Of a DNA stretch of 64,000 nt, positions 1-64,000 are shown piece by piece. Source of the DNA: Candidatus Corynebacterium gallistercoris (GTDB taxonomy: Bacteria; Actinomycetota; Actinomycetes; Mycobacteriales; Mycobacteriaceae). Under the pieces are notes generated by a model. It saw nothing but the letters and a program-made list of their open reading frames with translations. It searched no databases and was not told where the DNA came from. A program made the translations under genes and the position numbers. The stretch lies in the NCBI GenBank assembly GCA_019114175.1, contig DXFZ01000057.1, forward strand, positions 1-64,000, given 5' to 3'. Numbering within the stretch: the first letter of the stretch is position 1; each line of letters begins with the position of its first letter.

Positions 1-2078
1 ACACCCAGCTCGTAGCCCTCGTCCTTCAGCGCCGCCAGCACCTGCATGCCGTTGCGGGCGGCCTCGATGCTGGTGACGTCCGCGTTCCGGTTGCTCACGG
101 TATCGCTGAGCTCGTTGAACTCGGAGTAGCACATGTGGGTGTGGATCTGAACCTCCTTCGGCGCGCCGGAGGTCGCCAGGCGGAAGCTGCCCACGGCCCA
201 CTCCAGATACGCGGGCTGGTCCTCCTTGCGCAGTGGCAGAAGCTCACGAATCGCTGGTTCGTCCACCTGCACTACGCGGGCGCCAGCATCCACGAGATCA
301 TCGATCTCATCGCGCAGGGCGAGGGCGACCTGATCGGCCGTCGCCCCCAAAGGTTGATCATCGCGGACGAAGGACCACGCGAGCATCGTCACAGGACCGG
401 TCAGCATGCCCTTCACAGGCTTGTCGGTGAGCTCCGCGGCGGCCTTGTACCACTCCACGGTCATTGCGGCGGGGCGGGAGACGTCACCAAAGATGATCGG
501 CGGGCGCACGCAACGGGAGCCGTAGGACTGCACCCAGGCGTGCTCGGTGGAGAGGTAGCCATCCAGCTGCTCGGAGAAGTACTGCACCATGTCATTGCGC
601 TCCGGCTCGCCGTGGACCAGCACGTCCAGGCCGAGTTCCTCCTGGCGGCGGATGACATCGGCGACCTCATCACGCATCGCCTTCTCGTAGGCCGTGGCAT
701 CGATCTCGCCCTTGCGGAACTTCGCGCGCGCCTGGCGGATCTCCGTGGTCTGCGGGAAGGAGCCGATCGTGGTGGTGGGAAGCGGTGGCAGGTTGAGTTC
801 GGCGGCTTGGGCCTCGCGGCGTTCCGCGATGGAATCGCGGTTTCGGTGCGACGGCGCCACGTTCTCCTGGCGCTCACGAACAGACGCGTTGTGGGTCAGG
901 TCAGAGTCCTTGCGGGACTGGATCGCCGCCCGGGTGTCCTCCAGCAGCTTCTCATCCTCGGCAGTCGCCTGGCCGGCGAGGGCGCGGGAGAGGGTGGCTA
1001 CTTCCTGGATCTTTTCCGCGCCGAAGGCGAGCCAGGTCTTGACCTCCTCGTTGAGGTTGGTCTCCGGGGTCAGGGAGTAGGGAACGTGCAGCAGGGAGCA
1101 GCTGGTGGAGACGCCGACGGGGCCGCGTGCGGCGAGAGCCTTCAGGGTCTCCAGGGCTGCGTCCAGGTCGGTGCGCCAGACGTTGCGGCCATCGACCACG
1201 CCCGCCAGCAGCTCTTCTTCGCCGGTCCAGCTGGGCAGCTCCGTGCCGCCGTAGACGAGGTCCACGCCGAAGGCGGCCACACCGGTGCCGCTGAGGAGCT
1301 TGATGGCCTGGTCGCCATCGCCGAAGTAGGTCTGGATGAGGATCTTGAGGTCCGTGGCGGCGGCGAGCTTCTCGTAGCCGGCGCGGGTGCGGTCCAGGGC
1401 GTCCTGGGCGACCTCGGTGACGAGCACGGGCTCATCGATCTGCACCCACTCCACGCCACGGTCAGCGATGCGGCGCAGCAGGCGGGTGTAGGCCTCGAAC
1501 ACGTCCTCGAGGTGGTCCAGGGCATCGGAGCCATCGGTGGTGCGGGCGAGGGACAGGTAGGTCAGCGGGCCGACGAGCACGGGGCGGACCTTCGTGCCGG
1601 TGCGGGTGACCTGGTCGCGGATGTCCTCCAGGAAGGCGGAATCATCGAGTTCCACGCGGGATGCGGCGGAGAGTTCCGGGACGATGTAGTGGTAGTTGGT
1701 GTCAAACCACTTGGTCATCGCGGAGGCCGGGAGCTCGGAGGTGCCGCGGGCGGTGGCGAAGTAGCGGTCGATGTAGCGGGGGAGGCCATCATTATCGTGA
1801 TCGGCCACGTCAGCCACGCGTTCTGGGAGTAGACCAAGCAGTGCGGTGGTGTCCAGTGTGGCGTCATAGAAGCTGCGGCCGGAGAAGGCGGCGGAATCCA
1901 GCCCGGCGGCCAGCGCTACGTCCGTGTAGTCGTTGACGAGGCGGGTGGCGGTGTTGGCCAGGGCGCGGCCGGTGGAGCTATCTTTCCAGTAGGTTTCCAG
2001 GGCTTTCTTCAGCTCGCGGTCCGGGCCGATGCGCGGCACGCCCGCCACGGTGGCGGCGATGGTAGGGTTGGCAGTCAT
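1..2078 (-). CDS. metE: cobalamin-independent methionine synthase MetE, 3' end truncated by window
   Basis: Minus-strand frame open from ATG at 2078 (MTANPTIAATVAGVPRIG...) to the window edge; internal DEPVLVTEVAQDALDRTRAG-type MetE sequence; McbR-like site upstream. Confidence 0.93.
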   Translation of the reverse strand, partial: MTANPTIAATVAGVPRIGPDRELKKALETYWKDSSTGRALANTATRLVNDYTDVALAAGLDSAAFSGRSFYDATLDTTALLGLLPERVADVADHDNDGLPRYIDRYFATARGTSELPASAMTKWFDTNYHYIVPELSAASRVELDDSAFLEDIRDQVTRTGTKVRPVLVGPLTYLSLARTTDGSDALDHLEDVFEAYTRLLRRIADRGVEWVQIDEPVLVTEVAQDALDRTRAGYEKLAAATDLKILIQTYFGDGDQAIKLLSGTGVAAFGVDLVYGGTELPSWTGEEELLAGVVDGRNVWRTDLDAALETLKALAARGPVGVSTSCSLLHVPYSLTPETNLNEEVKTWLAFGAEKIQEVATLSRALAGQATAEDEKLLEDTRAAIQSRKDSDLTHNASVRERQENVAPSHRNRDSIAERREAQAAELNLPPLPTTTIGSFPQTTEIRQARAKFRKGEIDATAYEKAMRDEVADVIRRQEELGLDVLVHGEPERNDMVQYFSEQLDGYLSTEHAWVQSYGSRCVRPPIIFGDVSRPAAMTVEWYKAAAELTDKPVKGMLTGPVTMLAWSFVRDDQPLGATADQVALALRDEIDDLVDAGARVVQVDEPAIRELLPLRKEDQPAYLEWAVGSFRLATSGAPKEVQIHTHMCYSEFNELSDTVSNRNADVTSIEAARNGMQVLAALKDEGYELG

Positions 2079-2123
2079 AGTGATCCTTGTCATGTAGCTG
2101 TCAGGGTTGTTTCTATTCAAGAA

Positions 2124-2139
2124 TAGACAGCTTGGTCTG
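2124..2139. promoter_or_regulatory. McbR-type operator TAGAC-AGCTTG-GTCTG upstream of metE
   Basis: Matches TAGAC-N6-GTCTA with one mismatch; 46 bp upstream of metE ATG. Confidence 0.7.
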
Positions 2140-2258
2140 TCAAGTGGTTCGGGGGTAATTTGACCAATCCACCCGTTTTCGCCACGATTAACCACTGAGT
2201 AACTCCCGTGCATGCCGAGGTGACATAGGCAGCCCCCACACCACGCAAAGGTTTTCCT

Positions 2259-2993
2259 GTGTCCAAAATCTCCTACGCTCTCCTCAGCCTGTCCAGCGTC
2301 ATGATCGTGGCCACCTGGCTCACCCTCGTCATCTGGCAGCCCACCGATTCCTCCTGGGACTCCCTGGCGGATTCCCGCAGCTCCACCATCGCCCTCATCG
2401 GGTTCACCGTGCCCGCCATCCTGGCGCTCATCGCCGTGATTCCGCGCCTGCCCGTGCGCACCCTCACCCTCATGCCCGTGGCACTGGCGCTGAATGTCAT
2501 CCTGGGCCAGGTCGTGGGCACCATGGGGCTGCCCCTGCCGCTGTACCTGGATTCCCTGGGTACCGTGCTGGTCGGCGCCCTGGCCGGCCCCTGGGCGGGG
2601 TTGGTGACCGGCGTGGTCTCCGCGCTGGTGTGGTCCACCTTTAACCCCACCATCATCCCCTTCGCCGCCGCTTACGCCTTCGTGGGCGTGTGCGCGGGCC
2701 TGCTGCGCACGTGGTGGATCGGGCCGTACTGGCGCATCGCGCTTTCTTCGGTGGTGGTCGGCTTCTTCACGGCCCTGCTCTCCGCGCCGGTGGCCTCCTT
2801 CATCTTCGGCGGTACCGCCGGCACCGGCACGGGCCTGCTGGTGAGCTTCTACCGCTCGCTGGGCTTCGAGCCCATGACCGCCGTGTTCCTCCAGTCCTGG
2901 ACCTCAGACCCGCTGGATAAGCTCATCGTCTTCACCGTCATCTACCTCGTCATCCGCGCTATGCCCCAAAGGACGCTGCGCACCTTCGCATGA
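2259..2993 (+). CDS. ECF transporter S (substrate-binding) component
   Basis: Multi-TM protein with LDSLGTVLVGALAGPWAGLVTGVVSAL motif; followed by T and A components. Confidence 0.8.
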   Translation: MSKISYALLSLSSVMIVATWLTLVIWQPTDSSWDSLADSRSSTIALIGFTVPAILALIAVIPRLPVRTLTLMPVALALNVILGQVVGTMGLPLPLYLDSLGTVLVGALAGPWAGLVTGVVSALVWSTFNPTIIPFAAAYAFVGVCAGLLRTWWIGPYWRIALSSVVVGFFTALLSAPVASFIFGGTAGTGTGLLVSFYRSLGFEPMTAVFLQSWTSDPLDKLIVFTVIYLVIRAMPQRTLRTFA

Positions 2994-3655
2994 GCTCGCT
3001 GAACCCGCTGACTCCGCTGACCCTGGCCGCCTGCGGCATGGTGTTCGTCCTCGTGGCGGACAACCTCTACGTCTCCGCCGCGGCCTGGATCCTCGCGGTC
3101 GGGATCAGCCTCACCGGCCGGCGTGCCCGGCGCGCCCTCGTCACCGCCGCGGTGATCTCCACCCCGCCGGCGGTGGGGTTCATGCTCATGTACGCCCCCT
3201 TCGAGGGCATCCCCGTGGCCTTCACCCTCGCGCTGCGCTTCCTCGCCGCCACCAGCATCGCGCTGGTCTTCGGCAGCTTCGTCAGCCTGGATGAGCTCAT
3301 GCGCACCCTCCAGACCCGCGCGCCCGCCAAGCTGGTCTACATCGTCGGCTCCACCGCCCGGCTGTACCCCATGGCCACCGAGCGCCTGGCCACCATCCGT
3401 CAGATCCGCCGCACTCGGGGGCTGCCGGTGCGCGGCTTCAAGGCCAACTGCGCGCTGGTGTTGCCGCTGGTGGTGGGGCTCGTCGATGACGCCGCACAGC
3501 GCTCCCGCCCCCTCCAGCGCACCGGCATCGGCATCCCCGGCCCGCGCACCGTCCTCAACCCCGTGTCGGACACGCGGGCCGATCACGCCATCCGTATCGC
3601 CGCGCTGCTCGCCACCACCGCCGGGACCGTGTGGGCCATCGGCGCACTAGGATAG
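2990..3655 (+). CDS. ECF transporter T component (EcfT-like)
   Basis: Membrane protein, 4-nt overlap with S component; RLATIRQIRRTRGL-type coupling motif. Confidence 0.78.
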   Translation: MSSLNPLTPLTLAACGMVFVLVADNLYVSAAAWILAVGISLTGRRARRALVTAAVISTPPAVGFMLMYAPFEGIPVAFTLALRFLAATSIALVFGSFVSLDELMRTLQTRAPAKLVYIVGSTARLYPMATERLATIRQIRRTRGLPVRGFKANCALVLPLVVGLVDDAAQRSRPLQRTGIGIPGPRTVLNPVSDTRADHAIRIAALLATTAGTVWAIGALG

Positions 3656-3661
3656 GGCTCC

Positions 3662-4756
3662 ATGCCGGTTACACAGTTCATCTGGGGCCCATCCGGCTCC
3701 GGGCTATCGGAGCGCGCGTGGGCGCTGGCGGAGGAGACGGGCGCCGCCTGGGTCGGCAACAACGCCGCTGCGCACATCTCCCTGCTCCGCTCCACCGTCG
3801 CCGAAGAGCTCGCCGTGCCCATGGAGCAGCGCGGCGTGTCCGCCGACCAGATGCGCCGCGCCATCACCGAGGCCCTCGATCTCTGGGAGCTGCCCGCCGA
3901 TCAGGACCCCTCCACGCTCTCGACGGGGCAGACGCGCCGCGTGGCCATCGCCGCCGCGCTGCTGGCGGGCCCGGACGCGTTGGTGCTGGACTGCCCCGTC
4001 GATGGCCTGGACGCGCAGGCCATGTCCACCCTCCGCGCCGCGCTGGATCGGTTTCCTGGTGAGGTTACGGTGTTTGATCGTGTCTGGTCCCCTCTGGCCG
4101 ACGCCGCCGCGGATGCCCCCATGCCCCACATCCCAGAGCGGCCTTTAGCCGCGTCAGCCGGGCCTGCGCTCATCGCACAAGATGTGGTGGTGCGGCGGGG
4201 GCGTGGTGGCGTCGGCCCCATAAACCTCACCAGCAACTACGGCGAGGTGACCCACCTGGCCGGACCCAACGGCAGCGGGAAAACGACGCTGTTCCTCGCC
4301 GCGTTGGGGTTGGTGGAGCACGAGGGGAAGCTGCGGGTGCCGGAGCGGCTCGGGTGGGCGCCGACCGCGATGGATTCTGTGATGACGCAGAAGACGGTGC
4401 TGCAGGAGGTAGCGCTGGGAGCCGATCGCGAGCGCGCGGAGGCGGCGCTGGAGTTTGCGGGCGTGGCGGATGTTGCGGGGATGCACCCGCTGGACGTGCC
4501 GAGTTCGCAGCGGCGGCTGGTGCTCGTGGCCGCGGCGTTGGTGCGCGCGCCCGAGCTGCTGCTGCTGGACGAGCCGACCGTGGGGTTGGATGCCGCCGGC
4601 TACGGGCGGTTGGGCGAGGTCATGCACGGTTTCGCGGCCGGGGAGTTCCACCGTCTTATTGGGTGCGACGGCCCCGCGGGCGTCCTATGGACCTGCCACG
4701 ACGGGAGCTTCGCGGGGGCGGTGAGCCACGCGAGTCAGGAGATCGAGATTTCCTGA
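3662..4756 (+). CDS. ECF transporter ATPase, two fused ABC domains
   Basis: Second-half Walker A GPNGSGKTT and Walker B LLLLDEPTVGLD; first half GPSGSGLS / LSTGQ / LVLDCPVDGLD. Confidence 0.85.
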   Translation: MPVTQFIWGPSGSGLSERAWALAEETGAAWVGNNAAAHISLLRSTVAEELAVPMEQRGVSADQMRRAITEALDLWELPADQDPSTLSTGQTRRVAIAAALLAGPDALVLDCPVDGLDAQAMSTLRAALDRFPGEVTVFDRVWSPLADAAADAPMPHIPERPLAASAGPALIAQDVVVRRGRGGVGPINLTSNYGEVTHLAGPNGSGKTTLFLAALGLVEHEGKLRVPERLGWAPTAMDSVMTQKTVLQEVALGADRERAEAALEFAGVADVAGMHPLDVPSSQRRLVLVAAALVRAPELLLLDEPTVGLDAAGYGRLGEVMHGFAAGEFHRLIGCDGPAGVLWTCHDGSFAGAVSHASQEIEIS

Positions 4757-5124
4757 CCGCTGACCTCCACGTTCTTCGCAGGCGTCATGGGCTCGCGGGA
4801 GGGGCCTTCGAGGACATCGCCGGTGTTGATATCGAACTTGCTCATGTGCTTGGGGCACACGGCGGCGGTGGTGCCATCCACGTCCTCGAAGTGATCGATG
4901 ATGCCGCCGGCGTGGGGGCAGGTGGTGGAAAAGGCGCGGAATTCGTTCTCGGCGGGGTGGGAGACAACCCAACCATCGATGATGGTGGCCTCGCCAACCG
5001 GGATGTCCGTGGTGGACGCGGCGGTGACGGCATCCTCGCTGGCACACGCGGCGAGGAGCGCGCCGGCGGCGGTGGTGGCGGTGGCGACGAAGAAGGTGCG
5101 ACGGGAGCAGGAGAACTGTGTCAT
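4735..5124 (-). CDS. Rieske (2Fe-2S) protein, Tat signal and lipobox
   Basis: SRRTFF Tat motif, LLAAC lipobox, CPH...CPKHMSKF ligand pattern. Confidence 0.85.
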   Translation of the reverse strand: MTQFSCSRRTFFVATATTAAGALLAACASEDAVTAASTTDIPVGEATIIDGWVVSHPAENEFRAFSTTCPHAGGIIDHFEDVDGTTAAVCPKHMSKFDINTGDVLEGPSREPMTPAKNVEVSGQEISIS

Positions 5125-5225
5125 GACCAGTATTATCCCGCCATCCGTGGTGTCCGTGCACCCAAGGTAGCGCTGGCTAAGCGGGTACTGGAGTGGAGTG
5201 GTTAGAAAAAAGTTTTGAAATACTC

Positions 5226-5255
5226 TTGACGGGTGTCTCAAGGGGTGTGTATGGT
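5226..5255 (+). promoter_or_regulatory. candidate promoter for HNH gene (TTGACG-18-TATGGT)
   Basis: -35/-10-like hexamers in AT-rich intergenic segment. Confidence 0.4.
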
Positions 5256-5421
5256 CTTATTTTACAGAGTTGGGGTGGGGCTGTGTCGGCCCCATGGGTG
5301 GACCTAGGTGAGGATAGAAAGCGGGCTTAGCCTAGGTGATCAGTCGCAAGCCCAGTGGGGGAGCGGCCACTCGCAAAGACAAGTGTTGTGATGACAGTGC
5401 GCCGTATTCGGGAGGGAAGAA

Positions 5422-6648
5422 ATGGCCACTCCAAGCTATAGAATAAGTGATCCAACAGACCCGGTAAGTGTGGCGACAGTCACGCTGAATAAGCAGCAAC
5501 TCGTGATAGCGCAGATGTGCACGCCTGACCCTGATGATTACCTGCCGGATACCGCCACGCGCTTCGCCGTGCGCATGGGCATCACCGCGCACCAGGCCAC
5601 CGTCTACTGCGAAGTAGGGCTGTTCCTGCAGCGCTTCCCACGCGTGGCGGAACAACTGTGGATAGGGGCCTTCAGCTGGCAACTGGTGCGCAAGATCCAC
5701 GATGACCTCGCGGCGGTATCGGATGAGCACGTGGAGGAGGTGGATGCCGCCGCAGCGGAGGCGCTCAAACCCACGCGGGAGAACCAGGCTATCCCGGCGC
5801 GGTACACCGTCCACTACAAACTCAAGAAACTGGTGCGGAAACTGGACGCGGCGGCCGAGCCGCTCGATGAGGGCGAACAGCCGCGAGGAACCCCAGCGCT
5901 GGACCCGAGCGAGAAACCAGTCCTGGACATCGATAGGAGGGCAGACGACCACATCACATTCAGGGTGATGCTGCCGATGCTTGATGGCGTCGAGCTAGAA
6001 AAAATCCTCAACAATGTGGCCGCGAAAGAGAAATGCACCCTCGGCGAGGCGCTGATGAAGGTGGTGCGCGGGCAGGCGAGCGCCGAGGTGGTGTTGAACC
6101 TGTACCGCAACGTGGCGCACGAGGGGGAGGAGCTGTTCGCGGAAGGCTCCTGGCTGTCAGAGATGGCCAGCGAGGAGTGGATGGCCAAGGTCACCCACCT
6201 GGCCGCGCCGGGATACGCGGAGAACAACGGGTACGCGGCAGGGGCGGACATCACCTCCGCCGTGGTAGGCCGCGATGGCACCTGCCGCGCCCCCGGATGC
6301 ACCCAGCCGGCGTACCGCTGCGATAAAGACCACGTCCAGCGCTACGACCACGACAATCCGGAGGAAGGTGGACCCACCTCCTCGGCGAATATGCACCTGC
6401 TGTGTCGCTTCCACCACAAGCAGAAAACCGCCGGGGTATGGGACGTGGAGCTGCACTCGGACGGCACCGAAGTGTGGACCAGCCACGGGGACGGGCACAC
6501 GGTCATCACCACGCCGAACGGGCCGCTTGGGCGGGAAACCTTCAAGCATCGGGCGGTGCGCAAGGCCCGGGTGGTGCGGCGGCACAATGAAGACTTAGGA
6601 GAGGGCCGGGGACGCAAGGGTAAGGGGGATAGTGATGAAAACAGGTAA
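5422..6648 (+). CDS. DUF222/13E12-type HNH endonuclease domain protein
   Basis: C-terminal CRAPGCTQPAYRCDKDHVQRYDHDNPEEGGPTSSANMHLLCRFHHKQKT HNH motif. Confidence 0.85.
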   Translation: MATPSYRISDPTDPVSVATVTLNKQQLVIAQMCTPDPDDYLPDTATRFAVRMGITAHQATVYCEVGLFLQRFPRVAEQLWIGAFSWQLVRKIHDDLAAVSDEHVEEVDAAAAEALKPTRENQAIPARYTVHYKLKKLVRKLDAAAEPLDEGEQPRGTPALDPSEKPVLDIDRRADDHITFRVMLPMLDGVELEKILNNVAAKEKCTLGEALMKVVRGQASAEVVLNLYRNVAHEGEELFAEGSWLSEMASEEWMAKVTHLAAPGYAENNGYAAGADITSAVVGRDGTCRAPGCTQPAYRCDKDHVQRYDHDNPEEGGPTSSANMHLLCRFHHKQKTAGVWDVELHSDGTEVWTSHGDGHTVITTPNGPLGRETFKHRAVRKARVVRRHNEDLGEGRGRKGKGDSDENR

Positions 6649-6659
6649 AGTGTCAGGTT

Positions 6660-7877
6660 ATGTATACCCCCGAGGCAATCGGCACGCCACTGACACCATC
6701 GGCACTCAAGGTACTGCTCCTCGGCTCCGGGGAGCTGGGCCGAGAGCTGGCGATTTCCCTGCAGCGGCTAGGCGTGGAGGTGCATGCGGCTGACCGATAC
6801 GCCGGCGCGCCCGCGCACAACGTGGCGAACAAGGCGCACGTGCTGAATGTGAATGATGGCCAAGAGGTCCGCGAGCTCATTGAGTACGTGCGGCCGGACT
6901 TCGTGGTGCCGGAAATGGAATCCATCGCGGCGGAGATCTTCCAGTCCATCGAGGATGAAGGGCTCGCGACGATCGTGCCCACCGCGCTGGCCAACCGGCT
7001 CACCATGAACCGGGAGGGCATCCGCACCCTCGCGAACGACAAGCTGGGGCTGCCCAACAGCAACTTCCGCTTCGCCTCCACCTTTGAGGACATGGCCGCC
7101 GCAGCCGAGGAGATCGGTTTCCCCTGCGTGGTCAAGCCCGTGATGAGCACCTCCGGGCAGGGGCAGAGCTACGTCGCCAGCGCGGATGAGCTGCGCGAGG
7201 CCTGGGTGCACGCCACCGATCACGCGCGGCACAACGTGCACCGCGTCATGGTGGAGCAGTACATCCCCTTCGACTATGAGGTGACGCTGCTGACGGTGCG
7301 CTCCATAGACCCAGAGACCGGGCGGGATGCCACGTGGTTCTGCGAGCCCATCGGCCACCGCCAGGATCGCGGGGACTACGTGGAGTCTTGGCAGCCTGCC
7401 TACATGTCCGAAGAGGCGATGGATAACGCCCGCTCCGTGGCTGCGCGGATCGTTACGGCCATGGGCGGCCGGGGTGTGTTCGGCGTGGAGATGTTCGTCA
7501 AGGGAAACGACGTGTACTTCTCCGAGGTCAGCCCGCGCCCCCATGACACCGGCATGGTGACCCTCGGCACCCAACGCTTCAGCGAGTTCGACCTGCATGC
7601 CCGCGCGATCCTCGGCCTGCCGATCGACACCACGCTCATCTCCCCAGGAGCCTCCGCAGTGATCTACGGCGTGGACTCTGACCAAGACGTGGAGTACGCG
7701 GGCCTGGACGAAGCCATGGCGGGGGAGGAGACGAACGTGTACATCTTCGCCAAGCCCCGCTCCTACGCGCGCCGCCGCATGGGCGTGGCCATCGCCACCG
7801 CGGAGACCACGGATGAGGCCAGGGACCGCGCCAACCGCTCCGCCCAGGCGGTGCAGGTGCGTGCGGTTTCCGACTAG
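6660..7877 (+). CDS. purT: formate-dependent phosphoribosylglycinamide formyltransferase 2
   Basis: [37 protein letters not shown]-grasp; FGVEMFV...[15 protein letters not shown]. Confidence 0.95.
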
Positions 7878-7900
7878 GCGGCCGGATACAATCACAAGTC

Positions 7901-8809
7901 ATGGGCCATAGCGCAACTGACTTAAGAGAATCCCGAATCCTGCTGTACTACTTCTTCACCCCCATCGCGGATCCGAAGGCGGTGATGCTGTGGCAGCGCA
8001 CCCTGTGCGAGATGCTGGAGCTCAAGGGGCGCATCATCATCTCCGAGCACGGCATCAACGGCACAGTGGGCGGCTCCCTCGCGTCCTGCAAGCAGTACGT
8101 CCGCCGCACGAAGGAGTTCTTCAAGGGCATCGAGTTCAAGTGGTCGGAGGGTGGGGCAGAGGACTTCCCCCGTTTGTCCGTGAAGGTCCGCGATGAGATC
8201 GTGTCCTTCGGCGCGCCGGGGGAGCTGAAGGTGGATGAGGGCGGTGTCGTTGGAGGCGGCGTGCACTTGAAGCCGGAGGAGGTCAACGAGCTAGTCGAAT
8301 CCCGCGATGACGTGGTCTTCTTTGATGGCCGCAACGCGTTCGAGGCGCAGATCGGCAAGTTCAAGGGCGCGATCGTGCCGGATGTGGAAACTACCCATGA
8401 CTTCATCGCGGAGCTGGAGTCCGGCAAATACGACCACCTCAAGGACAAGCCTGTCGTGACCTACTGCACCGGCGGCATCCGCTGCGAGGTCTTGAGCTCG
8501 CTGATGAAGAACCGCGGGTTCGAGGAGGTCTATCAGATCGATGGCGGCATCGTCCGCTATGGCGAGAAGTTCGGAGACTCCGGCCTGTGGGAGGGGTCGC
8601 TGTACGTGTTTGACAAGCGCATGCACATGGAATTTTCGTCCGACGCCGCCACCATCGGCCAGTGTGCAGTCTGCGACCGTCCTACAAACGAGTTCTATAA
8701 CTGCGGGGATGGGGACTGCAGAAAGCAAACACTGCTGTGCGAGGACCACGCCCGCGAGCCGTGGTGCCTAGAGCACCAGCCGCATGCGAACGTGGGGGAC
8801 TCCGTCTAG
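7901..8809 (+). CDS. trhO: rhodanese-domain tRNA uridine hydroxylase, TrhO/YceA family
   Basis: [28 protein letters not shown] rhodanese motif; C-terminal Cys-rich region. Confidence 0.88.
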
Positions 8810-9247
8810 GTCGAACTCTTCGCCTTCGGCCTGGAAGCCGTAATCGGCGTAGAAGTCCTGGATGTAGGTCTGCGCCTCCAGGGTGACCTGCGCGGTCTGC
8901 GTCGTGGGGTCGAGGGCGGCAGCGCGCGCCCGGCAGACCTCTAAGGCCTCGTCCATGAGCTTGGACGCGATGCCCTGCCGGCGGAAGTCTTTGTGCACGC
9001 ACACCCGGCCGATATGCTGGTCCTCCGCCGGTCCAAACACGCGCGCGGTGCCCACGAGCGTCAGCGGCGGGCTGGAGTACGCCAGCAGGTGATGCGTGCC
9101 CGGGTGTGGGTCAACATCGTCGATCTCGGCGTACGGTGCCTGCTGCTCGTTGACGAAGACGTCCACCCGCAGCTTGTAGAGGTCGTGAATCTGCTGGGCC
9201 GGCATGTTCAGCAGCGCGCGGCCGGTCACATAGAGGCTAGATCCCAT
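8768..9247 (-). CDS. GNAT family N-acetyltransferase, ElaA-like
   Basis: [56 protein letters not shown]. Confidence 0.85.
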
Positions 9248-10652
9248 GGGAGCGGTTAACCATCTCTTTCCACTCGCGGACCTTCTTGCGCTCGCGGCCC
9301 TCGGCCTCGCCGAGTTCGCGCTCGTGCTTGTCCAGGTTGTACCAGCCTTCCCAGGTGGTGGCCTTGATGCCCTTGTCCGCCAGGAAGGCGTCCACTGCCT
9401 CGAGGTCCGGCTGGGCAGGGTCGAAGCCGATCCCGTTGGCGGCGTCTTCTAGTAGGTTGGCGACGGCCTCGTTAGCATCGCCCTTGGTATTGCCGATCAG
9501 ACCGACCGGGCCGCGTCGGATCCAGCCGGTGGCGTACACGCCGGGGAGCCGCTCGCGCTTTTCAGCTTCTGGGTCGGCGGAGCCGGGTACGCCCGCGATG
9601 CCGTCTGCGGTGGGCCCTTCGGTGAGCACGCGGCCGCCGACGTTGGGCAGCACGTTCTGGCGCTCGTCCCACGGCAGGTGGTTCTGCTGGTCGGACTTGT
9701 AGCCCACGGCACGGTATACCGCGCCCACGGGCCACTCGGTGAGCTTGCCGGTGCCGCGGACGGAGCCGTCGCCCGTCAGCTCGGTGCGCTCGGTGACGAA
9801 GGCGGTGACGTTGCCCTCATCGTCCGTCTTGACCTCCACGGGGGACTCGAAGAAGTGCAGGTATAGCTTGTGCGGGGCGCCCTTGGGGTCGGCGATGGCG
9901 TACTGCTCCAGCAGGGTGCAGACCATGTCCTGGATCTTGGAAGCGCGGCGTGCCTGCTCGGAGCCTTCGTCGTAGTCGATGTCCTCCGGATCCACCACGA
10001 CCTCGATGGTGTCCGAGTGGTTGAGCTCTTTGAGCTCTAAGGGGGTGAACTTGGCCTGGGCGGGGCCACGGCGGCCGAAGACGTGGACTTCCTTGGCGCG
10101 GTTGGTCTTCAGGGAGTCGTAGACGTTGTCCGGGATTTCGGTGGTGAGGAGCTCGTCGCCTGTCTTCGCAAGCACCCGGGCGATGTCAAGGCCCACGTTG
10201 CCGACGCCGATGACGGCGACACTTTCGGCGTCGAGGTTCCAAGAAGGTTCGAAGTCCGGGTTCGCATCGTAGAACCCCACGAACTCACCGGCGCCGATGG
10301 TGTGTTCGCCGCCGGGGATGTTGAGATCCCGATCGTCGGTGGCTCCCGTGGCGTAAATCACGGCGTCGTAGAAGCCCTTGAGGTCATCGAGGGTGATGTC
10401 CTCGCCCACATTGACGTTGCCGAACAGGCGGATCTGTGGCTTGTCCATGACCTTGTGGAGGGACTTAATGATGCCTTTGATGCGCGGGTGGTCGGGGGCC
10501 ACGCCGTAGCGGATGAGGCCGAAGGGGGCCGGCATGCGCTCGAAGATGTCTACGGAAACGTCCACGTTAGACTTGGTTAGTGCGTCGGACGCGTAGATGC
10601 CGGCGGGGCCGGAACCGATGACGGCGATGCGGAGAGGTCGATTCTCGGGCAT
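9237..10652 (-). CDS. fpr2: ferredoxin/flavodoxin-NADP+ reductase (FprA/Fpr2 type)
   Basis: AVIGSGPAGIYASDAL FAD motif; VIGVGNVGLDIARVL; divergent from cysI. Confidence 0.9.
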   Translation of the reverse strand: MPENRPLRIAVIGSGPAGIYASDALTKSNVDVSVDIFERMPAPFGLIRYGVAPDHPRIKGIIKSLHKVMDKPQIRLFGNVNVGEDITLDDLKGFYDAVIYATGATDDRDLNIPGGEHTIGAGEFVGFYDANPDFEPSWNLDAESVAVIGVGNVGLDIARVLAKTGDELLTTEIPDNVYDSLKTNRAKEVHVFGRRGPAQAKFTPLELKELNHSDTIEVVVDPEDIDYDEGSEQARRASKIQDMVCTLLEQYAIADPKGAPHKLYLHFFESPVEVKTDDEGNVTAFVTERTELTGDGSVRGTGKLTEWPVGAVYRAVGYKSDQQNHLPWDERQNVLPNVGGRVLTEGPTADGIAGVPGSADPEAEKRERLPGVYATGWIRRGPVGLIGNTKGDANEAVANLLEDAANGIGFDPAQPDLEAVDAFLADKGIKATTWEGWYNLDKHERELGEAEGRERKKVREWKEMVNRSHGI

Positions 10653-10710
10653 AGATGTCCTTTACGTTGTTTAGGGTACGTTGCTCTAGATTAGCGTATG
10701 TCCCAAACTC

Positions 10711-10726
10711 TAGACAGAGTGGTCTA
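10711..10726. promoter_or_regulatory. McbR-type operator, perfect TAGAC-AGAGTG-GTCTA
   Basis: Exact TAGAC-N6-GTCTA between fpr2 and cysI. Confidence 0.75.
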
Positions 10727-10777
10727 TAAAATTCAACACCAGGCTTGCGTGCGATGAACCGATCGGTCTATATTGAG

Positions 10778-10793
10778 CAGACAGATCAGTCTG
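10778..10793. promoter_or_regulatory. CAGAC-AGATCA-GTCTG palindromic operator just upstream of cysI
   Basis: Perfect arms, McbR/CysR-like; 8 bp before cysI ATG. Confidence 0.6.
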
Positions 10794-10801
10794 GAGGAAT
10801 A

Positions 10802-12447
<1,646 letters not shown>

Positions 12448-12451
<4 letters not shown>

Positions 12452-12660
12452 GCGAACCGGATCATGACAGCCTGCCGAGTGTGAATTCAGTCATGGGTGG
12501 CCGCGCCGGACACTCCAACGGGCGCCGGGCCACGGTGAACAACTGCCCATACTGCATGAGCGAAAGCCTCTTCCCACGTGCAGATACGGACAACGCGTGG
12601 GAGTGCCGGGAGTGCCGCCGGGCGTTCTCAGTGAAGTTCCACGGGCACATCACCGCCTAG
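12448..12660 (+). CDS. cysX: small CysX-like protein with CPYC...CREC zinc-ribbon-like motif
   Basis: ATG overlaps cysI stop; 70 aa; position as in corynebacterial cysIX. Confidence 0.75.
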
Positions 12661-12704
12661 CTCACTCATTGAGGAATGTGTGGGGGGAGTCGTAGGCTCA
12701 GGTT

Positions 12705-13421
12705 ATGAGCACGAAAGCAACCCCGCACATCAATCCCAACGGCAAAGAGATCGCCGAGACCGTCCTCATGCCAGGCGATCCGCTCCGCGCGAAGTTCATC
12801 GCGGAGACCTACCTGGACAACGTGGAACAGTTCAACGAGGTCCGCAATATGCTGGGCTTCACCGGCACCTACAAGGGCACGAAGGTGTCCGTCATGGGCT
12901 CCGGCATGGGCGTTCCCTCCATCGGCATCTACTCCTACGAGCTGATGAATTTCTTTGACGTCAAGCGCGTCATCCGCATCGGCTCCATCGGCGCCCTGCA
13001 GAAGGACATCCCCCTGTATGACGTGATCGTTGGCGCCTCCGCCTCCACGGACTCCAACTTCCTGTCCCAGTACAACCTGCCCGGCACCTACGCCCCCACG
13101 GCCAGCTGGAACCTGCTCAAGGGCATCACGGATGAGGCCGAGCGCCAGGACGTGCCCGTCCACGTGGGCAACATCCTGAGCTCTGACATCTTCTACAACG
13201 CGGATGAGACCGCCAATGACCGCTGGGCCCGCATGGGCGTGCTCGGCGTGGAGATGGAATGTGCCGCCCTGTACGCCAACGCGGCCTACGCGGGCGTGGA
13301 GGCGCTGGGCCTGTTCACGGTCAGTGACAACATTGTCACCGGTGAGCGCGCCACCGCCGAGGAGCGGCAGAACGCCTTCACCCAAATGATGGAGCTCGCG
13401 CTCCCCATGGCAGCGCTGTAG
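12705..13421 (+). CDS. deoD: purine-nucleoside phosphorylase, DeoD type
   Basis: VLMPGDPLRAKFIAETYL; VMGSGMGVPSIGIYSYEL; GVEMECAALY. Confidence 0.95.
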   Translation: MSTKATPHINPNGKEIAETVLMPGDPLRAKFIAETYLDNVEQFNEVRNMLGFTGTYKGTKVSVMGSGMGVPSIGIYSYELMNFFDVKRVIRIGSIGALQKDIPLYDVIVGASASTDSNFLSQYNLPGTYAPTASWNLLKGITDEAERQDVPVHVGNILSSDIFYNADETANDRWARMGVLGVEMECAALYANAAYAGVEALGLFTVSDNIVTGERATAEERQNAFTQMMELALPMAAL

Positions 13422-13423
13422 CC

Positions 13424-14803
13424 ATGTCTGCGGTAGCTAGCTCCACGGCCCCCAACGCTAAGGCCACCAACGCCAAAGCGGCCGTCCCGATCCTGCTGTT
13501 CACCTTCGTCTTCTGCCTGATCATTGACAACGGCTTCAAGACGATGACCGGCCCCATGGCAGAGGGCCTGAACATTGACCCGAACGTGGCCTCCCTGCAG
13601 GCCTCGCTGGCGGGCATTATCATCGGCGTGGGCGCGGTGGTCTACGCCGCCCTGGCCGATGCCATCTCCATCCGCAAGCTCACCCTCATGGGCATCGGCC
13701 TAGTGGTCGTGGGCTCGCTGATGGGCTTCCTGTTCTCCGGCTCATGGCCCATGGTGCTCACCGGCCGCCTCATCCAGACCGCCGGCCTCGCCGCCGCGGA
13801 GACGCTGTACGTCATCTACGTCACCAAGCACCTCCCCGCGGAGGATCAGAAGACCTACCTGGGCTTTTCCACGGCCGCTTTCCAGGCCGGCCTGCTCGTC
13901 GGCGCGCTGACCTCCGGCGCGATCTCCACGTTCGTCAGCTGGACCGCGATGTTCCTGGTTCCGCTGGTGCTGGTCCTGGCCGTGCCCTTCGTGCTGAAGT
14001 ACGTGCCAGAGGATGAGGCCGTGTCCTCCTCCCTGGACGTCGTCGGCCTGCTGTTGGTCACCATCTTCTCTACGTCCCTGATCATGTTCATGCAGGACTT
14101 CAAGTGGTACTGGGTGGTCTTCGGCGTCCTCGGCATCATCGCTTTTGCCGCCTACGTGGCCAAGGGCCGCAAGCCCCTCGTCCGCCCGGAGTTCTTCACC
14201 AACGGCCGCTACGTGTGGGCCCTGGTGCTTGTGCTGATCGTGTACTCCACGCAGCTGGGCTACATCGTGATGATCCCGTTCGCCGCCAAGTACTTCCACG
14301 GGCTGAACCAGTCCGATGCCTCCCTGCTCATGGTGCCCGGCTACATCTGTGCCGTGCTGGTGGGCGTCTACTCCGGCAAGATAGGCAAGTTCCTCTCCTC
14401 GCGGACCACCATCTTCTCCGCACTAAGCCTCATCATCGGCGCCCTGGTCTTCGGTGCGCTGACGATCCAGATGAGTGTGATCGCCCAGGTCATCTCCATC
14501 GTCGCCTTCGCCTCCGGCTTTGCGCTGCTATACGCCCCGCTGGTGAACACGGCGCTGTCCAACATCCTCCCGGAGAAGTCCGGCATCGCCATCGGTTTCT
14601 ACAACCTGACCATCAACATCGGCATCCCCCTGGGCATTGCCTACACCTTCCAGTTCATGGACCTGCTGCCCAGCTACAACGCGGTGCTGTGGACGCTCGC
14701 GGCCATCGGCTTGGCCGGTGCCGCCGTCTACTTCTTCGCTGACCGCTGGATGCTGAAGAACGAATCAACCACCCAAGGAGTGACTCATGACCGAGTTGGC
14801 TAA
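13424..14803 (+). CDS. MFS transporter, candidate nucleoside permease from context
   Basis: 12-14 TM-like protein between deoD and deoC. Confidence 0.8.
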
Positions 14804-15428
14804 CCTCATCGACCACACGCTGCTGAAGCCTGAATCCACGGCGGAGAACGTCGCCGCCCTCGTGGCAGAAGCCAAGGAGCTGGGAGTCTACGCCGTGTGC
14901 GTTTCGCCTTCCCAGCTTCCCCTGGACAACACTGGGGACGTGCACGTCGCCACCGTCGTGGGCTTCCCGTCCGGCGCGGTCAAGCCCGCCATCAAGGCCG
15001 CGGAGGCCAAGCAGGCCGTGGCCGATGGCGCCGAGGAGGTGGACATGGTCATCAACGTTGGCTGGGCCAAGGAGCACAAGTTTGACCAGACCCAGGCGGA
15101 AATTGCAGAGGTCCGCGCCGCCATCCCGAACGCCCTGCTGAAGGTCATCATCGAATCTGCCGCCCTGACGGACGAGGAGATCGTCGCCACCTGTGAGGCT
15201 GCGGAGAAGGCCGGCGCGGACTTCGTGAAGACCTCCACCGGCTTCCACCCCGCCGGCGGCGCCTCCGAGCACGCCGTGGCGCTCATGCGCAAGACCGTGG
15301 GCGACCGCCTCGGCGTCAAGGCCTCCGGCGGCATCCGCACCCCCGAGGCCGCCGAGGCCATGGTCACCGCCGGCGCCTCCCGCCTCGGCCTGTCCTCCTC
15401 CGCCGCCATCCTGAAGGGATCGAACTAA
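14787..15428 (+). CDS. deoC: deoxyribose-phosphate aldolase
   Basis: [33 protein letters not shown]. Confidence 0.96.
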
Positions 15429-17038
15429 TGGATCTGCTGGAAAAGGCACGCCACTGGGCCGATCACGACCCGGACCCCGAGACCGCCCGCCAGATCCGCG
15501 AGCTCGTGGAGGCCGACGATCTCGTGGCGCTGGGGGAGGCCTTCGCCGGGCCGCTCACCTTCGGCACCGCGGGCTTGCGCGCCGCTATTGGCCCCGGCGA
15601 GTCCCGCATGAACCGTGCGGTGGTTATGAGGGCGACGGCGGGGCTGGTCACGTGGCTGAAGTCCAAGGTCGAGGACCCGGTTGTTGTTATTGGGTGCGAC
15701 GCCCGCCACGGCTCATCCCAATTCGCTCGCGACGCCGCCGGCGTGGTCAGCGCCGCCGGGGGAACGGCACTCGTGCTGCCGGAGCAGAATCCCACGCCGC
15801 TGACGGCCTTTGCAGTGAAGCTCCATGGCGCTGATGCGGGCATTATGGTCACGGCATCGCACAACCCGCCGCAGGACAACGGCTACAAGGTCTACCTGGG
15901 CGGGCGCGTGGCCACAGGGGAGGCCGAGGGCGTGCAGCTCGTCTCACCGGCCGACAAAGAGATCGCGGAGGCCATCGCGGGTATGCCGATGGCGGATGAG
16001 ATTGAGGTGGCGTCGCACTATAAAAACATTGACCCGAGGGACGAGTACGTCCAGCGGGCGGTGAGCTTGGCCGGCGACGAGACGGACGTGACGATCGCGT
16101 TGACCGCGATGCACGGCGTGGGTGCGCAGCTGGGCAAGCGGGTGCTGGAGGAGGCTGGGTTCACGGTGTCGCTGGTGCCGGAGCAGGCCGAGCCGGACCC
16201 GGAGTTCCCCACTGTGGCGTTCCCGAATCCGGAGGAGCCGGGCGCGTTGGACTTGGCGAAGGCGCACGCGGAGAAGGTCGGCGCGGACGTGATCATCGCG
16301 TATGACCCGGACGCGGACCGGTGCGCGGTGGCGCTGGGGGACCGGCAGCTCACCGGCGATGAGACCGGGGCGCTGCTGGGTGACTACCTGGCGCGGCGCG
16401 GGGTCGGTGGCGCGATGGCTAACTCGGTGGTCTCCAGCCGTTTGCTGGGCAAGGTCGCTGCAGGTCACGGGCTGGATCATGCGACGACGCTGACGGGGTT
16501 CAAGTGGATCGCGAGGACCCCGGAGTTGAGCTTGGGCTATGAGGAGGCCATCGGCTTTTGCTGCGACCCGCAGGCCGTGGCGGACAAGGACGGCGTGGGC
16601 ACCTCGGTTGTCTTGGCGAGCCTCGTGGGCGAGCTGAAGGCGCAGGGCAAGACGCTGCTGGACGCGCTGGACGACCTGGCGCGGGAGCACGGGCTGTACC
16701 AGACGGCGCCGCTGACGTTCAGGGTGGCAGACCTGTCCCTCATCGCGAAGGGGATGGAGACGCTGCGGGTGAACCCGCCGAAGGAGCTGGCGGGGTCCGC
16801 GGTGGCGCAGGTGCTGGACCTGGCTGAGGATCCGTTGGGCATTGGGGCGACCGACGGGATGATGTTTGTCACCGAGGCGAATGACCGGGTGATCTGTCGG
16901 CCGTCTGGGACGGAGCCGAAGTTGAAGTGCTACCTGGAGGTTGTGCTTCCGGTGCAGGGGGATGAGGTGCCACGTGAGGAGGCGGAGGCGCGCCTAGGGG
17001 TTATTTCCGCGGAGCTGCGGAAACACCTCGGAATGTAG
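15428..17038 (+). CDS. phospho-sugar mutase (phosphomannomutase/phosphopentomutase-like)
   Basis: GTAGLRAAIGPGESRMN; VTASHNPPQDNGYKVY; DPDADRCAVA; RPSGTEPKLKCYLE. Confidence 0.9.
   Translation: MDLLEKARHWADHDPDPETARQIRELVEADDLVALGEAFAGPLTFGTAGLRAAIGPGESRMNRAVVMRATAGLVTWLKSKVEDPVVVIGCDARHGSSQFARDAAGVVSAAGGTALVLPEQNPTPLTAFAVKLHGADAGIMVTASHNPPQDNGYKVYLGGRVATGEAEGVQLVSPADKEIAEAIAGMPMADEIEVASHYKNIDPRDEYVQRAVSLAGDETDVTIALTAMHGVGAQLGKRVLEEAGFTVSLVPEQAEPDPEFPTVAFPNPEEPGALDLAKAHAEKVGADVIIAYDPDADRCAVALGDRQLTGDETGALLGDYLARRGVGGAMANSVVSSRLLGKVAAGHGLDHATTLTGFKWIARTPELSLGYEEAIGFCCDPQAVADKDGVGTSVVLASLVGELKAQGKTLLDALDDLAREHGLYQTAPLTFRVADLSLIAKGMETLRVNPPKELAGSAVAQVLDLAEDPLGIGATDGMMFVTEANDRVICRPSGTEPKLKCYLEVVLPVQGDEVPREEAEARLGVISAELRKHLGM
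15681..15709 (+). repeat. dispersed motif copy: ttgttgttattgggtgcgacgcccgccac
   Basis: Direct match to consensus TTnTTnTTTTnGGTGCGACGCCACC. Confidence 0.7.
16006..16029 (-). repeat. dispersed motif copy: ggtggcgtcgcactataaaaacat (reverse orientation)
   Basis: Consensus match on minus strand. Confidence 0.7.
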
Positions 17039-17056
17039 ACCAGCTGGTCTACATTC
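17031..17056. promoter_or_regulatory. perfect 26-bp palindrome GAATGTAGACCAGCTGGTCTACATTC containing an McbR-type site
   Basis: Full dyad; core TAGAC-CAGCTG-GTCTA; overlaps mutase stop codon. Confidence 0.75.
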
Positions 17057-17111
17057 AGGGGGATTTGGGGGTTCTCATTGCGTAAGTGAACAGATCGGTC
17101 TATGGTTTGTA

Positions 17112-17127
17112 TAGACCGAACAGTCTG
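17112..17127. promoter_or_regulatory. McbR-type operator TAGAC-CGAACA-GTCTG upstream of cysH
   Basis: One mismatch from TAGAC-N6-GTCTA; 25 bp before cysH ATG. Confidence 0.65.
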
Positions 17128-17152
17128 TTCGCTAGAGAAGAGAGGACGCGCA

Positions 17153-17929
17153 ATGGAACCCCTGCTTGGCAACAACGCGCAGTTCCGCGACCCAGAAGTC
17201 AGCCCAGAAGGCGCCGCCACCAGCGCCGAACCGTTGAGTGACTCCCAGCGGAAAGCCAACGAGGCCCTGGTGGCCGAGTGGAACGCGCGGCTGGAAAGTG
17301 CCAGCGCCGAAGAGATCATCGACTGGGTGAATGGCCACGTGGACGGTGCTGTCGCCGTGACCATGTCCATGCAGGACACGGTGCTGGCAGAACTCACCGA
17401 TGGGCGGCTGGACAACGCGGAGATGGTGTTCTTGGACACCGGCTACCACTTCCCCGAAACCCTGCAGACCAGGGACAAAGTGCAGCAGCGCTACCAACTG
17501 CCGCTGCGCAACATCCACCCCACCTTGAGCCGCCAGGAGCAGGATGCCGAGTACGGCCCCCGCCTGTACACGCGCAACCCCACCGCGTGCTGCCGCATGC
17601 GCAAGGTTGAGCCCCTGGCCAGGATGTTGACCCCCTTCACTGCCTGGATCACCGGCATCCGCCGGGCCGATAGCGCCCTGCGCGCCAACACCCCCGTGCT
17701 GGAGGTCGACCGCACCGGACGGTTGAAGATCAACCCGCTGGTGCAGTGGTCAGACGAGGATGTGGAGGCCTACATCGAGGATCACGACCTCATCATCCAC
17801 CCCCTCACCCAGCAGGGATACCCCTCCATCGGTTGCGAGACCTGCACCCTGCCAGTCGAAGAAGGTCAAGACCCACGCTCCGGCCGCTGGGCCGGGTCCA
17901 CCAAGACAGAATGCGGACTTCACACATGA
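17153..17929 (+). CDS. cysH: APS/PAPS reductase
   Basis: VFLDTGYHFPETLQTRD; CCRMRKVEPL; STKTECGLHT. Confidence 0.95.
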   Translation: MEPLLGNNAQFRDPEVSPEGAATSAEPLSDSQRKANEALVAEWNARLESASAEEIIDWVNGHVDGAVAVTMSMQDTVLAELTDGRLDNAEMVFLDTGYHFPETLQTRDKVQQRYQLPLRNIHPTLSRQEQDAEYGPRLYTRNPTACCRMRKVEPLARMLTPFTAWITGIRRADSALRANTPVLEVDRTGRLKINPLVQWSDEDVEAYIEDHDLIIHPLTQQGYPSIGCETCTLPVEEGQDPRSGRWAGSTKTECGLHT

Positions 17930-18846
17930 GCACAGTGACTACACAACAATCAGCCCTTTCCCCGCACCTCGCCGCCCTGGAGGCCGAGGGCATCGAGATC
18001 CTGCGCGAAGTCGCCGGGCAATTCGACAAGCCAGCCCTGCTGTTTTCCGGTGGCAAGGACTCCGTGGTGGTGCTAGAGCTGGCCAAGCGCGCCTTCCACC
18101 CGGCACCCGTCCCCTTTGAGCTGGTGCATGTGGACACCGGCCACAACTTCCCGGAAGTCATCGAGTTCAGGGACAAGATCGCCGCGGACCCCAAGGTCAC
18201 CCTGCACGTGGCCCACGTCCAGGACTGGATCGATAGCGGTGCCGTGCAGGAACGCCCCGATGGCACCCGCAACCCCTTACAGACCGTCCCGCTGGTGGAG
18301 ACCATCCAGACCCGCGGCTATGACGCGGTGCTCGGCGGGGCGCGCCGGGACGAGGAGAAGGCCCGCGCCAAGGAGCGCGTGTTCTCCGTCCGCGATAGCT
18401 TCGGTGGCTGGAACCCCCGCCGCCAGCGCCCCGAGCTCTGGGGCCTGTATAACGGCCGCCACCAGGTGGGCGAAAACATCCGCGTGTTCCCCATCTCCAA
18501 CTGGACCGAGGCGGATGTGTGGGATTACATCCGCGACCGCGGCGTGGAGGTGCCCCAGATCTACTACGCCCACCAGCGCGAGGTGTTCAACCGCGGCGGC
18601 ATGTGGCTCACCCCGGGCGAATGGGGCGGCCCCGCCGAAGGTGAAGAGCTGGTGGAAAAGACCGTCCGCTACCGCACGGTGGGGGACATGTCCTGCACTG
18701 GCGCGGTGCTCAGCCAGGCCGGCACCATCGCGGAGGTCATCGACGAGATCCGCGGCTCCACCACCACCGAACGTGGCGCCACCCGCGCCGACGACAAACT
18801 CAGCGAGTCCTCCATGGAAGACCGCAAGAAGGAAGGGTACTTCTGA
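17926..18846 (+). CDS. cysD: sulfate adenylyltransferase subunit 2
   Basis: FSGGKDSVVVLELAKRAF; VGGARRDEEKARAKERVFS. Confidence 0.96.
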   Translation: MSTVTTQQSALSPHLAALEAEGIEILREVAGQFDKPALLFSGGKDSVVVLELAKRAFHPAPVPFELVHVDTGHNFPEVIEFRDKIAADPKVTLHVAHVQDWIDSGAVQERPDGTRNPLQTVPLVETIQTRGYDAVLGGARRDEEKARAKERVFSVRDSFGGWNPRRQRPELWGLYNGRHQVGENIRVFPISNWTEADVWDYIRDRGVEVPQIYYAHQREVFNRGGMWLTPGEWGGPAEGEELVEKTVRYRTVGDMSCTGAVLSQAGTIAEVIDEIRGSTTTERGATRADDKLSESSMEDRKKEGYF

Positions 18847-20060
18847 TGACTGAGCTTCTCACCCAGCTTCCCACCCTGCGCCTGTGCACCGCCGGTTCCG
18901 TGGATGACGGCAAGTCCACCTTCGTCGGCCGCCTGCTGCATGACACGAAGTCCATCCTGGCCGACCAGTACGAGTCCGTCGCCCGCGCCTCCAGCGCCAA
19001 GGGCCTAGAAAACCCGGACCTCTCCCTGCTGGTCGATGGCCTGCGCGCCGAGCGCGAACAGGGCATCACTATTGACGTGGCCTACCGCTACTTCGCCACC
19101 GATAAGCGCAGCTTCATCCTGGCCGATACCCCCGGGCATGTGCAGTACACCCGCAACACCGTCACCGGCCTGTCCACCTCTGAGCTGGTCATCGTGCTCG
19201 TGGACGCCCGCAATGGCGTGACGGAGCAGACCCGCCGCCACCTCACCGTCGCGGCGATGATGAAGATCTCCCACGTCATCGTGGCCGTCAACAAGATCGA
19301 TGCCGTGGACTACTCCGAGGAGGTCTTCAACTCCGTGGCGGCGGACATCCGCGGCCTCGAGCTGGACTTGCCAAACATCGACATCGTGCCCACCAGCGCC
19401 CTGCTGGGGGACAACGTGGTCGAGCGCAGCACCAACACGGCGTGGTACACCGGCCCCAGCGTCCTGGAGATCCTGGAGACCGCCCAGCCGGCCCAGCACT
19501 CCACCTCCACCGCCCGCTCCCTGCGCTTTCCCATCCAGGTGGTGCTGCGGGATCACGCCACGGATTACCGCGGGTACGCGGGCCGCGTCGCCGCGGGCCG
19601 GGTTGCGGTGGGCGATGCTGTCAAGGCTGGCGGTTGGGATGCGGTTATCTCAGGTATCGACGGCCCCGCCGGCTCCCAGGACCACGCCGAGCGCGGGGAG
19701 TCCGTCACGCTTCTGCTGGATCGCGAGATTGACCTATCCCGGGGTGACCTCATCGCCGGCGAGGACGCGCCTCAGCCGCGGCAGCAGTTCACCGCCACCG
19801 TCTTCCACCTCTCCGACACTCCGGTGCAGCTGCGCGGGACGGTGCTGGTCCGGTACGGCTCCGCCCTCGTCCGCGGCCGCGTGGACGCGATCAGCGAAGG
19901 CCGGGATTCCCTGCAGCTCAATGACATCGCCACCGTGACCATCACCGTGGCGGAGCCACTGCCGGTGGAGCAGTACCGCCGCGGCGGCAAGGTGGGCAGC
20001 CTGCTGCTCATCCACCCCGCCAGCGGCGATACCCTCACCGCCGGATTGGTGGAGGGATAA
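18846..20060 (+). CDS. cysN: sulfate adenylyltransferase subunit 1 (GTPase)
   Basis: CTAGSVDDGKSTFVGRLLHDTK; DTPGHVQYTRNTVTG; NKID. Confidence 0.96.
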   Translation: MTELLTQLPTLRLCTAGSVDDGKSTFVGRLLHDTKSILADQYESVARASSAKGLENPDLSLLVDGLRAEREQGITIDVAYRYFATDKRSFILADTPGHVQYTRNTVTGLSTSELVIVLVDARNGVTEQTRRHLTVAAMMKISHVIVAVNKIDAVDYSEEVFNSVAADIRGLELDLPNIDIVPTSALLGDNVVERSTNTAWYTGPSVLEILETAQPAQHSTSTARSLRFPIQVVLRDHATDYRGYAGRVAAGRVAVGDAVKAGGWDAVISGIDGPAGSQDHAERGESVTLLLDREIDLSRGDLIAGEDAPQPRQQFTATVFHLSDTPVQLRGTVLVRYGSALVRGRVDAISEGRDSLQLNDIATVTITVAEPLPVEQYRRGGKVGSLLLIHPASGDTLTAGLVEG

Positions 20061-20064
20061 GCCC

Positions 20065-20706
20065 ATGAGCCTTCCCATCGTGTGCCTGGCCCACGGCTCC
20101 CGCCACCCGCGCGCGGACGACGCGGTGGCCGAGCTCTGCCAGGCGCTCGGTGGGCACGCGCAACCGGCGTACCTAGACTTCAACCCCCGCACGCTCACCA
20201 ACGTCGCGCACCTCTTGGCGGCGCAAGGTCACGCGGAGGCCGTGGTGGTCCCGCTGCTGTTCACGGACGCGTTCCACATGCGCCACGACGTGCCGGAAGC
20301 CATCGCGGAGGCCGAAGCCGCCACTGGGGTCACCCTGCACCTCGCCCGGGGCCTCGGCACCGGCGGGGACATGGTGGAGATCGCCGCGGCCCATACCCGG
20401 GAGCACCTGCGCCGCGAGCACACCCAACTGGCCGTGTTCAACGTGGGCAAACCCGTGCCGGACTTCGCCCGCGCCCTCGCCGACGCACTCGGGCTGGACC
20501 GCGGCCGCAGCTTCTCCTTCGGCCAGGAGGACCAGCTCCTTGACTTCGCCGACCCCACCACCACCTGCGTGGTCCCCCTCTTCGTGTGCCCGGGAATCCT
20601 GTGGGACGGGCTGTGTCACCGAATGCCCAGCGGACTGGCCCGTGCGCCGCACCTCGGTGCGGCGATCGCGCCAGCCGTCCACGCCAGAGCCGAATCCGCA
20701 CGTTAG
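20065..20706 (+). CDS. sirohydrochlorin chelatase/CbiX-like protein (CysY-like)
   Basis: LAHGSRHPRADDAVAEL; VVVPLLFTDAFHMRHDVPEAI. Confidence 0.85.
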   Translation: MSLPIVCLAHGSRHPRADDAVAELCQALGGHAQPAYLDFNPRTLTNVAHLLAAQGHAEAVVVPLLFTDAFHMRHDVPEAIAEAEAATGVTLHLARGLGTGGDMVEIAAAHTREHLRREHTQLAVFNVGKPVPDFARALADALGLDRGRSFSFGQEDQLLDFADPTTTCVVPLFVCPGILWDGLCHRMPSGLARAPHLGAAIAPAVHARAESAR

Positions 20707-20718
20707 GACACACACCCC

Positions 20719-21660
20719 ATGAAGCTTCTCATTTTCGCCCTCGTTGGGCTCGCCGCACAGCTGGTCGATGGCGCCCTAGGCATGGCCTTCGGCGTCACCG
20801 CCACGACCCTCCTCATCTTCTCCGGCCTGGGCCCCGCCCACGCCTCCGCCGCCGTGCACTTCGCGGAAGTCGGCACCACCTTATTCTCCGGCCTGAGCCA
20901 CTGGCGGCTGCGCAACGTGCACTGGCCCACCGTCATCGCCCTAGGCCTCCCCGGCGCTGCCGGCGCATTCACCGGCGCGTACGTGCTCTCCAACCTGTCC
21001 ACCAAGGCTGCCGAGCCCGTGGTCTCCACCATCCTGGTTCTGCTCGGCGCTTACGTGCTCGTCCGCTCCGTCGCCGTGCCGTGGCGGGGCGTGAAGGATG
21101 TTCAGCCCGCTAGCTCCACCCGCCGCTCCCGCGCCGGGCTGGCCGCCCTGGGCCTGACTGGCGGCTTCCTGGACGCCTCCGGCGGTGGCGGCTGGGGCCC
21201 GGTGACCACCTCCACGCTGATGAGCGTGGGCAAGGCGGAGCCGCGCCGCATCATCGGCACAGTCAACACGGCGGAGTTCCTCGTGGCCGTGGCTGCCTCC
21301 GCAGGCTTCTTGTTCGGCATGGGTGACGAGCTCGTGCAGTCCTGGCAGCCGGTGGTCGGGTTACTCGTCGGAGGGGCGATCGCCGCTCCTGTGGCGGCGT
21401 GGGCTGTCACCGTCATCAAGCCAGAGGTCTTGGGCGGGGTGGTCGGCGCGCTGCTCATGTTCTTGAACTCCACGCGGTTGATCAACTACTTCGGCTTCGC
21501 AGGGGTCATCGCGGTGATCGTGGTGGGCCTGGCCGTGATCGTCGCCCTGGTTCTCGTTCGCAAGCGCAGCCTGCTGGAGCGGTCCATCGTCGGCGATGAG
21601 GGTGGGGAAGGGGAGGTGCGGGGTGGCGTCGCCGAAAAAGAAAAGGAGAAAGTGAGGTAG
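20719..21660 (+). CDS. cysZ: TauE/SafE sulfite/sulfate permease (CysZ-like)
   Basis: Polytopic; QLVDGALGMAFGVTATTLLI; ASGGGGWGPVTTSTL. Confidence 0.88.
   Translation: MKLLIFALVGLAAQLVDGALGMAFGVTATTLLIFSGLGPAHASAAVHFAEVGTTLFSGLSHWRLRNVHWPTVIALGLPGAAGAFTGAYVLSNLSTKAAEPVVSTILVLLGAYVLVRSVAVPWRGVKDVQPASSTRRSRAGLAALGLTGGFLDASGGGGWGPVTTSTLMSVGKAEPRRIIGTVNTAEFLVAVAASAGFLFGMGDELVQSWQPVVGLLVGGAIAAPVAAWAVTVIKPEVLGGVVGALLMFLNSTRLINYFGFAGVIAVIVVGLAVIVALVLVRKRSLLERSIVGDEGGEGEVRGGVAEKEKEKVR
21621..21645 (-). repeat. dispersed motif copy: gggtggcgtcgccgaaaaagaaaag
   Basis: Consensus match on minus strand. Confidence 0.65.
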
Positions 21661-21758
21661 TTCACTGATATTGCTGGGTGAATAATGGTGTGTTTCAAGG
21701 CACAATGGTGGGTGTGAACGATACAGCCCCCAAAGAAAATACTGAAAGGTTGGAATAA

Positions 21759-23177
21759 GTGCCCAGCAGTGCCACTATTAAGGCCATCATTTCCCCCATC
21801 GCCAGCGCGGCAGCCAAGCGCGCCAGCATCTTAGAGCAGGTGGGGGCAGTGGACATCTTTGACCACATCCGCCCCTCCGTGCCGGACTTCTCGGACGCGC
21901 TCGAGGCCGCCTACGGTGCCAGCGAGAACGCCGTGGTTGGTACCGGGGAGATCACTTTCGATTCTCGCCTCGCTGCCGCGACCGGTGCGGCGCACTTCCT
22001 CGTTGCAGGTGAGGAGGAGGATGCGACGGCACTCCAGCTCGCGTGCGGCCAACTCGTCCGCTCCGGGCGCACCCCGCGTGGCATCTGCGTTCTCGATGCG
22101 CCAACCGGGCTGTCCAACGCGCTCGAGGCAGAGGGCGTGGCCATCAAGTATTTGCCGCTGGATGAGGTCACCAGCGCCGAGCGCAAGTCCCCGGTGATCG
22201 GGCCGGAGCTGTTCGAGCGCAACCTCATCGCCAAGGCGCGCGCGAAGCAGGCGCACATCGTGCTGCCGGAGGGTGACGATGACCGCATCCTTACCGCCGC
22301 CCACCAGCTGCTGGAGCAGAAGGTGTGCAAGCTGACGATCCTGGGTGACCCGGACGCGATGGCCAGCCGCGCCAAGGAGCTGGGCCTGGACCTCTCGCGC
22401 GCCACCCTGACTGATCCCACCCAGGGCAACCAGCTGGAGGACTTCGCCGAGGAGTTCGCGGAGCTGCGCAAGCACAAGGGCGTGACGCTGGACGATGCGC
22501 GTGAGACGATGAAGGACATCAGCTACTACGCGACGATGATGATCCACAAGGGCCTGGCCGATGGCATGGTCTCCGGCGCGGCCCACACCACCGCGCACAC
22601 CATCAAGCCTTCCTTCCAGATCATCAAGACCGCCCCCGGTTCCACCGTGGTGAGCTCCATCTTCCTCATGGTCATGGACGGGGTGCTGTGGGCCTTCGGC
22701 GACTGCGCGGTGAACCCGAACCCCACCAGCGAGCAGCTAGCGGAGATCGCCGCCGTGTCCGCGAAGACCGCCGCGCAATTCGGCATTGAGCCGAAGGTGG
22801 CGATGCTGAGCTATTCCACCGGCACCTCCGGCGCCGGTGAGGACGTGGAGGCCGTGGCCGCCGCGGTGAAAAAGGCCCTGGAGGACAACCCTGACCTGCT
22901 GCTGGATGGGCCGCTGCAGTTCGATGCCGCCGTGGTGGAATCCGTGGGGCAGAAGAAGCTGCCGGGTTCTGACGTGGCCGGTAAGGCAACCGTGTTCATC
23001 TTCCCGGACCTGAACAGCGGCAACATCACCTACAAGGCCGTGCAGCGCACCGCCGATGCCCTGGCCGTGGGGCCGATCCTGCAGGGCCTGAACAAGCCCG
23101 TCAATGACCTCTCCCGCGGCGCGACCGTGCCGGACATTGTCAACACAGTGGCCATCACCGCCATCCAGGCCAGCTAA
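21759..23177 (+). CDS. pta: phosphate acetyltransferase
   Basis: [52 protein letters not shown]. Confidence 0.94.
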
Positions 23178-23197
23178 AGAAAGGACTGACAGCTTTC

Positions 23198-24405
23198 ATG
23201 TCTGACAACACCCAGTACGTGCTGGTGCTCAACTCCGGCTCCAGCTCCATCAAGTTCCAGGTGCTAGACCCCAGCGCTGATGCTTCCGAGCCGCCGTTCG
23301 TCAGCGGCATCGTGGAGCGCATCGGTGAGGAGCGCGGCCACATCAAGATCAAGACCGGCGGCGAGGTCGCGGAGGATTCCCACCCGATCCGCAGCCACTC
23401 CGTGGGCCTGGAGCGCGCCTTCGGCATGATGGGCCGCATGGGCGTGGGGCCGCAGGACCTGAACCTGGTGGCAGTGGGCCACCGCGTGGTGCACGGCGGC
23501 AACACCTTCACCGAGCCGGTCATCATCGACAAGGACGTGTTGGCGAAGCTGAAGGAGCTCATCCCGCTGGCGCCGCTGCACAACCCGGCGAACATCGATG
23601 GCATCGAAAACGCCCACGCGCTGCTGGAGGACATCCCGCACGTGGCCGTGTTTGATACCGCGTTCTTCTCCACCCTCCCGGAGGCGGCGGCGAACTACGC
23701 CATCAACAAGGAAGTCGCCGAGGAGCACAACATCCGCCGTTACGGCTTCCACGGCACCAGCCACCACTACGTGTCCGACAAGGTGCCGGGCCTGCTGGGC
23801 AAGCCCGCTGACGAGGTCAACCAGATCACCCTGCACCTGGGCAACGGTGCCTCCGCCGCCGCGATCAAGGGCGGCCGGGCCGTGGACACCACGATGGGCC
23901 TGACCCCGCTGGCCGGCCTGGTGATGGGCACCCGCTCCGGTGACATTGACCCGGGCATCATCTTCCACCTGCGCCGCTCTGCCGGCATGAACGTCGATGA
24001 GATTGACACCCTGCTCAACCGCCAGTCTGGCTTGAAGGGCGTGGCCGGTGTCAATGACTTCCGCGAGCTGGATAAGCTCGTGGAGCAGGGCAACGAGGAC
24101 GCGAAGCTGGCCTACGATATCTACATCCACCAGCTGCGCCGCTTCATCGGCTCCTACATGCTGATCCTGGGCGGGGTGGATGCCATCACCTTCACCGCCG
24201 GCGTGGGTGAGAACGCGGTGAACGTGCGCCGCGATGCGCTGGCTGGGCTGGAGAAGTTCGGCATCGTCATTGACGAGGCGCGCAATGAGAACCGCGAGGG
24301 CGTGGAAGGCGCCCGGGAGATCTCCACGGATGACTCTGACGTGAAGGTCTTCGTGGTTCCCACCAACGAGGAGCTGGCCATCGCCCGCCAGGCCGCGGAG
24401 CTGGC

Positions 24406-24409
<4 letters not shown>
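23198..24409 (+). CDS. ackA: acetate kinase
   Basis: [36 protein letters not shown]. Confidence 0.97.
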
Positions 24410-27739
<3,330 letters not shown>

Positions 27740-27740
27740 A

Positions 27741-29114
27741 TCAGAGGAACTCCTGCAGACGAGGGCGCGTGCCCAGCACCACGCACAACGCGGAAATGAC
27801 GGTCAGCAGCAGCACCAAGTTGGCCACGCGGCCGGCGGCGGTGCGGCCCTCCACCAGGAGGTTGCGCAGGTCCTTGCGGGTGTCATCGATCATGGCGGAG
27901 AGCTGCCGATCCAGGGTGTCAAAGCTGCGGGTGCCGCCCTCTGCATCGGTCGTGGTGGCCAGCGCGGTGTTGAGCGCCTCCGAGTAGCGCCCGTTCTGCA
28001 GCTGGGAGACCATGATTGAGTGGGCCTTGTCCCACTGCAGCACGGCCTCCCGTGCCGCGTCGATGCGCTCCGGGGAGCCCACCGTGCCGCGCAGGTCATC
28101 CAGGGTGGAATCGAGGCTGGCCATCGTGTCAGAGAACGCGGCCTGGCGCTCCGAATCATAGTCCCGCTCAATGAGGCCCAGCGCCTCCTGGGTGCGGGCC
28201 TGCTGGACTTGGATACGGGCCTGGGTGAGGCTTTCCAGGGGCTGCACGGATTCCTGAACATTCTGGTTGCCCGCGTTCCACAGCATGACCGAGGACACGG
28301 AGGTCCACAGGAGGGCGAAGACCATGAGACCGGTGGCGGTGAGGTAGCCCACGTTGAGCCGCCGGTTGGTCATCGCCGCCAGCCAGAACTGGGCCAGGAT
28401 GAGCATGATGACCGCCGCCACTAGGCCGGACAGTGGGAACCACATGGGGGTGACCAGGCGGGATTGCTGGTCCGAGACGCGCTTGGAGGTGCGCTGGTAG
28501 AGCTCTTCTGCCGCCGGCAGCATGGTCTCCTGCATGAGCGCTGAACCCTGGGAGAGGTAGGAGGCGCCCACGGGGTTGCGCAGCCGGTCGTTGGTCTGTG
28601 CGTTGGAGATCAGCTGCACGTATTCCGGCAGGGCCGTTTGAATCTTGATCACCAGGTGCATCTCCCGCGAGTCCGGGTCATCGATGCCGCTGGTGGCGCG
28701 GATGACGGCGGAGGAGGCATCCTGCATGGCCTCATGATACGCCGCCACGGAGGAGTAGTCCCCCGTGTTCTTCTGCAGGAAGCTCGTGGTGGCCACGGAA
28801 TCCGCCACGGACAGGGAGTTGAACAGCTCCTGGGAGGCGTTGGAGAGCGGCTCCGTGCGGGAGACCAGGCCATTGAGTTGGTCCTGGCGGCTTTCCGAAC
28901 TGATGACCATGGCCCCACCGGCGGCCAGGATGGCGATGACCAAGATGGTGGAGACGATGGAGAGCTTGCCGGGGGAGGTGCGGGCGAAGCGCAGGAAACG
29001 CCGCGGGGCCTCCAGGGCGGGGCCAACGAGACCGCGGAACGAGCGCCCGCGACCGGCTGGCGAATCATCGCGATCCAACCACCGGTCGGCCTCGAACGTG
29101 GACACTGGGGGCAT
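27741..29114 (-). CDS. glnX: GlnX-like membrane sensor protein
   Basis: TM-flanked extracytoplasmic protein in glnX-glnH-pknG order. Confidence 0.85.
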   Translation of the reverse strand: MPPVSTFEADRWLDRDDSPAGRGRSFRGLVGPALEAPRRFLRFARTSPGKLSIVSTILVIAILAAGGAMVISSESRQDQLNGLVSRTEPLSNASQELFNSLSVADSVATTSFLQKNTGDYSSVAAYHEAMQDASSAVIRATSGIDDPDSREMHLVIKIQTALPEYVQLISNAQTNDRLRNPVGASYLSQGSALMQETMLPAAEELYQRTSKRVSDQQSRLVTPMWFPLSGLVAAVIMLILAQFWLAAMTNRRLNVGYLTATGLMVFALLWTSVSSVMLWNAGNQNVQESVQPLESLTQARIQVQQARTQEALGLIERDYDSERQAAFSDTMASLDSTLDDLRGTVGSPERIDAAREAVLQWDKAHSIMVSQLQNGRYSEALNTALATTTDAEGGTRSFDTLDRQLSAMIDDTRKDLRNLLVEGRTAAGRVANLVLLLTVISALCVVLGTRPRLQEFL

Positions 29115-29123
29115 GGGGCGATT

Positions 29124-29140
29124 ATATACGTTTTGTATAT
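29124..29140. promoter_or_regulatory. inverted repeat ATATAC-GTTTT-GTATAT in divergent promoter region
   Basis: Perfect 6-bp arms, 5-nt spacer between glnX and ABC operon. Confidence 0.5.
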
Positions 29141-29175
29141 GTTAGGAATGATTTATCTGTGGCACACTGGTGGTT

Positions 29176-30135
29176 ATGATTAAAGTCAGCTCACTGACAA
29201 AATCCTATGGCTCCACCACAGTGGTGGATGACCTAGACTTTGAGGTCAGGCCCGGAATTGTTACCGGATTTTTGGGGCCCAACGGCGCCGGAAAATCCAC
29301 CACTATGCGCATGATCGTGGGGTTGGATGATCCCACGAGTGGTTATACGCGCATCGATGGAAAGCACTATTCCGAATACAAGCGCCCCCTGGAGAAGGTG
29401 GGGACTCTCCTGGACGCGAAGTGGATCCACCCTAACCGCTCCGCCGCGGCGCACCTGAAGTGGATCGCCGCGGCCAATGGCATTTCCACCAAGCGGGTGG
29501 ATGAGGTGCTGGGCCTGGTGGGCTTGAGTGACGTGGCCGGCCGCAAGGCGGGCCGCTTCTCCCTGGGCATGGGGCAGCGCCTGGGGTTGGCCGCAGCCCT
29601 GCTGGGGGACCCTGAGGTGCTCATCTTGGACGAGCCGGTCAACGGCCTGGATCCGGAGGGCATCCGTTGGGTCCGTGACTTCGTCCGCGCGCTCGCCGCT
29701 GAGGGCCGCACCGTGATGGTGAGCTCCCACCTGCTCAGCGAGATGGCGCTGACCGCCGATCACCTCATAGTGATTGGCAAGGGCAAGCTGGTGGCCAATT
29801 CCAGCACGCACGAGTTCATCAAGAACGCCTCTGAGGCCACCACGGTGGTGCGCAGCGAACACATGGCTGAGCTGCGCAGCGCGCTGCAGGAGGAAGAGGT
29901 GGAGTTCACCACCGATACCGATGCCGATGGGCGCGAGATCATCCAGGTGCCCAACAAGGACTCCGACTGGGTGGGGGCCTTGGCCTACACCTACGGGCTG
30001 CTGCTCCATGAGCTGACGGAGAAGCGCCCCAGCCTGGAGGACGCCTTCATGCGCATGACTGGCCACGCCGTGGAGTACCACGCCGATGCCCCGGCTGCCC
30101 CGATCATCCCAACCGCAGAGGAGACCAATGCTTAA
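29176..30135 (+). CDS. ABC transporter ATP-binding protein
   Basis: GPNGAGKSTTMRMIVGL; FSLGMGQRLGLAAALLGDPEVLILDEPVNGLDP. Confidence 0.93.
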   Translation: MIKVSSLTKSYGSTTVVDDLDFEVRPGIVTGFLGPNGAGKSTTMRMIVGLDDPTSGYTRIDGKHYSEYKRPLEKVGTLLDAKWIHPNRSAAAHLKWIAAANGISTKRVDEVLGLVGLSDVAGRKAGRFSLGMGQRLGLAAALLGDPEVLILDEPVNGLDPEGIRWVRDFVRALAAEGRTVMVSSHLLSEMALTADHLIVIGKGKLVANSSTHEFIKNASEATTVVRSEHMAELRSALQEEEVEFTTDTDADGREIIQVPNKDSDWVGALAYTYGLLLHELTEKRPSLEDAFMRMTGHAVEYHADAPAAPIIPTAEETNA

Positions 30136-30937
30136 CGTCATCCGCTCCGAAAGCATCAAGCTCCGCAGCACCAAGGCCATCTGGTGGACCAGCGCGCTCA
30201 TCGTGCTGTTCTCCCTGGCCTGGGCGCTCCTCATGGGGCTCGCCTCCTCCTCCGGCATCAAGAGCGCACAAGAAAGCAATGACCCGGAACTGTACGCTTC
30301 GCTCGTCGCCGGGGTGAACAACGATGGCGCGCTCGCGGGGTACCTCTTCTTCGGCCTCATGGTCGTCATGATCCAGGGCGTGATGCTGGTGACCAGCGAG
30401 TATGGCACCAACACCTCCAAGACCACCCTCCTGGCCACCCCGACGCGCTGGCAGGTTCCGCTGGCAAAGTACGTGGTGTACGGCGTCATCGCCAGCGTGC
30501 TGAGCCTCATCTCCGCCGTGGGGTCCATCCTCATGTTCCGTTGGTCGCTGAGCTGGGGCCTCGATGATGAGGAATTGCTCAGCAGGGTTTCTTTTTCGGG
30601 CGACGCCTGGACCGTCATCGGGCTCATCGTCCTCTATACGGTGCTGACCGTGGGCGTGGCGATCGGCGTGGGATACCTCGTCCGCCACACCGCGGGCGCC
30701 ATCGCGACACTGCTGTTGTGGAACCTCGTCATCGAAGGCGCGCTGGTGCCGATGCTGCCCAAGGTGCGGGACTGGCTGCCGCCCTACATGCCCTTCAATA
30801 ACGCCACCCACGCCGTGCGCTTGAACGATGTGGCCGACGCACCCTGGGGGCACACCGGTTCCATGGTGTACTTCGCCGCATGGGCGCTTGTCATCTTCCT
30901 CGCCGGTCTGATCGTGCTCAAGAAGCGCGATGCCTAA
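30128..30937 (+). CDS. ABC transporter permease (ABC-2 type)
   Basis: Six-TM-like protein overlapping the ATPase gene. Confidence 0.85.
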   Translation: MLNVIRSESIKLRSTKAIWWTSALIVLFSLAWALLMGLASSSGIKSAQESNDPELYASLVAGVNNDGALAGYLFFGLMVVMIQGVMLVTSEYGTNTSKTTLLATPTRWQVPLAKYVVYGVIASVLSLISAVGSILMFRWSLSWGLDDEELLSRVSFSGDAWTVIGLIVLYTVLTVGVAIGVGYLVRHTAGAIATLLLWNLVIEGALVPMLPKVRDWLPPYMPFNNATHAVRLNDVADAPWGHTGSMVYFAAWALVIFLAGLIVLKKRDA

Positions 30938-32108
30938 GGCGGCCGGACTCTCCCTGGCAACACTGTTAGGCCTGGCGCTGCTGGCAGCCGCCGGGCCTTT
31001 AGGCATGGACATGTTCCTGCCTTCTTTGCCGGAAATCACGAGGGAGTTTGAGACGACCGCGCCCACCACCCAGCTGGGCATCACCTCCTTCATGGTGGGG
31101 ATGGGGCTGGGGCAGCTAATCATCGGGCCGATGTCTGACCGGCTTGGCCGCAAGAAGCTCCTCATCGGCGGTGCCGTGGTGGGGCTGGGTGCGTCCCTGG
31201 TCTGCGCCACCGCGCCCACCGTGGGCGTGTGGATCATCGCCCGAGGGTTCCAGGGCGCGGCCGGCGGCACCGGCGTGGTGCTGGCCCGCGCGATGGTGGC
31301 GGACCGCAGCGAGGGCACTCAGGCCGCCAAGGCGTATTCGCTGATGATGACAATCGTGGGTGTCGCCCCCGTGCTCGCACCACTCATCGGTGCTGCCGTG
31401 GCGGGCATGAGCGGCTGGCGGGGAGTCTTTTGGCTCCTCGTGGCCATCGCCATCGCCCAATTGGCCGTGGCTGTGTGGCTGCCGGAATCCCACCCGGAGG
31501 ATCAGCGCACAGCGGGCGGCCCGGCCACTACGATCCGCGCGATGGGCAGTTTGCTGCGCATGCCCGCGTTCGTGGGGCACGCCATGGTCTTCGGACTGGG
31601 CTTTGGCGCGATGTTCGCGTTCATCGCAGGCTCCAGCGTGGTGCTGCAGGAGCAGCTGGGCTTGAGTGCCGCGGCCTATTCCGTCATGTTCGCGATGAAC
31701 GCCTCCGCGCTCATCCTCACCAACGTGGCAGGTGCCCGGCTGGTCAACCGCTTCCGCCCGCAGGCGCTGCAGCGCGCCGGGGTGATCCTCGTGAGCAGCG
31801 GCGCGGCCGCTCTAGTTGTGGTGACGTTCGCCGTGCCTGCGGCACCTGCCGTGGTTGCCTGCACGTTCGTTCTCACCAGCGGGACCGCGCTGTGCATGGT
31901 GCATAGCACCGCCCTGGCCCAAGGGCTTGCCCATGGGAAGCAGGGGGCAGCATCAGCCCTGTTGGGCGCGGTGCAATTTGCGGTGGGCGGATCGGTAAGC
32001 CCCGCCGTCGCCCTAGGAGAAAACACATTGCTCACCATGGCGATCGTGATGGCTGTGTGCGCAGCCGGCGCCGTGGCAGGAAGGTTGTTGGTGGCTGCGC
32101 GGGGCTAG
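30930..32108 (+). CDS. MFS multidrug transporter, Bcr/CflA-like
   Basis: GPLGMDMFLPSLPEI; QLIIGPMSDRLGRKKLLI. Confidence 0.9.
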   Translation: MPKAAGLSLATLLGLALLAAAGPLGMDMFLPSLPEITREFETTAPTTQLGITSFMVGMGLGQLIIGPMSDRLGRKKLLIGGAVVGLGASLVCATAPTVGVWIIARGFQGAAGGTGVVLARAMVADRSEGTQAAKAYSLMMTIVGVAPVLAPLIGAAVAGMSGWRGVFWLLVAIAIAQLAVAVWLPESHPEDQRTAGGPATTIRAMGSLLRMPAFVGHAMVFGLGFGAMFAFIAGSSVVLQEQLGLSAAAYSVMFAMNASALILTNVAGARLVNRFRPQALQRAGVILVSSGAAALVVVTFAVPAAPAVVACTFVLTSGTALCMVHSTALAQGLAHGKQGAASALLGAVQFAVGGSVSPAVALGENTLLTMAIVMAVCAAGAVAGRLLVAARG

Positions 32109-32656
32109 TTCTTGTAGTCCTGCTCCGGGGTCTCCCGCTGCATGTCCTCAATGAGGGTCTCGGCGGCGATGGAGAGGTTGCGCAGGGCCGGCACACCGCG
32201 GCGGAGCTTGGCGATATCGCGCGCGTCCATGCGTTGGGTGGCGCGGGCGATGAGCAGCGCCCACTCATCGGTGATGGAGTTCATCATCTCCACCCCGTCC
32301 TCGGTGAGGTAGAGGTCCTGGGCGCGCTTATCGTGATCGTTGGCCTGGCGCTGCACCAGCGAGCTGTTGATGAGGCGGCGGACGGTGGCGGAGACATTGG
32401 ACGCGCGCAGGAAGCGCAGGCGGGCGATGTCTGACACGCCGCAGCCGGGGTGCTGGGCGATGAACTGGAGGACCTCGATCTCTGACTGAGAGATCTCTAG
32501 CGCCTGGTTGGGCCGCTCCATGAGGCGGCGCGTGGCGGAGAGGAAATCGTAGACGCTGGCGGCAATCTCCGCCACATCCACTTCTGGCAACATTTCCGGT
32601 GCCCGGCGGCCACGGATGGGTTGCTGCGCGGTGCTGGGCTGGGAGTCGTCATGCAT
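32105..32656 (-). CDS. MarR family transcriptional regulator
   Basis: IEVLQFIAQHPGCGVSDIARLRFLRASNVSATVRRLINSSLVQR wHTH. Confidence 0.85.
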   Translation of the reverse strand: MHDDSQPSTAQQPIRGRRAPEMLPEVDVAEIAASVYDFLSATRRLMERPNQALEISQSEIEVLQFIAQHPGCGVSDIARLRFLRASNVSATVRRLINSSLVQRQANDHDKRAQDLYLTEDGVEMMNSITDEWALLIARATQRMDARDIAKLRRGVPALRNLSIAAETLIEDMQRETPEQDYKN

Positions 32657-32813
32657 GGCGTGTCCTTGCGTGTCCTAGGAACTGGTCAGTCAGTAAGTCA
32701 GAGAAAAGTTGTGAAACTAGATTAACGGACATGGCCCCAGGTAAGGATCATTAACGCGAATAAAGGCTTCAACTGGGGCCGCGGGGGTGAATCTGGATTC
32801 AATATTCCAGGCG

Positions 32814-33806
32814 CTAGGAGGATCCTTGGGGTCCGCCGAAGGGGTAGACGCGGGTACAGGGCTGCGGGGTGCGCTGCCCGTAGGAGGGGTCCAGGGCGTT
32901 GAGAACGTACCACTGGGCACGGGGGCTGTAGAGTATGGACAGGTGATCGGACGTGTCCTGCTCGCACCCGTCCTGCAGGCGGATGTTGTTTACCGAGTGC
33001 CCCGGGGTTTCCGTGAGGTACTGGGAGTTAAAGGGGCTAACCACCAGGTCATACTGGGTGGCGATGACCGTGTGATCGATGCCGGCGAAGGTCTCTCCCG
33101 TGCGGTTGAGCTTCTCCCACAGCGGCTGGCCCACGGACTGCTGCACGCCCGCCTGGCCCAGCGGGATGCCCGCGACGTCCAGCACCGGCACGCCCAGCTG
33201 CTGGATGGCGCTGCCGAGCGCGGCAATGCCCGCCAGCGTGGTGCCGTGGTTGTTGGGGCCCAAGCCGATGAGCGAACGGACCTTGTCCTGCCCGCCGTGC
33301 AGATGCACGTAGGAGCGCAGCTGCGTGCCGCCTTGGGAGTGGCCCACGAGGTTCACCTTGTTGGCCCCGGTGCGGGCGAGGACATCATCGATGAAGGCGG
33401 CGACTTCCGCGCCGGAGGCCTCTAGGTCTTGGGTGCCGTACACGCCGGGGACGAGGCCCATGCCGGAGCCGGACTCATCGCCATAGTTCAGGGCGAACAC
33501 GCAGTAGTCTTCCGCTAGCAGCTGCTGGGTCAGCGGGGTCCAGCTGGACTCCGCGTTGGCCCACGTGCCGTGGACCAATACCACGGGCTCCGGGTGGGTC
33601 TCGGACTGGCAGGAATAGTCATTGACCCCGGCGGGCATGCGGCCGGGGTTCTGGACGGAGGCGGCCCAGGCGCTCATGAACCCCGTGTGGACGGGGGCGG
33701 TGCCGGTGGGCGGGACCGTGCGGGCTTCAGCTGCCGGGGCGGCGATGGGGGCGGCGAACAAGGTCAGGAAGGCGGCCAGGAGGGCCGTCAGGGAGCGGGT
33801 TCTCAT
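32814..33806 (-). CDS. secreted lipase/esterase (alpha/beta hydrolase)
   Basis: Signal peptide; VVLVHGTWAN; VNLVGHSQGG nucleophile elbow. Confidence 0.88.
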   Translation of the reverse strand: MRTRSLTALLAAFLTLFAAPIAAPAAEARTVPPTGTAPVHTGFMSAWAASVQNPGRMPAGVNDYSCQSETHPEPVVLVHGTWANAESSWTPLTQQLLAEDYCVFALNYGDESGSGMGLVPGVYGTQDLEASGAEVAAFIDDVLARTGANKVNLVGHSQGGTQLRSYVHLHGGQDKVRSLIGLGPNNHGTTLAGIAALGSAIQQLGVPVLDVAGIPLGQAGVQQSVGQPLWEKLNRTGETFAGIDHTVIATQYDLVVSPFNSQYLTETPGHSVNNIRLQDGCEQDTSDHLSILYSPRAQWYVLNALDPSYGQRTPQPCTRVYPFGGPQGSS

Positions 33807-33861
33807 GAGTTGAGACCCTAACCGGGGCGAGGGGCGGAGCGGGGAGGAATCGGAAAACTAG

Positions 33862-35385
33862 TTACTGGAGTGCACTCGTCAGGCGCGCCACGTTATCCGC
33901 GTACTGCTTGTACCACGCGCGCTGCTCCCATTCCTCCTTGGTCAGCACGGAACTGACCCGCCGATACTGCGCCGCCACATCAGAGAGCGCATCCAGCACA
34001 TCGCCCGCGCCGACCATCATGGAGATCTCATAGTTCAGGCCGAACGAGCGCATGTCCATGTTGGAGCTGCCCATCACCGCGATCTCGCCATCGGCCAGGG
34101 CGAACTTCGCGTGCAGCACCTTCGGGGCAGGGTAGCGGTACATCTTCACCCCGGCCTTGAGGAGCTCGTGGTAGTAGGAGGACTGGGCGTGCCCCACCAG
34201 CGCCTGATCCGACTTCTCAGAGACGTACAGCTCCACCTTCACCCCGCGGTAGCAGGCGGTAGTGACTGCTTCCATGAGGGACTCATCGGGGATGAAGTAG
34301 GGGCTGACCAGCTGGAGCTTCTCCTTGGCGTGGTGCGCGATGGACGTGAACAACCGCAGGTTCGGCTCCGTGGTGAAACCCGGGCCGGAGGGTACGATCT
34401 GCATGAGCTCCTTACCGGTATCCCGGTCATGCTCATCCAGGTACGTCTTCAGCTTCGCCGGAGCCATGAGGTCCAAGGACTCATCGGTCTCCGTGTACCA
34501 GTCCACGGCGAAGACCGAATTGATGGTGGTCACCACCGGGCCGCAGACTTCCGCCATGATGTCCACCCACTGGCGGCCGATCTCATGGTTCTTTTTCTGC
34601 TCATACTCGGACTCGATCATGTTCTGGCTGCCGATGAAGGCTACTCGGCCATCAACGACCACGAGCTTGCGGTGATTGCGCAGATCCGGCCGGCGGAAGC
34701 GCCACTTCCACGGCTGCAGCGGTAGCATGACGGCCCACTCGATGCCCGCGGCCGTGAGGCGCTTGCCCAGCTTTTTGTTGCCCTTGTATTTGTGGGAGCC
34801 AAGGTGGTCCCACAGCACGCGCACCGTCACCCCGCGTGCGGCGGCGGCCTCCAGCGCGCGGAAGAACCCGTCCGTGGTGGAGTCCCACGCCATGATGTAG
34901 ATCTCCACGTTGACGTAATCCTCGGCCTCGTTCACCGCCTTGGTCATGGCAGCAATGGAGGCATCGTAGTCGGAGTGCATCCGAATCAGAGTCCCGTCCA
35001 CGGCGGGGATGGCGGTGAGTTCACGGTTGAGGTGAATCATGCTGCGCAACTCGTCATTGACTTTGTTGCCCTTCGGCACGTCCGGCTCGTCGGCGCTCAC
35101 CGTGCGGATGAGCTCATTGGCCTCATTCTGGATCCGGTGGCGCTGCCGGTTGATGTACGGCGAGCCCATGAGGAAGAACAGCAGCAGGCCCACGAAGGGG
35201 ATGAGGAAGATCGCCAGCAGCCATGCCATGGCGCTGGTGGGCCGGCGATCCGCCGGGACCCAGCCCAAAGCGATGATCTTCAGGGTGTAGTCCAGCGCGA
35301 TCAGCGCGATCTGCCACCACTGCAGATCCGCCGCCATGTTCATCACGATGTCAAATACGTTGGGAAACGGCACGGCTACCCACAA
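33862..35385 (-). CDS. cls: cardiolipin synthase (PLD superfamily)
   Basis: Two HKD motifs: NHRKLVVVDGRVAFIGSQN and HAKFALADGEIAVMGSSNMD; start uncertain. Confidence 0.92.
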   Translation of the reverse strand: MWVAVPFPNVFDIVMNMAADLQWWQIALIALDYTLKIIALGWVPADRRPTSAMAWLLAIFLIPFVGLLLFFLMGSPYINRQRHRIQNEANELIRTVSADEPDVPKGNKVNDELRSMIHLNRELTAIPAVDGTLIRMHSDYDASIAAMTKAVNEAEDYVNVEIYIMAWDSTTDGFFRALEAAAARGVTVRVLWDHLGSHKYKGNKKLGKRLTAAGIEWAVMLPLQPWKWRFRRPDLRNHRKLVVVDGRVAFIGSQNMIESEYEQKKNHEIGRQWVDIMAEVCGPVVTTINSVFAVDWYTETDESLDLMAPAKLKTYLDEHDRDTGKELMQIVPSGPGFTTEPNLRLFTSIAHHAKEKLQLVSPYFIPDESLMEAVTTACYRGVKVELYVSEKSDQALVGHAQSSYYHELLKAGVKMYRYPAPKVLHAKFALADGEIAVMGSSNMDMRSFGLNYEISMMVGAGDVLDALSDVAAQYRRVSSVLTKEEWEQRAWYKQYADNVARLTSALQ

Positions 35386-35388
35386 ACC

Positions 35389-36150
35389 CTAGATGTCGTA
35401 ATCCACGATCACGGGGGCATGGTCAGACGCGCCCTTGCCCTTGCGTTCCTCCCGGTCCACGCGGGCCTCTGTAGGCGTGATGCCGCGGCAATACTGCAGG
35501 TCAATGCGGATCCCCTCATTCTTCTGGAAACGCATCGCCTGGTAATCCCAGTAGGTGTACTTATCTTTCACCAAGTCCGTGGCCGCGGTCAGGCCCGCGC
35601 CCTCCAATGCCTGAAGCCGCTGGCGCTCCCGTGGCGTGACGTGAGTCTTGCCATTGAAGTAGCTGCGGTCCCACACGTCCTCATCCCGCGGGGCAATATT
35701 GAAATCCCCCACCAAGCAGAGCTTCTCCGGCCCATCGGCAGCATAGGCAGCCAGCGCATCCAGCCAGCGCAGCTTGTACGTGTAGTGGGGATCGGAAATC
35801 TCCCGCCCGTTGGGAACGTACAGGCTCCACACCGTCACGCCGCCGCAGTTGGCGCCGAGAGCGCGGGCCTCCAAGGCCTGCTTCGCGCCCAAGTCCTTGT
35901 TGAATCCCGGCTGGCCGAAGTCCTTGGAGACCTCATCCAGACCCACGCGGGAGAGGATCGCCACACCATTGAAACTGTGCAGGCCGAAGTGGGCCTGGGC
36001 GTACCCGGTATCGGAGAAGTCCGGGAACTGCTCATCCTTGCACTTCGTCTCCTGCAGGCAGAGCACGTCCACATCGGAGCGTTCAAGGAGGTCCCGGACA
36101 CGCTGCTCCCGGGTGCGGACACTGTTGATGTTCCAGGTGGCGATACGCAT
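35389..36150 (-). CDS. xthA: exodeoxyribonuclease III
   Basis: MRIATWNINSVRTRE; CLQETKCKDEQF; YFNGKTHVTPRER. Confidence 0.92.
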   Translation of the reverse strand: MRIATWNINSVRTREQRVRDLLERSDVDVLCLQETKCKDEQFPDFSDTGYAQAHFGLHSFNGVAILSRVGLDEVSKDFGQPGFNKDLGAKQALEARALGANCGGVTVWSLYVPNGREISDPHYTYKLRWLDALAAYAADGPEKLCLVGDFNIAPRDEDVWDRSYFNGKTHVTPRERQRLQALEGAGLTAATDLVKDKYTYWDYQAMRFQKNEGIRIDLQYCRGITPTEARVDREERKGKGASDHAPVIVDYDI

Positions 36151-36159
36151 GGATCTAGG

Positions 36160-37197
36160 CTAGCCCACCGTGAGACTGCGCCGCCTATGGTGCTCACCGA
36201 AACCAAGGCCGTGATACAACGCACGCCCCGCGGTGTTGGTCGTGATCACCTCCAGATAGGCAGCCTCCGCACCGTGGGCGTGGCCCCAATGCAGGACGTA
36301 CTCGCCCAGCAGCGTGCCCAAACCCCGCCTCCGGAAGGCGGGCGCCACCTCCACCGCGGAGTACCCCAGCCACTGCTTATCCCCGCCAGTGGTGATCGTG
36401 GCCCTGGTGATTGCGGCCAGCTGGCCATCCACCGTCAGGCGGGCGAACCCCAGCGTGCCATCGATGCGCGCCGCCAGCAGCTCCAGCGCTTCCTCCGGCA
36501 GCGGCTGTCCGCGGAAGTGATACATGGAATACCACTGCTCACTTGGCGCCTCGTCCACCGCAATCTCCACACCCGCGGGCAACGCGGGCTCCGGGGCCTC
36601 GCCCAAGGGACGGGTCATCACGATGATCTCCGGGCCGCGGGCGCCGGGGATGTTCTCCGCGGCTCGCCCGATCCGGTCCGGCAGCAGAAGCTGGACCGGC
36701 TGGCCGTGGCTGGAGTAGAACTCACGCAACGGCTCCAGGGGTACCAGCCCGGTGGACGCTGTTGGACCAATCGGAACGGCGGAGTTGGAACGCTCGGTAA
36801 TGCCGTCGCCCACCCTGGCGAACCAGCCGCCACACCACGCATTGTGCTTGCCCGGGAACGCAGCCGCCGCGGCCTGCTCCACCGCGCGGATATCGCGGTT
36901 GCGCACGGGGGCGGGGCTCAAGGTCTTGAGCACCACAACATCGCGGGCGGCGATCTCCCGCTCCGGGCCATCGGCGGGGCGCACCCGCAGCGGGGACACG
37001 CTGACCAGCTGGCCGATCACGTCCGTGACAGCATTCGGGTTCGCAGGGTCTGCCGGGTCTGCCACAGCGCAGCGCACGATGACGCGCACGCCGGGGCGCA
37101 CGCTCACGGGGTCGGTGCGGCGGGAGAGCGGGAAGTCGAACCCATCCACGCGCCGGGCGCCGGCGGCCGCGGCGGTGCGGGAAGTGTTAGTCGTCAT
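36160..37197 (-). CDS. GNAT family N-acetyltransferase
   Basis: [56 protein letters not shown]. Confidence 0.88.
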
Positions 37198-37816
37198 GGC
37201 CGAAAGGGTCGGCATCCACGCCGGGAGTCCACGTGTTGCCGGCGGTCTTCCACCCCTCGGCCTTGAAAGTCTTCTTCGCCGCGCGTTTCCAGCGGCCCAG
37301 CAGCATGTCCGTGTACAAGAAGCCATCCAGGTGGCCCACCTCGTGCTGCAGGCAGCGGGCGAAGAAGCCGTAGCCTTCGATGGTGGTGGGCTCGCCGTGT
37401 TCGTCCAGGCCGGTGACGCGGGCCCAGTCGGCGCGGCCGGTGGGGTAGGAGTAGCCGGGGACGGACAGGCAGCCTTCCTCATCGGCCTCCTCGTCCGGCA
37501 TGGTCTCCGGGATCTCGGAGGTCTCCAGCACGGGGTTGATCACGCAGCCGCGGCGCATGGGGCCACCGTTGGCCTCGATCTGCTCGTCGGTGAGCCGCTC
37601 GCCGCCGGGGCCCTCGATATCCGGACAGTTGTAGACGAACAGGCGCTTGTTGATGCCCACCTGGTTGGCGGCCAGGCCCACCCCATGGGCGGCGTCCATC
37701 GTTTCGTACATGTCCGCGATGAGGGTGGCGAGCTCGGCGGAGGTGGGATCCTCCACCGGCTGGGTTGGATTGTGCAGGACCGGATCACCGGCGATGACGA
37801 TTGGCATGATGCTCAT
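37187..37816 (-). CDS. def: peptide deformylase
   Basis: [31 protein letters not shown]. Confidence 0.95.
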
Positions 37817-37841
37817 GGGTTACAGTCTAGAATCTTGAACC

Positions 37842-38057
37842 ATGTTGACGGACCGAGACATCCGCATGTTGGATTTTGAGCGGCGCTGGTGGAGGGATGC
37901 GAGCGCGAAGAAGGAGGTCATCCGCCGCGAGTTTGGGGTGACTCCGGTGCGGTATTTCCAGCAGCTCGCTCACCTCATTGAGCGCCCGGAGGCGCTGGAT
38001 TATGACCCAGTGCTGGTCCGGATGTTGCTGCGCCGCCGGGATGGAGACGCGAGTTAG
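37842..38057 (+). CDS. DUF3263 family small protein
   Basis: MLDFERRWWRDASAKKEVIRREFGVTPVRYFQQLAHLI. Confidence 0.8.
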   Translation: MLTDRDIRMLDFERRWWRDASAKKEVIRREFGVTPVRYFQQLAHLIERPEALDYDPVLVRMLLRRRDGDAS

Positions 38058-38103
38058 GGCGCGTCGCATTTGTTACAGATGTGACGAGAGTTAATATTGT
38101 GGC

Positions 38104-38862
38104 GTGACTGAATCAAACCGCCCACGCCACGCACTCGATGACGATTACACGTCCGGCTATGACGGCTACGATGAAGCCTTCGCCTTCGACGAACCAGAAG
38201 CGCCCGCCGCAGCCGCCAGCACGTCCGATACCCAAGGCCTTCCCCTGCGCGGACTCGCCATGATCTTGCTCGCCGTGGCCGTCATCCTCATCGGCTGGGG
38301 TGGTTACACACTTCTTGGGGGCGACGCCGATAACGACCCAGCGAACAACGCCTCAGACTCGTCTACAACCCAGACCCAGGGTGAGGCCGCACCACCAGCG
38401 GACAACCCTGAGGCCGCGGACGCCGAAGGTGCCCCCGCCCCCGCGGACGAAGCACCCGCCGCAGAGGGCGAGGACGCGCAAGCTCCAGCACCCGCGCCGG
38501 GTCAGGGGGCTGGCGCGCAGGGTGGCGTCGATAAAAATAATGAATACATCGCCGTGCTCAACAACTCACCCATCCAAGGACTCGCAGGTGACGTGGCTGG
38601 CAAGCTGCGCGACCAGCAGTGGAAGGAGACCGGCGTGGGCAACCTGCCGGACCAGGCGGGCACCTTCCCCGAGTCCGTAGTGCTTTACCCCAAGGGTGAC
38701 GCGGCTGCGCAGGCAGCAGCGGAGAAGGCCGCCGCGGAATTGGGCGTGCAGGCCCGCGAGCGCACTGCCGCCATCGACCGCGCGCTCGCCGGTGCTGACA
38801 TGCTGGAAGGCCCAGCGCCCGCGAAGGTCGTGGTGGTCACGACCAACAACATGCCGCGGTAG
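38104..38862 (+). CDS. LytR C-terminal domain-containing membrane protein
   Basis: Single TM plus acidic/Pro-Ala linker; IAVLNNSPIQGLAGDVAGKLRDQQW. Confidence 0.8.
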   Translation: MTESNRPRHALDDDYTSGYDGYDEAFAFDEPEAPAAAASTSDTQGLPLRGLAMILLAVAVILIGWGGYTLLGGDADNDPANNASDSSTTQTQGEAAPPADNPEAADAEGAPAPADEAPAAEGEDAQAPAPAPGQGAGAQGGVDKNNEYIAVLNNSPIQGLAGDVAGKLRDQQWKETGVGNLPDQAGTFPESVVLYPKGDAAAQAAAEKAAAELGVQARERTAAIDRALAGADMLEGPAPAKVVVVTTNNMPR

Positions 38863-38926
38863 AAGAAAACCCCACTCACCGCGTATAGTTATGCGCGGAT
38901 AAAAATTCGCCTGAGAGATCCCGGCA

Positions 38927-40132
38927 ATGAACAGTGAGGCACACACCATGGACTTCCCCGGCTCCGGACCCACTGTTGGCATTGAATGGGAAGTCGCGCT
39001 CGTGGACCCCGAAACCAAGGACCTGGTCCCGCGCGCGCCGGAACTCGTGGACGCCCTTGACGCCGCCCACCCCGGCCACCGCATCACCCGCGAATTCCTG
39101 GCGAACACCGTGGAAATGGTCACGGGCGTGCATGACACCGTCCCCGCCGCCGTGGAGGACCTCACAGAACAGCTGGGGCAGCTGTTTGCGGCCGCCGATG
39201 AGATCGGCGTGGAGCTCTTCTCCGCCGGAACCCACCCCTTCGCCCACTGGGGCGACCAAGTCTTGAGCGGCAAGTCCAGCTACCAAGAGATCATCCAGCG
39301 CACCCAGTACTGGGGCCGCCAAATGCTGATCTGGGGTATCCACGTGCACGTGGGCGTGGGTTCCAAAGACAAGGTCTGGCCCATCATCAACGCGGTGATG
39401 ACGCACTACCCGCACGTGCTCGCGATGTCCGCCAGCTCGCCCGCCTGGGAAGGGCTGGATACCGGGTACGCCTCCAACCGCACGCTGCTCTACCAGCAGC
39501 TCCCCACCGCCGGGATGCCCTACCAGTTCACTAGCTGGGAGGAGTGGGAGCAGTTCAACCGGGACCAGGACAAGTCCGGCGTGATCAACCACACCGGCTC
39601 CATGCACTTCGACGTGCGCCCCAGCAAATACGGCACCGTGGAAGTGCGCTTCGCCGATGCCACCATGGAAGTCTGGGCGCTCGCCGCGATCTGCGCCTAC
39701 CTGCACTGCCTCGTGGTCTACTTCGAGCGCCAATGGGACGCAGGCCAGGAGCTGCCGATCCTGCAGCAGTGGCACGTGGCGGAGAACAAGTGGCGGGCCG
39801 CGCGCTACGGCCTGGACGCGCTCATCGTGACGGACAGGGATACCAACGAGGAGCTGGTCACCGATGAGATCCGCCGCTGGGTAGACACCCTGGCTCCCAT
39901 CGCCGAGGAGCTGGGATGCGCAGCCGAGCTGGCGGACGTGGAGCGTCTCCTCGCCCGCGGCGGGGATTACGCCATCCAGCGGGAGGCCGCCCGCGCGGCC
40001 GGGGCGGCGCTGGAGCCCGGCACCCGCACCCGCGGCGATGCCGGGGCGGAGTCCGGTTTCACCCAGCCCGAGGCGTGGGTGGCGGCCGTGCAGGTGACCG
40101 TGGACCGGCTGCGGCAGTCAGCGCAGAGGTAA
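38927..40132 (+). CDS. glutamate-cysteine ligase, YbdK-type carboxylate-amine ligase
   Basis: [45 protein letters not shown]. Confidence 0.9.
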
Positions 40133-40162
40133 AACACCCCACGCCAGCGGGGTTGGGGCGTG

Positions 40163-40190
40163 GGGTGGCGTCGCAATAAAAAACAACTAC
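40163..40190 (-). repeat. dispersed motif copy: gggtggcgtcgcaataaaaaacaactac
   Basis: Consensus match on minus strand. Confidence 0.75.
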
Positions 40191-40804
40191 ATGTGCAAGC
40201 GGCTCGCCGCATTGCATAGCGCGTTGGCGATGGACAGGTCGCGATCCGCGCCGAAGCCCACGGCCCAGACGCGCTTGGACTTGTGGACGGTGTAGAGGAA
40301 CGTCACGGTCGCCTCAAAGATGCTGTACTGGTGGAACTCCAGGGTCTCGACGGGGAAGCCGTGATCGGCCAGGATTTCGGTCATCGCGCTGGAGGCACCC
40401 ATGGCCTCAATCTCCACGCGGGTGCCCTGCCCGTCGGCGCGCAGGCCCGTCATGGCCAGGGTGAACGCGTGCTTGCCCAGGCTGAGCTTGCGGACCTGCA
40501 GGCTCTCCACGCGGATCGTGGCGGGGGCGTAGGTGCGGATGAACTGCTTCCACTCCATGCCGCGGGCCTCCTGGCGCATGCCTGCGGGGAGGCGCTGGCC
40601 GAAGCGCGCACGGAACGGGTCCTCGGCGAAGGTGCGGGTGCGCTGGCGGCGCTTCTCGATGCGCGTCGGCGTGGTGTTCGTGAACGTCTTGGCCGTGGAT
40701 CGGCGCAGGCGGGGCTCCGCGGTGTAGGTCGCGCGCGGTTCGTCTGGCCGGGCGAAGCGGATGAGGGTGGTGGAGTTCATGGTGCTTTCAGAGTCAAAGT
40801 TCAT
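40187..40804 (-). CDS. stand-alone protein resembling LeuA/homocitrate synthase allosteric domain; no catalytic TIM barrel
   Basis: ATVTFLYTVHKSKRVWAVGFGADRDLSIANALCNAASRL resembles LeuA_dimer C-terminal pattern. Confidence 0.6.
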   Translation of the reverse strand: MNFDSESTMNSTTLIRFARPDEPRATYTAEPRLRRSTAKTFTNTTPTRIEKRRQRTRTFAEDPFRARFGQRLPAGMRQEARGMEWKQFIRTYAPATIRVESLQVRKLSLGKHAFTLAMTGLRADGQGTRVEIEAMGASSAMTEILADHGFPVETLEFHQYSIFEATVTFLYTVHKSKRVWAVGFGADRDLSIANALCNAASRLHM

Positions 40805-40904
40805 GGCTGTTGGTCCCTTGGCAGGTCTCGCTGATGGTTGCGGTGTGCTGGTGGACCAACTCTTAAAGCGGTAGGCGCTTCACCCCGGTGTGGAGGGGTT
40901 AGCC

Positions 40905-40952
40905 CTAGCTACCTCCACCCGGGTTGGGTACTCGCTTCAAGATAATGCTCAT
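40905..40952 (-). CDS. candidate leader peptide MSIILKRVPNPGGGS
   Basis: ATG just after TTGCCA-18-TACATT promoter-like sequence; Ile-Ile-Leu..Val codons; overlapping alternative hairpins. Confidence 0.4.
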   Translation of the reverse strand: MSIILKRVPNPGGGS

Positions 40953-41011
40953 GACATAACAATGTAATCCGCATCACCCGGGGTTGGCAAATATTTCTAG
41001 AACTATTTTCC

Positions 41012-41036
41012 TGTTATTTTTGGTGCGACGCCGCCA
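41012..41036 (+). repeat. dispersed motif copy: tgttatttttggtgcgacgccgcca
   Basis: Consensus match. Confidence 0.75.
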
Positions 41037-42423
41037 CGCGCGCCAGGAACAACAGCTCTGCCGCCGCGATATCGCGTATTTCGCTGGGGGCCACGGACTC
41101 ATCGGCGGAGTGAATGCGGCACAGGGGCTCCTCGATGCCGTACAGCGCCAGCTCCGCGCCTGGGAACTGGGAGAGCAGCTTGTTGGTCAGCGGGATGGAG
41201 CCGCCGGAGCCGACCTCGATGGTCTCCTTGCCATAGACATCGCTTAGGGCTTGTGTGAGGCCGCGCAGGTACGGGCCGGAGGTGTCCGCGCTGAAGGCTT
41301 CGGCCAGGCTGACGCGCTCGATCTCCATCTGCGCGTTGACGTTCTTTTCTTGTTTCTGCTTTTCCAGGTGAGCGATGAGCGTGTCCTGGGCCTCCTTGGG
41401 GTCCATTCCCGGTGGCACGCGCAGGCTCACCACCGCGCCGGCGTATCCGGGCACGGAGTTGATGGAGTCCGCCACGGAGAGCGAGTCCAGTCCGGTGATG
41501 GTGATGGAGGGGTTGGTGACGGTGAGGTCGTTGGGTGCCCAGCCGGAGTCCTGGCCGAGGACATCCACGCCTTCGAGGACGCCCGCGTTGTCCCGGAACG
41601 TGGCCTCATCGGGGCCCACGCCCTGCCAGCGGGTGGTGGGGGTGAGGCCCTCCACGGCCACGAGGCCCTGGTCATCGTGCAGGGTGCCGAGCAGCTTGAT
41701 GAGCTCCACCAGGGCATCCGGTGCGGCACCGCCGTATTGGCCGGAGTGCATGGGCTGGGCGATGGTCTTGAGCTTCACGATCACGGGGGCGGAGCCGCGC
41801 AGGGCGGTGCAGATGCTGGGCTCGCCTAGGGCATCGTTGCCGGAGTCCGCGATCATGAACAGGTCGGCTTCGAAGAGCTCGGGTTGGGCTTCGAGGAGGT
41901 CCTCGAGGCCGTAGCCGCCGCGCTCTTCGGAGCCTTCCACGATGACGCGGATGCCGAGCTTGCCCAGCTCCGGGTGTTCTGCTTGGAGCTGCTTCATAGC
42001 CTCCAGCACGGCCACGTGCATGACCACGTGCCCCTTGCAGTCCGCGGCGCCGCGGCCGTACCAGCGGCCATCGCGTTCGGTGAGGGTCCAGGGGTCATTG
42101 GTCCACTCGGCGGCGTCGCCTGCTGGTTGGACATCGAAGTGGCTGTAGAGCAGCACGGTGGGGAAGCCCTCTGCGGCCTCGCGGTGGCCCACGATGGTGG
42201 TGGAGCCATCGGTGGTTTCGATGCCTTCAACGCTGATGCCGGCGGCGCGGTAGGTGTCAATGGTCCACTGCGCTGCCCCGGCGTTGTGCTCTTCTAGTCC
42301 GGGAGTGGAGTGGACGGACTGGAAGGCCACGAGTTCTTTGAGGTTGTCAAAGATCTGCGGCATGCGTTCCTCGATGAGGGAGAGTACCTGTGCTTTGTCT
42401 ATTGCCTTGTCCATGGTGTTCAT
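41014..42423 (-). CDS. M20 family dipeptidase
   Basis: VLLYSHFDVQPAG; WYGRGAADCKGH; EGSEERGG. Confidence 0.92.
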   Translation of the reverse strand: MNTMDKAIDKAQVLSLIEERMPQIFDNLKELVAFQSVHSTPGLEEHNAGAAQWTIDTYRAAGISVEGIETTDGSTTIVGHREAAEGFPTVLLYSHFDVQPAGDAAEWTNDPWTLTERDGRWYGRGAADCKGHVVMHVAVLEAMKQLQAEHPELGKLGIRVIVEGSEERGGYGLEDLLEAQPELFEADLFMIADSGNDALGEPSICTALRGSAPVIVKLKTIAQPMHSGQYGGAAPDALVELIKLLGTLHDDQGLVAVEGLTPTTRWQGVGPDEATFRDNAGVLEGVDVLGQDSGWAPNDLTVTNPSITITGLDSLSVADSINSVPGYAGAVVSLRVPPGMDPKEAQDTLIAHLEKQKQEKNVNAQMEIERVSLAEAFSADTSGPYLRGLTQALSDVYGKETIEVGSGGSIPLTNKLLSQFPGAELALYGIEEPLCRIHSADESVAPSEIRDIAAAELLFLARVAASHQK

Positions 42424-42503
42424 GGTCTTCCACTCTAACGCTTCGGCCGGTGCGGGCCGGGCCACACCTTGCAGCCGCTGGGGTGGAGTGCTAAAAACGA
42501 GAC

Positions 42504-42530
42504 TTAGCACTTGGATAAACAGAGTGCTAG
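42504..42530. promoter_or_regulatory. CIRCE element (HrcA operator)
   Basis: TTAGCACTT-N9-GAGTGCTAG, near-consensus CIRCE upstream of groEL. Confidence 0.9.
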
Positions 42531-42632
42531 ATAAAAACACCGTCAGATGCAGTGAGGGTGGGCGCCGCGACATTCGCCCATCCGGCCGTCGCGGGCGCTG
42601 GGTCTGAGCCGTACGTGTCGCGCCAACTCTAA

Positions 42633-44294
<1,662 letters not shown>

Positions 44295-44313
44295 GCTCCC
44301 TTGCTGCCTCTTC

Positions 44314-44346
44314 ACCCCTGCGGTCTCCCGCGGGGGTTTTCTTTTT
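44314..44346 (+). terminator. intrinsic terminator of groEL
   Basis: CCCCtGCGGtctcCCGCgGGGG hairpin followed by T-tract. Confidence 0.8.
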
Positions 44347-44364
44347 TGGGTGCGACGTCACCCC
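44337..44364 (+). repeat. dispersed motif copy: ttttcttttttgggtgcgacgtcacccc
   Basis: Consensus match directly after groEL terminator. Confidence 0.7.
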
Positions 44365-44607
44365 GCCTCCAACCCCTTTGGTTAACAGAAGGTGAACAAG
44401 GTAACCCATATGGGGGTAGAAAAAGGGAAGCTGAAAGATGCGGCGTGCGTGACGGATGTGCTCTAAAAATCGCCCATGACCTGCATGTTAGGCTGTACTT
44501 GCTCAGGAGCTGTGTGAATTTCTGGCAAACAACTGGAAAAATCTGTCATTTGGGGTTGTGCTTCGCTGGCAGTTGATTAAAGTAGTGCCCAGACGGCCTC
44601 GAGACAG

Positions 44608-44632
44608 GGGCGTCGCAGTAATCAAACACCAC
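44608..44632 (-). repeat. dispersed motif copy: ggggcgtcgcagtaatcaaacacca
   Basis: Consensus match on minus strand in porin 5' leader. Confidence 0.55.
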
Positions 44633-44687
44633 TAGCTAGCGCTCCTCACAGCGCGCTGGCGCCTCTGACTCTTAAGGGAGAATCATC

Positions 44688-44819
44688 ATGGATCAAGCAC
44701 TCGAGATCATCAAGCAGCTGGACGCTTTCTTCGGCGGCTTCAAGGACATTTTCTCCGGCCTGGGTTCCGTTCTGGGTACCATCGCTGAGTGGGCAGGCCT
44801 GAACAAGAAGGAAGACTAA
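44688..44819 (+). CDS. 43-aa amphipathic porin-like protein (PorA/PorH-type), absent from supplied ORF track
   Basis: MDQALEIIKQLDAFFGGFKDIFSGLGSVLGTIAEWAGLNKKED; GGGAG RBS; between groEL and ppk2 as in corynebacterial porH/porA locus; terminator follows. Confidence 0.75.
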   Translation: MDQALEIIKQLDAFFGGFKDIFSGLGSVLGTIAEWAGLNKKED

Positions 44820-44842
44820 TCTTCTTCTGCTGAACCGCATGT

Positions 44843-44866
44843 AACCCCGGCTCCGGCCGGGGTTTT
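44843..44866 (+). terminator. intrinsic terminator downstream of porin-like ORF
   Basis: ACCCCGGC-TCCG-GCCGGGGT then TTTT. Confidence 0.85.
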
Positions 44867-45083
44867 GCATGTGTGCCCCATTGCTGCTCGGTAGCAGAAT
44901 TACTTCAAAAGACTGCAGGGTTAATGTGCAAAAATTGCGAAAACGGGCAATAAGTCTGTAGTGAAGTATAGTAGATGTGCTACTTTTCGGTGCTGGTGCC
45001 ATACCCCCGCTAGGGCAGCCGATTCCGGGCCGCCGGACTAGACTGAAGGGTGTTGAACAACCCCGATAGGAGCCCTGCAGCGG

Positions 45084-45995
45084 ATGAGCGATAACAGCGT
45101 TAACACTGACCAAGACGATTTCCACATCGTGGACCTGGCCGCCACCGAAGGCTACCTGGTGGACGATTCCGACGAGGACGATCCCACCCTCATCACCCCG
45201 GACGGGCACCGAGTAGACACCTGGCGCGATGGCTACCCCTACGACGAGCGCATGAGCCGCGAGGAGTACGAGACCACGAAGCGGGCCCTGCAGATCGAGC
45301 TGCTGAAGTGGCAGAACTGGACCAAGGACACCGGCCAGAAGCACATCATTCTCTTCGAAGGCCGGGACGCCGCCGGTAAGGGCGGCACCATCAAGCGCTT
45401 CAACGAGCACCTGAACCCCCGCGGCGCGCGCACCGTGGCCTTGGAGAAGCCCAGCGAGCGTGAATCCACCTCCTGGTACTTCCAGCGCTACATCCAGCAC
45501 TTCCCGGCGGGCGGGGAGATCGTCTTCTTTGACCGCTCCTGGTACAACCGCTCCGGCGTGGAGCGCGTCATGGGCTTTTGCACCAACGATCAGCACGCGG
45601 AGTTCCTCCGCGAGGTTCCCATGCTGGAAAACATGATCATGGGCTCCGGAATCTCTCTGACCAAGCTGTGGTTCTCCGTGACCCGCAAGGAGCAGCGCAC
45701 CCGCTTTGCCATCCGTCAGGTGGATCCAGTGCGTCAGTGGAAGCTATCGCCCATGGATCTGGCCAGCTTGGACAAGTGGGACGATTACACCCGAGCCAAG
45801 GAAGAGCAGTTCCGTTACACGGATACCAACGAGTCCCCGTGGATCACCATTAAGTCCAATGACAAGAAGCGCGCACGCATCAACGCCATGCGCTACGTCC
45901 TCTCCAAGTTCGAGTACTCCGGCAAGGATCACGAGATCGTGGGGGAGCCGGACCCGCTCATCGTCAAGCGGGGCCGGGATCAGATCGGGGACTAG
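45084..45995 (+). CDS. ppk2: polyphosphate kinase 2
   Basis: ILFEGRDAAGKGGTIKRFNEHLNPRG; FFDRSWYNRSGVERVMGFC. Confidence 0.95.
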   Translation: MSDNSVNTDQDDFHIVDLAATEGYLVDDSDEDDPTLITPDGHRVDTWRDGYPYDERMSREEYETTKRALQIELLKWQNWTKDTGQKHIILFEGRDAAGKGGTIKRFNEHLNPRGARTVALEKPSERESTSWYFQRYIQHFPAGGEIVFFDRSWYNRSGVERVMGFCTNDQHAEFLREVPMLENMIMGSGISLTKLWFSVTRKEQRTRFAIRQVDPVRQWKLSPMDLASLDKWDDYTRAKEEQFRYTDTNESPWITIKSNDKKRARINAMRYVLSKFEYSGKDHEIVGEPDPLIVKRGRDQIGD

Positions 45996-46348
45996 CGAGC
46001 CTTTGCGCGCGCATTGATCTCGGTGGCTTGAGCTGCCGGTTTCTGCAAGGAAACGACGATGCGAGTGAAGCGCTCATTACGTAGCTCAATCACAACTGTG
46101 TCCTCGAAGCCGTCGACGTTCCAAAACTGGCGCTCACCCTCAGCATGAAAAGTTCCGGAGAGTTTTTGCCTGAATCTCAAACCGGGTCCACGCCACCCTT
46201 TGGGCTCGGTTTTCATCCCTGGGTCATGTGTTGCTCCTCGCACGTGATCCCAAGGAATATCAATTCGGCGGGTGAAGGACCAGAGTTTATCCAATCCTGT
46301 GGGTTCAATAGTGAGCGCGCCGTCAGACAGGGTAAGTACATTGCCCAT
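45992..46348 (-). CDS. hypothetical protein (about 118 aa)
   Basis: ATG with GGAG RBS; immediately downstream of TetR gene; overlaps ppk2 stop. Confidence 0.6.
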   Translation of the reverse strand: MGNVLTLSDGALTIEPTGLDKLWSFTRRIDIPWDHVRGATHDPGMKTEPKGWRGPGLRFRQKLSGTFHAEGERQFWNVDGFEDTVVIELRNERFTRIVVSLQKPAAQATEINARAKAR

Positions 46349-46358
46349 TGTGGACTCC

Positions 46359-46736
46359 TCATGCTTTCTTTCGGTTGAATCTGGCCAGCAGGTGCTGGCC
46401 AATCTGTGTGGGATCGTCAGAGAAACAAAGTGCAGTTGCTCGTGTGATTAGATGCGATAATTCTTCATCGGGATTACTCATCTCCAGCAGGGATATGAGT
46501 ACGAAGTCCTTCGAATCGGAGTCAACATCGTGATCCAATGCGCGTTCACATACTTGTCTCAGAGCAGCGCGGGCAAGGCCATGCTTGGAACCGAAAATTT
46601 TGTAGAAGCTCGCTCGATTCATCTCTAGCGCGGCAAGGATTGCGTCAACTGATGCCGCGTCAAAGCCTTCTCGGCCGAAGAGTCGCGTTGCTCGGCGCAG
46701 AACTTCAACTTCGTCAAAGGTGCGTGGCCGTCCCAT
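46359..46736 (-). CDS. TetR family regulator
   Basis: GRPRTFDEVEVLRRATRLFGREGFDAASVDAILAALEMNRASFYKIFGSKHGL HTH; start chosen below operator. Confidence 0.88.
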   Translation of the reverse strand: MGRPRTFDEVEVLRRATRLFGREGFDAASVDAILAALEMNRASFYKIFGSKHGLARAALRQVCERALDHDVDSDSKDFVLISLLEMSNPDEELSHLITRATALCFSDDPTQIGQHLLARFNRKKA

Positions 46737-46753
46737 GAGTTTCATACTACCCA

Positions 46754-46775
46754 TTCTAGAATAATTTGTCTAGAA
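46754..46775. promoter_or_regulatory. inverted repeat TTCTAGA-N8-TCTAGAA, probable TetR operator
   Basis: Perfect 7-bp arms immediately upstream of TetR gene. Confidence 0.7.
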
Positions 46776-46790
46776 CCTTCGGTGTGAAAA

Positions 46791-49700
46791 TCAGCCCCAG
46801 ACCTCGATCGGGTTGCCCTGCCAGCGCGTGGCGGTGGGCACCTGGTCGCCCCGCATCACCAAGGACGCCGGCCCCACCACGGCCGCATCTGACACGTGAG
46901 CAGACGGTAAGACTACTGAGTGGGGGCCGATGGTGGCGCCGTCGCCCACAACTACCTCACCCAAGCTCATGACGCGATCCTGGAACAGGTGCGTCTGCAG
47001 CACGCAGCCCGGCCCCACAGAAGCCCCGGCGCCGACCCGCACCAAGTCCGCCTCCGGCAGCCAATAGGAATCCAGCCAGGCACCGCGGCCCACCTTCGCG
47101 CCCAGGCAGCGCAGGAAAACGTTCAAGCTGCCCGTGCCGAGGGTGTGGGAGAGGAACCACGGGCCGGCGACGGTCTCCACGAACTGATCCTGCAGCTCAT
47201 TGAGCCACACGAACTTGCTCCACAGGACGTGATCGCCAGCGGCAATCCGGCCCACGCATAGCCACTTCACCGCCACGGTCAGCACGGCGGCCACCAGTCC
47301 GGCCGCCACGAGGATCAACCCGGAGGCCAGCAGCGCGCCCACCACACCGAAACGCATGAGCATCCCCTGCCACGCCCACACGCAGCCGCCCGCAATCGTC
47401 GCAGAGGCCATGGGGGCGGTCAGGCGGAGCGTCTCCACGGCACCGCGGGCGGCTTTCACGCCGAAGCCGGGGTTGTAGGTGCGGGCCTCGCTCTCGGTGT
47501 CCACGGTGGACCGGCGCAACCGCTCCGGTGGGGAACCGATCCAGTTGGAGCCGGACTTCGTCTTCGCCGGAGTAGAAGACAGCACAGCCACCAGGGAGTT
47601 CTTCTTCAGGTGACGTTCCGGGCCAGCGATGCCGGAGTTGCCCAGGAAGCTGCGCTTGCCGACCCGCGTGTGGCCGGTGCGCATCCAGCCGCCGGGGCCG
47701 AGCTCGTAGCCGCCGACCATCGTGTCATCGGCCAAGAACGCGCCCTCCTTCACCTCGGCGAACCGCGGCACCATCACGGCCGTGGAGATCTCCGCATCCT
47801 TGCCCACCTTCGCGCCTAGGGCCCGGAACCACAGCGGTGTTAGCTGCGCGGCATAGAGGGGGAACAGGTGGGTTCGGGCGGCGTCCATGAGGCGCTGGAT
47901 CGCCCACACGCGCCAGCCGGTGGCGCTGCGCACGGGCGTCACACCAGGAGTTAGACCCACGGAAAGCGCCCGCACCGCAAGGAACGTCAAACTCACATAC
48001 ACCCCGAAGGCGGCCAACCCAGCCACGGCCGATAGGCCCACCACGGCGGGGAGGGTTGGGGCGGTGGCGTCGCTATCAAGAACAACAAGAACCACCGCGG
48101 CGCCGCACAAGACAGCCAACCACGGCAGCGCGGCCAAAGCCACGGCCGTGGCGGCGAAGGCCCAGACCCAGCCGCGAACCCGAGGAGCAGGGGAATCGGG
48201 GAACGCGGAGCGGGCCTTACCCACCTTCTTCGCCGGAGAACCGGCCCACCGCTGCCGGGCCTTGACCTTGCCCATCACGGCGGAGCCGGGCTCCACGTAC
48301 GCCCCCGCGCCGATCCTCGTGCCCGGAAGCAACACGCTGCGCGCACCGACGGTGGCTCCGGTGCCGATGCGGATTTCGCCCACGTGCAGCACGTCCCCCT
48401 CCAGCCAGTGGCCGGAAAGATCCACCTCCTGCTCCACGGCGGCGGCCTCGCCCAAGCGCAGCAGGCCCGTCACCGGGGGCAGGGAGTGCAACTGTACGTC
48501 CTTGGCCACCGTTGCGCCCAACCAGCGCGCGTAGGTGGACATCCACACCGCGCCGGAAACGTCCAGGGCGCCGGAGGTATCGGCGATGCGCTCGGCGGCC
48601 CAGATGCGCAGGTGAACGCTACCGCCGCGGGGATAAGAGCCCGGCGTGATGCCGCGGGTGAGCAGGCGGATGATCGCCGCGGACAGGGGCAGGCGGCCAA
48701 GCGGGGTGGCGAACACCACCACCAGAAGAACGCACAGCCACACAGGCACCGCCACGGCCCACGCCACGCACGCCGCGGCGAGGAACGCGTTGGCCACGCA
48801 CAGCCACGTCACCCAGCGGGCGCCCGCCAGCGTGAGCGCCGGAACCTGCCAGGCTGCCTGTGCCAGCCGGGTGCGCCAGCCGACCGGCTGAGCGGGTTCG
48901 GAGGGTGCGGCGGCAGCCTGGCCAGCGCCGCGCAAGGAATCCACGTAGGCGGCGAAGGCTCCCAGCCGGGAGTGGTCGTACAGATCCCGCACGCTCACCG
49001 TGGGCACCTCCTGGCGCACCCGGCCAATAAGGGTGGCCGCGCCCAAGGACGTGCCGCCCAGGGTGAAGAAGTCCGCGCCCGCGCTGGTCACAGCGGTTCC
49101 CAGCGCATCGGACCACAGCCCCGCCAGCCAGGCCTCGGTCTCCGTATCGAAGTGCGCCTCCCCGCGGGAGGGCAGCGGCCACGGCAGGGCCTTCTTGTCC
49201 ACCTTGCCGCTGGTGGTCACCGGCAGCGAGTCCAGCGGGCAGAGCCTTGGCACCATGGCGGCGGGCAGGCGCGCGGCCAGGTCCGCTTGTGCTGCGGTGA
49301 CATCAAAGTCATCCGCACTCCCGGCCTCCGGGGAGACGTACCCCACCAGCACCTTGTCCCCGCCACCGGTGGTCTGTACCACCACGGCGGCGCTGCGAAC
49401 ATTATCCAGGGCGGCCAGCGCGGCATCGATTTCTCCCAGCTCAATACGCCGCCCGCCGATCTTCACCTGGTCATCCACGCGGCCCACGAAGTACAGGCCA
49501 TCGGCCTCCAGGCGGACGTGGTCGCCGGTGCGGTAGGCACGCTCCCAGCCGAGGGTCTCCATCGGCGCGAACTTCTCCGCGTCCTTGGCCGGGTCCAGGT
49601 AGCGGGCCAGGCCCACGCCGCCGATGATGAGCTCGCCGGTCTCACCAACGGCCACAGGCTGGTTGTCCCCGTCCACCACGGCCAGGTCCCAGCCATCGAG

Positions 49701-50630
49701 CGGCAGGCCGATGGACACCGGCGAGGCCCCGTCCATTTGCGCGCCGCAGGCCACCACGGTTGCCTCCGTGGGGCCGTAGGTGTTCCACAGCTCGCGGCCG
49801 GGGGTGGCCAGGCGGCGGGCGAGTTCCGGCGGGCAGGCCTCGCCGCCGAAGATGAGCAGCCGCACGGCGTCCAGAGCCTCGTCCGGCCAGAGTCCGGCCA
49901 GGGTGGGCACGGTGGAGACCACGGTGATGGACCGGGCGATCAGCCACGGGCCCAGATCCACGCCGGAGCGGACAAGCGCCCGCGGTGCCGGCACCAGGCA
50001 CGCGCCGTGCCGCCAGGCGAGCCACATTTCCTCGCAGGAGGCATCGAAGGCCACGGATAGGCCGGCGAGCACTCGGTCGCCGGGGCCGAGCGGCTGGTCC
50101 TGGCAGAACATGCGCGCTTCCGCGTCCACGAAGGCCGCCGCGGATCGGTGCGTCACGGCCACGCCCTTGGGCTTGCCGGTGGAGCCGGAGGTGAAGATGA
50201 TCCACGCGTCGGTCTCCAGGTCCGGGCCGGTGGTTGTTGTTTTTTGGTGCGACGCCACCCCCACGTACTCAAACCCCGCAGCCGTGAAGTGGCCGGCCAC
50301 GGCGGCCTCCCCGAACACGAGATCTGCGCGCTCTTGTGGGTCGTCAGCATCAACGGGAACGTAGGCCGCTCCAGCGGCGATGGTGGCGAGGATGCTGATG
50401 TATAGCTCCCGGTCGCCCGAGGGCATGCGGATGCCGATGCGGTCGCCACGCCTGATGCCTGCGGCGTGAAGGTCGGCGGCGCGCTCGGTGATGAGGCTGA
50501 TGAGCTCTCCGTACGTGACCACGCCCCGGCCATCGTCGATGGCTGGGGCGTCTGGGTGGTTGTCCGCGGTGGCGTGGAGGATGTCCAGCAGTGTGCGTGG
50601 GGCGGGGGCGTGGTCGCTGCGGAGGAACAT
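46791..50630 (-). CDS. Pls/PosA-family non-ribosomal peptide synthetase (A-T plus membrane/hexapeptide-like C-terminal repeats)
   Basis: A domain IIFTSGSTGKPKGVAVTHRS, NTYGPTEATV; carrier motif FFTLGGTSLGAATLIGRV; TM segments alternating with hexapeptide-like repeats. Confidence 0.88.
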   Translation of the reverse strand: MFLRSDHAPAPRTLLDILHATADNHPDAPAIDDGRGVVTYGELISLITERAADLHAAGIRRGDRIGIRMPSGDRELYISILATIAAGAAYVPVDADDPQERADLVFGEAAVAGHFTAAGFEYVGVASHQKTTTTGPDLETDAWIIFTSGSTGKPKGVAVTHRSAAAFVDAEARMFCQDQPLGPGDRVLAGLSVAFDASCEEMWLAWRHGACLVPAPRALVRSGVDLGPWLIARSITVVSTVPTLAGLWPDEALDAVRLLIFGGEACPPELARRLATPGRELWNTYGPTEATVVACGAQMDGASPVSIGLPLDGWDLAVVDGDNQPVAVGETGELIIGGVGLARYLDPAKDAEKFAPMETLGWERAYRTGDHVRLEADGLYFVGRVDDQVKIGGRRIELGEIDAALAALDNVRSAAVVVQTTGGGDKVLVGYVSPEAGSADDFDVTAAQADLAARLPAAMVPRLCPLDSLPVTTSGKVDKKALPWPLPSRGEAHFDTETEAWLAGLWSDALGTAVTSAGADFFTLGGTSLGAATLIGRVRQEVPTVSVRDLYDHSRLGAFAAYVDSLRGAGQAAAAPSEPAQPVGWRTRLAQAAWQVPALTLAGARWVTWLCVANAFLAAACVAWAVAVPVWLCVLLVVVFATPLGRLPLSAAIIRLLTRGITPGSYPRGGSVHLRIWAAERIADTSGALDVSGAVWMSTYARWLGATVAKDVQLHSLPPVTGLLRLGEAAAVEQEVDLSGHWLEGDVLHVGEIRIGTGATVGARSVLLPGTRIGAGAYVEPGSAVMGKVKARQRWAGSPAKKVGKARSAFPDSPAPRVRGWVWAFAATAVALAALPWLAVLCGAAVVLVVLDSDATAPTLPAVVGLSAVAGLAAFGVYVSLTFLAVRALSVGLTPGVTPVRSATGWRVWAIQRLMDAARTHLFPLYAAQLTPLWFRALGAKVGKDAEISTAVMVPRFAEVKEGAFLADDTMVGGYELGPGGWMRTGHTRVGKRSFLGNSGIAGPERHLKKNSLVAVLSSTPAKTKSGSNWIGSPPERLRRSTVDTESEARTYNPGFGVKAARGAVETLRLTAPMASATIAGGCVWAWQGMLMRFGVVGALLASGLILVAAGLVAAVLTVAVKWLCVGRIAAGDHVLWSKFVWLNELQDQFVETVAGPWFLSHTLGTGSLNVFLRCLGAKVGRGAWLDSYWLPEADLVRVGAGASVGPGCVLQTHLFQDRVMSLGEVVVGDGATIGPHSVVLPSAHVSDAAVVGPASLVMRGDQVPTATRWQGNPIEVWG
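48063..48089 (-). repeat. dispersed motif copy: ggtggcgtcgctatcaagaacaacaag
   Basis: Consensus match on minus strand inside Pls gene. Confidence 0.65.
50233..50262 (+). repeat. dispersed motif copy: gttgttgttttttggtgcgacgccaccccc
   Basis: Best consensus match, inside Pls gene. Confidence 0.8.
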
Positions 50631-51085
50631 TAACTTTCGTCCCCGGCTTCCCCGGCGATGATGGATTTCGCCAGCTTGCGCAGGTGTTTCAGCTGTTTAG
50701 AGGTGGATTCGTCCAGCGCCTTGTCTTCGGCGGCGGTGACGATGGGCTTGAGCTCCGCGCGTGCCTTCGCGCCCTTTTTGGTGATGGAGATGATCTGGCG
50801 GCGGCGGTCTTTCGCGTCTTTCACGCGCTTGGCCAGGTTGCGCTTTTCCAGGGAGTCCACGAGGCGGACCATGTCTGAGCGGTCAACACCCAGGATCTCG
50901 CCCAAGGTGGATTGGCTGGCGGCATCCCCTTCCACCAGGCAGGTGAGGATCCAGTATTCGCGCAGGTTGTAGCCGTGCTCGGCGAGGTCGGCTTCAACGA
51001 ACTCGCGGGTGCGGCGGCGGAGCCTCTCCAGTTGAAAGGAGGGGGAGGACAGTAGCTCTGAGGGCAGCGGCGAAGTATCAGGCAT
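50630..51085 (-). CDS. MarR family transcriptional regulator, translationally coupled to Pls gene (TAATG)
   Basis: REYWILTCLVEGDAASQSTLGEILGVDRSDMVRLVDSLEKRNLAKRVKDAKDRRRQIISITKKG. Confidence 0.9.
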   Translation of the reverse strand: MPDTSPLPSELLSSPSFQLERLRRRTREFVEADLAEHGYNLREYWILTCLVEGDAASQSTLGEILGVDRSDMVRLVDSLEKRNLAKRVKDAKDRRRQIISITKKGAKARAELKPIVTAAEDKALDESTSKQLKHLRKLAKSIIAGEAGDES

Positions 51086-51139
51086 GCTTCAAAATATACC
51101 GCCGCCGCGATGGGGATGTCTAATGGTGGGGGGTTCCCA

Positions 51140-51457
51140 CTATTTGATTTCGTCCTCGCGGCGCCAGATTCCCAGGCCCTCATCGCGCCAGCCGGAGGTA
51201 CCATTCGCCACGTTCTTCGCGTCGATGCCGTTCATCTCCAGCCACTCTGCCGCCTTGGCGGAGCGCCCGCCGGACAAGCAGATGAGGTAGATGTCCTCAT
51301 TGAGGTCCAGCTCGGAGTAACGCACCTGCAGCTCGGAGAGCGGAATGTTCTTCGCGCCCACGGCGTGCCACTCGTTGAACTCATCAGCCTCACGCACGTC
51401 AATCAGCTGCGCATTGGCGGGAACATCGGTCGGTTGAACAGTCTCAAATTCGCTCAT
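51140..51457 (-). CDS. rhodanese-like domain protein
   Basis: AQLIDVREADEFNEWHAVGAKNIPLSEL; IYLICLSGGRSAKAAEWL. Confidence 0.9.
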   Translation of the reverse strand: MSEFETVQPTDVPANAQLIDVREADEFNEWHAVGAKNIPLSELQVRYSELDLNEDIYLICLSGGRSAKAAEWLEMNGIDAKNVANGTSGWRDEGLGIWRREDEIK

Positions 51458-51532
51458 GCCAGCCCATTGTAGGTATCTACGCGGTCCCTCGCAGGAGCTC
51501 TCCACGGGGGCGGAGGAGTTAAATGGGAAACT

Positions 51533-53836
51533 GTGAGTACGAATCCCGCCCCGCAGGGGCTCAGCATCGCAGAAGTAGACCAGCGCACACGTGAGGGTAA
51601 AGCCAACACCCAAGCGCGCTCTACAGGGCGCTCCGTGGGGCAGATCCTGCGGGCGAACATCTTCACCCGGGTTAACGCCATCTTGGGCGTGCTGTGCGCC
51701 ATCGTGCTCTCCACCGGCTCGGTCATCAACGCTGCCTTCGGGTTGCTCATCATCGCCAACTCCGCGGTGGGCGTCATCCAGGAGTTGCGGGCGAAGAAGA
51801 CGCTGGACAACCTGCGGATCGTGGGGGAGGCCAAGCCGACCGTCATCCGGGACGGGGTTGAAACCACCGTGGAGCAGTCAGAGGTGGTAGAAGGCGAGAT
51901 CTTAAAGCTCGGCAGCGGTGACGAGATCGTAGTCGATGGCCGGCTCATTAAGGGCAACATCCGGGTAGATGAGTCCCAACTCACCGGCGAATCAGACGCG
52001 GTGGCCAAGCAGGAGGGAGAGGAGATCCTCTCCGGCTCCTTCGTCACCCAAGGCCACGGCTACATGGAGGCCACGAAGGTCGGCGCGGATGCCTACGCGG
52101 CCAAGCTCGCCGCCCAGGCGAGCGAGTTCTCTCTCACGGACTCCGTGCTCATGAGCGGCATCAACCAGATCCTCAAGGTCATCACCTGGCTGCTCATCCC
52201 CACCGGGCTGCTCACCATCTACACCCAGCTGGTCCGCTCCGGCACGGGGTGGAAGGAATCCATCCTCTCCATGGCCGCGGCCATCGTGCCCATGGTGCCG
52301 GAGGGCCTGGTGCTCATGACCTCCATCGCCTTCGCCGCGGGCGTCATCCGGCTCGGCAAATACAAGGCGCTCGTCAATGAGCTCGTGGCCATCGAGGGGC
52401 TCGCCAGGGTTAACACCGTCTGCACGGACAAGACCGGAACCCTCACCACCAACGAAATGGAGCTGGAGGAGATCCTGGACGCACACGGCACCCCGGCCGC
52501 GGACGAGGACCTGCAGCATCTAGCCAACCTGCTGGCCAGCCAAGAAGATCTCAATGACACCGCCCGGGCCATCCAACAGGGTCTGCAGGATCGCGGCATC
52601 ACCGGTACACCGTGGCAGGGCGAGGAGATCCCCTTCAACTCGCGGGACAAGTACTCCGGCTTCAGCACGGGTGGGGGCCGCTGGCTGCTCGGCGCGCCGG
52701 ACGTGCTGCTGGACTCCGGCCCCGCCGCCGAGCTCGCCAAAGAGAAGGGGGATCAGGGCAAGCGGATCCTCGTCTTCCAGCCCGCCGAGGCCGAACCCGT
52801 GCTCATCGTGTTGCGCCAGCAACTGCGCCCCGATGCCCGGGAGACCCTGGACTACTTCGCAGCACAGGACGTGGACCTCAAAGTCATCTCCGGGGACAAC
52901 GCGGACTCGGTCAAGGCCGTGGCCGCCCAGGCCACGGACCGGCCCCTCACCGCGGTGGACGCCCGCGAGCTGGCGGACCTAGACCAAGACTCCTTCGATG
53001 ACCGCATCGCCCAGGCCAACGTCTTCGGCCGCGTCACCCCGGAACAAAAGCAGCAAATGGTGGCCTCCCTGCACCGCCAGCACCGGACCGTGGCCATGAC
53101 CGGCGATGGCGTCAACGATGTCCTGGCTCTGAAGAAGGCGGACATCGGCGTGGCGATGGGCTCCGGGGCCCCGGCCACGAGATCCGTGGCGCAGCTGGTG
53201 CTGCTCACCAACCGTTTCTCAGCCCTGCCGGCCGTTGTGGCGGAGGGCCGTCGCGTCATAGGAAACATCGAACGCGTGGCCCACCTGTTCCTCACCAAGA
53301 CCGTCTACTCGGTGGTGCTGGCACTGGTCGTGGCCATCCTGGGCATTTCCTTTCCCTTCCAGCCCATCCACGTGACCATCACCGGCTGGTTCACCATCGG
53401 TATTCCGGCGTTCGTCCTCTCGCTCGCCCCGAACACGGAGCGCCCCCGGGATGGCTTCGTCCGCCGCGTGCTCTCCCTCGCGTTGCCCTCCGGCGTGCTA
53501 GTCGGCGGCATCAGCGTGATCTTCTGGCTGGTGATCTACCCCGGTGCGGACGTGCCGGAGATTCAGCGCCAGCAGGCGGGCACTGCGGTGCTGCTGGCGC
53601 TAATCGTGATGAGCCTGTGGGTCTTAAGCATCGTTGCCCGCCCCCTGAACGGGTGGAAGAGCCTGCTGCTCGCCTGCTGCGTCACCGGATACCTGGTGAT
53701 CTTCCTCGTCCCCTCACTGCGGGAGCTGTTGCTCCTGCACACCGGCAACACCCAGTTGATGCTGACCGGCCTGGCCGTGGGCGCCGGCGGCGCGGTCCTC
53801 ATCGAGGCCGCGCACCAGGTCACCCGCCGCCTTTAG
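51533..53836 (+). CDS. cation-translocating P-type ATPase (CtpE-like)
   Basis: [45 protein letters not shown]. Confidence 0.92.
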
Positions 53837-54315
53837 CCCTGGTAGCGCTCCACGGCCTCGTCTAGGATCTTCACGGCCTCGGCTGCGTTGCCCCAGCCGG
53901 ATCCGGAAACTTCCTTGCCGGGCTCCAGGTCCTTGTAGTGGACGAAGAAGTGCTCGATCTCGTCCTTGGTGAACTGGGAGATGTCATCAATGTCCTGGTA
54001 CTGGTCGAAGCGCACGTCATCCAGCACGCACAGCAGCTTGTCATCGCCGCCGGCCTCGTCGGTCATCTTGAACACGCCCACTGGACGGGCCTTGACGATC
54101 ACGCCGGGGAACAGCGGCTCCGGCAGCAGCACGAGGGCGTCCAACGGGTCGCCGTCCTCGCCCAGGGTGTGGTCAATGAAGCCGTAGTCCGCCGGGTAGG
54201 CCATGGGGGTGAACAGGTAGCGGTCCAGGTAGACCTTGCCGGACTCGTGGTCAACCTCGTACTTGTTGCGGGAGCCCTTGGGGATCTCGATGGTGACTTC
54301 GATCTTCTTGGTCAT
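53833..54315 (-). CDS. ppa: inorganic pyrophosphatase
   Basis: [31 protein letters not shown] (EDGDPLDAL); [17 protein letters not shown]. Confidence 0.96.
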
Positions 54316-54412
54316 CGATCCTGCCTTCTTCTCATCTGATTGTTCGGATAGTTTGCGTACGGGCACAAGTCTATAACCTGTGTTGTCCGCACGGTTAGCT
54401 AGTGTGTGGGGG

Positions 54413-55723
54413 GTGAGTAAAACTAAGTCCCTCAAAGCGTGGCTGATCTCCATCGCGGTGTTTGTTGTGGTGGTCGCGCTCGTCGTGGCCGGTGCGGTGT
54501 GGTGGGCTGCTCACAATCGCTACCATGTGGAGCCCGCACAGCCTTTGCCGGCGGTGGAGCAGGTCATGCAGGCGCCGGCGGGTCCGGCCCCGGACGTGGC
54601 CGCGGCGGTGGACCAGGCGGCCAAGGATCCGGCGCTGGGGGAGTTGGCGGGGTACGTCTATGACGTGGAGTCCGGCCAGGGCGTGTGGGGGCGTGAGGGG
54701 ATGCGGCCGATGGTTCCGGCCTCCTCCACCAAGGTCCTCACCGCTGCCGCAGCCGTGGCCACGCTGGATCTCGATTCCCGCGCCGTCACCCGCGTCTATG
54801 CCGGCGAGCCCGGCCAGCTGATCATCCAGTCCGATGGGGACGTGACCTTGAGCGCCGATGGCAGTGGCTTCTTCACGGATCCGGCGAGCATCAAGGACTT
54901 GGCCGCGCAGGTGTCCGAACACCTAGAAGGCCCCGTGACCAGCATTGTTGTGGATAATTCCATCCGCGCAGGCGAGGTGTTCAACCCCACCTGGGACGGT
55001 GAGGACATCGCCGGTGGCAACGTGGCGGACCTGGACGCGGTAATGCTCAACGCCGGTCGCCTGGATGCCAGCGAGTCCTACTCGCCCCGCTCCACCACCC
55101 CCGGCGAGGATGTCGGCCAGGCTCTCGCCGCCGCCCTGGGCACCTCGGCTGAGGTTTCTTTGGTGGCGACGGCACCCGCACCAGCCGGCGAACCCCTCGG
55201 AGTGGTCGAATCAGCCCCATTGGATGTGCGCTTGAGGGACATGATGGTGCACAGCGATAACCTGCTCGCGGAATCTATCGCCCGGCAGGTCGCCGCCGCA
55301 CGGGGCAAGCCCGCCACCTTCGCCGGCGCGACGGAAGCCACCATCGAGGTGCTCCAAGAGCAGGGGCTGGATACCACCGGCACGGTGCTCAAAGACAACT
55401 CCGGCATGAGCAAGGACAACCGCATCACCGCGGCCCTGCTGGCCAGCGTGCTGGGCACCAACCGCGCGCTGCTGGACCTGCTGCCGGTCTCCCACGCGGA
55501 GGGCACGCTGGCGGCGCGCTTCGGGGAGGGCTCCGGGGCCGATGCCGCCGCCGGGTGGGTGCGGGCGAAGACGGGCACGCTCTCCGGCGTGAGCGCCTTG
55601 GTCGGCACCGTGATGACAGAAGACGGCCGTGCCCTGACCTTCGCCTTCCTCTCCAACGGCTCGGAGGTGGGCGAGGCCCGCGCCGCCCTGGACCGGCTGG
55701 CCGCGAGCCTGCGGAAGGCGTAA
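54413..55723 (+). CDS. dacB: D-alanyl-D-alanine carboxypeptidase (PBP4/DacB type)
   Basis: [14 protein letters not shown] Sxx[11 protein letters not shown] SxN; KTGTLSG. Confidence 0.9.
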
Positions 55724-56716
55724 ATGAGCATCCACTCCATCGTCGCCGCCTGGCTGCGCCACCACCCGGTCAGCGAGGTTGTGGTGGGCCTGTCCGGCGG
55801 GGCGGACTCCCTGGCGCTCGTGCATACCGCACGCTACCACGGCCTCACCGTGCACGCGGTCGTGGTCGATCATCAACTGCAGGCCGGCTCCGCCGGCGTC
55901 GCCGCCACGGCAGCGGCCCAGGCGCGTCAGCTCGGTGCCACGGCGGAGGTCGTCGCCGTGTCACCCGCGCCAGGCGAAGGCCCCGCCCGCGAGGCGCGCT
56001 ACGCCGCCCTCGGCCGGGCCGCCGCCGGGCACCCCCTGCTGGTCGCCCACACCGCCACGGATAACGCGGAATCACTGCTGCTCGGGCTGGCGCGCTCCTC
56101 CGGCCTGGACGCGCTGGCGGGCATGCCACCGGTCACCTCGGAGCACCCGGCCGTGCGCGCCGGGGCCGCGTGGGTGGGCAGGCCCCTGCTGGCAGCGACG
56201 AGGGAGCAGACGCGCCACCACTGCGCACTCGCGGGCCTGGACTTCTGGGATGACCCGCACAACGAAGACGCGCGTTTCCTGCGCAGCCGCGTGCGGACCG
56301 AGCTGATGCCGGTGGCGGAAGAAGTGCTGGGCCGTCACCTGTCAGCGAACATGGCCCGCACCGCGGACCTGCTCCGGCAGGACTCCGAGGCGCTGAACGA
56401 GTACGCCACGGGTGTGCTGCGGCGGCTGACGGCGGTGGCGTCGCCCTCAAAAAACAGTACGCTGAGCTGCGGTGACCTCAAAGACCACCCTGCGGCGATA
56501 CGGCGGCGGGTCTACCAACAATGGCTGCGCGGACGCGCCGGGGAGCTCACCAGCACCCACCTGCACGAGATCGATGCGATGGTGGCGGACTGGAAGGGGC
56601 AAGCAGGTGTGGCGCTCCCGTGGCCTACAATGAACGGCATGCGCCGGACCCACCGGCTGGTGGTGCGGCGAATCGACGCAAAGTTGCAGTTAGACGCGAT
56701 AGAACGGAAGCCTTGA
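55724..56716 (+). CDS. tilS: tRNA(Ile)-lysidine synthetase
   Basis: [19 protein letters not shown]-loop; [22 protein letters not shown]. Confidence 0.93.
56433..56459 (-). repeat. dispersed motif copy: cggtggcgtcgccctcaaaaaacagta
   Basis: Consensus match on minus strand inside tilS. Confidence 0.7.
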
Positions 56717-57297
56717 TGCACAGCGAGAAGAACTATGATGTGCCCGCCAACCCCTACGGCGATGACCTTGAATGCGTGCTGATCGATGAAGAAACGCTGC
56801 ACGAGCGCATCCAAGAGATGGCGAAGGCCACGGCGGACCGCTTCCGCGATGAGGAAGAGGACCTGCTGCTCATCTGCGTGCTCAAGGGGGCGGTATTCTT
56901 CATTACTGACTTCGCCCGCGCCCTGGACATCCCGACCCAGCTGGAATTCATGGCCGTGAGCTCCTACGGAAACGCCTCCAGCTCCTCCGGCGTGGTGCGC
57001 ATCCTCAAGGACCTGGACCGGGACATCGAGGGGCGCAACGTAGTGATCGTGGAGGACATCATTGACTCCGGCCTCACCCTGTCCTGGCTGTGCAAGAACC
57101 TGCGGAACCGCAACCCCAAGTCCCTGTCTGTCGTCACCCTGCTGCGCAAGCCAGAGGCCGTGAAGGTGGACCTGGACCTCGATGACATCGGGTTTGATAT
57201 CCCCAATGAGTTCGTGGTGGGATACGGGCTAGACTTCGCGGAACGCTACCGCGACCTGCCCTACATCTGCGCCCTGCGGCCCAGCGTGTACTCCTAA
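56716..57297 (+). CDS. hpt: hypoxanthine phosphoribosyltransferase
   Basis: [36 protein letters not shown]. Confidence 0.95.
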
Positions 57298-57315
57298 ATT
57301 AGCCCCAAAGGAAAT

Positions 57316-59553
57316 ATGGACAAGAAGAAGGTATTGAGGATCGCCGGCATCGTCGCCGCGGTGCTCATCGTGATCTACACGTTCGGTCTGCTGACGGACT
57401 CCACCCGCGGCTATGACGAGGTCAACACCTCCGTGGCCCTAGAACAGCTGGACAAGAAGAACGTCTCCGAGGCCCAGATCAATGACCGCGAGCAACAGAT
57501 CCAGCTGAAGCTCAAGGACCCCATCGAGGTCGAGGGCAAGGACGGGATCGAGCAGATCATCGCCAAGTACCCCGCCCGGGTCTCCCCGGAGATCTTCGAC
57601 GGCGTGGCCGCGGCCGACGTGGAGAAGTTCAACACCAAGGTCACCGAGGAGAGCTTCCTGGGTTCCCTGCTGATGATGATGCTGCCGCTGCTGCTCATCT
57701 TCGGCCTGCTCATGTTCATGTTCAGCCGCATGCAAGGCGGCGGGGGAATGGGCGCGTTCGGCTTCGGCAAGTCGACCGCCAAGCAGCTGAACAAGGATAA
57801 CCCGGACACCACCTTTGATGACGTGGCTGGCGCGGACGAGGCCGTGGAGGAGCTGGACGAGATCCGGGACTTCCTCTCTGACCCGTCCCGCTACGAGGCC
57901 CTCGGCGCGAAAATCCCCCGCGGCGTGCTGCTGTACGGCCCGCCCGGCACCGGTAAGACGCTGCTGGCCCGCGCCGTGGCCGGTGAGGCCGGGGTGCCGT
58001 TCTTCTCCATCTCCGGCTCAGACTTCGTGGAAATGTTCGTGGGCGTGGGCGCCTCCCGTGTGCGTGACCTGTTCAAGCAGGCCAAGGAGAACAGCCCCTG
58101 CATCATCTTCGTTGACGAGATCGACGCCGTGGGCCGCCAGCGCGGCGCCGGCATGGGTGGCGGGCACGACGAGCGCGAGCAGACGCTCAACCAGCTCCTC
58201 GTGGAAATGGACGGCTTCGGTGACCGCGAGGGCGTGATCCTCATGGCCGCCACCAACCGTCCGGACATCCTGGACCCCGCCCTGCTGCGCCCGGGACGCT
58301 TTGACCGCCAGATCCCGGTGACCAACCCGGACCTGGCTGGCCGTGAGCAGATCCTGCGTGTGCACGCCAAGGGCAAGCCGATCGCCAAGGACGTGGACCT
58401 GAAGTCCCTGGCCAAGCGCACCGCCGGCATGAGTGGCGCGGACCTGGAGAACGTGCTCAACGAGGCGGCGCTGCTCACCGCGCGCGTGGATGGCAACGTC
58501 ATCACTGCCGACGCGCTGGAAGAAGCCACCGACCGCGTGGTCGGCGGCCCGCGCCGCAGCTCCACCATCATCAGCGAGCATGAAAAGAAGGTCACCGCCT
58601 ACCACGAGGGCGGCCACACCCTGGCCGCCTGGGCGATGAAGGACATCGACCGGGTGTACAAGGTCACCATCCTGGCGCGCGGCCGCACCGGCGGCCACGC
58701 CATGACCGCCCCGGAAGACGACAAGGGCATGTACAACCGCTCCGAGCTCTTCGCCCGCCTCGTGTTCGCCATGGGCGGCCGGGCAGCCGAAGAGCTGGTG
58801 TTCGGCAACCCCACCACCGGCGCATCCGCTGACATTGAGATGGCCTCCAACATTGCCCGGGGCATGGTCATGGAATACGGCATGAGCCCCGCCATCGGCG
58901 CAGTGAAGTACGGCCAGGAGCAGGGAGACCCGTTCGTCGGCCGCGGCGGTGGCGGTCAGGCCCAGCCCTCCCCGGACGTGGCGGCGAAGATCGATGAGCA
59001 GGTCCGCATGCTCATGGACAAGGCACAGCAGGTCGCCTACCAGGTCCTGCGCGAGCACCGCGAGTACCTGGACCGCCTGGCGGAGAAGCTGCTGGAGAAG
59101 GAGACGCTGCGCCGGCCGGACTTGGAGGCCATCTTCGAGGGCATGACCCCGCGCGAAGTCACGGACATCTTCCCCATGCAGGACGTGGACCGGCCCAAGG
59201 ACTTCCGCGAGCCAGTCAAGACCCCCGTGGAGATCGCCAAGGAGCGCGGCGAGGAGCCGCCGAAGCGCAATGACTTCTTCTCCGCCGCCCGCCGCGCCCG
59301 CATGGAGCGCCGGAAGGCAGAGCAGGAGCGCCAGCTACAGGAGGCCCGCGACGAGGAACAGCAGGAGAAGCAGGAGCGCGGCTTCCAGCTTCCCGACCAT
59401 GAGAAGACCGTGGTGCTGCTACGCGGGAAGTTCCCGGAGCAGGAGTTCCCGTGGGAGACGCAGGATGACGTCGCCGAAGAAAAACCCACTGGCAAGCACG
59501 CCAAGAAGGAGTCTCCCTACGACCAGTACCCGCTAGACGAGGAAGAGAAGTGA
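57316..59553 (+). CDS. ftsH: ATP-dependent zinc metalloprotease FtsH
   Basis: [36 protein letters not shown]. Confidence 0.97.
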
Positions 59554-60122
59554 CCCAGTTTGACCAAGCCCGCGCGGAAGCAGCGATCCGCGAACTGCTG
59601 ATCGCCATCGGCGAGGACCCGGACCGCGAAGGCCTGCAGGAAACGCCGGCGCGCGTGGCCCGGGCCTACCGGGAGGCCTGCTCCGGGCTGTACGAAGACC
59701 CCACCGAGGTGCTGAAGAAGACCTTCAGCGAAGACCACCGGGAACTGGTGCTGGTGCGGGACATCACGTTTTACTCCATGTGCGAACACCACCTGGTGCC
59801 GTTCTTCGGCAAGGCGCACATCGGCTACATCCCCGGCGAATCCGGGAAGGTGACGGGCCTGTCCAAGCTGGCGCGGCTCATCGACGGGCTGGCGAAGCGG
59901 CCGCAGGTGCAGGAGCGGCTCACCAGCCAGGTGGCCGACGCGCTGGTGGATCGGCTGGACCCGGCGGCCGTGGTGGTCGTCATCGAGGCGGAGCACCTGT
60001 GCATGGCGATGCGGGGCATCCGCAAGCCGGGGGCCTCTACCGTGACCTCCGCGGTGCGGGGGCTGTTCCAGACGAACGCCAGCTCCCGGGCGGAGGCCAT
60101 GAGCCTCATCAGGGGACACTAA
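59550..60122 (+). CDS. folE: GTP cyclohydrolase I
   Basis: [39 protein letters not shown]. Confidence 0.97.
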
Positions 60123-60919
60123 TGACCAAGGTCATGGGGATCCTCAACGTCACGGAAGACTCGTTCTCCGATGGCGGGAGCAACCCGACCACGGCCATAG
60201 CGGTGGAGAACGCGAAGGCGATGGTGGCCGCGGGGGCGGACATCATTGACGTGGGCGGGGAATCCACCCGGCCAGGGGCGGTGCGGGTGGATGCCGGGGT
60301 GGAGGCGGCGCGGGTGGCCCCAGTTATCGCGGCGCTGGCTGCGGAGGGCATTCCCACCAGTGTTGACACGATGCGGGCGTCTACGGCGGAGGCGGCGCTC
60401 ACGGCCGGTGCCACGTATGTCAACGATGTCTCCGGCGGGCTGGCGGACCCGGACATGCTGGCGGTCTGCGCGGACTTTCGCGCCCCCGCGATCCTCATGC
60501 ACTGGAACCGCGGCGAATCCTTCGGCGCGGAAGGGCGGGCGGACCACGGCGAGGACATCGTGGAGCACGTGGCCGAGTGGCTGGCCGAGCGCGCGGAGGC
60601 GGCCCACGCGGCGGGCGTGCGGGAGGTCATCCTGGACCCCGGCATCGGGTTTGCCAAGTCCGCGGAGGATAACTGGGCGCTGCTGGGCGGAATGGACCGG
60701 CTGACTTCGCAGGGGTACCCGCTGCTCATCGGCGCCAGCCGGAAGCGATTCCTGGCCGCGCTGAACCCCAACACCGTTGATGAGGCCACCGCGGCGGTCT
60801 CCACTTTGGCCGCGGCGGGTGGCGCGTGGGCCGTGCGGGTGCATAAGGTGGCACCATCGAGGGCCGCCGTGGACGTGGCGGCTCAGTGGACCGCGCACAG
60901 GAGGAGAGCCCATGGCTGA
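60122..60919 (+). CDS. folP: dihydropteroate synthase
   Basis: MGILNVTEDSFSDGG; DIIDVGGESTRPGA. Confidence 0.96.
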   Translation: MTKVMGILNVTEDSFSDGGSNPTTAIAVENAKAMVAAGADIIDVGGESTRPGAVRVDAGVEAARVAPVIAALAAEGIPTSVDTMRASTAEAALTAGATYVNDVSGGLADPDMLAVCADFRAPAILMHWNRGESFGAEGRADHGEDIVEHVAEWLAERAEAAHAAGVREVILDPGIGFAKSAEDNWALLGGMDRLTSQGYPLLIGASRKRFLAALNPNTVDEATAAVSTLAAAGGAWAVRVHKVAPSRAAVDVAAQWTAHRRRAHG

Positions 60920-61274
60920 CAGGATCGAGCTAATGGGGGTGGAGGCCTTTGGCCACCACGGTGTCTTCACGGCGGAGAAGGACACGGGCCAGAAGTTCGT
61001 GGTGGACATGGTGCTGTGGACGGACTTCGCGGCGGCTGCGGCCAGCGATAACCTCGCGGACACCATCAACTATGTGGAACTGGCGGACATCGCCGTGGAG
61101 GTTATTCAGGGCCCCAGCTTTGACCTCATTGAAAAGGTCGCCAGCACCATCGCGGATCGTGTGAAAGAGAAGCAGGGTGTGTACGCCGTGGAGGTCACGG
61201 TCCATAAGCCGCAGGCCCCGATTGACTATCCCTTCGCTGACGTGCGGGTGGTGGCGCGGAGGTCCAACCGGTGA
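60912..61274 (+). CDS. folB: dihydroneopterin aldolase
   Basis: IELMGVEAFGHHGVF; NYVELADIAVEVIQG. Confidence 0.95.
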   Translation: MADRIELMGVEAFGHHGVFTAEKDTGQKFVVDMVLWTDFAAAAASDNLADTINYVELADIAVEVIQGPSFDLIEKVASTIADRVKEKQGVYAVEVTVHKPQAPIDYPFADVRVVARRSNR

Positions 61275-61786
61275 TTGCGTATCTGGGGCTCGGCAGCAAC
61301 GTCTCCGGTGACGTGGACTCCCCGGAGGCCCAGATCATGCGCGCCTGCGAGATGCTGGAGATGCACCCGGCCATCACCATCACCGCCCGCTCCCGGGTGT
61401 TCCGCACGCCGCCGTGGGGCGGGGTGGAGCAATCCGAGTTCCGCAATGCGGTGATCGCCGTGGACACGAGCCTGTCCCCGCTGGCGCTGCTGCATCACTG
61501 TCAGTTTGTGGAGGCGTACGGCAACCGCACCCGCGAGGTCCGGTGGGGTCCGCGCACCATCGATGTGGATGTTTTATTTTGCAGCGACGGCCCCGTGGAG
61601 ATCTCCTCCAACAATCAATGGGGTTTCGAGCTTGTGCTGCCACACCCGTACGCCCACGAGCGTGGATTCGTGTTGCTGCCGTGGTTGGACATCGCGCCGG
61701 ATGTGACCCTGCGGGGGCGAAGCATCGCTGACTGGGCGGCCGAGTTGGACGCGGAGGAGACCGCGGGGATCGAGCCGGTGTCATGA
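61271..61786 (+). CDS. folK: 2-amino-4-hydroxy-6-hydroxymethyldihydropteridine pyrophosphokinase
   Basis: AYLGLGSNVSGDV; RWGPRTIDVDVLF; LPHPYAHERGFVLLPW. Confidence 0.95.
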   Translation: MIAYLGLGSNVSGDVDSPEAQIMRACEMLEMHPAITITARSRVFRTPPWGGVEQSEFRNAVIAVDTSLSPLALLHHCQFVEAYGNRTREVRWGPRTIDVDVLFCSDGPVEISSNNQWGFELVLPHPYAHERGFVLLPWLDIAPDVTLRGRSIADWAAELDAEETAGIEPVS

Positions 61787-62241
61787 AGAAGGTAGACGTG
61801 CGGGCGCTGCTGCTGGCCGGGGTGGCCGCGGGGCTCATCGCGTGGGTGACCGCGCTGGGCTTCTATGGGGATTTCCCGCCGATCAAGCCCATCGCCTCCA
61901 CCCTGCTGTGGATCTTCGCCGCCGTGTGCGCGGTGGCCGGATACGTCATCCGGCGGCGCATCGCCGGAGGCGAGGTGGGGATGGATACCTCGCAGCTCAA
62001 CCCGGTGGTGGTCGCGCAGTGGCTGATCCTAGGCCAGGCCGTGGCGTGGATCGGCGCGGTGCTGGCGGGGGTTTATGTGGGCATCGGGGCGTACGTACTG
62101 CCGCACGCGGGGGACCTGGTGGCCGCGGAGCAGGACGTTCCGGGCGTGATCGCCGGGGCCTTGGGAGCCGTGGCGGCGGCTGTGGCAGGGGTGTGGCTGG
62201 AACGCGGATGCGAGGCACCCCCGCCAAATGCCGCGATGTAG
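61783..62241 (+). CDS. DUF3180 membrane protein
   Basis: Four-TM protein downstream of folK, conserved actinobacterial arrangement. Confidence 0.8.
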   Translation: MKKVDVRALLLAGVAAGLIAWVTALGFYGDFPPIKPIASTLLWIFAAVCAVAGYVIRRRIAGGEVGMDTSQLNPVVVAQWLILGQAVAWIGAVLAGVYVGIGAYVLPHAGDLVAAEQDVPGVIAGALGAVAAAVAGVWLERGCEAPPPNAAM

Positions 62242-62288
62242 TGGGTTGTGCCACGGATTCCGGGCGATAGTTGGGTAGGGTTGAACGC

Positions 62289-63035
62289 ATGAGTTTCCAC
62301 GAGCAGCCGAGTTCCCGTTCCCGCAGTGGATCCGAAGGGTCGATGGGCCGAATCCTCATGTTCGCCCTCTTCGCCCTCGCGCTGGTAGCCAGCGTGCTGA
62401 TGCTGTTTGTGGATTCAGAGGTGTGGTCCAAGGTGGCGGTCATCGCCGCGCTGTGGGCCGCCTTCATCGGTGCAGTGCTGGTGACGCGCTACTCCGGGGC
62501 CCTGAAGGCGGAGCGGGAGCGCGTGCGCCAGATCGATGGCGAGCACCGCGCGGAGCTGGAGCGGGAAAAGTCCCAGTTCATGCAGCGGGAAGCCACGCTG
62601 GAATCTGACTATAATAAGCGCCTCCAGGCTGCCCGCGACGAGCACCTCGACCAGCTGCGGGCTGAGCTGGCGCAGATGCGCCGCCAGCTCGCGGAGCTGT
62701 CCGGCCGGGACCTGGGTGAGGAAGACCAGCGTGCAGTGCGCGCCCGAGCGGAGCGCATCCGCGAGCTGGAGAATGCCGCGAAACCGGCACAGCAGCCAGC
62801 CCAGCAGCCAGCCCACGGCAAGCACGAGTCCCGTCCGCAGTTCAGCACGGGCAGCTTCCATACCGTGCAGTGGACCGGCCAGGACTCCCAGGAGACCTCC
62901 CAGCTGCCACTCATCGTGGACACCACCGCCATGGACGCCCCGGCCGAGGAGCCGAAGCGCGGCCGTCGCCGCGCCGATGAGTCCAGCGAGGGGCTGACCG
63001 TGGCAGAACTGATGAAGCGCTTCAAGAGTGAATAA
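62289..63035 (+). CDS. membrane-anchored coiled-coil protein of unknown function
   Basis: Two N-terminal TMs then charged coiled-coil. Confidence 0.7.
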   Translation: MSFHEQPSSRSRSGSEGSMGRILMFALFALALVASVLMLFVDSEVWSKVAVIAALWAAFIGAVLVTRYSGALKAERERVRQIDGEHRAELEREKSQFMQREATLESDYNKRLQAARDEHLDQLRAELAQMRRQLAELSGRDLGEEDQRAVRARAERIRELENAAKPAQQPAQQPAHGKHESRPQFSTGSFHTVQWTGQDSQETSQLPLIVDTTAMDAPAEEPKRGRRRADESSEGLTVAELMKRFKSE

Positions 63036-63891
63036 TCTGACCGTTGGCGTCATCTCCGCTGGGGCGGTGGGGCTGGCGGTGGCCGAAGCCTTTGGCCGCG
63101 CCGGGCACAACGTATCCGCCGTGTATGCCCATTCGGCGGGGAGTGCGGAGGTGGCGTCGCAACGAATAACAACAGTGACCCGTGACCTGGCCGAAGCTGC
63201 CGCGGCGCCCCTGGTGATCCTCGCCGTGCCGGACCCGGTGCTGCCGGAGGTGGCCGAGCAGGTCGCGGAGCACGCGCGGCCCGGGCAGATTGTGGCGCAC
63301 ACGTCTGGGGCGAACGGGTGCGCGGTGCTGCAGCCGGTGACGGACACCGGGGCGCTGCCGCTGGCGCTGCACCCGGCGATGACGTTCACGGCAACCAGCG
63401 AGGACACCGACCGGCTGCGCGGCTGCGCCTGGGGTGTCACGGCGGACTCAGACCAGGGGATGGCCGTGGCGGAGGTGCTGGTCAACAGCATCGGCGGGGT
63501 CGCGGTGCCGGTGCCAGAGGACAAGCGCCCCGCCTACCACGCGGCGATGGCGCACGCGGCAAACCACCTGGTTACGCTGCTCTCCGACGCGCAACGGATG
63601 ATGGACCACGTGCTCGCCACCAACCTGCCGGCACACAACCCGTACAGCGCCGCGCTGCTGCGCAACCTGGCCCACGCCGCGGTGGATAACGCGCTGGAGC
63701 TGCGCATGGATGGCCTCACTGGCCCGGTGGCGCGCGACGATGCCCCCGCGGTGCTGCGCCACCTGGCCGCGCTGGAGGACCTGGGCGTGGACCCGGCCCC
63801 GTACCGGCAGATGGCGGAGCGCACCGCGCAGCTGCGGCACGCGATAGAGGTGGAGCGGGTGCTGGCTACTAAACTGGGCGGCTATGAGTAA
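63028..63891 (+). CDS. Rossmann-like/DUF2520 oxidoreductase-like protein
   Basis: VGVISAGAVGLAVAEAFGRAGH; HPAMTFT; upstream of panC. Confidence 0.85.
   Translation: MNNLTVGVISAGAVGLAVAEAFGRAGHNVSAVYAHSAGSAEVASQRITTVTRDLAEAAAAPLVILAVPDPVLPEVAEQVAEHARPGQIVAHTSGANGCAVLQPVTDTGALPLALHPAMTFTATSEDTDRLRGCAWGVTADSDQGMAVAEVLVNSIGGVAVPVPEDKRPAYHAAMAHAANHLVTLLSDAQRMMDHVLATNLPAHNPYSAALLRNLAHAAVDNALELRMDGLTGPVARDDAPAVLRHLAALEDLGVDPAPYRQMAERTAQLRHAIEVERVLATKLGGYE
63150..63174 (-). repeat. dispersed motif copy: ggtggcgtcgcaacgaataacaaca
   Basis: Consensus match on minus strand. Confidence 0.7.
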
Positions 63892-64000
63892 CAAGTTCCA
63901 GCCGGGGGCGGCGAAGGTATACACGGAGATCGAAGAAATCGGCCAGCTCACCCGTGCTTTTCGCAAGGTGGGTAAGCCGGTGGTGTTGGTGCCCACGATG
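63884..64000 (+). CDS. panC: pantothenate synthetase, N-terminus only (truncated by window)
   Basis: ...RKVGKPVVLVPTM at window end matches PanC start of PTMGALHEGH motif. Confidence 0.85.
   Translation, partial: MSNKFQPGAAKVYTEIEEIGQLTRAFRKVGKPVVLVPTM

What the first reader, a model, noticed from the sequence alone, without database searches (positions are those of the whole stretch)
46791..51085. MarR-Pls operon: candidate poly-amino-acid (epsilon-polylysine-like) synthase in a Corynebacterium
The 1279-aa protein has one A domain, one carrier domain (LGGTSLGA), then TM segments alternating with hexapeptide-like repeats and no normal condensation or thioesterase domain. That is the layout of the Pls/PosA family, whose founding member makes epsilon-poly-L-lysine in Streptomyces. 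Its start codon overlaps the stop of a MarR regulator (TAATG), implying a coregulated two-gene unit.
Basis: partly seen in the sequence, partly recalled or inferred. Interest (0 to 1): 0.7.

Follow-up and report, generated by a model that had tools for sequence, protein, structure and literature searches.

The report
Epsilon-polylysine synthetase with MarR regulator gene
This Corynebacterium carries a gene for the enzyme that makes the antimicrobial polymer epsilon-poly-L-lysine, joined to a regulator gene; the enzyme is a known kind that is common in the genus, and the useful addition is a conserved candidate for its unknown on/off switch.

Summary
The 1279-aa gene (46791-50630, minus strand) is a full Pls/PosA-family synthetase. 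TIGR02353 scores 714 bits (cut-off 423). The adenylation domain is 67% identical to Streptomyces albulus Pls, with an identical ten-residue lysine pocket (DAESIGTVVK). It has a carrier Ser528, no condensation or thioesterase domain, and a confidently modelled C-terminus of three membrane-helix plus left-handed beta-helix units.

What I add is context. The overlapping MarR gene is the immediate upstream neighbour in 102 of those 117 genomes, behind a conserved promoter with a palindrome abutting its -35 box. The epsilon-PL-degrading M1 peptidase (PldII-like), which follows pls in other genera, lies elsewhere in this genome and is present in 116 of 117 Pls genomes but only 4 of 44 others. This predicts an epsilon-PL system under its own MarR, with the degradation gene unlinked. 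The MarR is a candidate for the unknown switch that keeps corynebacterial Pls silent in culture. Regulation and product are untested.

The parts
46791..50630 (-). pls: epsilon-poly-L-lysine synthetase, 1279 aa (A - carrier - C-terminal polymerising membrane domain)
   Evidence: TIGR02353 714 bits (cut-off 423.1) and AA-adenyl-dom 334.8 bits; A domain 652 bits to S. albulus Pls 7wew
49185..50612 (-). Adenylation domain (residues 7-482); pocket D196 A197 E200 S239 I260 G262 T284 V292 V293 K476
   Evidence: pocket identical to S. albulus Pls
48942..49130 (-). Carrier (thiolation) domain, residues 501-563, phosphopantetheine site Ser528
   Evidence: PF00550 41.2 bits; Ser in 94 of 94 sequences
46806..48863 (-). 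Pls/PosA C-terminal domain (residues 590-1275): three units of membrane helices plus left-handed beta-helix
   Evidence: TIGR02353; AlphaFold2 pLDDT 90.7; Foldseek best matches are hexapeptide acetyltransferases, E 2e-5
48216..48479 (-). C1 beta-helix, about residues 718-805
   Evidence: model strands; Pfam Hexapep 753-785
47538..47813 (-). C2 beta-helix, about residues 940-1031
   Evidence: model strands
46800..47102 (-). C3 beta-helix, about residues 1177-1277; holds the conserved YWLPExDL and QTHLFxDR motifs
   Evidence: model; conservation
50630..51085 (-). marR: MarR-family regulator, stop overlaps pls start (TAATG)
   Evidence: PF01047/PF12802; sequence; immediate upstream neighbour in 102 of 117 Pls genomes of the genus
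51093..51122 (-). Predicted promoter TAGACA-18-TATATT; the -10 box ends 7 nt before the marR ATG, so a leaderless mRNA is likely
   Evidence: conserved in relatives
51126..51140 (-). Candidate MarR operator GTGGGAACCCCCCAC, palindrome just upstream of the -35 box
   Evidence: position; conserved palindrome in related marR promoters

Best explanation
The gene is a true Pls. The A domain adenylates L-lysine and loads it on the carrier Ser528. The membrane-embedded C-terminal domain, three left-handed beta-helix acyltransferase-like units, then joins carrier-bound lysine to a growing chain through the side-chain (epsilon) amine and releases or exports epsilon-poly-L-lysine. The MarR encoded immediately upstream is transcribed with pls from one promoter, probably as a leaderless mRNA. 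It most likely binds a palindrome next to the -35 box and controls both genes in response to an unknown small molecule. A PldII-like M1 aminopeptidase encoded elsewhere degrades the polymer for self-protection or recycling. Shown here: gene anatomy, lysine pocket identity, fold of the C-terminus (model), conserved marR-pls linkage, co-occurrence with the peptidase. Inferred: product, shared transcript, operator binding, sign and signal of regulation. The confidence given is for the enzyme; for control by MarR it is about 0.65.
For: TIGR02353 714 bits against a cut-off of 423. A domain 324/482 identical to S. albulus Pls 7wew. Pocket DAESIGTVVK identical in S. albulus and in all 93 homologues aligned. 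The C. variabile homologue makes epsilon-PL of 26-35 residues in S. coelicolor (PMC8117764). AlphaFold of the C-terminus pLDDT 90.7, beta-helix folds. marR directly upstream in 102 of 117 genomes, and in Nocardia, Antrihabitans and Speluncibacter loci with pldII downstream. PldII-like peptidase in 116 of 117 Pls genomes and 4 of 44 others, Fisher p = 5e-32; those 4 are one 77%-complete genome and three with split, broken or partial Pls. Promoter and palindrome conservation.
Against: No product was measured. C. variabile and a C. glutamicum expressing its Pls made no detectable epsilon-PL in culture (PMC8117764). About 30 genomes keep the MarR without an intact Pls of this type, so MarR may have another target. 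The palindrome was chosen after inspection, the genomes are related, and the bare GTGGG-N-CCCAC pattern is not rare genome-wide (22 sites against 42 in the control). The palindrome is absent from 20 pldII promoters.
Confidence: 0.85

Rival explanations
1. The enzyme is a Pls-family polymerase for another diamino acid (ornithine, diaminobutyrate, diaminopropionate, beta-lysine).
For: The family makes several cationic homopolymers (PMC10522769); pocket codes predict only approximately.
Against: Position 2 is Ala as in Lys enzymes, not Met (ornithine) or Phe (PDAP/PDAB). The code is identical to S. albulus Pls, not DGESISVVNK (beta-lysine). It co-occurs with a PldII-like peptidase.
Confidence: 0.08
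2. The MarR does not control pls; it is a neighbour kept for another role (for example next to ppk2, rhodanese and pyrophosphatase genes) and the pairing reflects ancestral synteny.
For: MarR remains between ppk2 and the rhodanese gene in Pls-free genomes, and about 30 genomes have MarR without intact Pls of this type.
Against: The linkage persists across genera and at loci where the rest of the synteny differs, the genes overlap by one base here, and the promoter scan finds no site between them.
Confidence: 0.3
3. Pls is present but cryptic or non-functional in this strain.
For: C. variabile Pls protein was not detected in culture (PMC8117764); several relatives carry split or broken copies.
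Against: Here the ORF is intact, pocket and carrier residues are conserved, and the peptidase partner with its HELAH...E zinc motif is intact.
Confidence: 0.15

Closest known systems
Epsilon-poly-L-lysine synthetase Pls of Streptomyces albulus
   Same: Domain order A - carrier - three tandem soluble domains with membrane helices; identical lysine pocket; A domain 67% identical
   Different: Upstream MarR gene; no pldII directly downstream; different promoter
Pls of Corynebacterium variabile DSM 44702 (PMC8117764), product shown to be epsilon-PL
   Same: Same genus, family and predicted substrate
   Different: C. [quoted passage not shown] Corynebacterium loci with that layout here (L133-L135) are 54% identical to this Pls and have an ABC-F gene upstream instead of marR
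PosA, delta-poly-L-ornithine synthetase of Acinetobacter baumannii (PMC10522769)
   Same: Family, architecture, conserved pocket Asp and Glu
   Different: PosA pocket is DMEHNGTVSK (Met at position 2, ornithine); here DAESIGTVVK
PldII, epsilon-PL-degrading aminopeptidase
   Same: PldII-like M1 peptidase exists in this genome (C46:28045-29412, 42% to the pls-linked one)
   Different: Unlinked to pls here; translationally coupled to pls in S. albulus (PMC9223678)

Membership tests
Pls/PosA cationic homo-poly-amino-acid synthetases | NRPS adenylation domain at the N-terminus | tested here: met
   PF00501 199 bits, TIGR01733 334.8 bits over its 317.4 cut-off
Pls/PosA cationic homo-poly-amino-acid synthetases | One carrier domain with phosphopantetheine serine | tested here: met
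   PF00550 41.2 bits; Ser528 in 94 of 94
Pls/PosA cationic homo-poly-amino-acid synthetases | No condensation or thioesterase domain | tested here: met
   Pfam scan shows none
Pls/PosA cationic homo-poly-amino-acid synthetases | C-terminal NRPS_term_dom with tandem soluble domains separated by membrane helices | tested here: met
   TIGR02353 714 bits, positions 2-695 of 695; AlphaFold model with three helix plus beta-helix units. Membrane insertion itself is predicted only
Epsilon-poly-L-lysine synthetase (Pls proper) | Lysine-type pocket (Ala at position 2, Asp 1, Glu 3) | tested here: met
   DAESIGTVVK, identical to S. albulus
Epsilon-poly-L-lysine synthetase (Pls proper) | Adjacent epsilon-PL-degrading peptidase gene (pldII), usual though not strictly defining | tested here: not met
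   No peptidase next to pls here; a PldII-like M1 peptidase is present on another contig and co-occurs with Pls 116/117 versus 4/44. S. albulus PldII sequence itself was not compared
Epsilon-poly-L-lysine synthetase (Pls proper) | Product is epsilon-poly-L-lysine | not testable with these tools
   needs expression and mass spectrometry
MarR-family regulator of the pls operon | MarR winged-helix family | tested here: met
   PF01047, PF12802 over cut-off; similarity to solved MarR structures
MarR-family regulator of the pls operon | Palindromic operator at its own promoter | tested here: inconclusive
   T[GT]GG-N4-8-CC[CA]A in 25 of 41 related promoters against a mean of 2.8 in shuffles; pattern chosen after inspection, genomes related

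The most novel reading that the evidence does not exclude
The MarR encoded with pls is the dedicated switch of epsilon-PL synthesis in Corynebacterium: it holds the marR-pls operon silent (or turns it on) by binding the conserved palindrome beside the -35 box, and its ligand is the missing trigger that left C. variabile Pls unexpressed in the laboratory.
Probability: 0.4. Interest if true: 0.5.

Novelty: new member of a known kind. Interest (0 to 1): 0.3.

Why it matters
Epsilon-PL is a food preservative, and most corynebacteria sampled appear able to make it, yet no native production was seen in C. variabile culture. A conserved marR-pls unit gives a direct, testable handle on the switch. The split of pls from its degrading peptidase suggests synthesis and breakdown are controlled separately in this genus.

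Tried and rejected
Shared MarR box at pldII: searched 20 pldII promoters, none, so a common regulon is not supported. Genome-wide search for the palindrome as a regulon map: 22 sites against 42 in the control, uninformative. PldII next to pls in this genome: not there; found at C46 instead. Literature on a MarR controlling pls: no specific hit; a survey of respiratory corynebacteria lists NAPAA clusters but does not mention MarR. First conservation pass used too strict a text filter (17 loci) and was redone (93 loci). Plasmid search: only homologues below 60% identity. The rival 'ordinary NRPS or acyl-CoA ligase' was dropped because the Pls/PosA C-terminal model matches over its full length.

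Full report
What is there. The ORF at 46791-50630 (-) encodes 1279 aa and starts on the last base of the stop codon of a 151-aa MarR gene at 50630-51085 (-). Pfam finds one adenylation domain, one carrier domain and one hexapeptide stretch, with no condensation or thioesterase domain. NCBIfam assigns residues 590-1275 to TIGR02353, 'Pls/PosA family non-ribosomal peptide synthetase', at 714 bits against a curated cut-off of 423. The best solved relative is the A domain of S. albulus epsilon-poly-L-lysine synthase (7wew, 652 bits; 324 of 482 aligned residues identical).

Substrate. Mapping the ten pocket positions gives DAESIGTVVK, identical to S. albulus Pls and to all 93 homologues aligned. 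By the structure-function work on PosA, Ala at position 2 marks lysine enzymes, Met ornithine and Phe diaminopropionate/diaminobutyrate (PMC10522769). L-lysine is therefore strongly predicted.

C-terminal machine. A 42-sequence alignment (A1) gave a confident AlphaFold2 model (pLDDT 90.7, pTM 0.90): three repeats of long helices followed by a left-handed beta-helix, at about residues 718-805, 940-1031 and 1177-1277. Foldseek matches hexapeptide acyltransferases (galactoside, maltose and serine acetyltransferases; best E 2e-5), in line with the published description of three acetyltransferase-related domains (PMC8117764). TM-scores are partial (mostly 0.3-0.5 on the target), so this is fold-level likeness only. 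Only a few hydrophobic peaks pass a simple hydropathy cut in this region, although the model has helices for all three units. Conserved polar residues cluster in C3 (E1193, D1195, Q1212, T1213, H1214, D1218, R1219); I suggest, as inference, that they serve the condensation step.

How common. 121 of 161 Corynebacterium genomes sampled exceed the TIGR02353 cut-off; 117 carry the type seen here (over 600 bits). Production of epsilon-PL by a Corynebacterium Pls was shown in 2021 by heterologous expression (PMC8117764), and antiSMASH surveys list NAPAA clusters, in one case named as epsilon-PL, as widespread in skin and respiratory corynebacteria (PMC12542688; PMC12188740). So the enzyme is a new member of a known kind.

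The MarR. An orthologous MarR lies directly upstream of pls in 102 of the 117 genomes (distance to the C-terminal HMM start under 2.2 kb). The pairing extends beyond the genus: Speluncibacter, Antrihabitans and five Nocardia loci have a related MarR 100-200 bp upstream of pls. In close relatives the order is groEL - ppk2 - pls - marR - rhodanese - (ATPase) - ppa - dacB - tilS (the names of the outer genes ppa, dacB and tilS are my reading of the sequences, not tested). About 30 genomes keep MarR without an intact Pls of this type; in the Pls-free loci read out it stands at the same site, which is evidence against an exclusive link.

Promoter. The region upstream of marR has TAGACA-18-TATATT, with the -10 box 7 nt before the ATG, which suggests a leaderless transcript. 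The -35 box and a preceding palindrome (GTGGG-N-CCCAC; 51126-51140 here) are conserved in relatives. A T[GT]GG-N4-8-CC[CA]A pattern is found in 25 of 41 marR promoters against 2.8 on average in dinucleotide shuffles (maximum 9 of 300 shuffles). The centre lies about 48 bp before the predicted start, a position compatible with repression or activation, so I leave the sign open. The pattern was chosen after inspection and the genomes are related; it is a lead, not proof.

The degradation partner. In 70 loci, all from other genera, an M1 peptidase of about 460 aa (PldII-like) follows pls, in most of them within about 200 bp. The eight named Corynebacterium loci (L009-L014, L020, L085) lack it. 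In this genome it sits on another contig (C46:28045-29412; 42% identity; zinc motif HELAH...E intact). Across the 161 genomes it is present in 116 of 117 with Pls and 4 of 44 without (p = 5e-32, not corrected for relatedness). Of those four, one is a 77% complete genome and three have split, broken or partial Pls. Three Pls-free genomes checked have only the generic long aminopeptidase type. This supports epsilon-PL as the product and shows that the pls-pldII pair is separated in most corynebacteria. A minority (for example G160, G094, G115) carry a different Pls with an ABC-F gene upstream and the peptidase downstream, at another site, while MarR stays on another contig.

Verdict. The enzyme is ordinary for the genus. 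The conserved marR-pls unit is the part worth an experiment, because the published C. variabile work ended on an unknown trigger.

Noticed in passing
window 46359-46754 and 45992-46402 (-): A short TetR-type gene (131 aa) overlapping a small gene without Pfam or NCBIfam match, between ppk2 and pls; not seen in this position in eight close relatives. An inverted repeat TTCTAGA...TCTAGAA lies before the TetR gene.
   Followed up: partly
L140-L151 (Corynebacterium genomes G154, G149, G019, G023, G088, G141, G095, G018, G030, G084, G003, G076): A second Pls/PosA paralogue (500-570 bits, 43-46% identical, pocket mostly DAESIGTVIK) in about 20 Corynebacterium genomes; two genomes (G003, G030) have only this type and lack the PldII-like peptidase, so its product may differ.
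   Followed up: partly
L133, L134, L135: Corynebacterium loci with ABC-F (ribosomal-protection-like) gene - pls - M1 peptidase, at a site away from ppk2; an ABC-F gene beside an epsilon-PL synthetase is unexplained.
   Followed up: partly
L127-L130, L138: Genomes without this Pls type that keep the MarR gene at or near the ppk2 - rhodanese site, as if pls alone had been lost.
   Followed up: partly
upstream of pldII-like genes, L193-L203: Conserved short promoter element CTAGTAGGGT(G)CTTGTGTGA running into the gene start, which looks like a leaderless start.
   Followed up: no
window 51533-53836 (+): P-type (E1-E2) ATPase divergent from the rhodanese gene; present at this place in some relatives only.
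   Followed up: no
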